Assembly (NCBI RefSeq): GCF_000759535.1 | Contig: NZ_CP009455.1 | Span: 3,534,001-3,598,000, forward strand | Direction: 5' to 3' | Length of the DNA stretch: 64,000 nucleotides | Source of the DNA: Pseudomonas cremoricolorata | GTDB taxonomy: Bacteria; Pseudomonadota; Gammaproteobacteria; Pseudomonadales; Pseudomonadaceae | Shown: positions 1 to 64,000 of the stretch, in pieces | Layout of the letters: every line of letters begins with the position of its first letter | Position numbering within the stretch: position 1 is the stretch's first letter | Notes under the pieces: model-generated | What the model saw: only the letters and a program-made list of their open reading frames with translations | Told to the model about the DNA's origin: nothing | Databases searched by the model: none | Position numbers and translations under genes: made by a program

Positions 1-346
1 CGCTGCCGTGCAGCTGCCGCGGGTGGGCGGCGAAGCGGTGGCGGTGCAGTTCCAGTTCCGTTACCTCGATCGCCTGGCCCTGGCCGAGTTGTTCGATCAG
101 TGGAACAGCACCCGGGAGACGCTGGCGGCACGTGCAGCGCAACCCGATACCCGCTGGGCTGAGATGACCGCCGACGAGATCGCCTTCCAGGCCGAACAGC
201 TCAAGGCGATCGTGCTGGGCTGGGAGCTGGACGATCCGTTCGACGATGCCGCCTTGCGTGAGCTGGTGCAGACCTGCGCTGGCGCACCCAAGGCGGTCAT
301 CGATGCCTATCAGGGCGCCTACAGCTCGGCTCGCCTGGGAAACTGA
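1..346 (+). CDS. Phage tail assembly chaperone, lambda G-like (5' end outside window)
   Basis: The open frame enters from the left edge and ends at TGA 344-346, so the start is missing. The visible 114 or so residues are acidic and helical, ending SSARLGN. Position directly before a DUF1799-like reading frame and the tape measure gene is that of lambda G, whose product coats the tape measure protein during tail assembly. The last sense codons form the heptamer G GGA AAC just before the stop, and the next reading frame lies at -1, as in lambda G/GT. Function is inferred from position and the frameshift arrangement; the sequence itself has no catalytic motif. Confidence 0.75.
   Translation, partial: AAVQLPRVGGEAVAVQFQFRYLDRLALAELFDQWNSTRETLAARAAQPDTRWAEMTADEIAFQAEQLKAIVLGWELDDPFDDAALRELVQTCAGAPKAVIDAYQGAYSSARLGN
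337..343 (+). other. Programmed -1 frameshift site (GGGAAAC) for the G-GT fusion
   Basis: The heptamer fits X XXY YYZ in the reading frame of the upstream gene (G GGA AAC) and is followed directly by that gene's TGA. Slipping one base back gives GGG AAA CTG AGG and continues to the stop at 658-660. Lambda uses GGGAAAG at the equivalent place. Seen directly: heptamer, phase, and the open -1 frame. Inferred: that it is used in vivo. Confidence 0.8.
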
Positions 347-660
347 GGGCCGCCGCCCGCGCGCTCTACAGCCCCAGTCCCCGGCTGGAGCAGTTGGCCG
401 CGTTCGGCCTGACCTCGTCCGACCTGGTCGCTGACGAGGTCGAGGTCTGGGCCGATGGATGGCCGGCGTTTCGTTTGTTCGAAGCGCTGGGCACCCAGTG
501 GCGGCTGGCACCCAGGGGGCCATCGGGTCTGGATTACACCACGCTGCCGGTCGTGGCCTCGATGCTTGGCATCGGGCGCCGCGACCTGGCTGCGCTGTTT
601 CCCGACCTGCGAGTCATGGAGGCCGAAGCGTTGGCCGTCATGACGCAATCCATGGAGTAG
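340..660 (+). CDS. T portion of tail chaperone GT (DUF1799-like), made by -1 frameshift
   Basis: This frame is open from the slip site to TAG 658-660 and encodes about 106 residues, including the segments LYSPSPRLEQLAAFGL and VVASMLGIGRRDLAALFPDL. It has no ATG and no ribosome site near its beginning; the first candidate start codon, a TTG, lies about 50 bases after the G stop. It sits at -1 relative to G. In lambda-like phages the T domain is made only as a G-T fusion and recruits the major tail protein to the chaperone-coated tape measure. The tape measure ATG follows three bases after the stop. Confidence 0.72.
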   Translation, partial: KLRAAARALYSPSPRLEQLAAFGLTSSDLVADEVEVWADGWPAFRLFEALGTQWRLAPRGPSGLDYTTLPVVASMLGIGRRDLAALFPDLRVMEAEALAVMTQSME

Positions 661-663
661 ACA

Positions 664-3081
664 ATGACAACGATTGCCGAATTGGGGATCCGGATTGACT
701 CCACACAGGCCGCCCAGGCGGCCATCAATCTCGACAAATATACCGCTGCGGTCAAACGCAGCGGCGAGGCAGCCGTCCAGGCCGGTCGCGCCTGGGACCT
801 GACCCTGAGCGGCCTGCAACGTAGCAGTGAGTCCCTGCAGCAGCAGCTCGAAACATTACAGTTCACCGCCCTCGACCTGCCGCAGCAAAGGGCCAGCCTA
901 GGCAACACGGCGCCATCGGCAGCGAGCACTGACGGTGGCGGGCTGATGGGCGTGCTCGAAGGCGCCAACACCACAGCCGACGCCTTCAGGAATGCCCGCG
1001 ATGCGGTCAACGAAGTGAGCGGAATGATGCCGCCGCTGGCCATGGGCGTGGGTACGGTCGCTGCCGGCGCTGGAGCGGCGGTCGCCGCGATCGGGGCACT
1101 GGCCTATGGCTATGTCGCCGGCATGCAGGAAACCGAGGCGTACAACCGGGCGTTGATTCTCAGCGGCGAAGTCGCGGGGGTGAGTGCCAATGCCCTGGCC
1201 GACATGGCCGAGCGTCTGGGTGGCGGCAGCGCCACGGTGGGCGAAGCCGCAGCGGCACTCGCCCAGCTGGCCGGCAGCGGCAAGATCGCCGGGGATAACT
1301 TCGAGCAGATCGCCAGCGCGGCGCTGGCCATGGAAGACGCCACCGGCAAGGCAGTGTCCACCACCGTCGACGAGTTCGTGAAAATCGCCGAGGACCCGGT
1401 CAGTGCTGCCCAGGCGCTCAACGACCAATACCACTTCCTGACGGCTTCGGTGTATTCGCAAATCGCTGCGCTGCAGGAACAGGGCGATGAAACCGGCGCG
1501 GCGCAGTTGCTCACCGAGACCTACGCGCAGACTCTTGAAAGCCGCTCGGCGCAAGTCACCGAGAACCTCGGCGCGGTGCAACGTGCCTGGCGCAGCATCA
1601 AGAACGAAGCGGCAGGGGCACTGGACACAGTACTCGATATCGGGCGCCAGACCACCGAAGCCCAGCAGATCGCCAAGCTTGAAGCCAAGCTGGCGCGGCC
1701 AGCGAACTATTCCACGCATCCGTACTTTGGGCCTGGCAGTAACCGCAAGGCGGATGAGCAGGAGCTGGAGCGCCTGAAGCTTGAGCTCAAGCAGTCCGAG
1801 GAGGCGGCTCGACTCAAAGCGCAGAAACAGCGCACTGAGGACGAGGCCATGGCGGGTGTGCAAGTGATCGCCCGCGAGGCCAAGGCATCGATCACGCAGG
1901 TCGAACGGTTGCAGAACCGTCTCGACGATTTGCATGCAGCACGCAACAAGGCGGCAGGCGCGGTCGGCGGGATCGCTTCTGATGTACAGGCGCAATTTGA
2001 ACGCAGCGACCGGGCCTTGCAGGCGCAGATCGAGCGCGCCAAACGCCAGACTACAACCCCAGCGCCTCGGTCGGCCGCCCCCCGCCCTGCAGCCCAGGCG
2101 CGCGCAGTCAGTGCACTGGAGGCCAAGCCCTGCACCTGCCCTGGCGAGACCGCGCGTCCGGCAAAGGTGCCAGCTACGGCCTGCGCAAATGAGCCAATGG
2201 AGAACGTCGATTATCGCCTCGGCAAGCCGCTGTTCACGCCGTTGCCAGGCCTGGAGCCGCCTGCGGACAAGGATGACGAGAAGGGTGAGAAGGACGCATC
2301 CAAGACCGCGCACAGTCTGGGCGAGATCGCAGTCATCTGGGGTGAGAGCGCGTCGAAGGCCTTCGAAAAATTCCGCAACCAGGGACAGGACGTCGCCAAG
2401 GACACCGAGGAGCTGTTCGCCAGGACCTTCACCTCGATGGAAGACGCCGTGGTTGCCTTCGCCACCACCGGCAAGTTTTCGTTCTCTGACTTCGCTCAGT
2501 CGGTGTTGGCCGACATGGCCAAGCTGGCGGCGCGCCAGGCTGCGTCGAGCTTGTTGTCGAGCCTGGCCGGGGCGGCGATCAACATGTTCACCAGTACACC
2601 TGCGGCAACTCCAGCCACATTTCCCACTATGGACAATTTCAACTTCGCACTCGAGCCGGGCCCGGACTTCGTGCCGAACACCCCTTTTTCCAAAGGCGGC
2701 TACACCGGCAACGGCGGCAAGTACGAGCCTGCCGGCATCGTCCATGGCGGTGAGTTCGTCCTGCGCAAGGAAATCGTCAGCCGTCCCGGCATGCGCGACT
2801 ACCTGGAAAACCTTAACGGCGGCGGCGCCATCGACAGTGGTGGCGGCAGTGCCAGCCAGCCCTTGCTGATGCAGATGACGACGGGCGGTGGCACGGCGAT
2901 TCAGGTCAGCACGCAGGTCAACGTCCATACCCAGGATCGCAGCGGGCAGGGCATGCAGCTCGACCAGCAGACCCTGCAACAGCAGATGGAGAAACAGATG
3001 AAAAGCGCAGCAGAACGGGCGGTGGCCGATTCCTGGCGACCGGGCGGCCTGAGTCATCGCAGCAGTCAAGGGAGGCGCTGA
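664..3081 (+). CDS. Phage tail tape measure protein (lambda H-like)
   Basis: An 805-aa protein that sets tail length and is thought to enter the cell envelope during DNA ejection. A glycine/alanine-rich hydrophobic stretch lies near residues 120-155. A long charged helical region follows (about 340-480), then a proline/alanine-rich linker with a CTCPGE segment. Residues about 588-635 (SMEDAVVAFATTGKFSFSDF) resemble the lambda gpH C-terminal domain. The start lies three bases after the GT stop. For lambda-type phages tail length scales with tape measure length, so 805 aa suggests a tail somewhat shorter than lambda's (gpH 853 aa). Confidence 0.9.
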   Translation: MTTIAELGIRIDSTQAAQAAINLDKYTAAVKRSGEAAVQAGRAWDLTLSGLQRSSESLQQQLETLQFTALDLPQQRASLGNTAPSAASTDGGGLMGVLEGANTTADAFRNARDAVNEVSGMMPPLAMGVGTVAAGAGAAVAAIGALAYGYVAGMQETEAYNRALILSGEVAGVSANALADMAERLGGGSATVGEAAAALAQLAGSGKIAGDNFEQIASAALAMEDATGKAVSTTVDEFVKIAEDPVSAAQALNDQYHFLTASVYSQIAALQEQGDETGAAQLLTETYAQTLESRSAQVTENLGAVQRAWRSIKNEAAGALDTVLDIGRQTTEAQQIAKLEAKLARPANYSTHPYFGPGSNRKADEQELERLKLELKQSEEAARLKAQKQRTEDEAMAGVQVIAREAKASITQVERLQNRLDDLHAARNKAAGAVGGIASDVQAQFERSDRALQAQIERAKRQTTTPAPRSAAPRPAAQARAVSALEAKPCTCPGETARPAKVPATACANEPMENVDYRLGKPLFTPLPGLEPPADKDDEKGEKDASKTAHSLGEIAVIWGESASKAFEKFRNQGQDVAKDTEELFARTFTSMEDAVVAFATTGKFSFSDFAQSVLADMAKLAARQAASSLLSSLAGAAINMFTSTPAATPATFPTMDNFNFALEPGPDFVPNTPFSKGGYTGNGGKYEPAGIVHGGEFVLRKEIVSRPGMRDYLENLNGGGAIDSGGGSASQPLLMQMTTGGGTAIQVSTQVNVHTQDRSGQGMQLDQQTLQQQMEKQMKSAAERAVADSWRPGGLSHRSSQGRR

Positions 3082-3419
3082 TGGCAATCGAAACCTTTAC
3101 CTGGCCGACCGAGCGTGGCGAGGCCGCCGAGATTCAATACCGCACCCGCGAAGCACGCTTCGCCGGGGGCTACCGGCAAGTGGTCGGCGACGGCCCGAAC
3201 AACCGCGAAGACCGTTACCCGGTGACCCTCACCGGCTCGGCGGCCGAGTTGCGCACGATCCTGGCATTTTTCGATCGGCATGCTGGCGCCAAGGCCTTCC
3301 TGTGGACGCCACCGCTGGGTGGCACCGGTTTGTTCACCTGCGCCGATCCGCGTCCGACGCCGATCGGTGCCGGCCTGTTCAAGCTCAGCGCCACCTTCGC
3401 CCGTGCGTTTCATCCCTGA
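3081..3419 (+). CDS. Phage minor tail protein M-like
   Basis: A 112-aa protein with the pattern of lambda gpM: an N-terminal TWP/T-E-R-G strand, a central VGDGPNNREDRYPVTLTG segment, a short FFDRHAGAKAFLWTPP motif and a beta-rich C terminus. gpM is a tail-tip hub protein that joins the distal tube to the L/J complex. Its ATG overlaps the last base of the tape measure stop codon, and L begins nine bases after its stop, so tape measure, M and L are probably translationally coupled. Confidence 0.87.
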   Translation: MAIETFTWPTERGEAAEIQYRTREARFAGGYRQVVGDGPNNREDRYPVTLTGSAAELRTILAFFDRHAGAKAFLWTPPLGGTGLFTCADPRPTPIGAGLFKLSATFARAFHP

Positions 3420-3428
3420 GGAGGTCAT

Positions 3429-4178
3429 ATGTCATTGATCAAAGACCTGCAGAGCCTGGAGCCGGGCAACGAGGTGCTGTTGTTCGAGCTCGATGGCTCG
3501 GAATTCGGCACCGACGTGCTGCGCTTCCACGGCCATGCCATTGCCCACAGCGCTGAAGAACTGCGCCAGGCCGGCGCCGATGCCGACCAACTGCCGGCCA
3601 AGTCGATCTGGTGGCAGGGCCAGGAATACGCCGCCTGGCCGATGCAGCTCGACGGCATCGCCGCCAATGGCGATGGCACGGCAGTGCGACCCACGCTCAC
3701 CGTCGGCAACATCGGCGGGCGCATCACCGCGCTGTGCCTGGCCTTCGACAACCTGCTGGAGTTTCGCCTGACCATCCGCCATACCCTGGCGCATTACCTG
3801 GATGCCGCCAATTTCCCCGAGGGCAACACCCAGGCCGACCCCAACGAGGAGGCCATCGAGGTCTGGTACATCGATCAGAAAGTCTCGGAGAACGGTACTG
3901 CGGTCAGCTGGGAGCTGGCCAGCCCCGGCGATGTGGGCGGCGAGAGCATTGGCCGACAGATGACTCAGCTCTGCCACTGGGCGATGACCGCGGGCTACCG
4001 TGGCCCTGATTGCGGTTACACCGGCGCCTATTTCGACCTGGACGGCAAGCCCACCGACGATCCTGCCAAAGACCACTGCAACGGTTGCCTGGACTCAGGC
4101 TGCACGGTGCGCTGGGGCCGTGGCAACCCTATCCCTTTCGGCGGCTTTCCCGCCGTCTCGCTGATTGCGCGGAGTTGA
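3429..4178 (+). CDS. Phage minor tail protein L-like (Fe-S tail-tip protein)
   Basis: A 249-aa protein of lambda gpL type, part of the tail-tip hub. Four cysteines near the C terminus (residues 195, 217, 220 and 225, in the contexts PDCGY, HCNGC and SGCTV) match the conserved set that binds an iron-sulfur cluster in lambda gpL; cluster binding here is inferred from that family. The gene follows M after an AGGAGG-type site and is followed two bases later by K. Confidence 0.9.
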   Translation: MSLIKDLQSLEPGNEVLLFELDGSEFGTDVLRFHGHAIAHSAEELRQAGADADQLPAKSIWWQGQEYAAWPMQLDGIAANGDGTAVRPTLTVGNIGGRITALCLAFDNLLEFRLTIRHTLAHYLDAANFPEGNTQADPNEEAIEVWYIDQKVSENGTAVSWELASPGDVGGESIGRQMTQLCHWAMTAGYRGPDCGYTGAYFDLDGKPTDDPAKDHCNGCLDSGCTVRWGRGNPIPFGGFPAVSLIARS

Positions 4179-4180
4179 TC

Positions 4181-4945
4181 ATGCACCCTGAGCTTCTCCA
4201 CGCCGTGCAGCTGCACGCCGCCGCGCAGTACCCCCGCGAGTGTTGCGGGCTGGTGGTTGCCGTCGGCGAGCAGCAGCGCTACCTGCCGTGCGACAACGTC
4301 GCCGGCGACCCCAGCGAGGCATTTCGCATCAGCCCCGAGCAGTACGCCGAGGCAGAGGACACTGGCGAGATCATCGCCATCGTCCATTCCCATCCTGACG
4401 CCACCAGCCAGCCATCGCCCCGTGACCTGGCGATGTGCGAAGCCAGTGGCCTACCGTGGCACATCCTGTCCTGGCCGGAAGGCGATCTGCGCACGCTGAC
4501 CCCCACCGGCCATACGCCCTTGCTCGGACGCCCGTTCGTTCACGGCGCCTGGGATTGCTGGCAGGTCTGCGCCGACTGGTACCAGCGTGAGTGGGGCCTG
4601 AGCTTTCCCAGCTATGCAAGGGAGGAGGGTTGGTGGGAGCACGCCGACGGTCCCAGTCTGTACGAGCAGGCCTATGCGGCGGCGGGCTTTCATCAGGTCA
4701 GCGAGCCACAGCGCGGCGACCTGATCGTCATGGCCATCGGCCGCACCGCCCACCCGAACCACGCGGGTATCTACCTGGGCAACGATCCGGGTTTGCCTGA
4801 AGAGTCCAGCGAGGTGTATGGCGCCGGGCCCTTTTTGCTGCATCACCTGCTGGGCCGACCTTCGGAACTGATCGTGTTTGGCGGGCCCTGGCTTGAGCGG
4901 ACGCGGTTGGTGTTGCGGCATGAAAGCGCCACAACCGATTCATGA
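4181..4945 (+). CDS. Phage tail assembly protein K-like: JAMM plus NlpC/P60 peptidase
   Basis: A 254-aa two-domain protein. The N-terminal JAMM/Mov34 domain has a complete HxHx7Sx2D metal motif (His69, His71, Ser79, Asp82). The C-terminal NlpC/P60 domain has Cys126 (GAWDCW) and His194 (PNHAGIYLG). In lambda-like phages this protein is needed for tail assembly and is a candidate murein hydrolase and processing protease. The ATG at 4181 was chosen because it lies two bases after the L stop; the frame stays open further upstream but without a better start. Both active sites look intact. Confidence 0.9.
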   Translation: MHPELLHAVQLHAAAQYPRECCGLVVAVGEQQRYLPCDNVAGDPSEAFRISPEQYAEAEDTGEIIAIVHSHPDATSQPSPRDLAMCEASGLPWHILSWPEGDLRTLTPTGHTPLLGRPFVHGAWDCWQVCADWYQREWGLSFPSYAREEGWWEHADGPSLYEQAYAAAGFHQVSEPQRGDLIVMAIGRTAHPNHAGIYLGNDPGLPEESSEVYGAGPFLLHHLLGRPSELIVFGGPWLERTRLVLRHESATTDS

Positions 4946-5030
4946 TCGACTGCGTCCGAGCACGGCGCATTTGCTGCCCATTGCAGGCCCTTGCCCAGTC
5001 GTGCCCTTGATCGAACGCACGTCTATCGAG

Positions 5031-5051
5031 CCGCCGCAAGGCGGTTTTTTT
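5031..5051 (+). terminator. Hairpin plus T7 run between K and I (cassette copy 1)
   Basis: CCGCC, loop GCAA, GGCGG, then seven Ts, followed five bases later by a GGAG ribosome site and the ATG of the I gene. It has the form of a short intrinsic terminator but lies inside the tail operon. Two close relatives precede the J gene and the gene at 16477. Confidence 0.65.
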
Positions 5052-5067
5052 CGTTTGGAGAAAGACC

Positions 5068-5697
5068 ATGAACGCAACCGCGGCTCATTACGAGCCCCTT
5101 ACCGTGATCAAACTCTCCGGTTCCCTGGCCAGGCGTTTCGGCCGCACCCATCGACGGGCGATCGATTCAGGCTCCAGCTGGGAGGTGTTCCAGGCGCTGA
5201 AAAGTACCCTGGCAGGCTTCGAGCAAGAGATCAGGCGCCTCGACCGCCTGGGCCTGCGCTTTGCGGTGTTCCGCAACCAGCAGAATGTCGGTGCCGATGC
5301 CTTCGCCCGTTCCGGCACCCGCGAGCTGCGCATCGTGCCGGTGCTCGGTGGCAGCAAGCGCGCCGGTGGCATGCAGACGGTCATTGGCCTGGCGCTGATC
5401 ATCGTCGCGTCGATCGCCTCGGGCGGCCTGGGCGCAGCATTTGCCGCCAGCGCCGGTGGCTGGGGCTCGGTGGCCGTGGCCGGGGCATCCATGGCACTGG
5501 GCGGGGTGATGCAGCTGCTCAGCCCGCAGGCTCAGGGCCTGTCGACCAGCGCCGCTGCCGAGAATCGGCCGTCCTATGCCTTCGGTTCGGCGCGCAACAC
5601 CACCGCCAGCGGCAATCCGGTGCCGATCTGCATCGGCCAGCGGCGCTGGGGCGGGGCGATCATTTCCGCTTCCATCGAGGCGCAGGACAAAGCCTAG
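5068..5697 (+). CDS. Phage tail assembly protein I-like, intact copy
   Basis: A 209-aa protein of the lambda gpI family, needed for tail-tip assembly but with no known enzymatic role. The N-terminal half is ubiquitin-fold-like (VIKLSGSLARRFGR to LRIVPVLGGSKRAGG). A hydrophobic glycine-rich segment spans about residues 110-155. The C-terminal tail contains NTTASGNPVPICIGQRRWGG. A second, broken copy follows after 26 bases and shares nearly the same first 16 and last 33 residues. Confidence 0.87.
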   Translation: MNATAAHYEPLTVIKLSGSLARRFGRTHRRAIDSGSSWEVFQALKSTLAGFEQEIRRLDRLGLRFAVFRNQQNVGADAFARSGTRELRIVPVLGGSKRAGGMQTVIGLALIIVASIASGGLGAAFAASAGGWGSVAVAGASMALGGVMQLLSPQAQGLSTSAAAENRPSYAFGSARNTTASGNPVPICIGQRRWGGAIISASIEAQDKA

Positions 5698-5723
5698 GCC
5701 GCTTTCATCACAGGAATGACACC

Positions 5724-6334
5724 ATGAACGCAACTGCGGCTCATTACGAGCCCATCACCGTAATCAAGTTGTACGGGGCGCTGGGCAAGGCGTTCGGCAA
5801 GGTTCATCGGCGGGTGCTGCAGGTGCGCAACGTCGGCGATGCCTATCGCGCCCTCAGCGTGACCCTGCCAGGCTTCGACGAGGCCATCAGCCGACTCGAC
5901 CGCCTGGGCATGACCTTCGCCATCTTTCGCAACGGGCGCAACATCACCGCAGAGGAGTTCCAGCGCGGCGGCATCCGCGAAATCCGCATCGTGCCGGTTG
6001 CCCAGGGCAGCAAGCGCGCCGGCACGCTGCAGACGGTCATCGGCGCGGTGCTGGTGGCTGCAGCGTTCGTACTGAGCTTCACCCCGTTCGCGGGGTGTCG
6101 CCATTTCTCTACAAGGCCGGCGCCGTCATGCTGCTCGGCGGCGTGGTGCAGATGCTCAGCCCCCAGGCCAAGGGCCTGTCGATGAGCGGCTCACCCCGCA
6201 ACCTGCCGTCATACGCCTTCGGCAGCGCCCGCAACACCACCGCCAGCGGCAACCCGGTGCCGATCTGCATCGGCCAGCGGCGCTGGGGTGGGGCCATCAT
6301 TTCTGCCTCGATCGAGGCGCAGGACAAGGCCTGA
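5724..6334 (+). pseudogene. Second copy of tail assembly protein I, frameshifted
   Basis: The frame opens with the same residues as the first copy (MNATAAHYEP, then I for L) and stays homologous through SKRAGTLQTVIGAVLV. It then runs into unrelated sequence after TPFAG. The homologous C-terminal half, from SPFLYKAGAVMLLGG to the identical SIEAQDKA end, continues in the -1 frame. The break is at the four-G run near 6092-6095, inside the perfect hairpin CCCCG-TTCG-CGGGG. One added G, or a -1 slip, would restore a 203-aa protein. It may be a true pseudogene, a sequencing error, or ribosomal frameshifting; the slip sequence is not a canonical heptamer. Confidence 0.75.
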
Positions 6335-6360
6335 GGCCTCAAGCCTGACTCGTCAACCCG

Positions 6361-6380
6361 CCGCCCTAGGGCGGTTTTTT
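6361..6380 (+). terminator. Hairpin plus T6 run before J (cassette copy 2)
   Basis: CCGCC, loop CTAG, GGCGG, then six Ts, then ATTGCCCGGAGG and the ATG of J at 6398. The segment from the 3' arm to the ribosome site closely matches the cassette at 16438. It looks like an intrinsic terminator immediately before a gene start. Confidence 0.65.
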
Positions 6381-6397
6381 ATTGCCCGGAGGAAAGC

Positions 6398-9300
6398 ATG
6401 GGCGGATCAGCTCACCTGGACATCACTGGCGCCAAAGGCGGCCAGAAACAGCCCAAGGCCCCGGTCGAGGCCCCCGACAGCCTACAATCGACCAACATCG
6501 CCAAGATTCTTCTGGCCGTCGGTGAAGGCGAGTTCGACGGCGTTCCGACCGACCGCGACATTTACCTGGACAACACGCCGATCAGAGACGCCAACGGCAC
6601 CGTCAACTTCCCTGGGGTGAAATGGGAATGGCGCAGCGGCAGCGTCGAACAGGCCTACATCCAGGGCATCCCGGCGGTGGAGAACGAGATCAGCGTCGGC
6701 CTTGAGCTGCGCAGCGACAATCCGTTCAGCCGCGCCCTCAGCGACCCGAAACTGTCGGCCGTGCGGGTGCGCCTGGCCTGGCCACGGCTGCTGCGCCAGG
6801 ACAGCAACGGCAACACCAATGGCTATCGCATTGAATACGCCATCGACATCGCCACCGACGGCGGTGCCTACGTCGAGGCGCACCGCGGGGCGGTGGACGG
6901 CAAGACCAACAACGGCTACCAGCGCTCGGTGCGGGTCAACCTGCCGTCGGCCAGTTCCGGCTGGATGCTGCGCGTGCGCCGCCTGACCGCCAACGCCAAC
7001 AGCGGCAGTATCGCCGACACCATGAACATCGCCGGCTACACCGAAATCATCGACCATAAGCTGCGCTACCCGAACACCGCGTTGCTGTACCTGGAGTTCG
7101 ATGCCCAGCAGTTCCAGAACATCCCCGCGGTGACGGTCAACTGCAAGGCCAAACGCTGGCCGGTGCCCAGCAACTACGACCCCATCGCGCGCACCTACAG
7201 CGGCATCTGGGACGGCACTTTCAAACAGGCCTGGACCAACAACCCGGCCCTGGTCACCTATGGCCTGTGCGTGGAAAACCGCTTCGGCCTGGGCAAGCGC
7301 ATCAAGCCGTGGATGGTCGACAAATGGGAGATGTACCGCATCGCCCAGTACTGTGACCAGCGCGTCCCTGACGGCACCGGCGGGGAGGAACCGCGGTTTC
7401 TCTGCGACCTCAACCTGCAGGGCCGCGCCGAGGCCTGGACCCTGCTGCGCGATCTGTCGGCGATCTACCGCGGCATGGTCTATTGGGCCCATGGCGCCCT
7501 GTTCATGCAGGCCGACATGCCCCGCGCGCGGGACATCGACTATGTCTTCACCCGCGCCAACGTCATCGACGGCGAGTTCATCTATGGCGGTGCCGAGCGC
7601 AGCAGCCACTACAGCCGCGCGCTGGTCAGCTACGACAACCCGGCGAACAATTACGACACCGATGTCATCGCAGTCACCGACCCAGCCCTGCAACGTCGCT
7701 ACCGCGACCGCCCGATCGAGCTGTCGGCCATCGCCTGTACCCGCGCCTCCGAAGCCCAGCGCCGTGGCAAATGGGCGCTGCTGAGCAACGACCAGGACCG
7801 CACCGTGACCTTCCGCACCGGCATGGAAGGGCGCATCCCGCTGCCAGGGCACGTCATTCCGGTGGCCGATGAGCTGGTCGCCGGGCGTGCCAACGGCGGA
7901 CGCATCAGCGCTGCCAGCGGGCGCGTCGTCACCCTCGACCGCGATACGCCGATCAAGGCCGGCGATCGCCTGATCGTCAACCTGCCCAACGGCACGGCCC
8001 AGGCGCGCACCGTGCGCTCGGTGCGTGGCCGTGCGGTGACGCTGACGGTGGCCTATAGCGTGCAGCCCGAGCCGCACCTGCAATGGGCCATCGACTACGC
8101 CGACCTTGCGGTGCAACTGTTCCGTGTGCTCAAGACCACTCGCACCGCCCAAGGCGATTTCGAGATCACCGCGCTGGAGTTCAACCCCAGCAAGTTCGCC
8201 GCCATCGACACCGGTGCCAAGCTCGACGCGACCCCGGTCAGTGTGCTGCCGAGCAGCACCGTGGCAGCGCCTGCCAGCGTTGCCCTGAGCGCCGCCCATG
8301 CGGTGGACCAGGGCATCGCCGTCACTACCCTGACCATCGCCTGGCCTGCGGTAGCCGGCGCGGGCGGTTATGAGGTGGAGTGGCGCAAGGACAACGGCAA
8401 CTGGATCCGTTTGCCGCGCACAGGTGCCACCTCGGTCGAGGTGGTGGGCATCTATGCCGGCGATTACCAGGCCCGGGTGCGTGCGGTCAGCGCCCTGGAG
8501 ATCAGCTCCAGCTGGCGCGACTCGCCCTTGACCACGCTCAAGGGCAAGCAGGGCGTGCCGCCAGCGGTGACCAGCCTGACCACCCAGAGCCAGCTGTTCG
8601 GCATCGCCCTGAAATGGACCTTGCCGAACGGCGCCGAAGATACCCAGCGCACCGAGCTGTGGTACAGCGAGGGCAGCGACCGGGCCAAGGCCAGCAAGCT
8701 GGCCGACCTCGCTTACCCGCAGGACAAGCATGTGCTGCAAGGCCTGCGTGCCGGGCAACGCTTCTTCTTCTGGGCGCGTCTGGTCGACCGCCTGGGCAAC
8801 CTCGGCGCCTGGTTCCCGGCTGACGGCAAGCTGGTCACCGGCGTGGCCAGCGCCGAGGCCGGGCCTATTCTCGAACAGATCAAAGAGCAGATCACCGCCA
8901 GCGAGCTGGGCAAGGAACTGCTCAAGGAAATCGACAAGATCTCCGCGCCAGCGACACTTGCCGGCTCGGTCAATGCCCGGCTAAGCGAGGTGCAGACCCA
9001 GGTGCAGACCGATCTGGGCACTGTGCGCAACGACGTCGGCCAGGTCAGGCAGACCGTGCAAAACCTCGATGCCGAGCTTGAGCGCAGCGTCAGTACGCTG
9101 GAGGCCGAGATTGATCGCAGTGCAGCCAGCCTAGACGCCAATGTGCGGCAGGTTGGCCAGCAACTGGAGCAGGTGCGCGGCAACCTGCAAACGCAGATTA
9201 CCGACCTCGACGCCATTGCCCGCTCAGTGCCTTATGCCAAGGGCAAGGTCTACAGCAGCGGACAGAGCGTGCAGGGCGCCGACGGCAGGTTGTACCAGGC

Positions 9301-12300
9301 AATCAAGGCGGTGCCGGTCGACAGTCCGCCACCCGATACCCGGTACTGGCTGGATGTCGGGCAGACGGTCGGCAGCGTCAATGGGCTGGCCGGCCGGGTG
9401 CAGAAGGTCGAGAGCGATGTCAGCTCGGTCAACGGCACGCTCACGGCCCAGGCTTCGCAGCTGTCGGGGCTGCAAGCCAGCCTGCTCAGCACCGACAGGA
9501 ACGTTAGTGCCGCGCAATCGGCGGCCGATGCCGCCAACGCGCTGGCCGGTGGCAAGGGAAAGGTGCTGGTGCAGTCTTCGCAGCCGGTGGCGGCGGATCG
9601 TCTGGCGCAGAACCTGTGGATCGACACCACCGCAAATGCCAACACCCCCAAGCGCTGGTCCGGTTCAGCCTGGCTGGCGGTGACCGACAAGGCCGCCAGC
9701 GACGCCGCAGCCGCAGCTGCCGATGCGCTGGCCCTGGCGCGCAGCAAAGCCGATGCCTCGGTGGTCGATTCGCTGTCCTCCAGGGTAAGCGAGCAGGGCA
9801 CCACCCTGAGCAGTCAGGGCCAGGCGCTGACCGGCCTGCAAAACAGCCTGGTCAGCACCAATGGCAACGTCACTGCAGCGCAGCAGGCGGCGCAAGCCGC
9901 CTCGGACCTGGCTGGCAGCAAAGGCAAGGTGATCGTGCAGAACACTGCACCTGCTGCTGCCGAACGCCTGGGGCAGAACCTGTGGATCGACACCAGCGCT
10001 GGAGCCAACACCCCGAAACGCTGGAACGGCAGCGCCTGGCTGGCCGTCACCGACAAAGTCGCAAGCGACGCGGCGACAGCGGCTGCGGCCGCCTTGAGCC
10101 AGGTGGCGAGCAAGGCCGAGTCGTCGGTGGTGCAAGCACTGACTGGCCGGGTCGAGCAAAACGAGCGCGGCTTGTCTTCGCAAAGCCAGGCCATGACCGG
10201 CCTGCAGAACAGCTTGAGTAGCACCGACGGCAATGTCGGCAAAGCGCAGCAGGCAGCCCAGGCCGCAACTGAGCTGGCCGGCAGCAAAGGCAAGGTCATC
10301 GTGCAGAACGCTGCACCGGCGGCGGCCGAACGCCTGGCGCAGAACCTGTGGATCGACACCACCGGCAATGCCAACACCCCCAAGCGCTGGAACGGCTCGG
10401 CGTGGACTGCGGTGACCGACAAGGTCGCCAGCGACGCCGCCCAGGCTGCAGCCTCGGCACTGAGCCAGGTGGCGAGCAAGGCCGAGGCGTCCAGCGTCCA
10501 GGCGTTGAGCAACACGGTGAGCCAGCAAGGCGCCACGCTCAATGCCCAGGGCAGCGAGCTGACCACGCTCAAGGCCAGTGTCGGGGCATTGGGCAGTGAC
10601 AATCTGTTGGCTGATCCGACGTTTGCTCAGGGCATTGGCATCGCCAGTCGCGCGGGCACCCGCGTATTGCTGCGCACCGAGACGCCAGTACCGGCAGGTG
10701 CGCCCAGTGCGCGGGTGCTCTATGAGGCACTGCCGGCGAGTACGGCTGGGAACCAGTACTGGTCGTTCCTGCCCGCCGACAACGCCCGCGCCCCTGAAGG
10801 CCGCACTGCCACCCACATCGCGGTGGCAGCAGGCGAGGTCTATGACTTCGAGCTGTACGCCTTCAGCAGCACGGCACGTCAGCAGGGCCTGTGGATTCAG
10901 TTTTACGATGCCGCTGGCACCAACCTGGCGCAGAGCTGGGCCAACAGCAGTGGCGATGGCGTGCGTGCGACCAGCGTCGCTGGCACTTGGAGCCGGCTCA
11001 GTGGGTCGCTCACGGTACCTGCCAATGGCGTGCGCATGACCGTTGCCCTGCGTGTTTCGCAGGGCGACGCAACCGAGGTGTTCATCGCTGCGCCCGGGGT
11101 GCGTCGGCGCCAGAGCCTTGACCATGCCCAGGCCAGCGCCACCACTGCACTCGATGGCCGCGTCACGCAGACCGAACAGAGCATTACCAGCCAGAGCAGC
11201 CAGATCACCCAACTGGGCAACACTGTGGCAGGCAAAGCGGACAACAGCGCGTTGCAAAGCCTGGCCTCTGGTGTCAGCCGGCAAGGTGAGGTGCTCAACG
11301 CACAGGGCAGCGCGCTGACCCGTGTGCAGGCCACGCTGGGCGGCCTAGGTGGGGCGGGCACCAACCTGCTGCCGGATGCCTACAGTTGGTTGTCTTCGGC
11401 GGCGCTGCCGGGCTTGATGACCAATGGCATCGGAGACGTACGCGCGGCGGCTGATCCGGTTGCGGCCAGCGGCTATCGGCTGCGCCTGGTGCGCTCGGCG
11501 GCGGCCAACGGTTGGGTGATGCTCTGCCCGTCCAACGATTCCGCAGGTTGGAATATCCCGCTCGTTGCAGGCAACTATTTGCTGTCGTTCTGGGCCAATG
11601 GCAATCCTGCAGCGATTGCCAATGGCTTGACGCTGCGTAGCGCCTTGCGTGACAGCCGCAGCTTCGGCCTCACCGACTTCGCCCTGACCACCAGGCGCAC
11701 ACGCTACACCTCGGTCGTCGCTGTCAGTGCCGAGACGGTGGCGGCAGTGCTGTTCTATGTGCCCACAGGCAGCGAAGGTGACGTGCTCTGGATCGATTCG
11801 ATCATGTTGGAGCGCCAGCTGGGCGATGGCAGCGCGCCGTCAGCCTTCGTCGCGGGCCCGTCGGCGCAGGCGTTGACCAGCGTGGCGACGGCTACCCAGG
11901 CGCTGGACGCCCGGGTGACGCGCAATGAAGGCATCACCACCAGTCAGGCAGAGACGCTCACGCGCTTGAACGGTACGCTCGACGGCAAGGCCGACGCCGC
12001 GTCGGTCAGTCAGTTGGGCAACCGCGTGAGTCAGACCGAGCAAGGCCTGACTGCACAAGGCCAGTCGCTGGTGTCGCTTGCCACCAGCATCGGTAATACC
12101 GGCCACGACAACTTGTTGCGCAACCCGGCGTTCAACGCTGGCGGTGAGCTGAAAAGCTTCTCTACCTCGACCTCGACGTTGTCCTACTTCGACCGGGGCA
12201 CCGCCGATACCCCAGCCGGTGCGCCAGCCGACAGGCTGCTGCGCTATGAAAAGACGGGTGAGTTCACCGGCTGGGGCGGCTTCAGTCTGATCGCCAGCAA

Positions 12301-15300
12301 TGGCACCGAGCAGACCCCGGTGACACCGGGCGAAGTGATGTGTTTCGAATGCCAGATGCTGTGTGAAAACAACGGTCAGTCCATTGGCCGTGTCGCTTTC
12401 ACGTACTGGGAGGGCGACAGCGGTGCGCAGTGGGTCAACGGTAATCAGCGCTTGCTCAATTACAACTGGTCCCAGGGTGGCTGGCAGACACTGTCGATCG
12501 AACACACCGTACCCGCCACCGCCGGTCGTTTGTCGATTTATCTGGTGCCTAACGACGGCGGCGCGCCCATTGGCTTCAAGATGTGGGTTGCCAATCCTCG
12601 CCTGACCCGGCGCACGGCAGCACAGACTGCGCTGGCTTCTGCGACCGAGGCGCTGACCAACCGGGTCCAGCAGACTGAATCGGGGCTGAATTCGCAGAGC
12701 CAGTCTCTGACGCAACTGAGTAACTCATTGCAGGCCGCGACCGGCAATGCCGCCGCAGCGCAACAGGCCGCTCAGGCGGCCTCGGACCTGGCTGGCAGCA
12801 AAGGCAGGGTCATCGTGCAGAGTCCAGCGCCAGGCAGTGCCGATCGCTTGGTGCAGAATCTCTGGATCGATACCACAGGTGGCGCGAATACGCCTAAACG
12901 CTGGAACGGCAGCGCCTGGGTTGGGGTCACTGACAAAGTGGCGAGTGACGCCGCTGCAGCGGCGGCGTCGGCACTGAGTCAGGTGGCGAACAAGGCCGAG
13001 GCGGCGACGGTACAGGCACTGACCAGTCGCGTCGAGAAAACCGAAGGCGGCATGCTATCCCAAGGTAAGTCGCTCACCGACTTGCAGAACAGCCTGACGA
13101 CCACCAATGGCAGCGTCAGCGCTGCACAGCAAGCCGCTCAGGCTGCGTCGGAGCTGGCCGGCAGCAAAGGCAAGGTCATCGTGCAGCCGGCCACCCCGGT
13201 AGCAGCTGACCGCCTGGCCCAGAACCTCTGGATCGATACCACGGGCAATGCCAATACGCCCAAGCGCTGGGCCGGCTCGGCCTGGGTGACGGTGACCGAC
13301 AAGGTGGCCAGCGATGCGGCGGCGGCCGCCGCCTCAGCGTTGAGCCAGGTTGCCACCAAGGCTGAGTCCACGGCGCTCCAGGCGCTGTCCAATTCGGTCA
13401 ACCAGCAAGGCACCACGCTCGCGGCACAGGGCACGGCGGTCACTCAGCTACAAAGCACACTGGGCGGGCTCGGCGGCGTCGGCACCAACCTGATCCCCGC
13501 AGAGTACTGCTCGTTCACCGACAAGCTGCCTGTGATTCAGCGCAGATCTACCACCCTGGTAACGGCAGAACCTTTTGCGGCGGCCTATTCGACCCACCGA
13601 CTCAAAGTTAGGGAGTCTGTGGATGACGGCACCGGTTACTTCTGCCTGTACGCCAACAACGCCATGCTCAACCTGAGGTTGAAACCGAGCACGCGATACC
13701 TCTTCTCGGCCTGGGTACAAAGTGCTTCGCAAGCGCGCCTGGCGCGCTTGCGTCAGCGCTACGTGACTTCTGACGGCGGACAGGTGGAAGTCCACCTCGC
13801 CAACCTGCCGCTGACCACCGAGTGGACGCGCATCTCTGTATCGTTCATCACGCCGGCCGCGCTGGTGGATCGCGCTGAACTGTTGATCTTCACCAACCCG
13901 GCGAGTGGATCGCAGGACAGCTGGTGGGATGGCTTCATGCTCGAAGAGCAAGTAGGGGCCAACGCCTTTCCCAGCTCATTTACGCCAGGAACCTCCAGTT
14001 ACCAGGCCATCACCCAGGCTACGGCTACCACGGCCTTGGAAGGGCGAGTCACTCAGACCGAACAAGGCCTTACCAGCCAGAGCAGTCAGCTTACGCAGTT
14101 GAGCAATACGCTGGCGGGTAAGGCGGACAACAGCGCTTTGCAGAGTCTGGTTTCAGCGGTCGGCAAGCAGGGGGAATCGTTGACTGCGCAGGGGACGGCG
14201 GTCACTCGACTGCAGAGTAGCCTGGACTCGATCAGCGGCAGTGGAGCGAATCTGATCCCGGCTGAGTATTGCTCGTTCAGCGAAACGCTGCCCGTCATAC
14301 AGCGCAGATCCACAACGCTCGTCGCTGCGGAGTCTTATGCGGCCGCCTATTCGACACAGCGGCTCAAGGTGTCTGATTCTACGAGCAATGGCACAGGCTA
14401 CTTCTCCTTGTACGCCAACAACGAGATGCTGAATCTGCGGTTGAAGCCTGATACCCGGTACATCTTCTCCGCCTGGGTGCAGAGCGCCGGGGAGGCCCGC
14501 ACTGCACGATTGCGCCAGCGCTACGTCAACTCATCAGGCGAGCAGGTCGAAGTTCAGCTCGCGAATTTCCCATTGACTACCCAGCGCACCCGTGTGGCTG
14601 TCCCGTTCACGAGCCCTGCGGAGTTGGTCGATCGCGCCGGTTTGCTGATTTTTACGGTGCCTGGCCCGAGGTCGCAAGAGAGTTGGTGGGATGGCTTCAT
14701 GCTGGAAGAGCAAATCGGCGCGAGCGCAGTGCCTAGCTCATTCACACCAGGGACATCGAGTTATCAGGCAGCGAGTCAGGCAACGGCAATCAGCCAGTTA
14801 CAGACTCAGACTGAGCAGATGGGTAGCACTGTCACTGCTCAAACCAGCCGGCTCGACCTGTTGACGGCCCAGTCCGGCAGTAACGCAGCTTCAATCAGCC
14901 AAAGCAGCCAAGTTCTGAGCAGTCTTGATGGGCGGGTCGCTGCAATGACCTCCATCAAAACCGAAACACTGGTAGACGGCCGCAAGGTCTTGGCCGGGCT
15001 GACATTGGGCAGTGGCGCGAACACGTCGGAGATTCTCGCTTATGCCAATCGGTTCGCCATCGTCAACCCTGGAGGAAAGAACGAGGTCTCATTGCCGTTC
15101 GTTGTGCAAGACGGACAAGTGTTCTTGAACGAGGCATTGATCAATAAGGCGATGATTACCAATGCAGTGGTGGGCAGCAGCATCGTCTCCGCCGAGCGAG
15201 CGGCAAATGGCCAGGCAGCACTGAGCACCAACTACAACAGCGGCGAAATTGTATTGCGCAGTAAAACTTCGAGTGGGAGTTACACAGTGATCAAGGATAA

Positions 15301-15355
15301 CGGAGTGTTCATTATCGCCAACGGTGTGGTCATGGTCGAGATGAGTCTCGATTGA
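6398..15355 (+). CDS. Giant host-specificity/tail-tip protein, lambda J-like, 2985 aa
   Basis: The receptor-binding tail-tip protein, over twice the length of lambda gpJ (1132 aa). Residues 1-620 match the conserved J core (NIAKILLAVGEGEFDG, FGLGKRIKPWMVDKWE, NANVIDG-type segments). Fibronectin-like domains follow (about 625-820), then a coiled coil, then a small aromatic chitin-binding-like module near 945-990 (YSSGQSVQGADGRLYQA). From about residue 1038 come five 122-aa repeats carrying LWIDT-NTPKRW-GSAW, interspersed with five jelly-roll-like modules that begin NLL or NLIP. The end (about 2850-2985) is DUF1983-like (LVDGRKVLAGLTLGSGA). A GGAGG site lies six bases before the ATG. The repeats suggest a long side fibre with a variable adhesin set. 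Confidence 0.92.
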   Translation: MGGSAHLDITGAKGGQKQPKAPVEAPDSLQSTNIAKILLAVGEGEFDGVPTDRDIYLDNTPIRDANGTVNFPGVKWEWRSGSVEQAYIQGIPAVENEISVGLELRSDNPFSRALSDPKLSAVRVRLAWPRLLRQDSNGNTNGYRIEYAIDIATDGGAYVEAHRGAVDGKTNNGYQRSVRVNLPSASSGWMLRVRRLTANANSGSIADTMNIAGYTEIIDHKLRYPNTALLYLEFDAQQFQNIPAVTVNCKAKRWPVPSNYDPIARTYSGIWDGTFKQAWTNNPALVTYGLCVENRFGLGKRIKPWMVDKWEMYRIAQYCDQRVPDGTGGEEPRFLCDLNLQGRAEAWTLLRDLSAIYRGMVYWAHGALFMQADMPRARDIDYVFTRANVIDGEFIYGGAERSSHYSRALVSYDNPANNYDTDVIAVTDPALQRRYRDRPIELSAIACTRASEAQRRGKWALLSNDQDRTVTFRTGMEGRIPLPGHVIPVADELVAGRANGGRISAASGRVVTLDRDTPIKAGDRLIVNLPNGTAQARTVRSVRGRAVTLTVAYSVQPEPHLQWAIDYADLAVQLFRVLKTTRTAQGDFEITALEFNPSKFAAIDTGAKLDATPVSVLPSSTVAAPASVALSAAHAVDQGIAVTTLTIAWPAVAGAGGYEVEWRKDNGNWIRLPRTGATSVEVVGIYAGDYQARVRAVSALEISSSWRDSPLTTLKGKQGVPPAVTSLTTQSQLFGIALKWTLPNGAEDTQRTELWYSEGSDRAKASKLADLAYPQDKHVLQGLRAGQRFFFWARLVDRLGNLGAWFPADGKLVTGVASAEAGPILEQIKEQITASELGKELLKEIDKISAPATLAGSVNARLSEVQTQVQTDLGTVRNDVGQVRQTVQNLDAELERSVSTLEAEIDRSAASLDANVRQVGQQLEQVRGNLQTQITDLDAIARSVPYAKGKVYSSGQSVQGADGRLYQAIKAVPVDSPPPDTRYWLDVGQTVGSVNGLAGRVQKVESDVSSVNGTLTAQASQLSGLQASLLSTDRNVSAAQSAADAANALAGGKGKVLVQSSQPVAADRLAQNLWIDTTANANTPKRWSGSAWLAVTDKAASDAAAAAADALALARSKADASVVDSLSSRVSEQGTTLSSQGQALTGLQNSLVSTNGNVTAAQQAAQAASDLAGSKGKVIVQNTAPAAAERLGQNLWIDTSAGANTPKRWNGSAWLAVTDKVASDAATAAAAALSQVASKAESSVVQALTGRVEQNERGLSSQSQAMTGLQNSLSSTDGNVGKAQQAAQAATELAGSKGKVIVQNAAPAAAERLAQNLWIDTTGNANTPKRWNGSAWTAVTDKVASDAAQAAASALSQVASKAEASSVQALSNTVSQQGATLNAQGSELTTLKASVGALGSDNLLADPTFAQGIGIASRAGTRVLLRTETPVPAGAPSARVLYEALPASTAGNQYWSFLPADNARAPEGRTATHIAVAAGEVYDFELYAFSSTARQQGLWIQFYDAAGTNLAQSWANSSGDGVRATSVAGTWSRLSGSLTVPANGVRMTVALRVSQGDATEVFIAAPGVRRRQSLDHAQASATTALDGRVTQTEQSITSQSSQITQLGNTVAGKADNSALQSLASGVSRQGEVLNAQGSALTRVQATLGGLGGAGTNLLPDAYSWLSSAALPGLMTNGIGDVRAAADPVAASGYRLRLVRSAAANGWVMLCPSNDSAGWNIPLVAGNYLLSFWANGNPAAIANGLTLRSALRDSRSFGLTDFALTTRRTRYTSVVAVSAETVAAVLFYVPTGSEGDVLWIDSIMLERQLGDGSAPSAFVAGPSAQALTSVATATQALDARVTRNEGITTSQAETLTRLNGTLDGKADAASVSQLGNRVSQTEQGLTAQGQSLVSLATSIGNTGHDNLLRNPAFNAGGELKSFSTSTSTLSYFDRGTADTPAGAPADRLLRYEKTGEFTGWGGFSLIASNGTEQTPVTPGEVMCFECQMLCENNGQSIGRVAFTYWEGDSGAQWVNGNQRLLNYNWSQGGWQTLSIEHTVPATAGRLSIYLVPNDGGAPIGFKMWVANPRLTRRTAAQTALASATEALTNRVQQTESGLNSQSQSLTQLSNSLQAATGNAAAAQQAAQAASDLAGSKGRVIVQSPAPGSADRLVQNLWIDTTGGANTPKRWNGSAWVGVTDKVASDAAAAAASALSQVANKAEAATVQALTSRVEKTEGGMLSQGKSLTDLQNSLTTTNGSVSAAQQAAQAASELAGSKGKVIVQPATPVAADRLAQNLWIDTTGNANTPKRWAGSAWVTVTDKVASDAAAAAASALSQVATKAESTALQALSNSVNQQGTTLAAQGTAVTQLQSTLGGLGGVGTNLIPAEYCSFTDKLPVIQRRSTTLVTAEPFAAAYSTHRLKVRESVDDGTGYFCLYANNAMLNLRLKPSTRYLFSAWVQSASQARLARLRQRYVTSDGGQVEVHLANLPLTTEWTRISVSFITPAALVDRAELLIFTNPASGSQDSWWDGFMLEEQVGANAFPSSFTPGTSSYQAITQATATTALEGRVTQTEQGLTSQSSQLTQLSNTLAGKADNSALQSLVSAVGKQGESLTAQGTAVTRLQSSLDSISGSGANLIPAEYCSFSETLPVIQRRSTTLVAAESYAAAYSTQRLKVSDSTSNGTGYFSLYANNEMLNLRLKPDTRYIFSAWVQSAGEARTARLRQRYVNSSGEQVEVQLANFPLTTQRTRVAVPFTSPAELVDRAGLLIFTVPGPRSQESWWDGFMLEEQIGASAVPSSFTPGTSSYQAASQATAISQLQTQTEQMGSTVTAQTSRLDLLTAQSGSNAASISQSSQVLSSLDGRVAAMTSIKTETLVDGRKVLAGLTLGSGANTSEILAYANRFAIVNPGGKNEVSLPFVVQDGQVFLNEALINKAMITNAVVGSSIVSAERAANGQAALSTNYNSGEIVLRSKTSSGSYTVIKDNGVFIIANGVVMVEMSLD
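9512..10609 (+). repeat. Three tandem 366-bp repeats inside J (copies 1-3)
   Basis: Units start at 9512, 9878 and 10244, exactly 366 bases (122 codons) apart. Each encodes AQQAAQAAS-LAGSKGKVIVQ, then QNLWIDTT-NANTPKRW-GSAW-VTDK and a heptad-like LSQVASKAE-VQAL-RV segment. Copy 3 grades into a NLLADPTF jelly-roll module. Period and reading frame are seen directly. Confidence 0.9.
12758..13486 (+). repeat. Two more 366-bp repeats inside J (copies 4-5)
   Basis: Units start at 12758 and 13124, again 366 bases apart and in the same phase as the first cluster. They encode the same LAGSKG-VIVQ and LWIDTTG-NTPKRW core. Copy 5 runs into a module starting NLIPAEYCSF. Confidence 0.9.
13487..14820 (+). 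repeat. Duplicated 254-aa adhesin-like module in J
   Basis: The segment NLIPAEYCSF begins at 13487 and again at 14249, 762 bases (254 codons) apart. Both copies carry VIQRRSTTLV, LRLKP-TRY-FSAWVQSA, LRQRYV and SWWDGFMLEEQ, ending SSFTPGTSSYQA. The copies differ at scattered positions, so the duplication is not recent. A sugar-binding jelly-roll fold is inferred from the pattern of strands and aromatic residues. Confidence 0.85.
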
Positions 15356-15633
15356 TGGCCGGGTTCACGATCAGGGACGCGCAAGGGCGCGTCACCTTTG
15401 AACTGACTGATCGCATGGTCGTGTTGATGGGCAGTGTGGTTATCACCGCCGACAACACCTCAGGTTATCTGGATATTCCTGAGACTGTGCGAGGTCATCC
15501 CTTTTACTACTGCTCTTTCAGCGAGGATGGAGGTGAAGGTATTGGGCCAGGACGCAGTATTGAACTCAAGGAGCGTCGTCTGGAATGGCTACGAATGCCG
15601 CTAGGTTCGTTACTTGTCTGGGGGATTTACTGA
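15355..15633 (+). CDS. Small phage protein downstream of J, MAGF family
   Basis: A 92-aa protein of unknown function beginning MAGFTIRDAQGRVTFELTDR. Its ATG overlaps the J stop codon (TGATG), so it is probably coupled to J translation. Mostly beta-strand-like, without signal peptide or membrane span. The next gene has the same kind of start (MAGF, then R/T, V/I and a DG or QG turn) and the same TGATG overlap. A tail-tip accessory role is inferred from position only. A TTG three bases upstream is a less likely start. Confidence 0.7.
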   Translation: MAGFTIRDAQGRVTFELTDRMVVLMGSVVITADNTSGYLDIPETVRGHPFYYCSFSEDGGEGIGPGRSIELKERRLEWLRMPLGSLLVWGIY

Positions 15634-16295
15634 TGGCTGGATTTCGCGTGTGCAGACCCGATGGCAGTGTTGCTATCGACGCCGATTATTTCAATCTGGC
15701 ATTGAGGGCAAAGGGCTCGCTGAGTTTGGCATCGGGGGGTGAGCAATCACTGTGGTGGGGAACGCTCAGCGTGCAGGGCGATCAGGCAATAATCGCCTAC
15801 CGGGCCGAGCACCCTGTAGCGGTCAACAGAGGTGTTCGGAAAGAGGGGCGCTTTGAGTATCTTTTTCAAGGCATCCATTCCTCAGGGCCCATTGCGGTTG
15901 ATTGGTGGCTTTTTGATCTACCGCAGTACGCACAGCACTTTGCAACCGCCGGTAAAATGCTGATCCGGCGCCCGAGCGACCAGCAATTGGTTTTCGATTC
16001 CAGAAACAAATACTTGAAGGTCATGGACTTTGTGCAGGAGGCTGCTCCCGAGAAGGCGCCTCGACGCACGCTGTACGCAAATCTTCCTGCCGTCATCATG
16101 GTCAATCGAGCGTGGGAGATCAAAGCCAATCAGGTGGTGCAGAGCACGCTTTCTTCGATGCTTTGGGTCAATGGCGGTGAGGTCTTTTCCCAGCACCGGG
16201 TGACTTCGAGCCGTCGGGCAGGGCCGTACGACTGGCAGAAATACATCTATGGGGGCAATGCCTGTCATATGGTTATCGATGTCGAGAATTATTGA
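15633..16295 (+). CDS. Phage protein of unknown function, MAGF family
   Basis: A 220-aa protein that begins MAGFRVCRPDGSVAIDADYFN, resembling the N terminus of the preceding small protein. The start at 15633 overlaps the previous stop codon by one base (TGATG) and is preferred over an upstream in-frame ATG at 15585. The rest is rich in aromatic residues and predicted strands (VDWWLFDLPQYAQ, YDWQKYIYGG). No membrane span or catalytic motif is evident. Codon use is less GC-biased than in J. It could be a tail-tip decoration or adhesin protein; that is inference. Confidence 0.7.
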   Translation: MAGFRVCRPDGSVAIDADYFNLALRAKGSLSLASGGEQSLWWGTLSVQGDQAIIAYRAEHPVAVNRGVRKEGRFEYLFQGIHSSGPIAVDWWLFDLPQYAQHFATAGKMLIRRPSDQQLVFDSRNKYLKVMDFVQEAAPEKAPRRTLYANLPAVIMVNRAWEIKANQVVQSTLSSMLWVNGGEVFSQHRVTSSRRAGPYDWQKYIYGGNACHMVIDVENY

Positions 16296-16437
16296 TGCAG
16301 GCCTGGAATAAAACCGTCTGGGTCAATGCTGTAAGCGCTGCTGAGTTACGGTCAACGTAACGAGTTATACGCAAGCTGTACCTTCAAGGTCAGCTGCTCA
16401 ATCCTGCCGTTTCCAATGACTCGGCAGTCTTTCCATG

Positions 16438-16460
16438 CCGCCGGTTGGCGGTATTTTTTT
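16438..16460 (+). terminator. Hairpin plus T-run (cassette copy 3)
   Basis: CCGCC, loop GGTT, GGCGG, then TATTTTTTT and GCCCGGAG with the next ATG at 16477. The 3' arm, T-run and GCCCGGAG ribosome site are almost the same as in the cassette before J. The preceding 140 bases contain no gene; they hold a small GTTACG/CGTAAC inverted repeat. Confidence 0.65.
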
Positions 16461-16476
16461 GCCCGGAGAAATCCCT

Positions 16477-16713
16477 ATGCGCTATATCGCAGTGAACGCC
16501 AGCAACAACTATGACGAGTCCAACAAGACCCGTTACGCCACTCAGGAAGAAGCAGACGCCCGCGCCCGAGACATTCTCGGCCTCGCGCCCTCGGCACAGG
16601 TATTTGTGGCACAGGTGCTGAAGGAGTACAGCGCTCACGTGTCCATCATTGCAAAAGATCCGCTTGAACCCGCATCTGATCTGCAACCGCCGGTCGACGA
16701 ATCCGCGGCCTGA
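16477..16713 (+). CDS. Small phage protein of unknown function
   Basis: A 78-aa soluble protein beginning MRYIAVNASNNYDESNKTRYATQEEADARARDILG. The N-terminal part looks like a small alpha/beta fold and the last 15 residues are acidic and proline-rich. It has no membrane span, so it is not a holin. The start at 16477 was chosen because a GCCCGGAG site precedes it; an upstream in-frame ATG lies inside the hairpin. It sits between the tail genes and the lysis genes. Confidence 0.65.
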   Translation: MRYIAVNASNNYDESNKTRYATQEEADARARDILGLAPSAQVFVAQVLKEYSAHVSIIAKDPLEPASDLQPPVDESAA

Positions 16714-16803
16714 CTCGAATCGTCAATCTTCAAGCCTGTCCTGGCCTGACGCGGTTCATTCACGTTTGAAACGACATGCGCCAAGACTGCTGCGCGGTCC
16801 ATT

Positions 16804-16876
16804 GCGGCTAACGCCGCTCCTACGGGATACAGGTGGATTGTAGGAGTGGCTTTAGCCGCGATGGGCCGCCTGGCGG
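16804..16876 (+). repeat. Pseudomonas-type paired inverted repeat (GTAGGAG element)
   Basis: GCGGCTAACGCCGCTCCTAC and, 16 bases later, GTAGGAGTGGCTTTAGCCGC form two facing copies of a REP-like element. A short GGGCCGCC/GGCGGCCC hairpin follows. Elements with GTAGGAGCGGC are scattered through Pseudomonas genomes. This one lies in the gap before the endolysin gene. The remaining bases of the gap (16714-16939) hold no gene that I can support. Confidence 0.7.
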
Positions 16877-16939
16877 CCCTAATGGTTCAAATGAACCCTG
16901 TTACGGTCAGCGCGGGCTTACTTACAGCTGGAGAACCCC

Positions 16940-17479
16940 ATGGCCAGACTTTCCGCCGCCCAGGCTGGTGGCCCCGACGTACTCGCCTTCCTCGACATGC
17001 TCGCGTGGTCGGAAGGCACTTCAATCCTGCGCGCCAGCGACGACGGCTATAACGTCTTGGTCGGCGGCAAGCTCTTTACCGACTACAGCCAGCATCCGCG
17101 AATCAAGGTCTGGCTACCCAAGTACGGCATTCACAGCACTGCGGCCGGTCGCTACCAATTTCTGGCCCGCACCTGGGACGCCATCGTCAAGAACTACGGC
17201 TTCAAGGGTCGCTTCATTCCCGAAGCGCAAGACCTGGCTGCGATCAAGCTGCTCGGTGAATGCAGCGCGCTGCCGTTGATCCAGGACGGCGAGATCAGTC
17301 ATGCCATCACCAAGGCCGCGCCGATCTGGGCCAGCCTGCCCGGCGCCGGTTACGGCCAGCGCGAGCACAAGCTGGCGGTACTGCTCGGTATCTTCGAGGC
17401 GCAGCGTAGTACCGAGACCACACCTGAGGCCGATTTGTTAGCCATGTTCACCGCCTGCGGCGGAAACGTACTCACATGA
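16940..17479 (+). CDS. Phage endolysin, lambda R-type (GH104 transglycosylase)
   Basis: A 179-aa endolysin that cleaves the peptidoglycan sugar backbone. It aligns well by eye with lambda R: FLDMLAWSEGT, VGGKLFTDYSQHPR, AAGRYQFL and IWASLPGAGYGQ. The glutamate in AWSEGT is the expected catalytic acid. There is no signal peptide or SAR helix, so release from the cytoplasm should need a holin, yet none is visible nearby. It is preceded by GGAGA and its stop overlaps the Rz start (ATGA). Confidence 0.92.
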   Translation: MARLSAAQAGGPDVLAFLDMLAWSEGTSILRASDDGYNVLVGGKLFTDYSQHPRIKVWLPKYGIHSTAAGRYQFLARTWDAIVKNYGFKGRFIPEAQDLAAIKLLGECSALPLIQDGEISHAITKAAPIWASLPGAGYGQREHKLAVLLGIFEAQRSTETTPEADLLAMFTACGGNVLT

Positions 17480-17979
17480 TCGCCTGGGCCCAAGGCACCG
17501 CGTTGCTGTTGATCCTGGCGTCCTGCTGGGGCGCATATCAGCATGGCCGCTCGGTGGAGCGTGCCCAGGCCAGCCTCGTAGCCGCCGAACGTGCCAGCGC
17601 CGCTAGCCGGGCCGAAGCGAGGGCACAGCGCAGTGCGCGCGCGTTCGAGCAGCAACGCGCACAAGCTCAGGAGCAGGTCAGAACCCATGCTTACGAACAA
17701 CGACAGGCAGCGACTGCTGAGGCTAGTGCTGCTGCCGCTGCTGGTCAGCGCCTGCAGCACGCCGCGGCCCAGCTCGCTGCCCGCGCCGAGTGCCCAGGCG
17801 TGGATACCGCCGCTGCCACTCGAGGCAAGGCAGCCACCCGCGCCGCCATGGTGCTCTCCGAGCTGCTCGCACGGGCTGATGCGCGAGCGGGAGAACTGGC
17901 GAAGGCTTATGACGCAGCCCGAATAGCCGGTTCGCTGTGTGAAGCGTCTTACACTGCATTGGCCCGTCCGCTCGAATAA
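17476..17979 (+). CDS. Inner-membrane spanin Rz-like
   Basis: A 167-aa i-spanin. One N-terminal membrane helix (about residues 5-20, ALLLILASCWGAY) is followed by a long alanine/glutamine/arginine-rich coiled coil and a C-terminal helix. Spanins fuse inner and outer membranes in the last step of lysis. The ATG overlaps the endolysin stop, giving R-Rz coupling. A second reading frame with a lipobox is nested inside it, which strongly supports the assignment. Confidence 0.87.
   Translation: MIAWAQGTALLLILASCWGAYQHGRSVERAQASLVAAERASAASRAEARAQRSARAFEQQRAQAQEQVRTHAYEQRQAATAEASAAAAAGQRLQHAAAQLAARAECPGVDTAAATRGKAATRAAMVLSELLARADARAGELAKAYDAARIAGSLCEASYTALARPLE
17687..17926 (+). CDS. Outer-membrane spanin lipoprotein Rz1-like, nested in Rz
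   Basis: A 79-aa protein read in the +1 frame wholly inside Rz. It begins MLTNNDRQRLLRLVLLPLLVSAC, with a basic N terminus, a hydrophobic core and the lipobox LVSA-C for signal peptidase II. The mature part is proline-rich (STPRPSSLPAPS, IPPLPLEARQPPAPP), typical of Rz1 proteins. AGGAG lies about 13 bases before the ATG. The frame is open further upstream, but only this start yields a lipoprotein signal. Confidence 0.87.
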   Translation: MLTNNDRQRLLRLVLLPLLVSACSTPRPSSLPAPSAQAWIPPLPLEARQPPAPPWCSPSCSHGLMRERENWRRLMTQPE

Positions 17980-18254
17980 CTCCCGTCATCGATTCCGGAT
18001 CATTGAACATACGGCTCTATCAATCAAAAAGTTGCTGTTCAGTTCAAGGGCCTATTGGTTTTTGCGCGCAATCCAGCTTCTCAGTGTTTGTTTTTCCGAC
18101 CTTTTTCAAGACGTGTCGGGGCTGCCTGAATCGCATTCATTGACCGCCCGATCGTTGAGCGCGTAAGCCTCCACGTCGTTGTTTCTCTCTAGCAGTATTC
18201 GCGACTGTTTCACCCAGCACACCGTTGTAGTTTCTTACTTAAGGAATACGAAAA
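17980..18254 (+). other. Gap between lysis genes and tailspike
   Basis: This 275-base gap is clearly AT-richer than the surrounding genes and holds no convincing gene. A weak promoter candidate (TTGACC at 18140, then GTAAGC 17 bases on) may serve the tailspike gene, whose AAGGAA ribosome site lies just before its ATG. The composition change is compatible with the tailspike having been acquired separately. Confidence 0.4.
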
Positions 18255-20402
18255 ATGTCTGATGACACTCAAGTAACACTGCAAGCGATTACTGCCGATC
18301 AGCCAAGTATCAAAGACTTCGGCGCCATCGGTGACGGCACGTTGCACCTCGTTTCGGAATGGTATACGCCGGGCGCTGCAGCCTATCGCGGATATGCCGA
18401 CCTGGCCGCCGTTCAAGTCGACTATCCCCATGTACGGCAATCTTCCGATTCGATCGACTGGGCCGCTACCCAGGCCGGCCTGGATGCTTGTGCGGGCTCG
18501 GCGCTTCGCGTACCCCAAGGCACCTATCTGCTGACCGATACCTGCTACGTCAATGCGGGAACCACCGTTTATGGCGTAGGGGTGGGCGATAACTGGGCGG
18601 TGACTTCATCTGTCAAGGGGGCACGATTCAAGCTGTCGGGTGAGGGGGTGAAACGTATCTGGACCGATGTCGGTGCGCCGGACACGCCTGCCGGTACCCT
18701 GGTCGACGCGCCGGTGGCCATCATGTTCGCGTTGTGTGGTTCGGGCATCATGTTGTCCAACTTCGCTGTCGAGGGTGGTTCAGCAACCGATGGCTCCGAC
18801 ACTTGGTTCGCGGGCATCTTCAACGCGGGCGTACGACGAACGCTGCTCGATCGCATCGACGTCGTAGGTACTTTTCTAAAGGCTGGTGTATATGTCGACG
18901 GTACCTGGTCGAAAACCAACACGGCACTGCGCAACATTCACCGCGATACCTACGGGCGCGACGTGCCGTCAGACCAGGCCTCGAACGAGTTCACTTATCA
19001 GAACTGCTGGTTCAAAGGCGGTAACTGGGGCCTGTACGCCAAAGGTACGGACCGCACCGATACCAGTGCGGATATCTGGTCACCTGGCGGTGTCTCCGAT
19101 CTGGTCGGGTTCGCCAGTCGTATCGACAACACGCCGTTGGGCGAGCGTCCCAACTTTCCTGAAGATTCGGGTGGCTACTATCGCGACTTCCACAACGGTT
19201 TTCAGAACAGGCGGCATTTCAGTTGCCGGATCGGCAGTCAGTCCGCCTACGGCATCTTTCTCGATCGCGGCCGCTTCGAGCAGTTCGACGGTTTTTATGG
19301 GGAGACCCGCGCTGAGCGCTGTGTCACTCAAGCTGTCGAGAAGACGATTGGCGATCTTGGCGTGGTCGCGGTGCCTGCCAACTTTGGCGGTGACTGGGGC
19401 AACGGTAACCCGGTGACCTATCGGGTGTATCTGACTGATTCCAGTCGGATCGACGTGCTCCAGCAGGCCGTCAGGATCGGCGCCACATGGACGACCGAAA
19501 CGGGTAGCTTCGTGCTGAGCGGGGTCAACTTCGATCAGGTCACTGGCCGCGCCTACTTGATGACCAGCGCAGTCCAGGGCTCGATCAGCGCGGGGCAGGC
19601 GCTCAGTCAAGCAGCCGGGCAGACTGCGGCCAACGGCGGCTTCTATGCCACTGACCGTAGTGAGGCGGTGCAAACCTCTGGGCAGACGGCATTCAAGACT
19701 GCCGGCCCGTTGAACGCCTTCTTTGGTCCAACCACCCACACTCGCTATCTACGCACCGCAGGCCTTGCCTCGACGAGCAGGCAACTGCTGGCCACGGCCA
19801 GTGACGAGGTGTCGTTCAACTGCGATAGCCCTCAATTCAACGTATTCGTGAACCGCTACGGCTTCAACGCCGACCTCAGCACCTACCGCATGCGCTACCT
19901 GGGTACCAGCCTGGAAAGCTACAACGAAATGAACCTGGGCTCAGCGTCGCGCAAATGCGGCACCGTGTTCGCCAGAACCGGCTCGATCAGCACCTCGGAT
20001 GCGCGCTTGAAAACGCCAGTGCGTGCCTTCACTGCGCAGGAGTTGGGCGCAGCTATGGCACTGGGCGGTGAAATCGGTTTCTACCAGTTCCTCGCCGCGA
20101 TCGAGGACAAGCGCAAGGCAGGTGAGAACGCGCGTGAACACTGCGGCATGACAGTGCAGCGGGTGATCGAAGTGTTTCAGGAACACGGCCTGGACCCGTT
20201 CAACTATTCGTTCATCTGCCACGACTGCTGGGACGACGAGTTCGAGACGGTGGAGGGTCAGCGGGTGCAGACGCGATCGGCCGGTGATGAGTTCAGCTTC
20301 CGCATCTCGGGTCTGATTCTGTTCATCACCCGTGGGCTGGTGCACATGAGCAAAGACAACCAGACTCGTCTGGATGCGCTGGACGCCTTGCTGCGGCCTT
20401 GA
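18255..20402 (+). CDS. Tailspike: pectate-lyase-like fold with S74 self-cleaving chaperone
   Basis: A 715-aa receptor-binding protein. Residues about 16-110 (SIKDFGAIGDG, AATQAGLDACAG, LRVPQGTYLL) are the start of a right-handed beta-helix of the pectate-lyase-3 type. It is usual in tailspikes that bind or cut surface polysaccharide. The C terminus is an intramolecular chaperone of the peptidase S74 family: TSDARLK with Ser581 as the expected nucleophile, then EIGFYQFL, REHCGMTVQRVIEVF and HGLDPFNYSFICHD. Trimer folding followed by cleavage before Ser581 would release about 135 residues. No hydrolase active site can be assigned from sequence alone. It is the last gene of the prophage strand run. 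Confidence 0.85.
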   Translation: MSDDTQVTLQAITADQPSIKDFGAIGDGTLHLVSEWYTPGAAAYRGYADLAAVQVDYPHVRQSSDSIDWAATQAGLDACAGSALRVPQGTYLLTDTCYVNAGTTVYGVGVGDNWAVTSSVKGARFKLSGEGVKRIWTDVGAPDTPAGTLVDAPVAIMFALCGSGIMLSNFAVEGGSATDGSDTWFAGIFNAGVRRTLLDRIDVVGTFLKAGVYVDGTWSKTNTALRNIHRDTYGRDVPSDQASNEFTYQNCWFKGGNWGLYAKGTDRTDTSADIWSPGGVSDLVGFASRIDNTPLGERPNFPEDSGGYYRDFHNGFQNRRHFSCRIGSQSAYGIFLDRGRFEQFDGFYGETRAERCVTQAVEKTIGDLGVVAVPANFGGDWGNGNPVTYRVYLTDSSRIDVLQQAVRIGATWTTETGSFVLSGVNFDQVTGRAYLMTSAVQGSISAGQALSQAAGQTAANGGFYATDRSEAVQTSGQTAFKTAGPLNAFFGPTTHTRYLRTAGLASTSRQLLATASDEVSFNCDSPQFNVFVNRYGFNADLSTYRMRYLGTSLESYNEMNLGSASRKCGTVFARTGSISTSDARLKTPVRAFTAQELGAAMALGGEIGFYQFLAAIEDKRKAGENAREHCGMTVQRVIEVFQEHGLDPFNYSFICHDCWDDEFETVEGQRVQTRSAGDEFSFRISGLILFITRGLVHMSKDNQTRLDALDALLRP

Positions 20403-20408
20403 AACGCC

Positions 20409-20443
20409 ACACCCGACTCGGTTTAGTACCGAGTCGGGTGTTT
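20409..20443 (+). terminator. Terminator after tailspike
   Basis: Perfect 13-bp stem ACACCCGACTCGG / CCGAGTCGGGTGT with a seven-base loop TTTAGTA and a short TTTA tail, beginning six bases after the tailspike stop. It closes the phage late transcription unit. Confidence 0.8.
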
Positions 20444-20833
20444 AGATGGCCAATGGGGCTGTTAAACGTCTGCGCCAATAGTCGTATTGAACTGGCAACT
20501 TTCGGGATAAATAACGTGGCCACTTGATCTGAATCAATACAGTTTCAAATAAAATAGGCATATCAGTCAGTTCATCAATTTTATTTATCAGTCAATTGAC
20601 GCTGTAAATTGGCTTGTTCCCCGTAGGGTTATTAGAATGGCGACCGCGCCTTATTGACGCATCGTTCGCCCGAACATTTAGTCGGCGTGAAATAAATACT
20701 CTGCTCCGCTGATAAAACTTTCAACTGAGCCTTGAACTTCACGCCGCACTTTTCGCACTTCTTTATTGCGTGGCTTCTGCCACCGCGCCCGTTCGACCTG
20801 AATAAAGTCGCGGGTGTGCACGAGGGATGGTTC
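20444..20833 (+). other. AT-rich junction between prophage and formate dehydrogenase genes
   Basis: About 390 bases with a composition far more AT-rich than either side, especially 20520-20640. It holds an Anr/Fnr box with nearby A/T-rich -10-like sequence (TAAAAT at 20550), and a doubtful minus-strand reading frame. No tRNA gene, integrase or duplicated attachment core can be recognised. The prophage right end must lie here or just after the terminator, but the exact attachment site cannot be fixed without the left end. Confidence 0.5.
20524..20537 (+). promoter_or_regulatory. Anr/Fnr-type box TTGATCTGAATCAA
   Basis: A perfect match to the TTGAT-N4-ATCAA consensus recognised by Anr in Pseudomonas and Fnr in E. 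coli. With the box at -41.5, transcription would start near 20572, leaving an untranslated leader of about 260 bases before fdnG. Activation of fdnGHI under low oxygen fits E. coli fdnGHI, which is Fnr-dependent. Confidence 0.65.
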
Positions 20834-20835
20834 AT
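20632..20835 (-). CDS. Possible small four-cysteine protein (doubtful)
   Basis: A 67-codon minus-strand frame whose C-terminal half reads KKCEKCGVKFKAQLK, then TKCSGERCVNKARSPF. The CxxC and Cx4C pairs look like a small zinc-ribbon, and codons in this half are AT-rich, unlike a shadow of a GC-rich gene. Against it, the only ATG gives an unconvincing N terminus overlapping the fdnG start codon, and no ribosome site is evident. It could be the tail of a decayed gene. Confidence 0.25.
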   Translation of the reverse strand: MNHPSCTPATLFRSNGRGGRSHAIKKCEKCGVKFKAQLKVLSAEQSIYFTPTKCSGERCVNKARSPF

Positions 20836-23800
20836 GGCACTTGGCCGAAGACAGTTTTTCAAACTTTGCACCGCCGGTGCGGCAGCGGCCACCACCGCTT
20901 CACTGGGCTTCGCGCCAGCCGTGGCCAATGCCAGCCAGTCCCGTCAGTACAAGCTGCTGCGGGCCAAGGAAACGCGCAACAACTGCACGTACTGCTCGGT
21001 GGGCTGCGGCATCCTCATGTACAGCCTGGGCGACGGTGCCAAGAACGCCAAGGCGCGGATTTTCCACATCGAGGGCGACCCGGATCATCCGGTCAGCCGC
21101 GGCTCGTTGTGCCCCAAGGGCGCAGGCTTGGTGGACTACATCCACAGCGAACAGCGCCTGCTTTACCCCGAATACCGCGCGCCGGGTTCGAGCACCTGGC
21201 AGCGCATCACCTGGGACTACGCCATCGAGCGCATCGCCCGACTGATGAAAGACGACCGCGACGCCAACTTCATCGCCACTAACGCCAAGGGCGTGACGGT
21301 CAACCGCTGGCTGTCCACCGGCATGCTCTGCTCGTCGGCCGCCAGCAGTGAAACCGGCGCCCTCGACCAGCGCTTCACCCGTGCACTGGGCATCCTTGGC
21401 ACCGACAGCCAGGCGCGGGTCTGCCATGCGCCGACGGTGGCGGCCCTGGCGCCGACCTTCGGCCGCGGGGCGATGACCAACAACTGGGTCGACATCAAGA
21501 ACGCCAACGTCGTGCTCATCATGGGCGGCAACCCGGCCGAGGCGCATCCGGTGGGCTTCAAGTGGGTGATCGAGGCGAAGATTCGCAACGGCGCCAAGGT
21601 CATCGTGGTCGACCCGCGCTTCAACCGCAGCGCCTCGGTGGCGGACATCTACGCGCCAGTGCGCGCCGGCTCCGACATCACCTTCCTGATGGGCATGGTC
21701 AACTACCTGCTGACCCACGACCGCATCCAGCACGAATACGTGCGCGCCTACACCAACGCCTCGTTGATCGTTCGTGACGACTACCGTTTCGACGACGGCC
21801 TGTTCAGCGGCTACGACGCCAAGACCAAGCGCTACGACCGTAGCTCCTGGGCCTATGAGCTCGACGCCCAGGGCCACGCCCGACGCGACTTGAGCCTGAG
21901 TCACCCGCGCTGCGTGTTCAACCTGCTCAAGCAGCACGTCAGCCGCTACACCCCGGACATGGTCAGCCAGCTGTGCGGCACGCCGGTGGAGGACTTCCTC
22001 GAAATCTGCGAGATCATGGCCAGCACCAGCGTGCCGGACAAGACCGCGACCTTCCTCTACGCCCTGGGCTGGACCCACCACACCACCGGTGCGCAGATGA
22101 TCCGTGGCTCAGGGATGATCCAGCTGCTGCTGGGCAACGTCGGTATGGCTGGCGGCGGGGTCAACGCCTTGCGGGGCCACTCCAACATCCAGGGCTACAC
22201 CGACTTGGGGCTGTTGTCCCAGCGCCTGCCGGGCTACATGAACCTGCCGTCCGACGAGCAGCACGACCTGGCCACCTACCTGGCGCAGACCACCCCGGCG
22301 GCGCAGTTGCCCGAGCAGGTCAACTACTACCAGCACACGCCCAAATTCTTCGTCAGCCTGATGAAGAGCCTGTATGGCGAAAAGGCCACCGCAGCCAACG
22401 ACTGGGGCTTCGACTGGTTGCCCAAGTGGGATGAAAGCTACGACGTACTGAACTTCGCCAACCGCATGTACGACGGCAAGGTCAACGGCTACATCGCCCA
22501 GGGCTTCAACCCGATCGCGGCGTTTCCCGACAAGAACAAGGCCGCGGCCGCGCTGGCCAAGCTCAAGTTCCTGGTGATCATCGACCCGCTGGCCACGGAA
22601 ACCTCGAGTTTCTGGCAGAACCATGGCGAGTCCAACGACGTCGACCCGGCGCAGATTCAGACCGAGGTGTTCCGCCTGCCGTCCAGCTGCTTTGCCGAAG
22701 AAAACGGCTCGATCGTCAATTCCGGGCGCTGGCTGCAATGGCACTGGGCCGGTGCTGCGCCACCGGGCGAGGCCTGGCACGACGGCAAGATTCTCGGCCA
22801 CCTGTTCATGAAGCTGCGCGAGCTGTATCGCCAGGAAGGCGGCGCCTGTCCAGAGCAGGTGCTGAACATGGCCTGGGACTACAAAGACCCTTACGACCCC
22901 GACCCGGAAGAGGTGGCCAAGGAATCCAACGGCTACGCCCTGGCCGATCTGCACGACGAGCAAGGCAAGCTGATTCTGCGCAAGGGTCAGTTGCTCGATA
23001 ACTTCGGCCAGCTGCGTGACGACGGCAGCACCCAGTGCTTCAACTGGGTGTTCGCCGGCTGCTGGACCGAGGCGGGCAACCAGATGGCCCGGCGCGACAA
23101 CGCCGACAGCGGCCTGGGCTGCACACCGGGCTGGGCCTGGGCCTGGCCGCAGAACCGGCGCATTCTCTACAACCGCGCCTCGGCTGACCCGCAAGGCAAG
23201 CCGTGGGACCCCAAGCGCAAGGTCATCAGTTGGGACGGCGAGCGCTGGAGCGGCATCGACGTGCCGGACTTCCCGGTCACGGTCGCCCCTGGCACGCAGA
23301 CTAGCCCGTTCATCATGCTGCCCGAAGGGGTAGGGCGGTTGTTTTCGGTGGGGGCGATGAATGACGGCCCGTTCCCAGAGCACTACGAACCCACCGAAAG
23401 CCCGCTGGCGAGCAACCCGCTGCACCCGGCGGTGAGCAAGAGTCCGACCGCGCGGCTGTACGACGGCGACCGGGCGCGCATGGGCAGCCGCGAGGAGTTC
23501 CCGCACGTGGCGACCACCTATTCGATCACCGAACTGTTCCGCCACTGGACCAAGCATTCGCGGCTCAACGCCATCGTTCAGCCCGAGCAGTTCGTCGAGA
23601 TCGGCGAGGCGCTGGCCCGGGACAAGGGCATCGTTCAGGGCGATCTGGTCAAGGTCAGTACCAAGCGCGGCTACATCAAGGCCAAGGCCGTGGTGACCAA
23701 GCGCATTCGTCGTCTGCAAATCGACGGTCAGCCCGTCGACACCATCGGTATTCCCTGCCACTGGGGCTTCGAAGGGGCGACGCGCAAGGGCTTTCTGGCC

Positions 23801-23884
23801 AACACGCTGACCCCTGGGGTCGGCGAATCGAATACCAATACCCCGGAATACAAGGCGTTCCTGGTGAGCGTGGAAAAGGCCTGA
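20834..23884 (+). CDS. fdnG: Formate dehydrogenase-N/O type catalytic subunit, cysteine form
   Basis: A 1016-aa molybdopterin enzyme oxidising formate to CO2 on the periplasmic side of the membrane. A Tat signal is present (GRRQFFKLC, cleavage after about residue 33), then the [4Fe-4S] site [10 protein letters not shown]...LCPKG near residues 50-95. Position 197, in [11 protein letters not shown], is cysteine (TGC) where E. coli FdnG and FdoG have selenocysteine (TGA). Length matches E. coli FdnG (1015 aa). The ATG at 20834 was chosen because GAGGGA precedes it and it places the twin arginine correctly; the frame is open upstream but would bury the signal. It is followed by the Fe-S subunit after 13 bases. 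Confidence 0.93.
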
Positions 23885-23897
23885 GGAGCGACCGAAC

Positions 23898-24779
23898 ATG
23901 TCCCTGCAATCCCAAGACATCATTCGTCGTTCAGCGACGAATGCCTTCACCCCGGCGCCGCGCGCCCGCGACCATCAGGCCGAGGTGGCCAAGCTGATCG
24001 ATGTCAGCATCTGCATCGGCTGCAAGGCCTGCCAGGTCGCCTGCAACGAATGGAACGACCTGCGCGACGAGGTCGGCCACAACGTCGGCGTGTACGACAA
24101 CCCGGCTGACCTGACCCCGGACACCTGGACCCTGATGCGCTTCGACGAGCACGAAAACGAGGCCGGCAAACTGGAATGGCTGATTCGCAAGGACGGCTGC
24201 ATGCACTGCGCCGACCCGGGGTGCCTGAAGGCCTGCCCGCAACCGGGGGCGATCATCCAGTACGCCAACGGCATCGTCGATTTCCAGTCCGAGCACTGCA
24301 TCGGCTGCGGCTACTGCGTGGCCGGTTGCCCGTTCGATGTGCCGCGCATCAGCAAGAAGGACAACAAGGCCTACAAGTGCACGCTGTGCGTCGACCGCGT
24401 CAGCGTCGGCCAGGAGCCGGCTTGCGTGAAGACCTGCCCCACCGGTGCGATCAACTTCGGCAGCAAGGCCGACATGCTGGTGCAGGCCGAAGGCCGCGTC
24501 ACCGAGCTGCAGGGCCGCGGCTATGCCGGCGCCGGCATCTATGACCCGCAAGCGGTGGGCGGCACCCACGTGTTCTACGTGTTGCAACACGCCGACAAGC
24601 CGCAGCTGTACCACAAGCTCAACACCGACCCGCGCATCAGCAATGCCGTCGAGGGCTGGAAGGGCTGGCTCAAGCCGGTGGCGGCCGCGGCGTTCTTCGC
24701 CACCCTGGCCGGGACGATTTTCCACTACATCGGCGTCGGCCCCAACGAGGTCGAAGAAGACCAGCAGGAGCACGTGTGA
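23898..24779 (+). CDS. fdnH: Formate dehydrogenase iron-sulfur subunit
   Basis: A 293-aa electron-transfer subunit with four ferredoxin-type [4Fe-4S] motifs: [35 protein letters not shown] and [15 protein letters not shown]-terminal membrane anchor lies at about residues 255-280 ([19 protein letters not shown]). It passes electrons from the catalytic subunit to the cytochrome b subunit. The stop overlaps the next start (TGATG). Confidence 0.93.
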
Positions 24780-25411
24780 TGAACAAGGACAAACTGATTC
24801 TGCGCACCCGCTTCATCGACCGCGCCAGCCACTGGTTCATGGTGATCTGCTTCTTCCTGGTGGCGCTGTCCGGGCTGTCGTGGTTCTTCCCCTCGTTGAA
24901 CTGGCTGAGCGGCGTGTTCGGCACGCCGCAGCTGGCGCGGATCTTCCACCCGTTCCTCGGCGTGGTGGTGTTCGTGGTGCTGATGTTCCTGTTCGCCCGT
25001 TTCGTCAGGTACAACTTGCCCGAGCGCGAGGATGCGATCTGGTTTCGCAATGTCAAAAGCGTGCTGGCCGGCGACCACAGCAAGCCGTTGCAGATCGGCA
25101 AGTACAACGCCGGGCAGAAGGTGTTGTTCTGGGGAATCATGGCGCTGATCAGCGTATTGCTGCTCAGCGGCGTGGTGATCTGGCGACCGTGGTTCGCCCA
25201 CTACTTCAGCATTCCGATGATTCGTCTGGCGCTGTTCACCCATGCCCTGGCCGGGATTTCCCTGATGCTGTTGATCATTGGCCATGCCTACCTGGCGTTC
25301 TGGGTCAAAGGCTCGATTCGCGGCATGGTCACCGGCTATGTCTCGCGGCGCTGGGCCAAATCCCACCACGACCGCTGGTACCAGCAGATCTCCAAAGGTG
25401 ACGAACAGTGA
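24779..25411 (+). CDS. fdnI: Formate dehydrogenase cytochrome b556 subunit
   Basis: A 210-aa integral membrane protein with four predicted spans (FMVICFFLVALSGLSWFF, FLGVVVFVVLMFLFARF, VLFWGIMALISVLLLSGVVIW in part, and ALAGISLMLLIIGHAYLAFW in part). Histidines in RASHWF, FHPFLG, THALAG and GHAYLAF are candidates for the two haem b ligands. It delivers electrons to quinone. ATG 24779 is preferred over the GTG one codon earlier. It ends overlapping fdhE (GTGA). Confidence 0.92.
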   Translation: MNKDKLILRTRFIDRASHWFMVICFFLVALSGLSWFFPSLNWLSGVFGTPQLARIFHPFLGVVVFVVLMFLFARFVRYNLPEREDAIWFRNVKSVLAGDHSKPLQIGKYNAGQKVLFWGIMALISVLLLSGVVIWRPWFAHYFSIPMIRLALFTHALAGISLMLLIIGHAYLAFWVKGSIRGMVTGYVSRRWAKSHHDRWYQQISKGDEQ

Positions 25412-26316
25412 GCAGTATCACCCTCAGCGCCGTCGAGCAGCCCAGCGGTGGCGTCGGCGATATCGCCGCCTTGCTCCTGCCCGACCTGCGTCAGCACTAC
25501 GGGCGCCGCGCCGTACGCCTGCGACGACTGGCCGAGGCCCACGAGCATGGCGCTTACCTGGGCTTTGCCGCGCAGGTGGCCGAGGCCCAGCAAGCGTTGC
25601 TCGATAGCCTGCCGCTGCGGGCCGAGAGCGTGCAGCCGCTGCTGGCCAACTTCGGCCACGGCGCACCGCTGGACGTGTATCGGCTGAAGCGCTCGGGCTA
25701 CTGGCAGATGGCGCTGGAGTACCTGCTCGGCCAACTCGACGCTCAGCCTGATGGCGCGTTGGATGAGGTGATTCAAGGGCTGTTGGCCATGGGCCCGGAG
25801 CAGCGCGAAGTGTGCGCAGAGCACCTGTTGCAGGGTCGTTACGGGCAGGTAGAAAGCGGCCAGGCGGTGCTGCTGTGGGCGGCGTTGATGGTGTACTTCA
25901 CGCAGATCGCCGCGGCCTTGCCGCTCAGCGCCCAGGCGGCGGTGGGCGAGCAACGCCAGCTGTGCCCGGTGTGCAGCAGCGCCCCGGTGGCCAGCGTGAT
26001 TCTCAGCGGCAAGCAGGCCGGTCTGCGCTATCTGCACTGCGGCCTGTGCGAAAGCCGCTGGCACATGGTGCGGGTCAAGTGCAGCAACTGCGAGGCCACC
26101 GGCAAGCTCGACTACTGGTCGCTCGATCAGCACGACAGCGCGGTAAAAGCGGAAAGCTGCGGCGACTGCGACAGCTACTTGAAGGTGATGTACAGCGAGC
26201 ACGACCCGGCGGTTGACCCGGTGGCCGATGACCTCGCCTCGCTGGCGTTGGATGCCGAGCTGGAACAGCAGGGCTTTGCCCGCAGCAGCCTGAATCCGTT
26301 CGTGTTTCCGGGGTGA
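25408..26316 (+). CDS. fdhE: Formate dehydrogenase accessory protein FdhE
   Basis: A 302-aa cytoplasmic protein needed for maturation of Tat-exported formate dehydrogenases. Four CxxC pairs in the C-terminal half (CPVC, CGLC, CSNC, CGDC) are the rubredoxin-like metal sites of the family. The GTG start overlaps the fdnI stop. In many pseudomonads selA and selB follow this cluster; here the next gene is on the other strand, in keeping with a cysteine enzyme that needs no selenocysteine machinery. Confidence 0.92.
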   Translation: MSSITLSAVEQPSGGVGDIAALLLPDLRQHYGRRAVRLRRLAEAHEHGAYLGFAAQVAEAQQALLDSLPLRAESVQPLLANFGHGAPLDVYRLKRSGYWQMALEYLLGQLDAQPDGALDEVIQGLLAMGPEQREVCAEHLLQGRYGQVESGQAVLLWAALMVYFTQIAAALPLSAQAAVGEQRQLCPVCSSAPVASVILSGKQAGLRYLHCGLCESRWHMVRVKCSNCEATGKLDYWSLDQHDSAVKAESCGDCDSYLKVMYSEHDPAVDPVADDLASLALDAELEQQGFARSSLNPFVFPG

Positions 26317-26369
26317 GGTTCGTGGCCAGGGCCGCGTCTACAGGGGCGCAGCACCTGTAGGGGCGACCC

Positions 26370-27317
26370 TCACTCATCCCCGTCCTTCACCACCCGATTG
26401 GCGATCCCGAACGGTACATGCACCATCGGCAGGTCCGCTGCGGCGGAGTCGAGGTGGCTGCGCTGGTCGTCGAAGAACATGTGCGGCTTGAGGATCGACA
26501 GCACCCGCCGCTTGTCCATGCCGCCGAGGAAGAACGATTCATCCGGCGACACGCCCCAGTCTTTCAGCGTAGTCACCAGGCGTTCGTGGGAGGGTGCGTT
26601 GCGCGCGGTGATGATGGCGATGCGCAGAATGCGCTGGTAGTCAGGGTTTTCGGCAAGCTTCTGGTCTTCCAGGCCGCGAATCAGCGAGAGCTTGCGGAAC
26701 AGGTCGGCCAGTGGCCCGGGCTGGTGCGGGATGGCCTTGCGCGTCTGCTCGTGGTGTTGGAAGGCGACCAGGTCCAGCGCCTGCTTGTACACGGCCTCGG
26801 CCTCGTCGTCGGCTATCACCCCATCGAAGTCGAAGGCCACGCGCAGCTCGTTGTCCAGCGCGTCGTCGTAGATGCGCGAGGGCAGCACACGGCCGGCCGG
26901 GTAGCTGGCATCGATGGCGCGCTGCACATCGCTCTCGTTGGCGCTCAGAAACAGCGACGCATTGAACGCCGGGATGTACTCGTACGGCGAGCGTCCCGAC
27001 ATGAACGCTGCGCGGCTGATGTCCAGCCCATAGTGCTCGATGGAGCGAAACACCCGCAGGCCGGTTTCCGGCGAGTTGCGCGAGAGCAGCACCACCTCCA
27101 CGGGCAACTGCTGGGGAAACGCCTGATTGATGCTGAGAAAACGGCGAATGAACGGGAACGCTACACCGGTGGCGAACGGCGTATCGATGTTCTGCTCGTG
27201 GTGCAGGCGATACGCCTCGACGCCTTCGGTGGCGTAGATGTGGTCTGATTCGGTGAGGTCGAACAGCGCGCTGGAGGCGACGCCGACCACCAGTTTTTCC
27301 TCGATGGGGTAGGGCAT
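26370..27317 (-). CDS. Cytosolic 5'-nucleotidase family protein
   Basis: A 315-aa protein of the PF06189 5'-nucleotidase family, which hydrolyses nucleoside monophosphates. The N-terminal part contains VVGVASSALFDLTES, then the sugar/phosphate segment EVVLLSRNSPETGLRV. The haloacid-dehalogenase-type motif VAFDFDGVIADDEAE lies at about residues 164-178, and a SFFLGGMDK segment near the end. It converges with fdhE; the 53-base gap holds a CTACAGG/CCTGTAG hairpin that may end both transcripts. The natural substrate is not known. Confidence 0.82.
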   Translation of the reverse strand: MPYPIEEKLVVGVASSALFDLTESDHIYATEGVEAYRLHHEQNIDTPFATGVAFPFIRRFLSINQAFPQQLPVEVVLLSRNSPETGLRVFRSIEHYGLDISRAAFMSGRSPYEYIPAFNASLFLSANESDVQRAIDASYPAGRVLPSRIYDDALDNELRVAFDFDGVIADDEAEAVYKQALDLVAFQHHEQTRKAIPHQPGPLADLFRKLSLIRGLEDQKLAENPDYQRILRIAIITARNAPSHERLVTTLKDWGVSPDESFFLGGMDKRRVLSILKPHMFFDDQRSHLDSAAADLPMVHVPFGIANRVVKDGDE

Positions 27318-27377
27318 GCCAGGCTCCCGGGAGGCGAGCCGCTCAGGCGTGCTCGCGCAGTGGTCGATGCGACAGGG

Positions 27378-27878
27378 TCAACGGCTGGCCTGAGGCTTGC
27401 GGCCTTCGGCGAAGCCGAGCAGGCGTTCGCCTTCCAAGCGGTATTTGATCCACTCATCCTGCGGCTCGGCGCCCAGTGACTGATAGAAGCCGATGGCCGG
27501 GGCGTTCCAGTCCAGCACGCTCCACTCAAGGCGTCCGCAGTCGTTGGCCACAGCCTCTTGGGCGATGTGCCGCAGCAGTTCACGGCCAGCGCCGGCGCCA
27601 CGTTGCTCGGGGGTGATGTACAGGTCTTCCAGGTAGATGCCGCGCCGACCCAGCCAGGTCGAGTAGCTGTAGAAGTACACGGCATAGCCGATCGCCACAC
27701 CGTCGCGCTCGCAGATCAGGCTGCAGACGTTGCTGCCTTCATCGAACAGACTGCGCTCGATGTCGGCCACCGAGGCGATGACCTCGTGCCGCGCCCGCTC
27801 GTATTCGGCGAGTTCGATGATGAAAGCCAGAATCTGTGCAGCGTCACTGCGCTGCGCCGGGCGGATCGAGACGGACAT
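27378..27878 (-). CDS. GNAT-family N-acetyltransferase, diamine acetyltransferase-like
   Basis: A 166-aa acetyltransferase with the acetyl-CoA loop PEQRGAGAGRELL and the C-terminal SVLDWNAPAIGFYQSLGA segment typical of spermidine/diamine acetyltransferases. YLEDLYITPEQRG fits the same subgroup. A GAGGAAG ribosome site precedes the ATG, and a run of eleven C (G on the + strand) lies just upstream of it. The 5'-nucleotidase gene follows after 60 bases on the same strand. The substrate is inferred, not shown. Confidence 0.85.
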   Translation of the reverse strand: MSVSIRPAQRSDAAQILAFIIELAEYERARHEVIASVADIERSLFDEGSNVCSLICERDGVAIGYAVYFYSYSTWLGRRGIYLEDLYITPEQRGAGAGRELLRHIAQEAVANDCGRLEWSVLDWNAPAIGFYQSLGAEPQDEWIKYRLEGERLLGFAEGRKPQASR

Positions 27879-27897
27879 GACAAGGCTTCCTCAGTGC

Positions 27898-27908
27898 GGG
27901 GGGGGGGG
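27898..27908 (+). repeat. Eleven-G homopolymer upstream of the acetyltransferase gene
   Basis: G11 on the + strand, C11 on the transcribed side, about 20 bases before the acetyltransferase ATG and just outside its ribosome site. Runs of this length are rare and prone to slippage or sequencing error. Confidence 0.9.
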
Positions 27909-27973
27909 CCATTCTAGCGGCGCCAGGCCGTGCTGACGATGCTTTGGAGGCAAATAGCGGCGTTCTGCTGGCA

Positions 27974-28013
27974 GTACAGTCAGGTGTATTGGAAAAATAT
28001 AAGGTAACTGTAC
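27974..28013 (+). promoter_or_regulatory. Inverted repeat GTACAGT-N26-ACTGTAC, likely operator/promoter
   Basis: Two perfect 7-base arms with centres 33 bases, about three helical turns, apart. The spacer is AT-rich (GGAAAAATATAAGG) and contains a possible -10. It sits just upstream of the LysE exporter gene. TGTACAGT-like half-sites are known for MocR/GntR-type regulators; the regulator here is not in view. Confidence 0.55.
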
Positions 28014-28079
28014 ATGTCTGAGAGGGGCGCCGCTCCGTTACCGTGCACTGACAACGACAACCCGTGCGGACCTCTCGCC

Positions 28080-28700
28080 ATGCTTGGCTCCTATGATTTG
28101 CTCACTGCCTTCGTGCTCTATGCCTTCGTTTCCTCCATCACCCCCGGCCCGAACAACACCATGCTGCTGGCCTCTGGGGTCAATTTCGGCGCGTGGCGTA
28201 CGCTGCCCCATGCGTTGGGGGTAAGCATTGGCTTCATGGTCATGGTGATTGCCGTGGGCCTTGGCCTGGGCGAAGTGTTCAAGCTCTGGCCGGTGCTCTA
28301 CACCGTGCTGCGCTACGTCGGCGCCGCTTACCTGCTGTACCTGGCCTGGAAGATCGCCACGTCTGGGCCGATGTCCGAAGACGATGGCAGCACGCGCAAG
28401 CCGCTGAGCTTTCTCGGCGCCGCGGCATTTCAGTGGGTCAACCCAAAGGCCTGGGTGATGGCAGTGGGCGCTATCGCCACCTACGTGCCGGCGCAGGGTT
28501 ATCTGCTCAACGTGCTGTTGATCGGGTTGATCTTCATGCTGGTCAACCTGCCCAGCGTTGGCGTCTGGGTGATGTGCGGCAGCGCCTTGCGCAACGTGCT
28601 GCGCAACCCGCGTTGGCTGGTGCTGTTCAATGTCCTGATGGCCGCCTTGCTGGTGATATCGCTGTACCCGCTGCTGTTCGTAGAATCAGGGTTTTCCTGA
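28080..28700 (+). CDS. LysE/RhtB-family amino acid exporter
   Basis: A 206-aa inner-membrane protein with about six spans and the LysE motif SSITPGPNNTML near the N terminus; WVNPKAWVMAVG marks the middle. Such proteins export amino acids or related metabolites. ATG 28080 gives the family's usual N terminus (MLGSYDLLTAFVLYAF). An earlier in-frame ATG at 28014 directly follows the operator and would add 22 unrelated residues. It is followed 18 bases later by a hydrolase gene. Confidence 0.87.
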   Translation: MLGSYDLLTAFVLYAFVSSITPGPNNTMLLASGVNFGAWRTLPHALGVSIGFMVMVIAVGLGLGEVFKLWPVLYTVLRYVGAAYLLYLAWKIATSGPMSEDDGSTRKPLSFLGAAAFQWVNPKAWVMAVGAIATYVPAQGYLLNVLLIGLIFMLVNLPSVGVWVMCGSALRNVLRNPRWLVLFNVLMAALLVISLYPLLFVESGFS

Positions 28701-28718
28701 GCGCGAGCGCCATCTGCC

Positions 28719-29597
28719 ATGCATCTGATCCCGTGGTCCCACCGCAGCTCCGAAGGCTTTACCTTGCGCGGCTGGCGCTCACCGGCCAGCGGCAAGCCGC
28801 TGTTGCATGTGCTGCATGGCAACGGCTTTTGCTGCCTGGTGTATCAGCCGCTGCTGCTGCAGTTGAGCGGGCATTTCGACCTGTGGCTGAGCGATGTCCA
28901 GGGCCACGGCGACAGCGACCATGGCGGCGCGTTTCGTGGCTGGGACCGCACCGCAGCGCTGGCGGTCGAGGCGTTCCAGGCCGGACGTGGCGAGTACGGC
29001 GACGTGCCACGCTATGCCATAGGCCACAGCTTTGGCGGTGTGTTGAGCGGTTTGATACTGGCCGCACATCCCCGGTTGTTCCAGCGCGCGGTGCTGCTCG
29101 ATCCGGTGCTGTTCAGCCGCCGCATGATCGGTCTGATGAAAGTCGCCAGCCTGCTTGGTCTGGAACGTCGCCATGGCCTGGCGCGCAAGGCCGCCCAGCG
29201 CCGCAGCCACTGGCCTGACCGCGCGGCGGCGCTTGCCGGCCTGCGCGGGCGAGGCATCTTCAAGGGCTGGCAGGACGAGGCTTTGCAAGCCTATGTCGAG
29301 CATGCCCTGGGCGACGGTCCCGAAGGCGTGGTGCTCAAGTGCCGGCCCAGCCGCGAAGCGGATGTGTTTGCCAGCATGCCGCAGCGGCTCTGGCCTAGCT
29401 TGCAACGTATCGACAGCGCCACCCTGATCCTGCATGGCCAGGGGAGCTACCCCTTCGTCGGCCCGTCAGCTCAGCGCCTGGCGCGGATCAACCCGCAGGT
29501 GCAGCAGCGGCAGGTGCCAGGCGGACACTGTTTCATGCAGGAGCATGTCGAGGCCACCGCCGCACAGGTACGCGGCTTTCTATACGCGGGGCGATAG
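28719..29597 (+). CDS. Alpha/beta-hydrolase
   Basis: A 292-aa hydrolase. HGNGFCC gives the oxyanion-hole region, DVQGHGDSD the next loop, and GHSFGG holds the nucleophile serine (about residue 110). The end carries GGHCFMQEHVE with the catalytic histidine. No signal peptide. Its position after the LysE gene suggests co-transcription, but the substrate cannot be inferred. Confidence 0.85.
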   Translation: MHLIPWSHRSSEGFTLRGWRSPASGKPLLHVLHGNGFCCLVYQPLLLQLSGHFDLWLSDVQGHGDSDHGGAFRGWDRTAALAVEAFQAGRGEYGDVPRYAIGHSFGGVLSGLILAAHPRLFQRAVLLDPVLFSRRMIGLMKVASLLGLERRHGLARKAAQRRSHWPDRAAALAGLRGRGIFKGWQDEALQAYVEHALGDGPEGVVLKCRPSREADVFASMPQRLWPSLQRIDSATLILHGQGSYPFVGPSAQRLARINPQVQQRQVPGGHCFMQEHVEATAAQVRGFLYAGR

Positions 29598-29642
29598 ACG
29601 ACGTCTGGGCGGGCTCAACGCACCCGTGCGTGGGGTAGTGGG

Positions 29643-29666
29643 GAAAAAGAACGGGGCTTGCGCCCC
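29643..29666 (-). terminator. Terminator of the small membrane protein gene
   Basis: Read on the minus strand: GGGGC, loop GCAA, GCCCC, GTTC, then a TTTTT run. It lies about 45 bases beyond the stop of the minus-strand gene at 29712 and could also limit antisense reading into the hydrolase gene. Confidence 0.6.
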
Positions 29667-29711
29667 TGGTTCGAATCAGTCTGATCGATGCGCGCTCGAA
29701 CGGCGGCTCCA

Positions 29712-29894
29712 TCAGCCGTGGGCGTAGATCATATGTACGGGCCGACGGATCGGGCGATACACACGACGCGCGGGCTGTGATGGTTCGGCAGGGACTGCAT
29801 GACGGCGCACGATGCGCATCACACCCCACAACATCGCCAGTGCTACCGCTACCCAGGCACTCATCAGGCTCAAAAGGGTCATCGCCAGGCTCAT
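29712..29894 (-). CDS. Small single-span membrane protein
   Basis: A 60-aa protein: one hydrophobic helix (MTLLSLMSAWVAVALAMLWGVMRIV) followed by a basic, proline-rich tail (RRVYRPIRRPVHM). The ribosome site AAAGGAG at six bases from the ATG is nearly ideal, and a terminator follows the stop, so it is likely a real monocistronic gene. No family is recognised. The trehalose-synthase-like gene ends 188 bases upstream on the same strand. Confidence 0.65.
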   Translation of the reverse strand: MSLAMTLLSLMSAWVAVALAMLWGVMRIVRRHAVPAEPSQPARRVYRPIRRPVHMIYAHG

Positions 29895-30082
29895 ATAAAG
29901 CTCCTTTGCTTTGTGGTCCTCTCCTAATGACTGACTGGCGGGGGTATGAGGGATTCAAAAAAACTTGCCAAGTCGTTGTATCTACTGGATGAACGGGCGT
30001 ACATCCAGCCAGGTATGGCGCTCCTTCACAGCAGGAACGGCTATTGGCCGCCCCCGCACGTGTGCAGCGCGCACGCTTGCCC

Positions 30083-32149
30083 TCACACATGCCCACTGCT
30101 GTTGACGATGCGCAGACACAGCGCCTCGAACGGATCGAGGTTGATCATCAGCCGGCCGTCTTCGGTGAGGTCGCCCTCGACCGTCTCGTTGATCATGTCC
30201 ACCACCGTGCCGGGTGTGAAACCGCTCAGTTGCAGCTCTTCGGCGATCACGCTCTGGCCGAAGTTCAACGCGCTGATCTGAATGCCGCGCCCTGCAGGCA
30301 ATTCGTGGACCATCACCAGCAGGCCAGGGCTCGCGACGTCTGGCACCAGCACCTGGCGGCTGGTGGCGATGCCGTAGGCCTGGCGTACCGCCAGCAGCTT
30401 CTTCACCTTGCTGGCGAACGAATCGGGATCGTCCAGCTGTTCATCCAGGCTGCCATACAGCGCGCGTGCACGGGGCATGCCGCGTACCGAGTGCTCGGCG
30501 TCATGGGCAAGGCCGGCCAGGTCGTACCCGCCACGGTGAATCCAGCGGGTGTCGCCATCGAGCATGCGCTCGGCCACGGCTTCAGCTGGCAAGGGCAGGG
30601 CGCCGACCATATCCCAGCCCGATAGCGCCACCACCCCTGGCTGCATGGCGTTGTACATCACCAGCAGCAGGTGCACCTTCTGGATCTGCTCGATGTCGGC
30701 GGCGCTGATCTGGTCCAGGTCGCGGATGCCCAGGGCTGCGGTGATCAGGCTGGCGGTGGTGCACGAGATGCCGTTGGTGACGAAACGCAGGTTGTAGGGC
30801 GCGTGTTCACCGGACAACCGTTCGTAGATCTCTTCACGGATGTGCTCGCGCAGGATGTTGCCCGGCAGGGTCTGGCCCTTGTAGTGGTACATGTCGTGGG
30901 CATGCAGGGTCCAGAAGTGCACCAGTTCCACGGTCAGCTCATCGTGGTTCTGCAAGGCGTGAATCAGGGAGGCGGGGTCGATGTCAAACGCCTGCATCTC
31001 CTTGAACATCAGCCGCAGGAACTCCGTATCGCCAGTCAGCAACGCATGCTGGTAAGCCGGACGGGTGATGAAGTCGTAGGACAGATCCGCGCCACCCTTG
31101 GACATCTGCGCAATGTCGTCGAGGGTCAGGTTCAGTTCCTGGAAGCTGAAGCCGCCGGCCTTGCGAATCATGCCGCCGATCAGCTGGTTGCCCACCAGCG
31201 ACAGCGGATGGCTCTCCGACCAGGCGGTCCCTTCGGCGCGGATTTCCACGCCGAGAAAGCCGTTGGCGTCCAGGCGCAAGCCGCGGGCGCCGAGGCAATC
31301 GAGGGCGTGCAGGGCATCGCCAATGATCATCTGCTGGGCACTGAAACTGGGGTCGAGCCAGTTGAGCGAAGGCTGACCTTCCTTGAAGTAATGCAGGTAG
31401 ACCCACCGCCGGACCACGCCGTCACTGCCCGTCACCGGTGCGGTGACGCTCCAGTCGGTTTCCTTGACCCCCGGCTCGAAGAAGATCACCCGTTGCAACT
31501 GGCCGACGATGTAATGCCGCGCCTTGAGCTCGTCGCACTGCGCCGGCAGCAGGTTGAGCGTATCGCGGCCGGGCGGTACATCGGGCAGCAGGTGCCAGTC
31601 CTCCTGGCGAATCTCGACCATGTGGTACAGGCCGGGGTAAGCGCCGTGGCCCATCTGTGCAAGGCGGAAGTCGGCGCCCTTGCCGGTGTGCGAGGGGATC
31701 AGGTCATCGATGGTCACGGCGTTGTGCGCGGCGGCCAGGCGGCTCATCTGCACCAGCTCCTGCTCGGTGCCATACAACGGGTCGATGTCGAAACTGATAC
31801 GGTCGAAGTTGCCATCGACGCTGGGCGTGAAGCCGCGCCCCTGCACGCCGCCCGACTGCTTGATGGGACCTGTGTGAATCCCTTGCACGCCGATTTCCGA
31901 CAGGCGCTTCCACAGCGCTTCATGGCCCAGTGCTGCGAGCACCGAGCAACCCTCGGGGGCGATGATCGCATCGGGATAGACGGTCAGCCATACCGAGGCA
32001 ATCTGCGTAGCGCGCCGCGGCTGGGCTTCGGCGTAGGGGTTGAGCCACAGCCGCGACTGCCCGGAATACTGGCGGGCGCGGTCCTGCGAGACCTTGAGCA
32101 TCGATTGCTGTTCGAGCCAGTTCACGTACGACGGATCAGGGTGCGACAT
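30083..32149 (-). CDS. GH13 trehalose synthase-like glucosyltransferase
   Basis: A 688-aa family GH13 enzyme of the TreS (maltose/trehalose interconversion) type. The three catalytic acids are recognisable: Asp294 (GLRLDANG), Glu338 (FQELNL) and Asp403 (LQNHDE). Length exceeds a bare TreS (about 550 aa) and there is no maltokinase fusion. The ATG at 32149 has AGAGGA in front; the longer frame upstream would add about 97 low-complexity residues. It stands alone, away from other trehalose or glycogen genes in the window. A different GH13 specificity cannot be excluded. Confidence 0.78.
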
Positions 32150-32300
32150 CGGGCGTCCTCTTCTGCGCGGGTTCCGGGTGTCCCTGTATGACGACGCTGC
32201 GACGTGGTCGTTCGTCCGGCTTGGCAGATGAAGGCGACGGGCGTGCCACGCTGCTGGAGTGGCACGCCGCGCAGATGCGTGTTGCGCAGACCCTCCGAAG

Positions 32301-32316
32301 TTGGCACGCTTGCTGC
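32301..32316 (+). promoter_or_regulatory. Sigma-54-type promoter TTGGCACGCTTGCTGC
   Basis: GG and GC are separated by exactly ten bases, and TGGCACG-N4-CTGC differs from the TGGCACG-N4-TTGC consensus at one base. Predicted start near 32327, ahead of AAGGAAG and the TTG start of the next gene. Confidence 0.5.
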
Positions 32317-32351
32317 GCCGTTTCACCTCTCCACCTGAAGGAAGCTTGCGC

Positions 32352-33101
32352 TTGAACTGGGAAAAAGTCGGTAAGACCCTCGCCGGCGTGCTGCTCGCGC
32401 TGCTGTGCATCGCCGCCTTGTTCCTGCTGTTCAGGGACAATGCCCGGCTCGAGGCTGACCTGACCTACCAGACGCTCACCTATCCCAGCCAATTCAGCGA
32501 ACGTATCACCCAGACCAACGATGCGCTCAAGTACGAGCAACTTTACGACCGTGCCCGCAGTATCAGTGACAACACGCTGAGCCACGAGCAACTCGACAAG
32601 CTGGTCGACCTGGCCCAGGCCCCGTACCGAAGGCTGTTCGCCAAACCCTTCGAGGCAGGCCTGGTCGATCACCGTACTGGCCTGTTCATCACCTTGCACA
32701 ATGCCGGCGACACGCCCATCAAGGACGTGCGCATCCGCCTGCCCGCCAAGGGCCTGGTGCAGGTCCGCGATGAAGCCGGCAACGACACCCTCCTCGAAGC
32801 CGCGACCAGCAGCGTCGACATTCCGCTGATCGGGCCGCAGGCCCAGACCCGGGTATGGATCTATTTCGACGGCGACTATGGGCAGATCACCCAGGCCGGC
32901 GCACGCATCAGCCATGCCGACGGTGACACCGAAGTGCGCGTGCATGAAGCCTTCGCCGGCCTGCAGGCGAGCGTTGCCCGCTATGCGGTGGAACTGATCG
33001 TGGCCCTCGGCTGGCTGCTGCTGACCCTGTTCGGTCTGGGCTACATCTGCCTGCTGCAACACCGGGCACTCGCGGCGAAGAACAAGAGCGGGCGGGACTG
33101 A
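32352..33101 (+). CDS. Two-span membrane protein of unknown function
   Basis: A 249-aa protein, N-terminal helix ([19 protein letters not shown]), about 165 residues outside the cytoplasm, and a C-terminal helix ([20 protein letters not shown]) ending in a short basic tail. The outer part has a beta-sandwich-like stretch ([22 protein letters not shown]) as in extracellular Ig-like domains. There is no ATG in a suitable place. A TTG at 32352, seven bases after AAGGAAG, is the best start; the frame is open further upstream. It is not a FecR-type anti-sigma protein despite preceding a TonB-dependent receptor. Confidence 0.65.
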
Positions 33102-33218
33102 GAACGCACCCTGGTGCCCGACGCCCACACGGCATCTGCAAAAAATGCAGCTTGCGTGTCCCCTTTTTTCAAGTCGGCTGTCATGTAGGGCAATTGAGCC
33201 CCACACGAGAGCCCTACC

Positions 33219-35633
33219 ATGTCCTTATTGCCGCGCCAGCACCCGCGCCTGGCGTCTTCGATTTCCATGCCCACCTTGTGTCTGGTCCTGGGCCTGAGCG
33301 CCGTGCCCGAGCTGGCGCTGGCCGAGACGCAGCCGCGCCACTTCCAGATTCCTGCCGGCACCCTGAGCAGCGCGCTGACCCGTTTTGCCGGACAGGCCGG
33401 GGTCAGCCTGTCGGTCGACCCTGCTCTGGTGGCTGGCAAGCAGAGCCCGGTGCTGTCCGGGCAGTACAGCGTGCAGGAAGGCTTTGCGCGTTTGCTGCAA
33501 GGCACTGGCCTGCAACTGCAGGCGGTTGGCACCGACAGCTACACCCTGGTGCCGATCGCCAGCGAAGGCGCCGCCCTGGAAATCGCGCCGACCACCATCC
33601 AGAGCCTGCAAGCCGGCGCGGCGCTGGAGGGCGAGCGCTATGCCGGCGGCCAGGTGGTGCGGCGCGGTTCCCAGGGGCTGCTGGGCTCGCGGGACTTCAT
33701 GGACACGCCGTTCAGCATGACCACCTACAGCAGCGAGTCGATCAAGGCCCAGCAGGCGCGCACCCTGAGCGACATGGTCGCCAGTGACCCTTCGGTGCGC
33801 ACCACCAACCCGGCCGGTGGACGTTTCGAGCAGTTCACCGTACGCGGTTTCAGCCTGTTCAACAGCGATGTCTCCTATGGCGGTCTGTACGGCGTGCTGC
33901 CGACCTACAGCATCGACATGGAAATGGCCGACCGGGTCGACATCATCAAAGGTCCGAGTCAGCTGATCAACGGCATCTCGCCGCGCGGCAGCGTCGGCGG
34001 CGGCATCAACATCGTGCCCAAGCACGCAGGCGACGCACCGCTCAGCGAATTCACCGCCAGCTACGCCTCTGACAGTCAACTGGGCGGCGCGGTGGACGTC
34101 AGCCGCCGCTTTGGCGACCAAGACCAGTTCGGCGTGCGCTTCAACGGCGTCAAACAGGCCGGCGATACCCCGTGGGACAAGCAGAGCGTCGATCGCCAGA
34201 TGGCCGTGGTCGGCCTGGATTTTCGCGGTGAGCGGCTGCGCCTGTCGACCGACTTCGGTCACACCGAGCGCTATACCGATGCGCCGCAGGAACGGGTGCT
34301 GGTCGGCGCCCTGGCCAAGGTGCCGGACGCCGACAAGGTGCGCCACAACTATGCGCAGAAGTGGAGCAAGGCGCGCACCCATGACACCTTTGGCATGATC
34401 AACGGTGAGTTCGATGTCAACGACTCGCTGATGGTCTACGGCGCCGTGGGCGCACGCGAAAGCAACCACGACTTCCTGCGCCACAATGTGCCGATCAGCA
34501 ACGATGCCGGCGACTTCGTCGTCGCCCCCCGCGGCTTCACCCGCGACGAGAGCGTGCGCACCGCCATAGCGGGTCTGCGCAACTGGTTCGATACCGGCTC
34601 GGTCAGCCATGAGGTGAACCTCTCGGCCAGCTACTTCTACATGGACTTCGAGAACGGCGACACCCGCTACGCCACCGGCAACAGCAACCTGTACGACCCG
34701 GTGGCAACGCCCAAACCCGGGTTGCCGACCCGGCCATCGTCGTCCACCTACACGGAAAACCGCTTCACCGGCGTGGCACTGTCCGACACCCTGGGCTTTC
34801 TCGATGACCGCCTGCTGCTGACCCTCGGCGCGCGCTGGCAGCGGGTGCAGGTGGATGACTGGGAAGACGGCGTCAAGGGCGAGACCGCCTACGACGAAGA
34901 AAAGCTCTCGCCGTCCGGCGGCATTCTGTTCAAGGCCACCGATCAATTGTCGTTGTACGCCAACTACATGGAAGGCCTGAGCCAGGGCAAGATCGCACCC
35001 GGCACAGCGAGCAACGAAGACGAAATCTTCCCGCCGTTCATCAGCCGTCAGCTGGAGGTGGGCGCCAAGTACGATTTTGGCCGCTACGCGCTGACCGCCA
35101 GCGCCTTTCGCATCAAGCAGCCGGCCTACGAGACCAACGCCGTCACGCGGGTGTTCGGCCCCAATGGCAAGCGCGAGAACACCGGTCTTGAGTTGAGCCT
35201 GTTCGGCGAACCGGTCAAGGGCGTGCGCCTGCTCGGTGGGGTGATGTACATCCACAGCGAGCTCAAGGACACCCTCGACAGCCGCTTCGACGGCAACCGC
35301 GCCCCGGCCACCCCGAGCTACAACGTCAACCTCGGTGCCGAATGGGACGTGCCCACGGTCGAGGGTCTGACCCTGACCGCGCGGGGTATTCATTCCAGCT
35401 CGCAGTACCTCGACCAGGCCAACAGCAAGAAGATCGACGGCTGGGAGCGCTACGACCTTGGTGCGCGCTATGCCTTCAAGGTCGAAGGTCGCGACGTGAC
35501 CCTGCGCGCCAGCGTCGAGAACGTGCTCAACGACCGTTACTGGGCCTCGGCCGGTGCCTCCGACGACAGCGAAGCCGGCCTGACCCTGTCGGCACCACGC
35601 ACCTGGTTGCTGTCGACCACCGTGGCGTTCTAA
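33219..35633 (+). CDS. TonB-dependent siderophore receptor with STN signalling domain
   Basis: An 804-aa outer-membrane receptor. A signal peptide ends near ELALA (about residue 35). A secretin/TonB N-terminal (STN) domain spans about residues 40-115 (FQIPAGTLSSALTRFAGQAGV). The plug follows (about 160-300, FEQFTVRGFSL, DIIKGPSQLINGISP), then a 22-strand barrel ending in aromatic TVAF. The family imports ferric siderophores such as hydroxamates and coprogen-like compounds. STN-bearing receptors normally signal through a FecR/FecI pair, but none is adjacent. A 17-bp imperfect hairpin follows the stop. Confidence 0.9.
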   Translation: MSLLPRQHPRLASSISMPTLCLVLGLSAVPELALAETQPRHFQIPAGTLSSALTRFAGQAGVSLSVDPALVAGKQSPVLSGQYSVQEGFARLLQGTGLQLQAVGTDSYTLVPIASEGAALEIAPTTIQSLQAGAALEGERYAGGQVVRRGSQGLLGSRDFMDTPFSMTTYSSESIKAQQARTLSDMVASDPSVRTTNPAGGRFEQFTVRGFSLFNSDVSYGGLYGVLPTYSIDMEMADRVDIIKGPSQLINGISPRGSVGGGINIVPKHAGDAPLSEFTASYASDSQLGGAVDVSRRFGDQDQFGVRFNGVKQAGDTPWDKQSVDRQMAVVGLDFRGERLRLSTDFGHTERYTDAPQERVLVGALAKVPDADKVRHNYAQKWSKARTHDTFGMINGEFDVNDSLMVYGAVGARESNHDFLRHNVPISNDAGDFVVAPRGFTRDESVRTAIAGLRNWFDTGSVSHEVNLSASYFYMDFENGDTRYATGNSNLYDPVATPKPGLPTRPSSSTYTENRFTGVALSDTLGFLDDRLLLTLGARWQRVQVDDWEDGVKGETAYDEEKLSPSGGILFKATDQLSLYANYMEGLSQGKIAPGTASNEDEIFPPFISRQLEVGAKYDFGRYALTASAFRIKQPAYETNAVTRVFGPNGKRENTGLELSLFGEPVKGVRLLGGVMYIHSELKDTLDSRFDGNRAPATPSYNVNLGAEWDVPTVEGLTLTARGIHSSSQYLDQANSKKIDGWERYDLGARYAFKVEGRDVTLRASVENVLNDRYWASAGASDDSEAGLTLSAPRTWLLSTTVAF

Positions 35634-35654
35634 GCCTCGTATCGAGCCTCAGAC

Positions 35655-35689
35655 TGGACTGCCCCACGGAAATCAGTGGAGGCAGTCCA
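35655..35689 (+). terminator. Hairpin after the TonB-dependent receptor gene
   Basis: TGGACTGCC...GGCAGTCCA plus an inner CCAC/GTGG with one bulged base. No clear T-run follows, so termination is probable but not certain. The remaining bases up to 35867 form the leader of the RsbR gene and contain no other gene. Confidence 0.45.
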
Positions 35690-35867
35690 AGGCGAACTGT
35701 CTGTAATAATCTTCGGCAAAATCCTGCCGATAACCTAGAATGCGCCGCACTCGCGATGGCGCATTGCGATTATCTGTTTGAATCTGCACAAACTATTCGA
35801 ACCTGCCAGTGTCATTCACTGCAGACAGAACGTTTTCGGGTTTCTTCCATTCTGGAGCACAGGGTTT

Positions 35868-36710
35868 ATGGCGACATTGCAGGGCAGTACGTTGGAAGCG
35901 ATCAAGAACAACCAAGACCAGCTACTGGATGAATGGATCGCCAGCCTCGAAAGCAACGGCGCCACCCGCAACCTCAAGGAGCAGGATCTGCGTCAGCAGA
36001 CCCGCGGTTTCCTTCAACTGCTCGCCGACGGCATGCAGTCTGCCGATGGGCAGGTCAGCAACGCCGAAGAGGTGCGTCGCTTCCTGGAAAAACTCTCGGC
36101 CTCGCGTGCGCAACTGGGCCATGATTCCCACCAGACGGCGTTCTTCATCTTCGCCCTCAAAGGTCCGCTGTTCAGCCTGTTGCAACGCCTCTACGCCGAT
36201 CAGCCTGCGCTGCTCGCCGAACAGCTGCTGGTGATCTCCGAGCTGCTCGACAGCCTCGGCATGCATACCGTGCGCGCGTACCAGATCACCCGCGAAGCGG
36301 TGATCCGCCGTCAGCAGGAAGAACTGCTGGAGCTGTCCACCCCGGTGGTCAAGCTGTGGGATGGGGTACTGGCCCTGCCGCTGATCGGCACCCTCGATTC
36401 GCAGCGCAGCCAGACCGTCATGGAGTCGCTGTTGCAACGCATCGTCGACACTGGCTCTGAAATCGCCATCATCGACATCACGGGTGTGCCAACCGTCGAC
36501 ACCCTGGTCGCCCAGCACCTGCTCAAGACCGTCACCGCCATTCGCCTGATGGGCGCTGATTGCATCATCAGCGGCGTGCGTCCGCAGATCGCGCAGACCA
36601 TCGTCCACCTCGGTCTGGACCTGAGCAGCATCACCACCAAGGCCAACCTGGCCGATGCCCTGAAGCTGGCGATCAAACGCCTGGATGTCGGCGACGCCGC
36701 GCGGGGTTGA
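35868..36710 (+). CDS. rsbR: Stressosome co-antagonist RsbR-like
   Basis: A 280-aa protein: an N-terminal four-helix sensor domain of the RsbRD type (residues about 1-150, no haem or flavin motif seen) and a C-terminal STAS domain (about 155-275; ITGVPTVDTLVAQHLL, GVRPQIAQTIVHLGL). In the stressosome, RsbR and RsbS form a large shell that holds the kinase RsbT until a signal arrives. Threonines in the VPTVDT and IAQT segments are the candidate phosphorylation sites. ATG 35868 is chosen because GGAG precedes it; upstream residues do not look like protein. First gene of a six-gene operon. Confidence 0.87.
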   Translation: MATLQGSTLEAIKNNQDQLLDEWIASLESNGATRNLKEQDLRQQTRGFLQLLADGMQSADGQVSNAEEVRRFLEKLSASRAQLGHDSHQTAFFIFALKGPLFSLLQRLYADQPALLAEQLLVISELLDSLGMHTVRAYQITREAVIRRQQEELLELSTPVVKLWDGVLALPLIGTLDSQRSQTVMESLLQRIVDTGSEIAIIDITGVPTVDTLVAQHLLKTVTAIRLMGADCIISGVRPQIAQTIVHLGLDLSSITTKANLADALKLAIKRLDVGDAARG

Positions 36711-36713
36711 GCC

Positions 36714-37076
36714 ATGGAACGGATTCCGATTCTGCAGATGGGCGAGTTCCTGCTGGTGACCATTCAGGTCGACATGCATGACCAACTGGCCCTGAACCTG
36801 CAGGAAGACCTCACCGATCGCATCAGCCGCACTTCGGCGCGCGGCGTGCTGATCGATATTTCCGCGCTGGACATGGTCGATTCGTTCATCGGCCGCATGA
36901 TCGCCAGCATTTCCGGGCTGTCGCGCATCATGGACGCCGAAACCATGGTGGTCGGCATGCAGCCGGCGGTGGCCATTACCCTGGTCGAGCTGGGCCTGAC
37001 CTTGCCGGGCGTCAGCACCGCGCTCACGGTCGAGCGCGGCATGCAGGTGCTGCGCAAACGGGTGGCTGGTCGATGA
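36714..37076 (+). CDS. rsbS: Stressosome scaffold RsbS-like (STAS)
   Basis: A 120-aa single STAS-domain protein. Ser57 in DMVDSFIGRM corresponds to the serine phosphorylated by RsbT in Bacillus RsbS. MQPAVAITLVELGL is the conserved second helix of the family. It starts three bases after the RsbR stop and overlaps RsbT by four bases (ATGA). Confidence 0.9.
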   Translation: MERIPILQMGEFLLVTIQVDMHDQLALNLQEDLTDRISRTSARGVLIDISALDMVDSFIGRMIASISGLSRIMDAETMVVGMQPAVAITLVELGLTLPGVSTALTVERGMQVLRKRVAGR

Positions 37077-37483
37077 ACGTCAACGTCAACCAGAGCGGCA
37101 GCCTGCCGGTGCGTGTCGAACAGGACGTGGTGCTGGCCCGGCAACAGGCGCGCAAGATCGCCAGTGAGCAGGGCATGCGCCTGGTCGACCTGACCAAGCT
37201 GGTCACCGCAGTCAGCGAGCTGGCCCGCAACACCGTGGTCTACGGCGGTGGTGGCGATATGGACTGGCAGGTCATCGAGCAGACCGGGCGTGCCGGCGTA
37301 CGCATTCTGTTTCGCGACGAAGGGCCAGGCATCGCCGATACCCGCCTGGCCCTGACCGACGGCTGGACGTCGGGCTCTGGCCTGGGACTGGGCCTGACCG
37401 GCGCACGGCGTCTGGTCGATGAATTCGACCTGGACACGGCGCCTGGCCAGGGCACGCGGATCACCATCACGCGATGGTTATGA
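37073..37483 (+). CDS. rsbT: Stressosome serine/threonine kinase RsbT-like
   Basis: A 136-aa kinase of the GHKL fold. N box ELARNTVVYGGGG, G1 box DEGPGIAD and G2 box GSGLGLGLTGARRL are all present, so it should bind ATP. In Bacillus, RsbT phosphorylates RsbR and RsbS and is then released to activate the phosphatase RsbU. Here no RsbU follows; its target is probably one of the phosphatase or kinase proteins encoded downstream. Confidence 0.9.
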   Translation: MNVNVNQSGSLPVRVEQDVVLARQQARKIASEQGMRLVDLTKLVTAVSELARNTVVYGGGGDMDWQVIEQTGRAGVRILFRDEGPGIADTRLALTDGWTSGSGLGLGLTGARRLVDEFDLDTAPGQGTRITITRWL

Positions 37484-38493
37484 CCCTGACCGCCAGTCTG
37501 ACCCAGGTGCTGGCCCTCGACGATTCCAGCCAGGTCGGCCATGCGCGGCGGGTCGCCCAGCGCCTGGCCGAGCGGCTGGGTTTCGATGAGGCCGATGCCG
37601 GACGGGTGGCGCTGGTCGCCACCGAGCTTGCCAGCAACGTGCTCAAGCACGCCCAGCGCGGCGCGCTGCACCTGCGTGCGCTGAGCCGCGCCGATGGCGT
37701 GGCGGGGGTGGAGCTACTGAGCGTCGATGGCGCTGCCGGTTTCGATCGCTCGCAATGCATGACCGATGGCTTTTCCACCGGCGGCACTCAGGGCATTGGT
37801 CTGGGCAGCGTGTCGCGTTCAGCCCAAGTATTCGACCTTTACAGCGACGACCACGGCTCGGTAGTGCTGGCCCGGCTGTACCCGGCTGGGCAGGGCAGCG
37901 ACGATGTGCGAATCGGCGTCAGCCAGCACTCGCTGCACGACGATCCGGCCTGCGGCGATACCTGGCAAGTCGCATTCCACGGTCCACTGCTCAGTGCCCT
38001 GGTGATCGATGGCCTGGGCCATGGCGCAGAGGCCGAACAGGCCGCGCTGGCCGGCGCACGGAGCTTTGCCGAGGCGCCGTTCGACCCGCCGCAGACCGTG
38101 CTCGAGCGGCTGCACGTGGACATGAACGGTACCCGCGGCGGCGCGGTGGCCATCGCGCAGTTCGATGCCACACAGGGCACACTGCACTACGTCGGCGTTG
38201 GCAACATCGGCGCTACCCTGGCCGACGCCCAACACAGCCACGGCCTGGCCTCGCTGCCGGGCATCGTCGGCGGGCAATACCGCAAGAGCCAGGTGTTCGA
38301 CTACGCTCACCTCAACCACCATTTGCTGATCATGTACAGCGACGGCCTGCAGTCGCGCTGGAACCTGCACACCTACCCCGGTCTGGTCCATCGCCATCCC
38401 GCCGTCATCGCCGCTGTGCTGCACCGCGATTTCTGCCGTGGCCGTGATGACGTGACGGTGCTGGTCATCGACCTGGAGTTCAGCCATGCCTGA
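37474..38493 (+). CDS. SpoIIE-type phosphatase with N-terminal GHKL ATPase domain (RsbX-like)
   Basis: A 339-aa protein. Residues about 1-135 form an anti-sigma-kinase-like ATPase domain (VALVATELASNVLKHA, GFSTGGTQGIGLGS). Residues 145-335 are a PP2C/SpoIIE phosphatase (VIDGLGHGAEAEQAAL for metal binding, GRDDVTVLVIDLE at the end). By analogy with RsbX it would remove phosphate from RsbR and RsbS and reset the stressosome. It overlaps RsbT by ten bases and the next kinase gene by eight. Confidence 0.82.
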   Translation: MVMTLTASLTQVLALDDSSQVGHARRVAQRLAERLGFDEADAGRVALVATELASNVLKHAQRGALHLRALSRADGVAGVELLSVDGAAGFDRSQCMTDGFSTGGTQGIGLGSVSRSAQVFDLYSDDHGSVVLARLYPAGQGSDDVRIGVSQHSLHDDPACGDTWQVAFHGPLLSALVIDGLGHGAEAEQAALAGARSFAEAPFDPPQTVLERLHVDMNGTRGGAVAIAQFDATQGTLHYVGVGNIGATLADAQHSHGLASLPGIVGGQYRKSQVFDYAHLNHHLLIMYSDGLQSRWNLHTYPGLVHRHPAVIAAVLHRDFCRGRDDVTVLVIDLEFSHA

Positions 38494-39361
38494 CCCGCTT
38501 TCCCTCGACGGCGCCGCCCAGGCGGCGCTGATCACCCGCCTGCAGGCCGAGACCCAGGCCCTGCGCGCCGAGCTGGATGAAACCAACCAGGGCGTGTTGG
38601 CGTTGTACGCCGAACTGGACAATCAGGCCGAACAGTTGCGTCAGGCGTCCGACCTGAAAAGCCGGTTCCTGTCATACATGAGCCATGAATTTCGCACCCC
38701 CCTGGGCTCGATCCTGAGCATCACTCGTCTGCTCGCCGACGAACTGGACGGGCCGCTGTCGGATGAGCAACACAAGCAGGTGGCATTCGTCAGCACGGCT
38801 ACCCGAGAGTTGTCGGACATGGTCGACGACCTGCTCGACCTTGCCAAGATCGAGGCCGGACGCATCAGCATTTCGCCAGCCTGGTTCGACATGCTGGATT
38901 TGTTCGCTGCCTTGCGCGGCATGTTCCGGCCCATCGTCAACGCCACTGCCGTCGACCTGATCTTCGAAGAACCACAAGGCCTGCCGCAGCTCTACAGCGA
39001 TGACAAGAAGCTGTCGCAGATCCTGCGCAACTTCATCGCCAATGCGCTGAAGTTCACCGTGCGCGGGGAAGTGCGGGTGTCGGCCCAGCGCGTGGGTGAC
39101 GACCGGGTGCGCTTCACCGTGAGCGACACTGGCATCGGTATCGCCCCTGATTTGCTGGCCTCGCTGTTCGAGGACTTCAGCCAGGTCGAGTCGCCGTTGC
39201 AGAAACGCCTGCGCGGCACTGGCCTTGGGCTTTCACTGTGCAAGCGCTTCGCCGAGCTGCTGGGCGGGGAAGTGGGGGTGCACAGTGAGCCGAACGTGGG
39301 TTCGTCGTTCTACGTGACCATTCCTCTGGCCCTGGAGCAGGAGGGCGCCGATGGGCAATGA
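38486..39361 (+). CDS. Soluble histidine kinase in the stressosome operon
   Basis: A 291-aa kinase without membrane spans or a recognisable sensor domain. A coiled coil (residues about 10-60, LQAETQALRAELDETNQ) leads directly into the H box with His67 (YMSHEFRTPLGS). An ATPase domain follows with N, G1 and G2 boxes (NFIANALKFT, DTGIGIAPD, GTGLGLSLCKRF). Signal input is therefore probably through protein contact, perhaps with released RsbT. The start overlaps the phosphatase gene and its end overlaps the hybrid kinase gene by 11 bases. Confidence 0.85.
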   Translation: MPDPLSLDGAAQAALITRLQAETQALRAELDETNQGVLALYAELDNQAEQLRQASDLKSRFLSYMSHEFRTPLGSILSITRLLADELDGPLSDEQHKQVAFVSTATRELSDMVDDLLDLAKIEAGRISISPAWFDMLDLFAALRGMFRPIVNATAVDLIFEEPQGLPQLYSDDKKLSQILRNFIANALKFTVRGEVRVSAQRVGDDRVRFTVSDTGIGIAPDLLASLFEDFSQVESPLQKRLRGTGLGLSLCKRFAELLGGEVGVHSEPNVGSSFYVTIPLALEQEGADGQ

Positions 39362-41287
39362 CGTGCGCCTGCTGATCGTCGACGACAACATCGTCACCCG
39401 CTACGCCCTGCGCCGGCGTCTGGCCATGCACGGGTTCGAGGTGCTCGAAGCCGGCACAGGCACCGAAGGTCTGGCGGTGCTGGCGGAAACGGCGGTGGAT
39501 GCGCTGATTCTCGACGTCAACCTGCCCGACATGAGCGGCTTCGACGTGGTGCGCATTCTGCGTCAGGCGCCGGAGACGGCGCTGTTGCCAATCATTCATG
39601 TCTCTGCGGCATCGATCCAGACGGGCGACATCATCACCGGCCTGGACAATGGCGCTGATGCCTACCTGATTCACCCCGTTGACCCTGACGTACTGCTGGC
39701 CACCTTGCGCACCCTGCTGCGGGTGCGTGACAGTGAGCGTGCGCTGCGCGAAAGCGAGGCGAGCTTCCGGGAAATTTTCAACAACGTGTCTGCCCCCATC
39801 GCCTTGCTCGACGCCCAGCTCAAGGTGCATGAGTGCAACCACGCCTTCGCCACGCTGGTGCAGGACAATTGCAACGCCGAACGTCTCGATGAGTGCTTCG
39901 GCACCGGCCAGGAAGCGATGTTGCAAGAGCTGCGGGTGCATCTTGCCGCCGGCGCGCGTTGGCGCGGTACGGTAGCGATGGCCCAGCATGGTCAGCCGCG
40001 GGAAACCGAATGGCAGCTGTCGCCGTATCGCGTGCCGGGGTTGTCGCTGGTGTTCGTCGAGGACATTACCGAGCACCGCCACCGCGAACGTTCGCACCTG
40101 GCGCAGCTGGACGATGCCAACAGTCAGTTGGCCCGGGAAGTCGCCGAGCGCGTGCGCACCGAAGCGCAGTTGCTGCAGTTGCAGAAGATGGACGGCCTCG
40201 GCCGCCTCACCGGGGGTATCGCCCATGACTTCAACAACTTGCTGACCGGCATCATCACCAGCCTGGAGCTGATCCGCAAACGGGTCGGTGAAGGGCGCCT
40301 GGAGAAGATTCCGGCCTACACCGATGCTGCGCTCAATTCCGCCATGAGCGCCGCCTCGCTGACCCACCGTCTGCTGGCGTTCGCCCGCCAGCAACCGCTC
40401 GACACCCGGCCGGTGGACGTCAATCGTCACGTGCTGTCGTTGCAAGACCTGCTGGCCCGCACTATCGGCGAGCGCATCCGTCTGGAGCTGTCGCTGTCGA
40501 GCCGTCCGGCCATCGCCCTGGTCGATCCGGTGCAACTGGAAAGCGCCGTGCTCAACCTGGTGATCAACGCACGGGATGCGCTGCCCAAGGGTGGCACCAT
40601 CTGGGTCAACACCTCGGCGGCCTGGGCCTCGGGTGATCCGCATCTCAAGGACGGCCCGTACGTCTCGGTGAGCGTTCGCGACGACGGCATGGGCATCGAT
40701 CCGGCAGTGCAGGACAAAGTCTTCGACCCGTTCTTCACCACCAAGCCGCTGGGCCAGGGCACGGGGCTGGGGCTGTCGACCATTTATGGTTTTGCCCGGC
40801 AATCGGGCGGTCATGTGGCGCTGCGCAGTCTGGTGGGGCGCGGAACCGAAGTCACCCTGATGCTGCCGGCCAGCGGCGAGGCTGCCGACAGCGGCACGCC
40901 GCTGGGACGTATCGAGCAGCCTGGCCACGGTGAGCACGTGCTGATCGTCGAGGACATGCCCTCTGTGCGCTCATCGGTGGCCGAGGTGCTGCTCGATGCC
41001 GGTTATCAGTGCAGTCAGGCCGAGACCATCGAACAGGCCCTCGACCAACTGCGGGAAAATCCAGGCATCGCGCTACTGCTGACCGACGTAGGCCTGCCGG
41101 CCATGAGCGGCCGTGAGCTGGCCGATATGGCGCGTACCTACCGTCCCGGATTGCCCGTGCTACTGATGACCGGCTACGCGGAAACGGCCCTGGACCGCCA
41201 GGCCTTTCTCGGTGAGGACATGGACCTGCTGATCAAACCTTTCCATATCGCCGACCTGCTGGACAAGGTCAGTCAGGCCCTGAACCG

Positions 41288-41297
<10 letters not shown>
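39351..41297 (+). CDS. Hybrid histidine kinase REC-PAS-HK-REC
   Basis: A 648-aa protein. N-terminal receiver (Asp55 in LILDVNLPDMSG), PAS-like domain (about 140-250), histidine kinase with His292 (GGIAHDFNNLL), ATPase domain (GTGLGLSTIYGFARQ) and a C-terminal receiver (Asp579 in LLLTDVGLPAMSG). There is no DNA-binding or cyclase output, so it must signal to a separate protein. The first receiver could accept phosphate from the kinase encoded just upstream. It ends the operon and overlaps tail-to-tail by ten bases with the opposing sensor kinase gene. Confidence 0.87.
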
Positions 41298-42662
<1,365 letters not shown>

Positions 42663-42685
<23 letters not shown>

Positions 42686-43343
42686 AGCCCGAGCCCCGTA
42701 CCGTGCGAATCAGCGGGGTCTGGCCAGGCGAGTCGATCTTCTTGCGCAGGCGGCCGATGTGCACATCGATCAAGTTGGTGCCTGGGTCGAAGTGATAACC
42801 CCAGACTTCCTCGAAAATCATCATGCGGGTAATCACCTGGCCAGCGTGGCGCATCAGGTATTCGAGCAGTTTGTACTCGGTGGGCAGCAGGTTCAGCGCC
42901 TGCTCGCCACGCCGCGCTTCATGGCTGATCAGGTCAAGCTCCAGGTCGCAGACCTGCAGGCGGGTCTGCGTCACCGGGACGCTGTTACGGCGCAGCAGTA
43001 CCTCGACGCGGGCGGCCATTTCATCCGAGGCGAACGGCTTGGTCAGGTAGTCGTCACCGCCAGCGCGCAGGCCGCGGACACGCTCGTCGACATCCGACAG
43101 CGCGCTGATCATCAGAATCGGGGTGGTGATCTTCAGGCTGCGCAGGGTGGTGACGATGGTCAGGCCATCGACCTCGGGCAGCATGCGGTCGAGGGTGATC
43201 AGGTCGTAACCGCCGCCGATGGCCTTGGACAGCCCCTCGCGGCCGTTGTCGGCCCAGTCGACTTCCAGGCCGTGGCTGGACAATTCAGCGACGATTTCCT
43301 GGGCGGTGACGGCGTCGTCTTCGATGGTCAGTACGCGGGGCAT
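42663..43343 (-). CDS. OmpR-family response regulator
   Basis: A 226-aa regulator. Receiver with phosphorylation site in DLITLDRMLPEVDG, and a winged-helix DNA-binding domain (LLPTEYKLLEYLMRHAGQVITR, VDVHIGRLRKKID). It pairs with the overlapping sensor kinase gene downstream. No metal-efflux or other target gene lies beside it, so the target is unknown. Confidence 0.9.
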
Positions 43344-43432
43344 GCTTATACCTGGGCAACGGTGTGGAGAGTCGATTGTGCCAAAGAATAGCCGCTGGTC
43401 GATTTAAGAAAAATTCATCTGCGCACATGCAG

Positions 43433-43491
43433 CGCGGGGTGCCTTGACTGCCGCCGATGTCAGGCATCGGCCGCGGCCAGGGCACCCCGCG
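43433..43491. repeat. Large two-level hairpin between ilvE and the response regulator gene
   Basis: Outer arms CGCGGGGTGCC / GGCACCCCGCG (11 bp, perfect) enclose an inner hairpin GCCGATG / CATCGGC. A T-run (AATTTTTTC on the minus strand) lies some 25 bases beyond. It follows ilvE and may end its transcript, or be a REP-type element. Confidence 0.55.
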
Positions 43492-43509
43492 CGGGGCGGC
43501 GCCGACGAA

Positions 43510-44529
43510 TCAGACGACCTTGACGATCCAGCCGGCTGGGGCTTCGACGTCACCGCTCTGGATGCCGGTCAGCTCGTTGTACAGCTTCTGGGTCACCGGG
43601 CCGACTTTTTCCAGGTCATGGAAAACGTGCAGCTTGCCGTTGTACTCGATGCCGCCAATCGGCGTGATGACCGCCGCGGTACCGCAGGCGCCGGCTTCGA
43701 CGAAGCGGTCGAGCTTGCTGATTTCGACATCGCCTTCGATGACCGTCAGGCCCAGGCGCGATTGCGCCAGTTCCATCAGCGACAGGCGGGTGATGCCTGG
43801 CAGGACCGACGCGGACTTGGGCGTGACGAACTCGTTGTTGGCGGTGATGCCGAAGAAGTTGGCCGAACCGACTTCCTCGATCTTGGTGTGGGTCAGCGGG
43901 TCGAGGTAGATGGCATCGGCGAAGTTGGCCTTCTTCGCGTCCAGACCCGGTTGCAGGCTGGCGGCATAGTTGCCGCCGACCTTGGCAGCGCCGGTGCCCT
44001 GCGGCGCGGCACGGTCGAAGCTTGAGATCTGGAAGTTGTGCGGCTTCATGCCGCCCTTGAAGTACGAGCCGACCGGGATGGCGAAGATCGAGAAGATGAA
44101 CTCGGGGGCGGTGCGCACGCCGATGTTGTCACCGGTGCCGATGACGAACGGGCGCAGGTACAGCGCGCCTTTGCCGTGGGGTGGCACGAACTTTTCGTTG
44201 GCCTTGACCACCTGCTTGCAGGCTTCGACGAAGACCTCGCTGGGCACCTGGGGCATCAACAGGCGGGCGCAGCTGCGGGCCATGCGCGCGGCGTTCTGCT
44301 CGGGGCGGAACAGGTTGATCGAGCCGTCCTTGCAGCGGTAGGCCTTCAGGCCTTCGAAGCACTGCTGGCCATAGTGCAGGGCGGTGGAGCCTTCACTGAT
44401 GTGCAGCACGTTGTCTTCGGTCAGGGTGCCGTTGTCCCACTCGCCATTGCGCCAGACGGACAGGTAGCGCTTGTCGGTCTTGATGTAGTCAAAGCCCAGC
44501 TTGTCCCAGTTAATGCTTTCGTTGCTCAT
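43510..44529 (-). CDS. ilvE: Branched-chain amino acid aminotransferase
   Basis: A 339-aa PLP enzyme catalysing the last step of valine, leucine and isoleucine synthesis, with 2-oxoglutarate/glutamate as partner. Fold-type IV class with the large-type BCAT pattern: LHYGQQCFEGLKAYR, YLRPFVIGTG, the PLP lysine in GAAKVGGNYAAS, and EVGSANFFGI. ATG 44529 is used because GAGGG precedes it; the frame is open for 35 more unlikely codons. Monocistronic. Confidence 0.93.
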   Translation of the reverse strand: MSNESINWDKLGFDYIKTDKRYLSVWRNGEWDNGTLTEDNVLHISEGSTALHYGQQCFEGLKAYRCKDGSINLFRPEQNAARMARSCARLLMPQVPSEVFVEACKQVVKANEKFVPPHGKGALYLRPFVIGTGDNIGVRTAPEFIFSIFAIPVGSYFKGGMKPHNFQISSFDRAAPQGTGAAKVGGNYAASLQPGLDAKKANFADAIYLDPLTHTKIEEVGSANFFGITANNEFVTPKSASVLPGITRLSLMELAQSRLGLTVIEGDVEISKLDRFVEAGACGTAAVITPIGGIEYNGKLHVFHDLEKVGPVTQKLYNELTGIQSGDVEAPAGWIVKVV

Positions 44530-44657
44530 GACACCCTCGATTGTCTTGCAGCGCCCGTTGCGTGCGGGCTGCGGTTGATGCGCACGCGTCACGATAATAC
44601 AAACCGGGCAGGTTCGGAAACGCCTGCCGGGCAATTGCCTGCCCCGTTGCGGTCGGC

Positions 44658-45269
44658 TCAGGGCGGGGAAAGATCGTCAGGGGTATCGACGTCGCGCAGT
44701 ACCCCTGGGTCATCCACCTTCACCCGCTGACAGGCAGCAGGGTTGTCGTGCAGCACATGGCGCCCGCCCTGGTCACCCGTCGCCTGGCCGAGCGCCTGCC
44801 AGAAATGCCGGCCAAACAGCACCGGATGGCCACGTTGGCCCTGGTACTGCGGCATGACGATGACCTCGGCGCCTGCGGCCTGTTGCAGGCGGGCGAGGGT
44901 GGCGCTGGCGATCCACGGCATGTCGCCCAACAGCACCGCCACCGCCTCGGCCGCAGAGCCGGCCAGGGCCTGGATGCCTGCGGCCAGGCTGGCGCCCATG
45001 CCATCGCTGCCGCGCGGTGCGCGTGCCAGCTGCACTGACGCCGGCAAGCCCAGGGCCTGTGGGTCGTCATCGGCGCCTATCACCACCCACACCTCGGCGA
45101 ACTGCGCCTGCGCGTTGCTGACGCTGGCGGCTAACAGGGTCTGTCCGTCGCTCAGCTGTGCCTGGCGTTTGTCGCTGCCGAAGCGTCGCCCTTTGCCGGC
45201 GGCCAGCAACAGCGCCACGCAGCGTGCTTGCGCCTCTGGGCAGATGGATTGGAGTTGCTTTGAACGCAT
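44658..45269 (-). CDS. MocA-like molybdopterin cytidylyltransferase
   Basis: A 203-aa nucleotidyltransferase with the family signature LLAAGKGRRFGSDK, DMPWIASATLARL and GQRGHPVLFGRHFW. MocA adds CMP to the molybdenum cofactor, making the MCD form used by xanthine-oxidase-family aldehyde oxidoreductases. It is divergent, by 80 bases, from exactly such an enzyme, which supports the role. ATG 45269 was chosen over upstream codons that run into the intergenic region. Confidence 0.83.
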   Translation of the reverse strand: MRSKQLQSICPEAQARCVALLLAAGKGRRFGSDKRQAQLSDGQTLLAASVSNAQAQFAEVWVVIGADDDPQALGLPASVQLARAPRGSDGMGASLAAGIQALAGSAAEAVAVLLGDMPWIASATLARLQQAAGAEVIVMPQYQGQRGHPVLFGRHFWQALGQATGDQGGRHVLHDNPAACQRVKVDDPGVLRDVDTPDDLSPP

Positions 45270-45349
45270 GCCGTTGGCTCCCGGTCGGACCTGAAAATGC
45301 AGCCAAGACTGCACATGACGATGAGCATACCGACCGTGAGGCATGAACA

Positions 45350-45868
45350 ATGAGCGATTCAGACTGCATACCGGCGCACCAGCCGCTCGAGCTGTCGATC
45401 AACGGCCAGCGCCATCAGTTGCAGGTGGCACCGTGGATGACCTTGCTTGACCTGCTGCGCGACCAACTCGACCTGACCGGCAGCAAGAAAGGCTGCGACC
45501 ATGGCCAGTGCGGCGCTTGCACCGTGCTGCGTAACGGGCAGCGGGTCAACGCCTGCCTGACCCTGGCGATCATGTGCGAGGGCGATCGCATCACCACCAT
45601 CGAAGGGCTGGCCGAGGATGAGCGCCTGCACCCTTTGCAACAGGCGTTCATTCGCCACGACGCCTTCCAGTGCGGTTACTGCACCCCTGGGCAGATTTGC
45701 TCGGCGGTGGCGCTGGCCAGCGAAGGCCGGGCGCTGTCGCGCGCCGAGATCCAGGAAGGCATGAGCGGCAACCTGTGCCGCTGCGGTGCCTACGGCAATA
45801 TCGTCGCGGCCGTTGAAGAAGCGCTGCCGCACATGATTGCCAGCAATCAGGGAGGGCCGCACGCATGA
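45350..45868 (+). CDS. Aldehyde/xanthine oxidoreductase [2Fe-2S] subunit (PaoA/YagT-like)
   Basis: A 172-aa subunit with two [2Fe-2S] sites. The N-terminal plant-type cluster is GCDHGQCGACTVLRNG...NACL; the C-terminal cluster is FQCGYCTPGQI with NLCRCGAYGNI. E. coli PaoA has a Tat signal; this protein starts directly at the ferredoxin fold (MSDSDCIPAHQPLELSING), so the complex should be cytoplasmic. It overlaps the FAD subunit gene by four bases. Confidence 0.9.
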   Translation: MSDSDCIPAHQPLELSINGQRHQLQVAPWMTLLDLLRDQLDLTGSKKGCDHGQCGACTVLRNGQRVNACLTLAIMCEGDRITTIEGLAEDERLHPLQQAFIRHDAFQCGYCTPGQICSAVALASEGRALSRAEIQEGMSGNLCRCGAYGNIVAAVEEALPHMIASNQGGPHA

Positions 45869-46857
45869 TCCCCTTCGCCTACAGCAAACCCACCGATGTC
45901 GCCGGCGCCCTGCAACTGGCCGGCCCTGATTCGCACTTTATCGCCGGCGGCACCAACCTGCTCGACCTGATGAAAGAAAACGTCGCCCAGCCCCAGCGGC
46001 TGATCGACATCACCGGGCTGCCGCTGCGTGAGGTCACCCTCACGGACAGCGGCGGGTTGTCGATCGGCGCGTTGGTCGGCAATGCCGAACTGGCCCGCCA
46101 CCCACGCATTGAGGCCGACTACCCGCTGCTTGCCCAAGCCATTCTGGCCGGCGCCTCGCCACAGCTGCGCAACATGGCCAGCAGCGGTGGCAACCTGCTG
46201 CAACGCACCCGCTGCGCCTACTTCTACGACAGCAACGTGCCGTGCAACAAACGCGCCCCAGGCAGTGGCTGCCCGGCGCGCAGCGGTCTGAACCGCAACC
46301 ATGCAATCTTCGGTGCCAGCCAACACTGCGTCGCCGTCCACCCCTCGGACATGTGCGTGGCCCTGGCGGCACTGGAGGCGACGGTGCAGGTGCAAGGACC
46401 GGCCGGTAGCCGGCAGATTGCCTTTGCCGACTTCCACCGTCTGCCGGGCGAGCAGCCCGAGCGCGACAATACGCTGGCCGACAACGAACTGATCACCGCC
46501 ATCGAGCTGCCGGCCCCGAGTTTTGCCGAGCATGTGCATTACCTCAAGGTGCGCGACCGCGCCTCGTATGCCTTCGCCCTGATTTCGGTGGCGGCGGCGT
46601 TGCGCCTGGAGGGCGAGCGCATCGGCGAGTTGCGCCTGGCCTTGGGCGGTGTCGCGCACAAACCCTGGCGCGACCCGGCCCTGGAGGCACGCTTCCAGGG
46701 CCAGCCGGCCACCCCCGCCACCTACACCCAGATTGCCCAGGCCATGCTCAGCGGCGCACAGCCGCTTGCGCACAACGCCTTCAAGGTCACCCTGGCGCAC
46801 AACGCGATCATCCGCGCGCTGGGCCAGGCCCAGCGTCGACAAGGAGCCACAGCATGA
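45865..46857 (+). CDS. FAD-binding subunit (PaoB/YagS-like)
   Basis: A 330-aa FAD subunit of the molybdenum hydroxylase family: FIAGGTNLLDLM for FAD binding and NMASSGGNLLQRTRC. Cysteines at residues 117, 127, 136 and 155 lie in the insertion that carries an extra [4Fe-4S] cluster in E. coli PaoB, which suggests the same here. It overlaps both neighbouring genes by four bases. Confidence 0.9.
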   Translation: MIPFAYSKPTDVAGALQLAGPDSHFIAGGTNLLDLMKENVAQPQRLIDITGLPLREVTLTDSGGLSIGALVGNAELARHPRIEADYPLLAQAILAGASPQLRNMASSGGNLLQRTRCAYFYDSNVPCNKRAPGSGCPARSGLNRNHAIFGASQHCVAVHPSDMCVALAALEATVQVQGPAGSRQIAFADFHRLPGEQPERDNTLADNELITAIELPAPSFAEHVHYLKVRDRASYAFALISVAAALRLEGERIGELRLALGGVAHKPWRDPALEARFQGQPATPATYTQIAQAMLSGAQPLAHNAFKVTLAHNAIIRALGQAQRRQGATA

Positions 46858-49055
46858 GTGCGCAAGCGATCAGCGGCCAGCCACTGGACCGCACCGATGG
46901 CCCGGCGAAAGTCACCGGCAAGGCCCGCTATGCCGGCGAGTATCCCGCCGAGGGTCTGCTTTACGGCAGTGTGGTCTCAAGCGCTGTGGCCCACGGCCGC
47001 ATCCGCCATATCGACTGCCAGGACGCCTTGGCCTTGCCGGGCGTGCTCGAGGTGCTGCACCACGGCAATCGACCGCCGATGGCGGCCGATGATGAGCCCT
47101 ACGAAGACGACGATGCGGCCGATGGTCATCCATTCCGCCCACTGTTCAACGATCGTGTGCTGTACAGCGGTCAGCCGGTGGCCCTGGTCATCGCCGAGAA
47201 CCTCGAACTGGCGCGCTATGCCGGCAGCCTGGTGCGCGTCGATATCGAGGCCGATTCACACCAGACCGACCTCTGCGCCGCCCGCGACCAGGGCTATGAC
47301 GCCCCCGCCGAACTGCCCAAGCCGCGGGGTGATTTTGCCGCAGCGTTCAGTGCTGCGCCGTTTAGCATCGATGCGCAGTACAGCACCCCCAACGAGCACC
47401 ACAACCCGATGGAGCCCCACGCCTCGACGGTGATCGTCCAAGCCGATGGCAGCCTGCTGATCCATGACAAGACCCAGGGCACGCAAAACAGCCAGGCCTA
47501 TGTGCAGGAGGTGTTCAAGCTGCCCAAGGAACAGGTGCGGGTGTGCGCGGCGTTCGTTGGCGGTGCGTTCGGCTCGGGCCTGCGTCCGCAGTACCAGCTG
47601 GCCCTGGCGGTGATGGGCGCGCTCAAGCTCAAGCGCTCGGTGCGGGTGACCCTGACCCGCCAGCAGATGTTCACCTTCGGCTACCGTCCACGCACCTTGC
47701 AGCGCCTGCAACTGGGCGCTGACGCGGATGGCCGCTTGCTTGCCATCCACCACCAAGCCACCGGTCAGACCTCGCGCTTCGAAGATTTCAGCGAGCACGT
47801 GGTGGAGTGGAGCGGCATGCTCTATCGCTGCGACAACGTCGCCATGGCCTATCAACTGGTGCCGCTGGACGTCTACACCCCGCTGGACATGCGTGCGCCC
47901 GGCGCGGCGCTGGGCCTGATCGGTCTGGAGTGCGCCATGGACGAGCTGGCCGAGCAGGTTGGCCTCGACCCGGTGGCACTGCGTCAGGTCAACTTCGCCG
48001 ACAGCAACGGCAACGAGGGCAAACCCTATTCGAGCAAGGCCCTGCGCGAATGCTATGAGCAGGGGGCTGAGCGCTTCGGCTGGCAACAGCGCAATCCCGT
48101 TCCGCGCAGCCAACAGGAGGGCGATGAGCTGATCGGCTGGGGCATGGCCGGTGGTGTGTGGGAGGCCATGCAGATGAAAGCCAGCGCCAAGGCGCGGCTC
48201 GATGCCGACGGCCACCTGTGGGTAAGCAGCGCCACCACCGACATCGGCACCGGCACCTACACCGTCATGACGCAAATCGCCGCTGATGCCGCTGGCATGG
48301 CGGTTCAAGACATCACCTTCCAGCTCGGTGACAGCTCGCTGCCCACAGCGCCCCTGCAAGGCGGCTCGTTCACCGTGTCGTCGGTCGGCTCGGCGGTGCG
48401 CCAGGCCTGCCAGGTGCTGCGCAGCAAATTGGTGACGCTCGCCCAGGCGCGCTATCCGGCGTTGGCAGGCGAGCCGGCCGAACGTTTCGTGGTGGCCGAT
48501 GGGCAGTTGCAGGTGGGTGAGCAGCGGTTCGCCTTCGCCGACCTGCTGCAAGGCGCTGGCGAGGACGCACTGCAGGTGCAGATCACCGCAGAGCCAGGCA
48601 CCAAGCGCGAGGGCTTTGCCTGCGCCACCCATTCGGCGGTGTTCGTCGAGGTGCGCGTCGATGAAGCGCTGGGCACCTTGCGGGTCAGCCGGGTGGTCAG
48701 CGCGGTGGCCGCGGGCCGGGTGATCAACCCCAAGACCGCACGCAGCCAGATTCTCGGCGGTGTGGTGTGGGGCGTGGGCATGGCCTTGCATGAGCAGGCT
48801 GAGGTGGACCACAACCTGGGCCGCACGATGAACCACAACCTGGCCGAGTACCACATTCCAGTAAACGCCGACATGGGCGAGGTCGAGGTGATCTTCGTCG
48901 ACGAGCCGGACGATATCGTCAACGAGCTCGGCTCCAAGGGCGTCGGCGAAATTGGTGTGGTCGGTGTAGCGGCAGCGGTGGCCAACGCCCTGTACCACGC
49001 CACCGGGCGGCGGGTCAGGGATTTTCCGCTGACCGTGGACAAGATCCTCGGCTGA
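46854..49055 (+). CDS. Molybdopterin-binding catalytic subunit (PaoC/YagR-like)
   Basis: A 733-aa catalytic subunit. RTDGPAKVTGKARYAGE at the N terminus, GGAFGSGLRPQYQ and RAPGAALGLIGLE in the cofactor-binding regions, and the catalytic Glu699 in KGVGEIGVVG are all present. Family members oxidise aldehydes or heteroaromatics with water as the oxygen source. Single heterotrimer (A-B-C) expected. Substrate not predictable; aromatic aldehydes would be the analogy with PaoABC. Confidence 0.9.
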   Translation: MSAQAISGQPLDRTDGPAKVTGKARYAGEYPAEGLLYGSVVSSAVAHGRIRHIDCQDALALPGVLEVLHHGNRPPMAADDEPYEDDDAADGHPFRPLFNDRVLYSGQPVALVIAENLELARYAGSLVRVDIEADSHQTDLCAARDQGYDAPAELPKPRGDFAAAFSAAPFSIDAQYSTPNEHHNPMEPHASTVIVQADGSLLIHDKTQGTQNSQAYVQEVFKLPKEQVRVCAAFVGGAFGSGLRPQYQLALAVMGALKLKRSVRVTLTRQQMFTFGYRPRTLQRLQLGADADGRLLAIHHQATGQTSRFEDFSEHVVEWSGMLYRCDNVAMAYQLVPLDVYTPLDMRAPGAALGLIGLECAMDELAEQVGLDPVALRQVNFADSNGNEGKPYSSKALRECYEQGAERFGWQQRNPVPRSQQEGDELIGWGMAGGVWEAMQMKASAKARLDADGHLWVSSATTDIGTGTYTVMTQIAADAAGMAVQDITFQLGDSSLPTAPLQGGSFTVSSVGSAVRQACQVLRSKLVTLAQARYPALAGEPAERFVVADGQLQVGEQRFAFADLLQGAGEDALQVQITAEPGTKREGFACATHSAVFVEVRVDEALGTLRVSRVVSAVAAGRVINPKTARSQILGGVVWGVGMALHEQAEVDHNLGRTMNHNLAEYHIPVNADMGEVEVIFVDEPDDIVNELGSKGVGEIGVVGVAAAVANALYHATGRRVRDFPLTVDKILG

Positions 49056-49152
49056 GGCGTACGACTAGGCGCAGATCGGCATCAGGGCCCGGCAGTTTGC
49101 ATTGGCACCGGTTGCATGGCGATAATCCGCGGCTTTGTCCTAGGGGCTCGCC

Positions 49153-49485
49153 ATGCAAACAAGAAACCTGGTCGCGGAAATGTTCTTGTCGATGCCGATC
49201 CAGCTCTGGGTGCTGCCGGTGGCGGGGCTGATCGCCTATTTCGGTCTGCGCCAGGCCGATGCCTCGCCTGGCGGGCAACGGCTGTGGCGCAGCGTCAGCT
49301 ACGGCCTGCTGTTGGCCCTGGCGTTTGCGCCCAACGCCCTGTATGCGGCGTTGCCCGGTACGGCTCCGGTCGAATCTGGCGCGCTGCAACCCAACTACCT
49401 GGGCCGGTTCTACCTCGATGCGTTTTACGCCTTCGCAGGTTGGGCGGGCGCGTGGGTAGTACGCAGTCGCCTCAACCCGAAATGA
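49153..49485 (+). CDS. Small two- to three-span membrane protein, unknown
   Basis: A 110-aa hydrophobic protein (IQLWVLPVAGLIAYFGLR, VSYGLLLALAFAPNALYAAL and a weaker AFYAFAGWAGAWVV). The ribosome site is poor. No family is recognised. It lies between the molybdenum hydroxylase operon and the DNA repair gene, with about 100 bases on each side. Confidence 0.6.
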   Translation: MQTRNLVAEMFLSMPIQLWVLPVAGLIAYFGLRQADASPGGQRLWRSVSYGLLLALAFAPNALYAALPGTAPVESGALQPNYLGRFYLDAFYAFAGWAGAWVVRSRLNPK

Positions 49486-49591
49486 CCTCAGCTGCCACTG
49501 GTCGGGGTTGGCGTCTGACATCTGTCTGATGCGCCATGCTCAGCGCTTCGTACACCATCAAGTCGCCGCCCACCACCGAGAGAACACTGCC

Positions 49592-50092
49592 ATGTCCTGC
49601 GCCTACACATTGATGGATTCCCCCGTCGGCACGTTGACCCTGGTTGCCCGTGGCGACTGCCTGGCCGCCGTGCTGTGGGAGAACGAACGGGAGAACCGGG
49701 TGCGCCTGGGCGAGCTGCAGCGTGACGATCAGCACCCATTGCTGCAGGAAACAGCGCGGCAACTGGGCGACTACTTTGCCGGTCGACGTCAGCGGTTCGA
49801 ATTGCCGCTGGACTTCCAGGGCACTGAATTCCAGCGTGAGGTGTGGGCGGCGTTGCTGACCATTCCCTTCGGTGAAACCCGCAGCTACGCGCAGATCGCT
49901 CAGCAGATCGGCCGACCCCAGGCGGTGCGCGCAGTGGGCGCCGCGAACGGACGCAACCCTATTTCCATCATCGCGCCCTGCCACCGGGTCATCGGCGCGT
50001 CGGGCAGCCTCACCGGGTTTGCCGGTGGGCTGCCGGTCAAGCAGCATCTGCTGAGCCTGGAAGGGCGTGAATCGCTGGCACTGGCGCTGTAA
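49592..50092 (+). CDS. ogt: Methylated-DNA--protein-cysteine methyltransferase
   Basis: A 166-aa suicide repair protein that removes methyl groups from O6-methylguanine. The acceptor cysteine is in PCHRVIG. The helix-turn-helix segment FGETRSYAQIAQQIGRPQAVRAVGAANGRN precedes it. No Ada N-terminal zinc domain, so Ogt type. ATG 49592 (MSCAYTLMDSPVG) matches the family's start; a TTG further upstream is less likely. Confidence 0.92.
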   Translation: MSCAYTLMDSPVGTLTLVARGDCLAAVLWENERENRVRLGELQRDDQHPLLQETARQLGDYFAGRRQRFELPLDFQGTEFQREVWAALLTIPFGETRSYAQIAQQIGRPQAVRAVGAANGRNPISIIAPCHRVIGASGSLTGFAGGLPVKQHLLSLEGRESLALAL

Positions 50093-50098
50093 CGGGCA

Positions 50099-50722
50099 TC
50101 ACTCCCAGGCCAGCCACACATGCAGCAGTACCAGCAGGCCGAGCAACAACAGCAACCCGCCAGAGACCTTTTGCAGCCACGGCAACGCCGCGCCAAAGCG
50201 GCGCAGCACCCGTGGATGGCCGATGGCGATGGCCACCAGCAGGTCCCAGAGCAGCACCACGCTGAACATCCACAGCGCGTACAGCCATTTCCAGCCAGCA
50301 CTGCTGGCGCTGACCAGGCTCGCCAGGCTTGCGTAGAACAGCGCGTTCTTGGGGTTGAGCACGGCGCACAGGAAACCCGCCAGCACCCCTCGCAGCCAGC
50401 CGCGCCGGGCTGCCTGCGCGGTGGGTAGTGCGCCCAGGTCACTGCTGTTGGCATGGCGGATGAACAGCCAGCCGACATACACCAGGTACACCCCACCGGC
50501 CAGTTGCAGTGCGATGAACCACGCGCTGCCCTCACGCAGCAATGACAGCCCGGCGAAAGCCACGGCAATGAACAGGCCATTGGCCAGGGCAATCCCCAGG
50601 CAAGCGCCACTGGCGATCTTCCAGCCGCTGCTGGCGGCGTTGCGCGCCACCAGGAAAAAGTCGGGGCCCGGTGACAGCAAGGCGAGAAAATGGGCGGTGG
50701 CGATGATCAGAAACAACTGCAT
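50099..50722 (-). CDS. LysE-family exporter
   Basis: A 207-aa six-span exporter: LALLSPGPDFFLVARNA at the N terminus and NPKNALFYAS in the middle are LysE/RhtB motifs. It is transcribed after, and 79 bases from, the AraC regulator gene on the same strand. A second exporter of the same family lies on the regulator's other side. Confidence 0.87.
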   Translation of the reverse strand: MQLFLIIATAHFLALLSPGPDFFLVARNAASSGWKIASGACLGIALANGLFIAVAFAGLSLLREGSAWFIALQLAGGVYLVYVGWLFIRHANSSDLGALPTAQAARRGWLRGVLAGFLCAVLNPKNALFYASLASLVSASSAGWKWLYALWMFSVVLLWDLLVAIAIGHPRVLRRFGAALPWLQKVSGGLLLLLGLLVLLHVWLAWE

Positions 50723-50801
50723 GGCTCGGGTCCTCAGGCTGCAAAGGCCGGAGGATGGCGCGGGCTTGGGCGGCTGTATTGGACAATAGTGCGCGCGGCA
50801 G

Positions 50802-51620
50802 TCAGCGCGTGCGGCGATACAGGCCAGGTGTGGTGCCGGCGTGGGTCTTGAACACCCGCTGGAAATGGCTCTGGTCGGCAAAGCCCAGGCGGTAGGCGAC
50901 CTCGGCCAGTTCGCCGCCCTCGCGCAGCAATTGCCGGGCGCGGTTGACCCGCGCGTTGAGCAGCCAGGCGTGGGGTGTAAGGCCAGTGGCGCGGCGGAAG
51001 CTGCGAATCAGCGCATAGCGCCCAAGCCCGGCCATGGCCGCCAGCTCAGCGAGGGTCAGTTGCGCCAGTCGCTCATCGTCGAGCGTGTGCAGCGCGTCAT
51101 CCAGCTCCAGCGCAGCGCTATCGGCGGCAGGGGCCATGGGCAACGGCGCGCAGTCGTCCCAGGCCTGTTCGCTGAGAAAGGTCACCAGCGCGGTTTCCTT
51201 TTCCAGCGCGCCAGCAGCCGAAAACAAACGCTCCACCAACTGGCAGAACTGCCGGTACAACCCAGGCTCGGCGCTGATCCGCGCTGGCGCACCTCGAGGT
51301 TCGTCCGGCAAACCGCATTCGCCGCGCAGACGCTGCAGCCATTCGGCGTCCAGGTGCAGCATCTGGTAGCTCCAGGCGCTGTTCGGCTCAGGGTTGCAGG
51401 CGTGCACGCGGTGCGCCGGGACCAGCACCAGGGTGCCTGGGCACAGTCGTTGGCTGCCATGCCCGGCGCCGCGGAAGTGGCTGAAGCCTTCATCGACCGC
51501 GCCGATGGAGAAGCTCGGATGGCTGTGCGCCTTGTAGCAGGCGCGGCTGTGGCAGGCCCGTCGCGCTTCGACGAAGGGCAGGGCGGGGTCGTGCCAGTGA
51601 TCGGTCGAGGAGGTGGACAT
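50802..51620 (-). CDS. AraC-family transcriptional regulator
   Basis: A 272-aa regulator. N-terminal cupin-like sensing domain (CYKAHSHPSFSIGAVDEG, GTLVLVPAHRVHAC) and C-terminal double helix-turn-helix (LAQLTLAELAAMAGLGRYALIRSF, EVAYRLGFADQSHFQRVFKTHAGTTPGLYR). Regulators of this type commonly control an adjacent LysE exporter and sense its substrate. ATG 51620 is used; a TTG four codons earlier is possible. No clear ribosome site. Confidence 0.85.
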   Translation of the reverse strand: MSTSSTDHWHDPALPFVEARRACHSRACYKAHSHPSFSIGAVDEGFSHFRGAGHGSQRLCPGTLVLVPAHRVHACNPEPNSAWSYQMLHLDAEWLQRLRGECGLPDEPRGAPARISAEPGLYRQFCQLVERLFSAAGALEKETALVTFLSEQAWDDCAPLPMAPAADSAALELDDALHTLDDERLAQLTLAELAAMAGLGRYALIRSFRRATGLTPHAWLLNARVNRARQLLREGGELAEVAYRLGFADQSHFQRVFKTHAGTTPGLYRRTR

Positions 51621-51753
51621 GGGCTGAGGCAAGGGTCGGAGAAGAAGGGCCAGTCTAGCCGCGTTGCACTGTTGCGGTCATTCGCCGCGTGACTGTGTTT
51701 GACCCTTCATACAGCCGCGATCGACACTCCAGCGGTCGCCACGGAGAACACCA

Positions 51754-52377
51754 ATGGACCTGTCCAGCCTGCTGCTGTTCGTACCTGCCTGCTTTGCCCT
51801 GAACATGGCCCCAGGCCCGAACAACCTGTTATCGCTGCACAACGCCAGCCGCTATGGCCTGCGCCGCGCGTGCCTGGCCGGCAGCGGTCGACTGCTGGCC
51901 TTCAGCGGCATGATCGCCCTGGCGGCCATGGGCCTGGCCGTGGTGCTGCACACCAGCCAATACCTGTTCCTGGCAATCAAGCTGCTCGGTGCGGCGTACC
52001 TGTTCTACATCGCCTGGCAACTGTGGCGAGCGCCGGTGGGCGAGGCGGCGCAGGCCAACGCGGTCAGCCATAGTGGCTGGCAACTGGCGCGCCAGGAGTT
52101 TCTGGTGGCGGCGGGCAACCCCAAGGCGATTCTGATCTTCACCGCCTTCCTGCCGCAGTTCGTCCGGCTCGACAGTCCAACGCCTGTGGCCGAACAGTTC
52201 CTTTACCTGGGCGTGCTGTTCCTGCTGCTGGAGTGGGCGGCCATCGCCCTCTATGCAGGGTTGGGTGCCTATATGCAGCGCTGGTTCCAGCAGCCACGCC
52301 CGCGCCGACTGTTCAACCGTATCAGTGCCGGGTTGCTTGGCTGTGCCGGGCTGGGGCTGCTGGCGGCGCGACGTTGA
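51754..52377 (+). CDS. LysE-family exporter
   Basis: A 207-aa exporter with NMAPGPNNLLSLHNA and GNPKAILIFTAFLPQF motifs and about six spans. It is divergent from the AraC regulator gene, 133 bases away, and has a CGGAGA site. It is only distantly similar to the exporter encoded on the regulator's other side, so the two may have different substrates. Confidence 0.87.
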   Translation: MDLSSLLLFVPACFALNMAPGPNNLLSLHNASRYGLRRACLAGSGRLLAFSGMIALAAMGLAVVLHTSQYLFLAIKLLGAAYLFYIAWQLWRAPVGEAAQANAVSHSGWQLARQEFLVAAGNPKAILIFTAFLPQFVRLDSPTPVAEQFLYLGVLFLLLEWAAIALYAGLGAYMQRWFQQPRPRRLFNRISAGLLGCAGLGLLAARR

Positions 52378-52385
52378 GGGCGGAT

Positions 52386-52661
52386 TCAGTCGCGGTAGAA
52401 CACCTGTACCAGGTGATAACCGAACTTGCTCTTGATCGGTCCATGCACGACCCGCAGGGGTTTCCTGAAGATCACCTGGTCGATGGCGCCGACCATCTGC
52501 CCCGGGCGAATTTCGCCAAGATCGCCACCGCGCTTGCCTGAAGGGCAGGTGGAATAACGCTTGGCCAGCACGTCGAAGGCCTCGCCCTTGTCGATGCGCT
52601 GCTTGAGCTGTTCGGCCTCGGCGGCGGTCTTGACCAGGATATGGCGGGCTTGGGCTTTCAT
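52386..52661 (-). CDS. ppiC: Parvulin-type peptidyl-prolyl isomerase
   Basis: A 91-aa single-domain parvulin: ARHILVKTAAEAEQLK, FDVLAKRYSTCPSGKRGGDLG and GPIKSKFGYHLVQVF are family signatures. Cytoplasmic, no signal peptide, like E. coli PpiC. Its stop lies nine bases from that of the opposing exporter gene. Confidence 0.92.
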   Translation of the reverse strand: MKAQARHILVKTAAEAEQLKQRIDKGEAFDVLAKRYSTCPSGKRGGDLGEIRPGQMVGAIDQVIFRKPLRVVHGPIKSKFGYHLVQVFYRD

Positions 52662-52706
52662 GTGGATACCTGCGGGGCGGGTGAAAAAAAGCCGACATTA
52701 TGCCTG

Positions 52707-54656
<1,950 letters not shown>

Positions 54657-54671
54657 GACCTGCCTCCCCAC

Positions 54672-55439
54672 TCACTGCGCCAGCCAACCGCCATCGACGT
54701 TCCAGGCCGCGCCGCGCACCTGGGCGCCGGCCTCGCTGCAGAGGAAAAGCGCCAACTCGCCCAGCTGGCGGGGTGTCACGAACGCCCCGGAAGGCTGTTT
54801 TTCGGCCAGCAATTGCTGTTGCGCCTGCTGCGAATCGACGCCCTCGGTGATGCGCTGATCGATTTGTCGCTGCACCAGCGGCGTCAGGACGAAGCCTGGG
54901 CACAGCGCATTGCAGGTGACGTTGCTGGTGGCCGTTTCCAGGCCCACCACTTTGCTCAGGCCGATCACCCCATGCTTGGCCGCCACATACGCCGCCTTGC
55001 CCAGCGAGCCGACCAGGCCATGCACCGAGGCGATGTTGATGATCCGTCCCCAGCCACGTTCCCGCATGCCCGGCAGCGCCAGCCGGGTGCAGTGGAATAC
55101 CGCCGACAGATTGATCGCCAGGATGCTGTCCCAGGCCTGCGGCGGAAATTGCTCTACGGGCGCGACGTGCTGGATGCCGGCGTTGTTCAGCAGAATATCG
55201 ACGCCGCCGTGCTCGCCGGCCCAGGCGAACAGCTCGGCGATCTGCGCCGGCTGCGCAAGGTCGGCCGGATGATGCGCGACCCTGACCCCGCAGGCGGCGA
55301 TCTGCTCCAGTGCCGGGGCCGGATCGCCGAAGCCATTGAGCAGGATGTCGGCACCGGCCTCGGCCAGCACCTGGGCAATACCCAGGCCGATGCCGCTGGT
55401 AGAACCGGTGATCAGTGCGGTTTTGCCGGTCAGTTGCAT
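54672..55439 (-). CDS. hbdH: 3-hydroxybutyrate dehydrogenase
   Basis: A 255-aa short-chain dehydrogenase that oxidises (R)-3-hydroxybutyrate to acetoacetate with NAD+. TGSTSGIGLGIA (cofactor), NNAGIQHV, the catalytic serine in IASVHGLVGS and YVAAKHG are present. HVAPVEQFP and the LAEKQPSGAFVTP loop fit this substrate group. First gene of the two-gene operon with the acetoacetate ligase. Confidence 0.92.
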   Translation of the reverse strand: MQLTGKTALITGSTSGIGLGIAQVLAEAGADILLNGFGDPAPALEQIAACGVRVAHHPADLAQPAQIAELFAWAGEHGGVDILLNNAGIQHVAPVEQFPPQAWDSILAINLSAVFHCTRLALPGMRERGWGRIINIASVHGLVGSLGKAAYVAAKHGVIGLSKVVGLETATSNVTCNALCPGFVLTPLVQRQIDQRITEGVDSQQAQQQLLAEKQPSGAFVTPRQLGELALFLCSEAGAQVRGAAWNVDGGWLAQ

Positions 55440-55587
55440 GCGGGGCTCCGTAAGCGAGGGGGCACAGTCATGAGAATAGCCGCTGGCACGCGGCTACCTG
55501 TGGCAAAACTGTCGCAGCGCAACGAACGGAATATTCACTCTGTACTAGCATCACTGCTGTTCATCGGTCATCTGCCGGGGGTCGCCA

Positions 55588-56400
55588 GTGGTCAAGCGTC
55601 GCGCAAGTCTGTGTCTGCTGCTACCGCTGTTGCTGGGCCTGCTGCCGGCACGGGCGGCCGACGATTGCCAGCACCTGCGCGCCACCGGCAACCCGGAATA
55701 TCCGCCGTACCTGTGGCGCGATCCCAATCACCCCGGACGGCTGATCGGCGCCAATGCCGAATTGCTCGACTATCTGGCCGGGCAACTGGGCATCGAAGTG
55801 ACCGTGATCGATGCCGGGCCGTGGTCGCGGGCGCAGGAAGAAGTGCGCCTGGGACGGGTCGACTGGCTGGCGGGGTACTTTCGCACCGATGCCCGCGAGC
55901 AGCAGATGGATTTCATCGCCCCGGCCTTCCTGACCACCGACAGCGTGGTCTGGGTGCGCAGTGACGGTGCTTTTGCCTATACCGGCTGGGACGATCTGCA
56001 AGGCCGCATCGGCGGAACCCTGGTCAACAACAGTCACGGCCAGCGCTTCGACGAATACGCCAGCGCCCACCTGCAACTGGAGGCCGTGCCGGGTGCCAGC
56101 CAGGCGTTCGAAAAGCTGCTGCACAAACGCAACGACTACCTGCTGTACGAACGCCATCCAGGCGCTGCGCTGACTCAGGCGCTGGGCATCGACGAACAGC
56201 TCAGCGTGCTCGAACCGCCGGTGTCCAGCGAGCCGCTGTACCTGGCGCTGTCCAAGCGTTCGCTGTGCAACAGCGCTGCGCTGCGCGAGCGCCTGGCGAC
56301 GCTGATGCAGGCGCTGGTCAACAGCCCACTGGCCGAGCGCCTGGTGCAACGCAATCTCGAGCGCTGGAAGCGCCAGCAGCGCCTTGGTCTGGACCGTTAG
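55588..56400 (+). CDS. Periplasmic solute-binding protein (family 3, amino-acid type)
   Basis: A 270-aa secreted protein, signal peptide to about residue 23 (LLLPLLLGLLPARA). A family-3 binding fold follows: NPEYPPYLWRD, ANAELLDYLAGQLGIEV, DWLAGYFRTDAREQQMDF. There is no permease or ATPase gene beside it, so it may be an orphan binding protein or sensor partner. The start is GTG; GGGGG precedes it. It converges with the AraC gene, five bases between stops. Confidence 0.82.
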   Translation: MVKRRASLCLLLPLLLGLLPARAADDCQHLRATGNPEYPPYLWRDPNHPGRLIGANAELLDYLAGQLGIEVTVIDAGPWSRAQEEVRLGRVDWLAGYFRTDAREQQMDFIAPAFLTTDSVVWVRSDGAFAYTGWDDLQGRIGGTLVNNSHGQRFDEYASAHLQLEAVPGASQAFEKLLHKRNDYLLYERHPGAALTQALGIDEQLSVLEPPVSSEPLYLALSKRSLCNSAALRERLATLMQALVNSPLAERLVQRNLERWKRQQRLGLDR

Positions 56401-56405
56401 CCCGC

Positions 56406-57308
56406 CTACACCGGCAGGCTCTGGTAGGGCTGTTCTTCCCCTGGGCTGCGGGCGAACTGGCGTTTGTATTCGCGGCTGAACTGCGAGCTGCTCTGGTAGC
56501 CCACGCGGTGCGCTGCCTGGGCCACACCGACGCCTTCACCCAGCAGCATCTGTTGCGCCTTGAGCAGGCGCAGGCGCTTGAGGTACTGCATCGGGGCAAG
56601 CTCGGTGCAGCGTTTGAAGTGCTCGTGGAAGGTCGACACGCTCATGTTGGCCCGCTCGGCCAGCGCCTCGACGCCCAACGGCTCGCTGTAGTGTTCGCGC
56701 AGAAAACTCAATGCCGCGCCAATGCGCGCGAAATGCCCCTGTTGTTCCACCAACGCCCGCAGCACCCCGGCCTGCGGCCCGCGCAGGGCCGTATAGAGCA
56801 CTTCGCGCACTCGCGCCGGGCCCAGCACCTGAGCGTCCAGCGGATCTTGCAGGCATTCGAGCAGGCGCTCGACGCTGGCGCGCATCGGTGCATCGAGTGC
56901 CGCCGAGGTCATCGACTGCGGGGTCTGCGCCTGCGGCGCCGGGGTTTCGGCGGGCAGGTGCTGGACCAGTTCGGCCAGCACCGTCCGGTCAATGTCCACC
57001 GCCACCCCGAGCAGCGGCGCCTGCGCAGTGGCGAAGGTTTCGCACATGAACGGCACCGACAGCGCCTGCACCAGGTAGTGTCCCGCCCCGTATTCCAAAG
57101 TGCGCGGGCCGAGACGTGCCAGTTTGCTGCCTTGGGCGAGAATCATCAGGCTCGGTTCGTAGATCTGCGGACTGCTGGCCACATAGTGGTCCCAGCTCAG
57201 CACCTGCACCTGCGGCAGGTGCGTGGGGACGAAACCCGGACGCCAGGCCAGGGCGCTGATCAGGCGGCAGAGCGGGGCGTTGGCATCGACGTAGCGGGTC
57301 AGCTGCAT
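56406..57308 (-). CDS. AraC-family regulator, YqhC-like
   Basis: A 300-aa regulator with an AraC_N (PF06719-type) sensing domain (PSLMILAQGSKLARLG, YGAGHYLVQALSVPF) and a C-terminal DNA-binding domain (LAERANMSVSTFHEHFKRCTELAPMQYLKRLRL). E. coli YqhC, of the same architecture, activates an aldehyde reductase gene. Here the gene is divergent from an alcohol dehydrogenase gene, with 182 bases between. That gap contains the perfect palindrome GGCATGCATGCC at 57396-57407, a possible operator. Confidence 0.85.
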   Translation of the reverse strand: MQLTRYVDANAPLCRLISALAWRPGFVPTHLPQVQVLSWDHYVASSPQIYEPSLMILAQGSKLARLGPRTLEYGAGHYLVQALSVPFMCETFATAQAPLLGVAVDIDRTVLAELVQHLPAETPAPQAQTPQSMTSAALDAPMRASVERLLECLQDPLDAQVLGPARVREVLYTALRGPQAGVLRALVEQQGHFARIGAALSFLREHYSEPLGVEALAERANMSVSTFHEHFKRCTELAPMQYLKRLRLLKAQQMLLGEGVGVAQAAHRVGYQSSSQFSREYKRQFARSPGEEQPYQSLPV

Positions 57309-57490
57309 GGGGCACCTGGGTAGAGAATCAGACACTGGCATCATCGCAGGTTGAACGGCGGGCGCCAGCGGTTGTCGGCGACTTTCGGAGAAAAAGGCAT
57401 GCATGCCGGAGAATCGTCGGTGGGCGGTGGCGGCTGGCGCGAGCACACTGTTGCCCAAACTGAATCGTTTAACTTGCCTGAGAGGTCCGC

Positions 57491-58543
57491 ATGTACACCG
57501 CCATCGGTTACGCCGCCCAATCCCCCACCAGCCCACTGGCGCCCATGCAGTTCCAGCGCCGCAGCCCACGTGCCGACGATGTCGCCCTCGACATCCTCTA
57601 CTGCGGCGTGTGCCACTCCGACATCCACCAGGCGCGCAACGAGTGGGGCATTGCCGTCTACCCGCTGATGCCGGGCCACGAAATCATCGGTCGCGTCACG
57701 GCAGTCGGCGCCGATGTCAGCGCCTACCAGGTGGGTGATCTGGTCGGTGTCGGCTGCATGGTCGACTCGTGCCGCCAGTGCCGGGCGTGCCAGTCGGACC
57801 TGGAGCAGTACTGCGAAGAAGGTCCGACCATGACCTACGCCACCCCCGACCGGGTCGATGGCAGCAACACCATGGGCGGCTATTCGAGCAGCATCGTGGT
57901 CAGCGAGCACTTCGTGGTGCGCATCCCCGAAGGCCTGGACCCGGCCAGCGCCGCCCCCATTCTGTGCGCCGGCATCACCACCTATTCGCCGCTCAAGCAC
58001 CACGGCGTAGGCCCTGGGCACAAGGTCGGTGTACTGGGCATGGGTGGTCTGGGCCACATGGGCATCAAGCTGGCCAAGGCACTGGGCGCCGAGGTGACGC
58101 TGTTCACCCGCTCGCAGGCCAAGGCTGAAGAAGCCCGCCGCCAGGGCGCGGACCACGTGATCGTCTCGACTGATGCCGAGCAGATGCGCGCCGCAGCCGG
58201 GCGTTTCGACTTCCTGCTGGACACCATTCCGGTGCCGCACGATCTGAACCCCTACCTGGAAACCCTGACCTTCGACGGCGTGCACATCCTGGTCGGTCTG
58301 ATCGAGCCGGTGGAGCCGCCCGTGCATGCGGCCAATCTGGTGATGAAGCGTCGGGTGTTGGCAGGCTCGTTGATCGGCGGCATCGCCGAAACCCAGGAAG
58401 TGCTGGATTTCTGCGCCGAGCACAACATCACCTGCGACATCGAGATGCTCGATATCCGCAATATCAATGAAGCGTACGAACGCATGATCGCCGGGGACGT
58501 GAAGTATCGATTCGTGATCGACATGGCGACGTTGCAGAAATAA
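57491..58543 (+). CDS. Zinc-dependent NADP alcohol dehydrogenase (YahK/CAD type)
   Basis: A 350-aa medium-chain dehydrogenase. Catalytic zinc ligands in GVCHSD and PGHEIIG, four structural-zinc cysteines (CRQCRACQSDLEQYC), cofactor motif GMGGLGHMGIKLAK. Cinnamyl-alcohol/aldehyde-reductase family, which usually reduces aldehydes with NADPH. GAGAGG precedes the ATG. Probably controlled by the divergent YqhC-like regulator. Confidence 0.92.
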   Translation: MYTAIGYAAQSPTSPLAPMQFQRRSPRADDVALDILYCGVCHSDIHQARNEWGIAVYPLMPGHEIIGRVTAVGADVSAYQVGDLVGVGCMVDSCRQCRACQSDLEQYCEEGPTMTYATPDRVDGSNTMGGYSSSIVVSEHFVVRIPEGLDPASAAPILCAGITTYSPLKHHGVGPGHKVGVLGMGGLGHMGIKLAKALGAEVTLFTRSQAKAEEARRQGADHVIVSTDAEQMRAAAGRFDFLLDTIPVPHDLNPYLETLTFDGVHILVGLIEPVEPPVHAANLVMKRRVLAGSLIGGIAETQEVLDFCAEHNITCDIEMLDIRNINEAYERMIAGDVKYRFVIDMATLQK

Positions 58544-58563
58544 TCAGGGCAAGGTCTGCCTAA

Positions 58564-58633
58564 GGCATTTCGCGGGTCGCTATAACCCCTGTAGGAACGG
58601 ACGGTCCGCCGCTGCGGTTCACCCGCGAATGCC
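58564..58633 (+). repeat. REP-type element between convergent genes
   Basis: Arms TTTCGCGGGT and ACCCGCGAA (with flanking GGCAT/ATGCC) enclose CTGTAGGAACGGACGGTCCGCCGC, a variant of the common Pseudomonas TGTAGGAGCGG repeat. It lies between the stops of the dehydrogenase gene and the DUF2388 gene and may end both transcripts. Confidence 0.6.
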
Positions 58634-58654
58634 CCAAAACCGCAACGCTACACC

Positions 58655-58972
58655 TCAGTTGGCAGCCAGCGGATCTTCCTGCGACAAGATGGCCTGTGCC
58701 AACTCCTCATCGCCAATCTGCAAGCCCGGATTGGCCTGGCGTACTTGCTGCAGCGCCGACTCCACATAGGCACCACGGATAGCGCCGTTGCTGGCGACGA
58801 AGGCCGACAGCTCATCGCGAGCAGGGATGATGCGTTTGTCATCTTTGAAGGTTGAGTACAGCGACGCCGAGATCCCGGCGGAGGTCGCGACATCACGACC
58901 ATCGACACGGGCCAGGGCAGCGCCCGCAGGCAGCAGAAGCAGCAAAGCAGGTACCAGCATAAGGTGACGCAT
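58655..58972 (-). CDS. DUF2388-family exported protein
   Basis: A 105-aa secreted protein; signal peptide cleaved after about residue 21 (LLLLPAGAALA). The mature part (SAGISASLYSTFKDDKRIIPARDELSAFVASNGAIRGAYVE) is the DUF2388 domain, common in Pseudomonas and of unknown function. GGAGG lies eight bases before the ATG. It is divergent from a LysR regulator gene by 150 bases. Confidence 0.85.
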   Translation of the reverse strand: MRHLMLVPALLLLLPAGAALARVDGRDVATSAGISASLYSTFKDDKRIIPARDELSAFVASNGAIRGAYVESALQQVRQANPGLQIGDEELAQAILSQEDPLAAN

Positions 58973-59122
58973 GGACGTATCCTCCGAAGGGAAAAAGGTG
59001 GGGCCATCCGGCCATCCACTCCTCTTTAAGAGGCTGCGCCATGACTTGAGTTCCACCGGCATTGCCGCCGCCTGGTGAGCATGTTAGAACCCTGCATCGC
59101 CATCGTTTCGCTGAATGTCTCC

Positions 59123-60010
59123 ATGCCCTCCATTGCCAAATCGAATAGCCCACTGTTCGACCTCGACCTGCTCCGCGCGATTGTGGTGGTTGCCGACTGC
59201 GGCAGTTTCACCACCGCTGCGACTCGCCTGCACTCCACCCAATCGACCATCAGCCAGAAAGTTCGGCGTCTGGAAGACATGGTCGGCCAGCGCCTGCTGG
59301 TGCGCGGCAACCGCGACGTGCTGCCCACCGACGCCGGGCAGACCTTGCTGGGCTACGCCCGGCACATGCTGGCGCTCAATGACCAGATGCTCGAAGCCCT
59401 GGCCGGTGCGCGGGTCGGTACCAGCGTACGTCTCGGCGTGCCGGAAGATTTCGTCGGCGGTGCCACTACCGGCGCCTTGGCAGCCTTCAGCCGGCGTCAG
59501 CCACAGGTCAAGCTGGAGGTCACCAGTGGCCTGTGCCGCGACCTTAGCCAGGCCTACGACAACGGCGAGCTCGACCTGATGCTGCTCAAGCAGCGCCGCG
59601 GCAGCCGCGAAGGCGTGGCGCGCTGGCCCGAGCGTCTGGAATGGATCGACAGCGCGCGCACGCCGACGTTTGCCATCGACCCGCTGCCGCTGGTGACCTT
59701 TCCGCCGCGCGGGCTGTACCGCGACGACATGATCAACGCCCTGGAGGGGCTGGGACGGCGCTGGCGCATCAGTTTCACCAGCTCCAGCCTCAGTGGCATT
59801 CAGGCGGCGGTGGCCGACGGCATGGGCATCAGCCTGCTGCCGCCGCGCGCCGCCGGTCCCGGCCACCGAGTGCTGGGTGCTGCCGAGGGTTTGCCGGTGA
59901 TCGACAGCTATGAAATCGTCATCGTCCACCGCACCACCGCCGATCCGCTGGTCAAGGCCCTGGCTGAGGTGCTCGGCGAGCTGTTGCACAGCCAGCTCGC
60001 CAGCGCCTGA
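59123..60010 (+). CDS. LysR-family transcriptional regulator
   Basis: A 295-aa regulator: winged helix at residues about 12-70 (LLRAIVVVADCGSFTTAATRLHSTQSTISQKVRRLEDMVG), then a periplasmic-binding-like effector domain. The ATG at 59123 gives the usual LysR length; GTG 59075 would add 16 residues. No ideal ribosome site at either. The divergent DUF2388 gene is one possible target; the ABC operon downstream starts 87 bases later. Confidence 0.85.
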   Translation: MPSIAKSNSPLFDLDLLRAIVVVADCGSFTTAATRLHSTQSTISQKVRRLEDMVGQRLLVRGNRDVLPTDAGQTLLGYARHMLALNDQMLEALAGARVGTSVRLGVPEDFVGGATTGALAAFSRRQPQVKLEVTSGLCRDLSQAYDNGELDLMLLKQRRGSREGVARWPERLEWIDSARTPTFAIDPLPLVTFPPRGLYRDDMINALEGLGRRWRISFTSSSLSGIQAAVADGMGISLLPPRAAGPGHRVLGAAEGLPVIDSYEIVIVHRTTADPLVKALAEVLGELLHSQLASA

Positions 60011-60096
60011 TCGCACCGCCAGCATGACCCCGCTGTCCAAGCCGGATGCGGCCTGTGCCAATCACTTGCTCACCCCATTGCCGCCAAGGAAGCGCC

Positions 60097-60765
60097 ATGC
60101 TGCTGATCGAAGACCTGCACAAGCACTACCTGACTGCGCAAGGCCCGCTGCCGGTGCTGCAGGGGGTCGACCTGCGCCTGGAGGCGCAGAGCAGCCTGGC
60201 CCTGATGGGCGAATCGGGCAGCGGCAAGAGCACCTTGCTGCATCTGATTGCCGGTCTCGACAGGGCTGATCGCGGGCGCATTCTGATCCACGGCCAAGCC
60301 CTGGACGCTCGCAGCGAGATGGCCTTGGCGCAGTGGCGGCGCGACTCCATCGGCCTGGTGTTCCAGCAGTACAACCTCATCCCCAGCCTGGATGTGACCA
60401 GCAACCTGAGCTTCCAGGCGCGTCTGGCCGGGCGCCATGACCCAGCCTGGAGCCGCCACCTGGCCGAACGCCTGGGCCTGAGCGGCCTGTTGCAGCGCTA
60501 CCCGGAGCAGCTCTCTGGCGGCCAGCAGCAGCGCGTGGCGATTGGCCGCGCACTGGCGCCGCGACCGCCGCTGGTGCTGGCCGACGAACCGACCGGAAGC
60601 CTCGATGAAGGCAGCAGCGAAGAGGTGCTGGCGCTGCTGCTGCACCTGATCGGCGAGGCCGGCAGCAGCGTGCTGATGGTGACCCACAGCGCGCGCATGG
60701 CCGCACGCCTGCAACGCAGCTGCCGTCTGCAAGCCGGGCGGGTCTTGGCCGAGTCGAGGCCATGA
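60097..60765 (+). CDS. ABC transporter ATPase, LolD/MacB type
   Basis: A 222-aa ATPase: Walker A GESGSGKST, signature LSGGQQQRVAIGRAL, Walker B VLADEPTGSLD, H loop VMVTHSARM. FQQYNLIPSLDVTSNL is typical of the type VII (LolD/MacB/FtsE) group. AAGGA precedes the ATG. The stop overlaps the permease gene by four bases. Role: drives the large permease, probably in lipoprotein or lipophilic-molecule handling rather than uptake. Confidence 0.9.
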   Translation: MLLIEDLHKHYLTAQGPLPVLQGVDLRLEAQSSLALMGESGSGKSTLLHLIAGLDRADRGRILIHGQALDARSEMALAQWRRDSIGLVFQQYNLIPSLDVTSNLSFQARLAGRHDPAWSRHLAERLGLSGLLQRYPEQLSGGQQQRVAIGRALAPRPPLVLADEPTGSLDEGSSEEVLALLLHLIGEAGSSVLMVTHSARMAARLQRSCRLQAGRVLAESRP

Positions 60766-63224
60766 CCGGGCTGGTGGTGGCCCTGCAGGCGCTGCTCAGC
60801 CACTGGCGCCGGCATCGCGTGCAGGGCGTGAGCATCTTCCTTGGCCTGTGTCTGGCGACCACGTTGTGGACCGGCGTGCAGGCGCTCAACAGCCAGGCCC
60901 GTAACGATTACGCTCGCGCCAGCGCGGTATTGGCCGCGCCGAGCCAGGTGCAACTGCTACCGCGAACCGGCCAGCATCTGTCACAAGCGCTGTACCTTGA
61001 GCTGCGCAGCCTCGGCTGGGCGGTCAGCCCGGTGCTCGAAGGCCGCCTGGTGATGGCTGGGGAGGGTGCACCGAGCCTGCGTCTGATCGGTATCGAGCCA
61101 CTGACGCTGCCCCACGACCTGCGCCTGGCAGGAAGCAGCGCCGAGCGCCTGGATATACAGGCCTTCATCGGCCCGCCGGGGCAAGCCTGGATCGGCCCCG
61201 ATACGCTGCGCCGGCTCGGCCTGGCGCCGGGGCAGACCGCGTACAGTGCTCAGGGCCTGGCCTTGCCGTCGCTGCAGGTGCAGGCCGAGTTGGCGCCGGG
61301 GGTGGTGCTGGTCGACATCGGTCAGGCGCAACGCCTGTTGCAAGCCCCTGGGCAGGTGTCGCGACTGTTGCTGGACGGCCCGGCGCCTGGCCTGCCGGAT
61401 GAACTGGCGCATTGGCTGAGCGTGGCGCCTGCCAGTGACGAGGGCGATCTGCAACGGCTGACCGAGAGCTTCCACCTCAACCTCAGCGCACTGGGTTTGC
61501 TGGCCTTCGTGGTCGGCCTGTTCATCGCCCATGCCGCCATTGGGCTGGCGCTGGAGCAACGCCGCGGGCTGATTCGTACCTTGCGCGCCTGTGGCGTCAG
61601 CCTGCGCACTGTGCTGCTGGCGTTGAGCCTGGAGCTGGGCGGCTTCGCCGTGCTCGGTGGGTTGCTTGGGGTGGCGGGCGGTTATCTGCTGGCTGCCGCG
61701 CTGTTGCCGGATTTTGCCGCCAGCGTGGGTGGCCTGTATGGCGCGCAAGTGGCCGGGCACTTGAGCCTGCCGGCCAGCTGGTGGGCCACCGGCGTGCTGG
61801 TCAGTGTGGTCGGTGCCTTGCTGGCCGGGGTCAGTGCGGTGCTGCGTGCAGCACGTCTGCCGCTGCTGGCCTTGGCTCAGGCCCAGGCCTGGCGCAGCGC
61901 GCAGGGTCCGTGGCTGCGCCGTCAGGCCCTCGCGGCACTGGGCCTGGGGCTGCTGGCGCTGGGCTGCGGGTACTGGGGCGCGAGCCTGCCGGCCGCCTTC
62001 ACCTTGCTCGCCAGCCTGCTGCTGGCCGCGGCGCTGGCATTGCCGGTGCTGCTCGATCACATGCTGGCAGGCTTGGGCCGCTGGGCGCGACGCCCGCTGG
62101 CGCAGTGGTTCGTCGCCGACAGCCGGCAACAGTTGCCAGCGCTGAGCCTGGCGCTGATGGCCTTGCTCCTGGCGCTGGCCGCAAGCGTGGGCGTAGGCAG
62201 CATGACCGAGGGCTTTCGCAACACCTTCAATGGCTGGCTGGAGCAACGCCTGTCGGCTGACCTGTACCTGACCCTGGGCGACAGCGATCAGGCGGCCAGC
62301 ATCGACCAGTGGCTGGACCAGCAGGCTGCGGTGACCCTGCATTTGCCCACCTGGCGCAGCGAAATCCACGTGCAAGGCTGGCCGGCGCAGGTGCAAGGGG
62401 TACTCGATGCGCCCTGGTATCGGCAGCACTGGCCGCTGCTCAGCCACACCGCCGATGCCTGGACGGCGCTGGGCGAGGGGCGCGGGGTGATGCTCAGCGA
62501 ACAGCTGGCGCGGCGCCTGCATGTGGGGCTCGGCCAGCGCTTGAGTTTGCCGCTGCACCCGACCGTCAGCCTGAACGTGGTCGGTCTGTATGCCGACTAC
62601 GGCAATCCCAAGGGCCATATCCTGCTCAACGCCGACTGGCTGCGCAGCCATTGGCCGCAGGCCAGCCTCAGTGGCATTGCGCTGACTGTCGCACCCGGGC
62701 AGTTGTCGGCAGTGCAAGCGCAGTTGCGAGAACGTTTCGCCCTGGACGACAGCCGCATGGTCGAACAGGCCAGCCTCAAAGCCTGGTCCAGCGAGGTGTT
62801 CAGCCGCACCTTCGCCGCCACCACTGCGCTCAATGGTTTGACCTTGGGCATCGCCGGGGTCGCCTTGCTGCTGGGCTTGCTGACCTTGGCCCAGAGCCGC
62901 CTTGGCCAGTTGGCACCGCTGTGGGCGCTGGGTGTGTCGCGGCCCAGGCTGGTGCTGCTGGCGTTGGCCCAGACCCTGCTGCTCGCCACCTTGACCGTGC
63001 TGCTGGCCTTGCCGCTGGGCGTGTTGTTGGCCTGGTGCCTGGTGGCGATGGTCAATGTGCAGGCCTTCGGCTGGCGCCTGCCGCTGCAGGTGTTCCCGCT
63101 GCAGTTGCTGCAATTGGCCGGCCTTGGGCTGTTGACCAGCCTGCTGGCCAGTGCCTGGCCGCTGTGGCGATTGACGCGCCAGCGTCCGGTGGATCTGTTG
63201 AGGCAATTCAGTGATGAGCGCTAA
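60762..63224 (+). CDS. ABC transporter permease with two FtsX domains
   Basis: An 820-aa membrane protein with about eight to ten spans. N-terminal helix, a periplasmic domain, then an FtsX unit (residues about 230-370, LGLLAFVVGLFIAHAAIGLALEQRRG). A central pair of helices leads to a second periplasmic domain and a C-terminal FtsX unit (about 685-815). The AttF/AttG-type fused permease arrangement matches the ATPase before and the AttH-like lipoprotein after it; the latter overlaps it by 11 bases. Confidence 0.87.
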   Translation: MTGLVVALQALLSHWRRHRVQGVSIFLGLCLATTLWTGVQALNSQARNDYARASAVLAAPSQVQLLPRTGQHLSQALYLELRSLGWAVSPVLEGRLVMAGEGAPSLRLIGIEPLTLPHDLRLAGSSAERLDIQAFIGPPGQAWIGPDTLRRLGLAPGQTAYSAQGLALPSLQVQAELAPGVVLVDIGQAQRLLQAPGQVSRLLLDGPAPGLPDELAHWLSVAPASDEGDLQRLTESFHLNLSALGLLAFVVGLFIAHAAIGLALEQRRGLIRTLRACGVSLRTVLLALSLELGGFAVLGGLLGVAGGYLLAAALLPDFAASVGGLYGAQVAGHLSLPASWWATGVLVSVVGALLAGVSAVLRAARLPLLALAQAQAWRSAQGPWLRRQALAALGLGLLALGCGYWGASLPAAFTLLASLLLAAALALPVLLDHMLAGLGRWARRPLAQWFVADSRQQLPALSLALMALLLALAASVGVGSMTEGFRNTFNGWLEQRLSADLYLTLGDSDQAASIDQWLDQQAAVTLHLPTWRSEIHVQGWPAQVQGVLDAPWYRQHWPLLSHTADAWTALGEGRGVMLSEQLARRLHVGLGQRLSLPLHPTVSLNVVGLYADYGNPKGHILLNADWLRSHWPQASLSGIALTVAPGQLSAVQAQLRERFALDDSRMVEQASLKAWSSEVFSRTFAATTALNGLTLGIAGVALLLGLLTLAQSRLGQLAPLWALGVSRPRLVLLALAQTLLLATLTVLLALPLGVLLAWCLVAMVNVQAFGWRLPLQVFPLQLLQLAGLGLLTSLLASAWPLWRLTRQRPVDLLRQFSDER

Positions 63225-64000
63225 GGGATTGTGCAGTGTGCTGCTGGCGTTGGGCCTGAGCGCTTGCGATCAGCCCGCGGCACCGCCGGCCAGCTATGCA
63301 GGTCTCGGTCAGGACGCGGCAGCCTTTCGCCAGGTGCAGCGCGGCCAGCCGCTGGTGTTCCCGCGCGACCACGGCGCCCATGATGGCTTTCGCATCGAAT
63401 GGTGGTACGTCACCAGCAACCTGCACGACATGCAGGGCCGCGACTGGGGCGCGCAGTGGACGCTGTTCCGCTCGGCGCTGGGCCCTGGCGCGGAAACCGG
63501 CGACTGGAATAGTCCCAACCTGTGGATGGCCCATGCCGCGCTGACGGGACCGGACGGACACCAGTCGGCCGAACGGCTGGCCCGTGGCGGTATCGGCCAG
63601 GCCGGGGTGAGCACTGCGCCGTTTCGCGCCTGGATCGATGACTGGGTGCTGACGGGTGACCCGACCATCGCCCGGCTGAACATGCGCGCCCAGGGTGAGG
63701 GGTTCGCCTATGACCTCGATCTGTCCACCCAGCGCCCGCTGGTGCTGCACGGCGACGGTGGCTACAGCGAAAAATCCGGGCACGGTCAGGCCTCGTATTA
63801 CTACAGCCAACCGTTCTACCAGGTGAGCGGGGTGATCGAGCACGCCGGGCAGTGCCTGGCGGTACGCGGCAACGCCTGGCTCGACCGCGAGTGGAGCAGT
63901 CAGCCCCTGGCCGAGGGGCAGTCGGGCTGGGACTGGTTTTCCCTGCACCTGGACAGCGGCGCCAAGCTGATGCTGTTTCAGGTGCGCCAGGACAGCCAGG
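63214..64000 (+). CDS. AttH-like / carotenoid-1,2-hydratase-like lipoprotein (3' end outside window)
   Basis: The first 262 residues of a lipoprotein. It begins MSAKGLCSVLLALGLSAC, a signal with lipobox LSA-C. The mature part has the double-lipocalin AttH/CrtC pattern: HDGFRIEWWYVTSNL, WGAQWTLFRSAL, WMAHAALTG, GYSEKSG, YYYSQPFYQVSG and GNAWLDREWSSQPL. The fold binds lipophilic molecules; carotenoid hydratase activity is not implied. Gene order ATPase, permease, AttH-like repeats the attEFGH type of operon. It starts inside the end of the permease gene and runs off the window. Confidence 0.85.
   Translation, partial: MSAKGLCSVLLALGLSACDQPAAPPASYAGLGQDAAAFRQVQRGQPLVFPRDHGAHDGFRIEWWYVTSNLHDMQGRDWGAQWTLFRSALGPGAETGDWNSPNLWMAHAALTGPDGHQSAERLARGGIGQAGVSTAPFRAWIDDWVLTGDPTIARLNMRAQGEGFAYDLDLSTQRPLVLHGDGGYSEKSGHGQASYYYSQPFYQVSGVIEHAGQCLAVRGNAWLDREWSSQPLAEGQSGWDWFSLHLDSGAKLMLFQVRQDSQ

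Follow-up and report, generated by a model that had tools for sequence, protein, structure and literature searches.

The window analyzed here, a stretch of 64,000 nucleotides from Pseudomonas cremoricolorata, carries a stressosome gene set joined to two histidine kinase genes. Pfam confirmed the six-gene operon described in the initial annotation (RsbR, RsbS, RsbT, X, HK1 and HK2) and, in line with the same annotation, the absence of an output domain from it. The features are as follows.

35713..35741, + strand: candidate weak sigma-70-like promoter, 127 bp before rsbR (9/12 consensus matches)
35868..36710, + strand: RsbR, RsbRD_N sensor domain and STAS domain (Pfam)
36714..37076, + strand: RsbS, STAS domain alone (Pfam)
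37073..37483, + strand: RsbT, GHKL switch kinase, gene next to rsbS (Pfam)
37474..38493, + strand: X, RsbT-like ATPase domain (residues ~1-135) and RsbX-type PP2C phosphatase domain (~143-338) (Pfam)
38486..39361, + strand: HK1, soluble HisKA histidine kinase with an N-terminal helical linker and without a receiver (Pfam)
38579..38620, + strand: HK1 linker motif ETNQGVLALYAELD, residues 32-45, putative RsbT docking site (sequence comparison)
39351..41297, + strand: HK2, REC1-PAS-HisKA(HDFNNLL)-HATPase_c-REC2 (Pfam, residue counts)

The match before rsbR is a possible, weak promoter by sequence alone, its 9/12 comparing with a mean of 0.2 in shuffles. Flanking genes were excluded from the unit because neighbors differ from locus to locus. 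This applies to the upstream gene (33219-35633), which we take to be receptor-like, and for the same reason a final output encoded in the flanks was rejected, the convergent OmpR-type pair at 41288-43343 not being counted.

The first three proteins have the architecture of a stressosome and its kinase. RsbR combines an N-terminal sensor with a C-terminal STAS domain bearing both Thr sites, RsbS is a lone STAS domain bearing the Ser site, and RsbT is a GHKL kinase (Pfam, residue counts). In RsbR, Thr stands at T175 in 82 of 89 sequences, with Ala in seven, and at T212 in 88 of 89, with a single Ser; in RsbS, S57 is Ser in 83 of 84 and Thr in one. We take these to be the equivalents of the Bacillus phospho-acceptors T171, T205 and S59, respectively. 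The sensor domain of RsbR is variable (conservation 0.67) and its STAS domain conserved (0.97). In a domain tree built from 12 of 69 related loci, the window and fetched distant loci, 30 of 34 RsbT rows—including that of the window—group together, and the four that fall on the X side come from distant loci.

The phosphatase X has its own ATPase domain, an N-terminal HATPase_c_2 (Pfam), and is thus not a single-domain protein; the early reading that it is unlike Bacillus RsbX in this respect was correct. Residues E51, N55, D85, G107, G109 and G111 of the ATPase domain, and D162, D179, G182, H183, D290, D325 and D326 of the phosphatase domain, are invariant in 41/41 sequences. The best fold matches of the predicted model (pLDDT 91.9) are 3zt9 and RsbX 3w40, with SpoIIAB chains matching too, and the phosphatase domain is nearest to 3zt9, which we take to be the stressosome phosphatase of Moorella thermoacetica, from a system that presumably controls a GGDEF protein. 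The prediction for X is a PP2C fold of the RsbX type, with Asp residues that bind metal. A dead phosphatase, which a Pfam score below the cut-off might suggest, is unlikely because the metal-site residues are invariant and the fold matches.

A stressosome without the sigma-B cascade, as originally proposed, is also what the host genome indicates. RsbU_N (PF08673) has no match in that genome, HK1 included (Pfam), the control search having matched B. subtilis only, and no RsbW-like kinase besides RsbT is evident among its 22 matches to PF13581. These matches comprise X, RsbT and 20 others in frames of 242-1375 aa. The 242-aa frame fits HATPase_c better (46.6 vs 27.7 bits), the 324-aa frame, which starts with an HDDIGQ stretch, is presumably sensor kinase-like, and for the remaining 18 the length of the frame was the criterion.

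The six-gene wiring, singled out for study in the initial annotation, is not special to this genome. The six genes occur in identical order in all 69 related loci, mostly in Pseudomonas, amid differing neighbors; in one of these, L011 from Pseudomonas cremoricolorata DSM 17059, the six proteins share 92-99% identity with those of the window. Of 119 genomes sampled from the host genus, 52 have a match to X, four of the 52 being distant and of a sister type. Among the titles listed in literature searches, none concerned a stressosome like this in Pseudomonas.

A new feature of the operon is in HK1. Residues 9-84 are predicted to form one helix (pLDDT 82.5), and the part of this helix that precedes the DHp carries a near-invariant motif, TN-x-G-V-x-A-L-Y-x-E-L, present exactly once per locus in the 69 loci. 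Within HK1, conservation is 0.97 in the motif, against 0.91 in the DHp and 0.85 in the ATPase domain. These values come from the window and 68 of the 69 loci, which were chosen irrespective of the motif; we relied on them because another alignment of 82 sequences was partly motif-picked, and hence circular, and left out loci L089 and L090 and pattern-less kinases. The motif is present in 119 of the 120 HK1 relatives listed, in none of the 120 RsbU relatives listed, in 0/14 RsbU_N loci and, within the host, in one of 30 HisKA loci examined (of 50 matches), which is HK1 itself. A variant in L087 and L174, TNRGIVALYAEIE, is outside the initial motif pattern. In L089 and L090, the HK1-type motif stands before a kinase that is like HK2 in type, so the motif is not confined to HK1-type kinases. 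A strong match to the linker (a 56-residue query that includes the start of the DHp helix) was found in 15 of 398 Pseudomonadota genomes, all of them among the 26 that encode X (Fisher p 1.3e-20, a value that overstates independence because the genomes are related). Homology of this linker to that of RsbU was considered and rejected: the likeness between T89-x-R91-G92 and T-N-R/Q-G was not upheld among RsbU relatives (50 different segments), which mostly have S at T89 and often have D, H, N, Q or K at G92. We keep a functional analogy only.

A second line of evidence comes from sister operons, in which an RsbT-like domain is fused ahead of an HK1-type linker helix. X is followed by a kinase of this build, an RsbT-like domain joined to the linker motif, in L080-L086 and L088 (from the sequences, with Pfam for L080 and L088), and among relatives of the L088 stretch the motif is present in all 120 listed of 6572. 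More distant operons differ. The motif was not found in the X-bearing operons L093, L094, L111, L112 and L116; downstream proteins are HisKA_2 with an RsbT-like domain in L093, GGDEF-EAL in L094 and GGDEF in L114 (Pfam), while L098-L110, with X, R and S in a different order, are probably a different system.

Together, the fused proteins and the co-occurrence of motif and X speak for an action of RsbT on HK1. Judging by the genes, RsbR and RsbS would assemble into a stressosome particle, a sensing scaffold holding RsbT, which upon stress would phosphorylate both and be freed; X would reset the scaffold by dephosphorylating them. Freed RsbT would then dock at the motif on the long helix before the HK1 DHp and set kinase activity, much as in Bacillus, where the linker of RsbU is contacted and ordered by RsbT (PMC12143880). 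Our best explanation of the whole, to which we give an even chance, is a stressosome with a histidine kinase as its output and with RsbT docking on the HK1 linker. The more general proposal, that RsbT directly gates a histidine kinase in trans by binding to a short, portable helix motif before the DHp, TN-x-G-[VI]-x-A-L-Y-x-E, a pairing that the RsbT-like/HK fusions of other bacteria have in cis, is put forward tentatively, its chance falling just short of even. If true, RsbT would have in this motif a second docking module, next to RsbU_N, and stressosomes could be plugged into two-component signaling.

The same evidence has to be weighed for other readings. The RsbT-like ATPase domain of X, rather than RsbT, could be the partner of HK1, making X a kinase/phosphatase that reports the state of the scaffold: its ATPase motif residues are all kept, its gene overlaps that of HK1 by 8 bp in the window, and every genome with a strong linker match encodes it. 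We consider this improbable, because RsbX domains act on RsbR and RsbS, their known targets, and because the clade of HK-fused domains is nearer to RsbT than to the domain of X, albeit by a weak grouping (98/61) that is no firm fork. Sister operons hold both a free RsbT and the fused domain, which may therefore serve another purpose. Alternatively, RsbT might regulate HK1 by Ser/Thr phosphorylation, perhaps of Thr33 in the linker, in a transient kinase-substrate contact. Thr33 is invariant, transient phosphorylation has been proposed for Vibrio by Heinz 2022 (PMC9237108), and a Moorella RsbT homologue is described as phosphorylating a diguanylate cyclase (PMC4976288). Nevertheless, N34, G36, V37, A39, L40, Y41, E43 and L44 equal Thr33 in invariance, and because of these eight residues a binding surface fits better than a lone target residue, which makes phosphorylation unlikely. 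Finally, HK1 and HK2 might be neighbors in transcription only, with RsbT acting on a protein encoded elsewhere. Heinz 2022 (PMC9237108) would agree with this, and would count against RsbT docking on HK1, in reporting that an interaction of Vibrio RsbT with the downstream kinase VvD1 could not be demonstrated, but the constant gene order amid differing neighbors, the co-occurrence of motif and X, and the RsbT-like/HK fusions all make it very unlikely.

How the signal would proceed from HK1 is less straightforward. The initial annotation had inferred a His-Asp relay, and while the two histidine kinases are indeed in the operon, ordinary transfer from HK1 to HK2 is not assured: in REC1 of HK2 the usual Lys is replaced by His108 in 70/70 sequences, which makes a simple HK1-to-REC1 relay less certain. 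Instead of accepting phosphate, REC1 might sense or hold HK1 as a pseudo-receiver, a tentative but serious possibility compatible with RsbT docking on HK1 and consistent with REC1 being the most conserved domain of HK2 (0.87). Against this, all 70 keep the other four positions of a canonical receiver, namely the acidic pair, the acceptor Asp55 and Ser85, so phosphorylation of REC1 would still be feasible. REC2 has the canonical acceptor Asp, Thr/Ser and Lys in 69/70 sequences, the remaining one lying on a truncated contig. If RsbT does act through HK1, the latter would work with HK2, phosphoryl groups would end on REC2, and REC2 would pass them to a target encoded elsewhere. The operon has no HPt domain (Pfam), and the host genome has 13 HPt matches elsewhere, of which the only free-standing one is the first candidate for the step after HK2. 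It lies between two frames that we take to be fliJ- and fliK-like, at a distance of ~230 bp from the end of the fliJ-like one. An ordinary chain of the kind we understand to be named HptB-HsbR-HsbA was rejected, as no frame beside this HPt is readable as HsbR or HsbA; HsbR was not found because the genome's only strong SpoIIE match is an RssB-like REC-SpoIIE protein.

The general idea of stressosomes adjoining two-component modules is known, since stressosome modules next to HisKA/REC proteins have been published (Heinz 2022, PMC9237108). We report as new the linker motif and its co-occurrence with X, the RsbT-like/HK fusions, the invariant His in REC1 of HK2 and the free-standing HPt as a candidate next step. 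How a signal leaves stressosomes without RsbU_N in their downstream proteins is a question for which Heinz 2022 (PMC9237108) could offer only a suggested transient phosphorylation, having seen no interaction of RsbT with VvD1; since the kinase after X is marked by a motif and fusions of like build exist, it can be addressed directly in two small proteins and their point mutants.

The closest parallel is rsbRSTX-D1-D2 of Vibrio vulnificus, in which RSTX is likewise followed by a two-component module, without RsbU or sigma B (Heinz 2022, PMC9237108; Cutugno 2023, PMC10014275). The differences are in the sensor, a heme globin in Vibrio RsbR and RsbRD_N in the host (Pfam), in the phosphatase, single-domain in globin clusters (PMC9237108) and fused to an RsbT-like ATPase domain here, and in the output, the D1-D2 pair being linked to cyclic-di-GMP whereas the host operon has no cyclase or phosphodiesterase domain. 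The rsbRSTX clusters of Dogia and Ruegeria share a stressosome with HisKA and REC phosphorelay proteins, but they are described for globin-RsbR clusters, and that description mentions neither linker motif nor RsbT-like/HK fusion (PMC9237108). In the Moorella thermoacetica stressosome, whose presumed phosphatase 3zt9 is the nearest in fold to the phosphatase domain of X, the output is also not a sigma factor, but it is a diguanylate cyclase that has RsbU_N (PMC12143880), unlike HK1. Bacillus subtilis RsbT-RsbU, in turn, is similar in that the catalytic domain of the RsbT effector follows a long dimeric helix (PMC12143880), whereas RsbU uses the docking domain RsbU_N and HK1 has a motif that, as tested, shows no homology with the RsbU linker.

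The operon under study joins an RsbR-RsbS-RsbT-phosphatase module to two histidine kinases, and the linker helix of the first kinase (HK1) carries a short conserved motif, on which we propose that RsbT acts. Pfam searches give the following layout:

35868-41297, + strand: six codirectional genes, in the order below
RsbR, + strand: RsbRD_N and STAS domains
RsbS, + strand: STAS domain
RsbT, + strand: HATPase_c_2 domain
X, + strand: HATPase_c_2 and SpoIIE domains, the SpoIIE match being sub-threshold
HK1, + strand: HisKA and HATPase_c domains
HK2, + strand: REC-PAS-HisKA-HATPase_c-REC hybrid kinase

The six-gene stressosome/kinase operon of the initial annotation is present with its named domains, including the ATPase domain claimed for the phosphatase X. 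Its statement that all the genes overlap holds at four junctions (4, 10, 8 and 11 bp) and fails for RsbR and RsbS, which lie 3 bp apart; the next gene 3' of HK2 is convergent and overlaps the HK2 end. Scanning genome contigs for X yielded 69 loci, with record titles naming Pseudomonas (64), Stutzerimonas (1), Luteibacter (2), a Candidatus Eremiobacteraeota bin (1) and "gamma proteobacterium L18" (1). The order of all six genes is kept in 69/69 loci, one contig stopping within HK2, and the flanking genes belong to many different families, so this neighbourhood survey shows a constant unit in variable surroundings, and the wiring is not peculiar to this genome. X occurs in 52 of 119 genomes drawn from the host genus (at least 60% identity in 47, among them the host; 37-41% in four; split over several frames in one) and, at E 1e-15 or better, in 16/274 class-draw and 26/398 phylum-draw genomes.

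We favour a mechanism in which RsbT released from the stressosome would dock on the HK1 linker helix and so control HK1, with X resetting the scaffold. Docking of this kind has a precedent in Bacillus, where RsbT is described as ordering the flexible linker of RsbU (PMC12143880). The main rival, that RsbT phosphorylates HK1, follows a proposal made for the downstream kinase in Vibrio; the same paper also gives a negative interaction result, which argues against stable docking in Vibrio (PMC9237108). The HK1 N-terminus is predicted to be a single helix (residues 9-84) continuing into the DHp domain. Across 68 loci and the window, selected independently of the motif, conservation is 0.97 for residues 32-45 (ETNQGVLALYAELD), above the values for the DHp (0.91) and ATPase (0.85) domains. 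The motif, TN-x-G-V-x-A-L-Y-x-E-L, occurs once per locus in 69/69 loci and, among the matches listed, in 119/120 HK1 relatives and 0/120 RsbU relatives. The host has 50 HisKA matches, and among 30 loci examined (all six frames scanned, H-box segment extracted from all but six) only HK1 carries it. When the 56-residue linker stretch was searched against 398 phylum genomes, 50 matched at E 1e-6. In 15 the match is below 1e-12, and every one of these belongs to the 26 genomes with X (Fisher p 1.3e-20, not corrected for relatedness). The motif is also found in G528, a genome with a weaker linker match, and in G520, with no match listed at the search threshold (loci L089 and L090). It is absent from the 14 weak-match loci examined (L179-L184, L186-L193; for L186 the aligned stretch itself is not displayed), 26 further weak matches lying outside this count.

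When one lineage fuses a domain that another encodes as a separate neighbour, this is classically read as a hint of functional contact, and RsbT-like/kinase fusions in other operons give such a hint for the separate neighbouring genes here. In seven Pseudomonadaceae sister operons (L080-L086) and in L088, whose relatives carry the name Bradyrhizobium, the kinase after X is 585-609 aa long, with an RsbT-like HATPase_c_2 domain at its N-terminus (by Pfam for L080 and L088, by sequence for the others), followed by the motif and the DHp domain. An RsbT-like domain and the motif also precede an HDFNN-type kinase in L090, and L089 has the motif and a kinase that matches that of HK2; the HisKA_2 kinase of L093 also carries an RsbT-like domain but lacks the motif. 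In the domain tree the nine fused domains group together (100/98), separate from RsbT and the X domain, and relatives of the L088 stretch have PF13581, PF02518, PF00512 and the motif in all 120 listed of 6572. The Bradyrhizobium-like operon ends with a 118-aa single-domain receiver (L088:10389-10745), whose FASGYG stretch resembles alphaproteobacterial stress-response receivers. Elsewhere, a GGDEF-EAL protein follows X (L094:7067-9226), its starting coil "ADSSQGLIAITLELENAQ" faintly like the HK1 motif. In 13 gammaproteobacterial loci (L098-L110) an X-like protein is followed by RsbR-like (most) and RsbS-like (some) proteins, and an RsbT search there found none; these are possibly a different partner-switching system.

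The stressosome components look functional from their residues. RsbR T175 and T212, which we take to be the equivalents of the Bacillus RsbR threonine sites, are Thr in 82/89 and 88/89 sequences (Ala at the first in all seven of L080-L086; Ser in 1/89 at the second), and the RsbS serine site is Ser in 83/84 and Thr in 1/84. In L080-L086, with their fused RsbT-like kinases, the second RsbR site alone remains. The variable RsbR sensor domain (0.67) and nearly fixed STAS domain (0.97) give the pattern expected for a sensor mounted on a scaffold. Seven STAS matches were found in the host, RsbR and RsbS included; the sizes and contexts of the others (171 aa, after an RssB-like gene; 118 aa; three of 532-578 aa) make no second RsbR evident. 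RsbU_N has no match anywhere in the host (9/398 in the phylum draw), in agreement with the annotated lack of RsbU. Among 22 host PF13581 matches the two best are X and RsbT, and 18 of the other 20 lie in frames of at least 414 aa, a size expected for histidine kinases; a 242-aa frame scores 46.6 bits for HATPase_c and 27.7 bits for HATPase_c_2, and a 324-aa frame is presumably sensor-kinase-like. SpoIIE-type matches comprise X, a 244-aa phosphatase adjoining a protein-kinase-like frame, and a REC-SpoIIE protein whose gene has a STAS protein encoded after it; we take this pair to be RssB-like and RssC-like.

Downstream, the two HK2 receivers differ. REC1 is better conserved (0.87) than any other part of HK2. 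Its acidic pair, its Asp55 and its Ser85 are present in 70/70 sequences, with His108 replacing the usual Lys in 70/70. Of 15 further aligned operons, 12 also have His at this position; L087 has Ala there, and the distant L112 and L116 have Lys. In CheY-like proteins without this Lys, phosphorylation is uncoupled from the usual conformational change, and because the Lys is lost REC1 may hold phosphate differently or serve as a docking domain. REC2 keeps Asp and Lys in 69/70 and Thr/Ser in 69/70, the exception being the truncated contig. Twelve of 13 host HPt matches lie in frames of at least 765 aa; the other, a 120-aa frame, encodes a 115-aa protein (4.6e-15), the sole free-standing HPt found in the host, presumably HptB-like and between fliJ- and fliK-like frames. 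If REC2 passes phosphate to a separate HPt, our guess from anatomy is that this HPt would receive it; the RssB-like protein, with its own receiver, is an alternative guess for the end point.

Other kinase genes lie near the operon in relatives. A large-kinase family follows HK2 on the same strand in L041, L042, L051, L053, L054 and L056, and also in L060, L064, L069, L072 and L076 (11/69 loci in total). The L053 member, with PHY, GAF and PAS_2, is a bacteriophytochrome, and a CheY-like gene is called directly after the large kinase in 8/11 loci. Ramlibacter has a comparable published operon of phytochrome, CheY and hybrid kinase genes (PMC6848086), and a tie between stressosome and red-light sensing is possible in this group. 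Another family, of hybrid kinases, has 25 members among the four called genes closest to the operon on each side, with no constant distance or strand; its L053 member is REC-PAS-HisKA-HATPase_c-REC.

Among the titles listed by literature searches, none concerned a Pseudomonas stressosome of this kind, RsbT-like/histidine kinase fusions or the HK1 linker motif. The Pane-Farre 2005 review and its 2017 successor may list similar operons. Deletion mutants of the Vibrio locus have been studied (Cutugno 2023, PMC10014275). Heinz 2022 (PMC9237108) describes RSTX modules with globin-type RsbR and eleven kinds of downstream architecture, HisKA/REC phosphorelays included, with RsbU_N absent from the majority of downstream proteins. 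The operon studied here shares with those clusters the combination of RSTX and HisKA/REC, and differs from them in that its RsbR carries RsbRD_N in place of a globin-type sensor.
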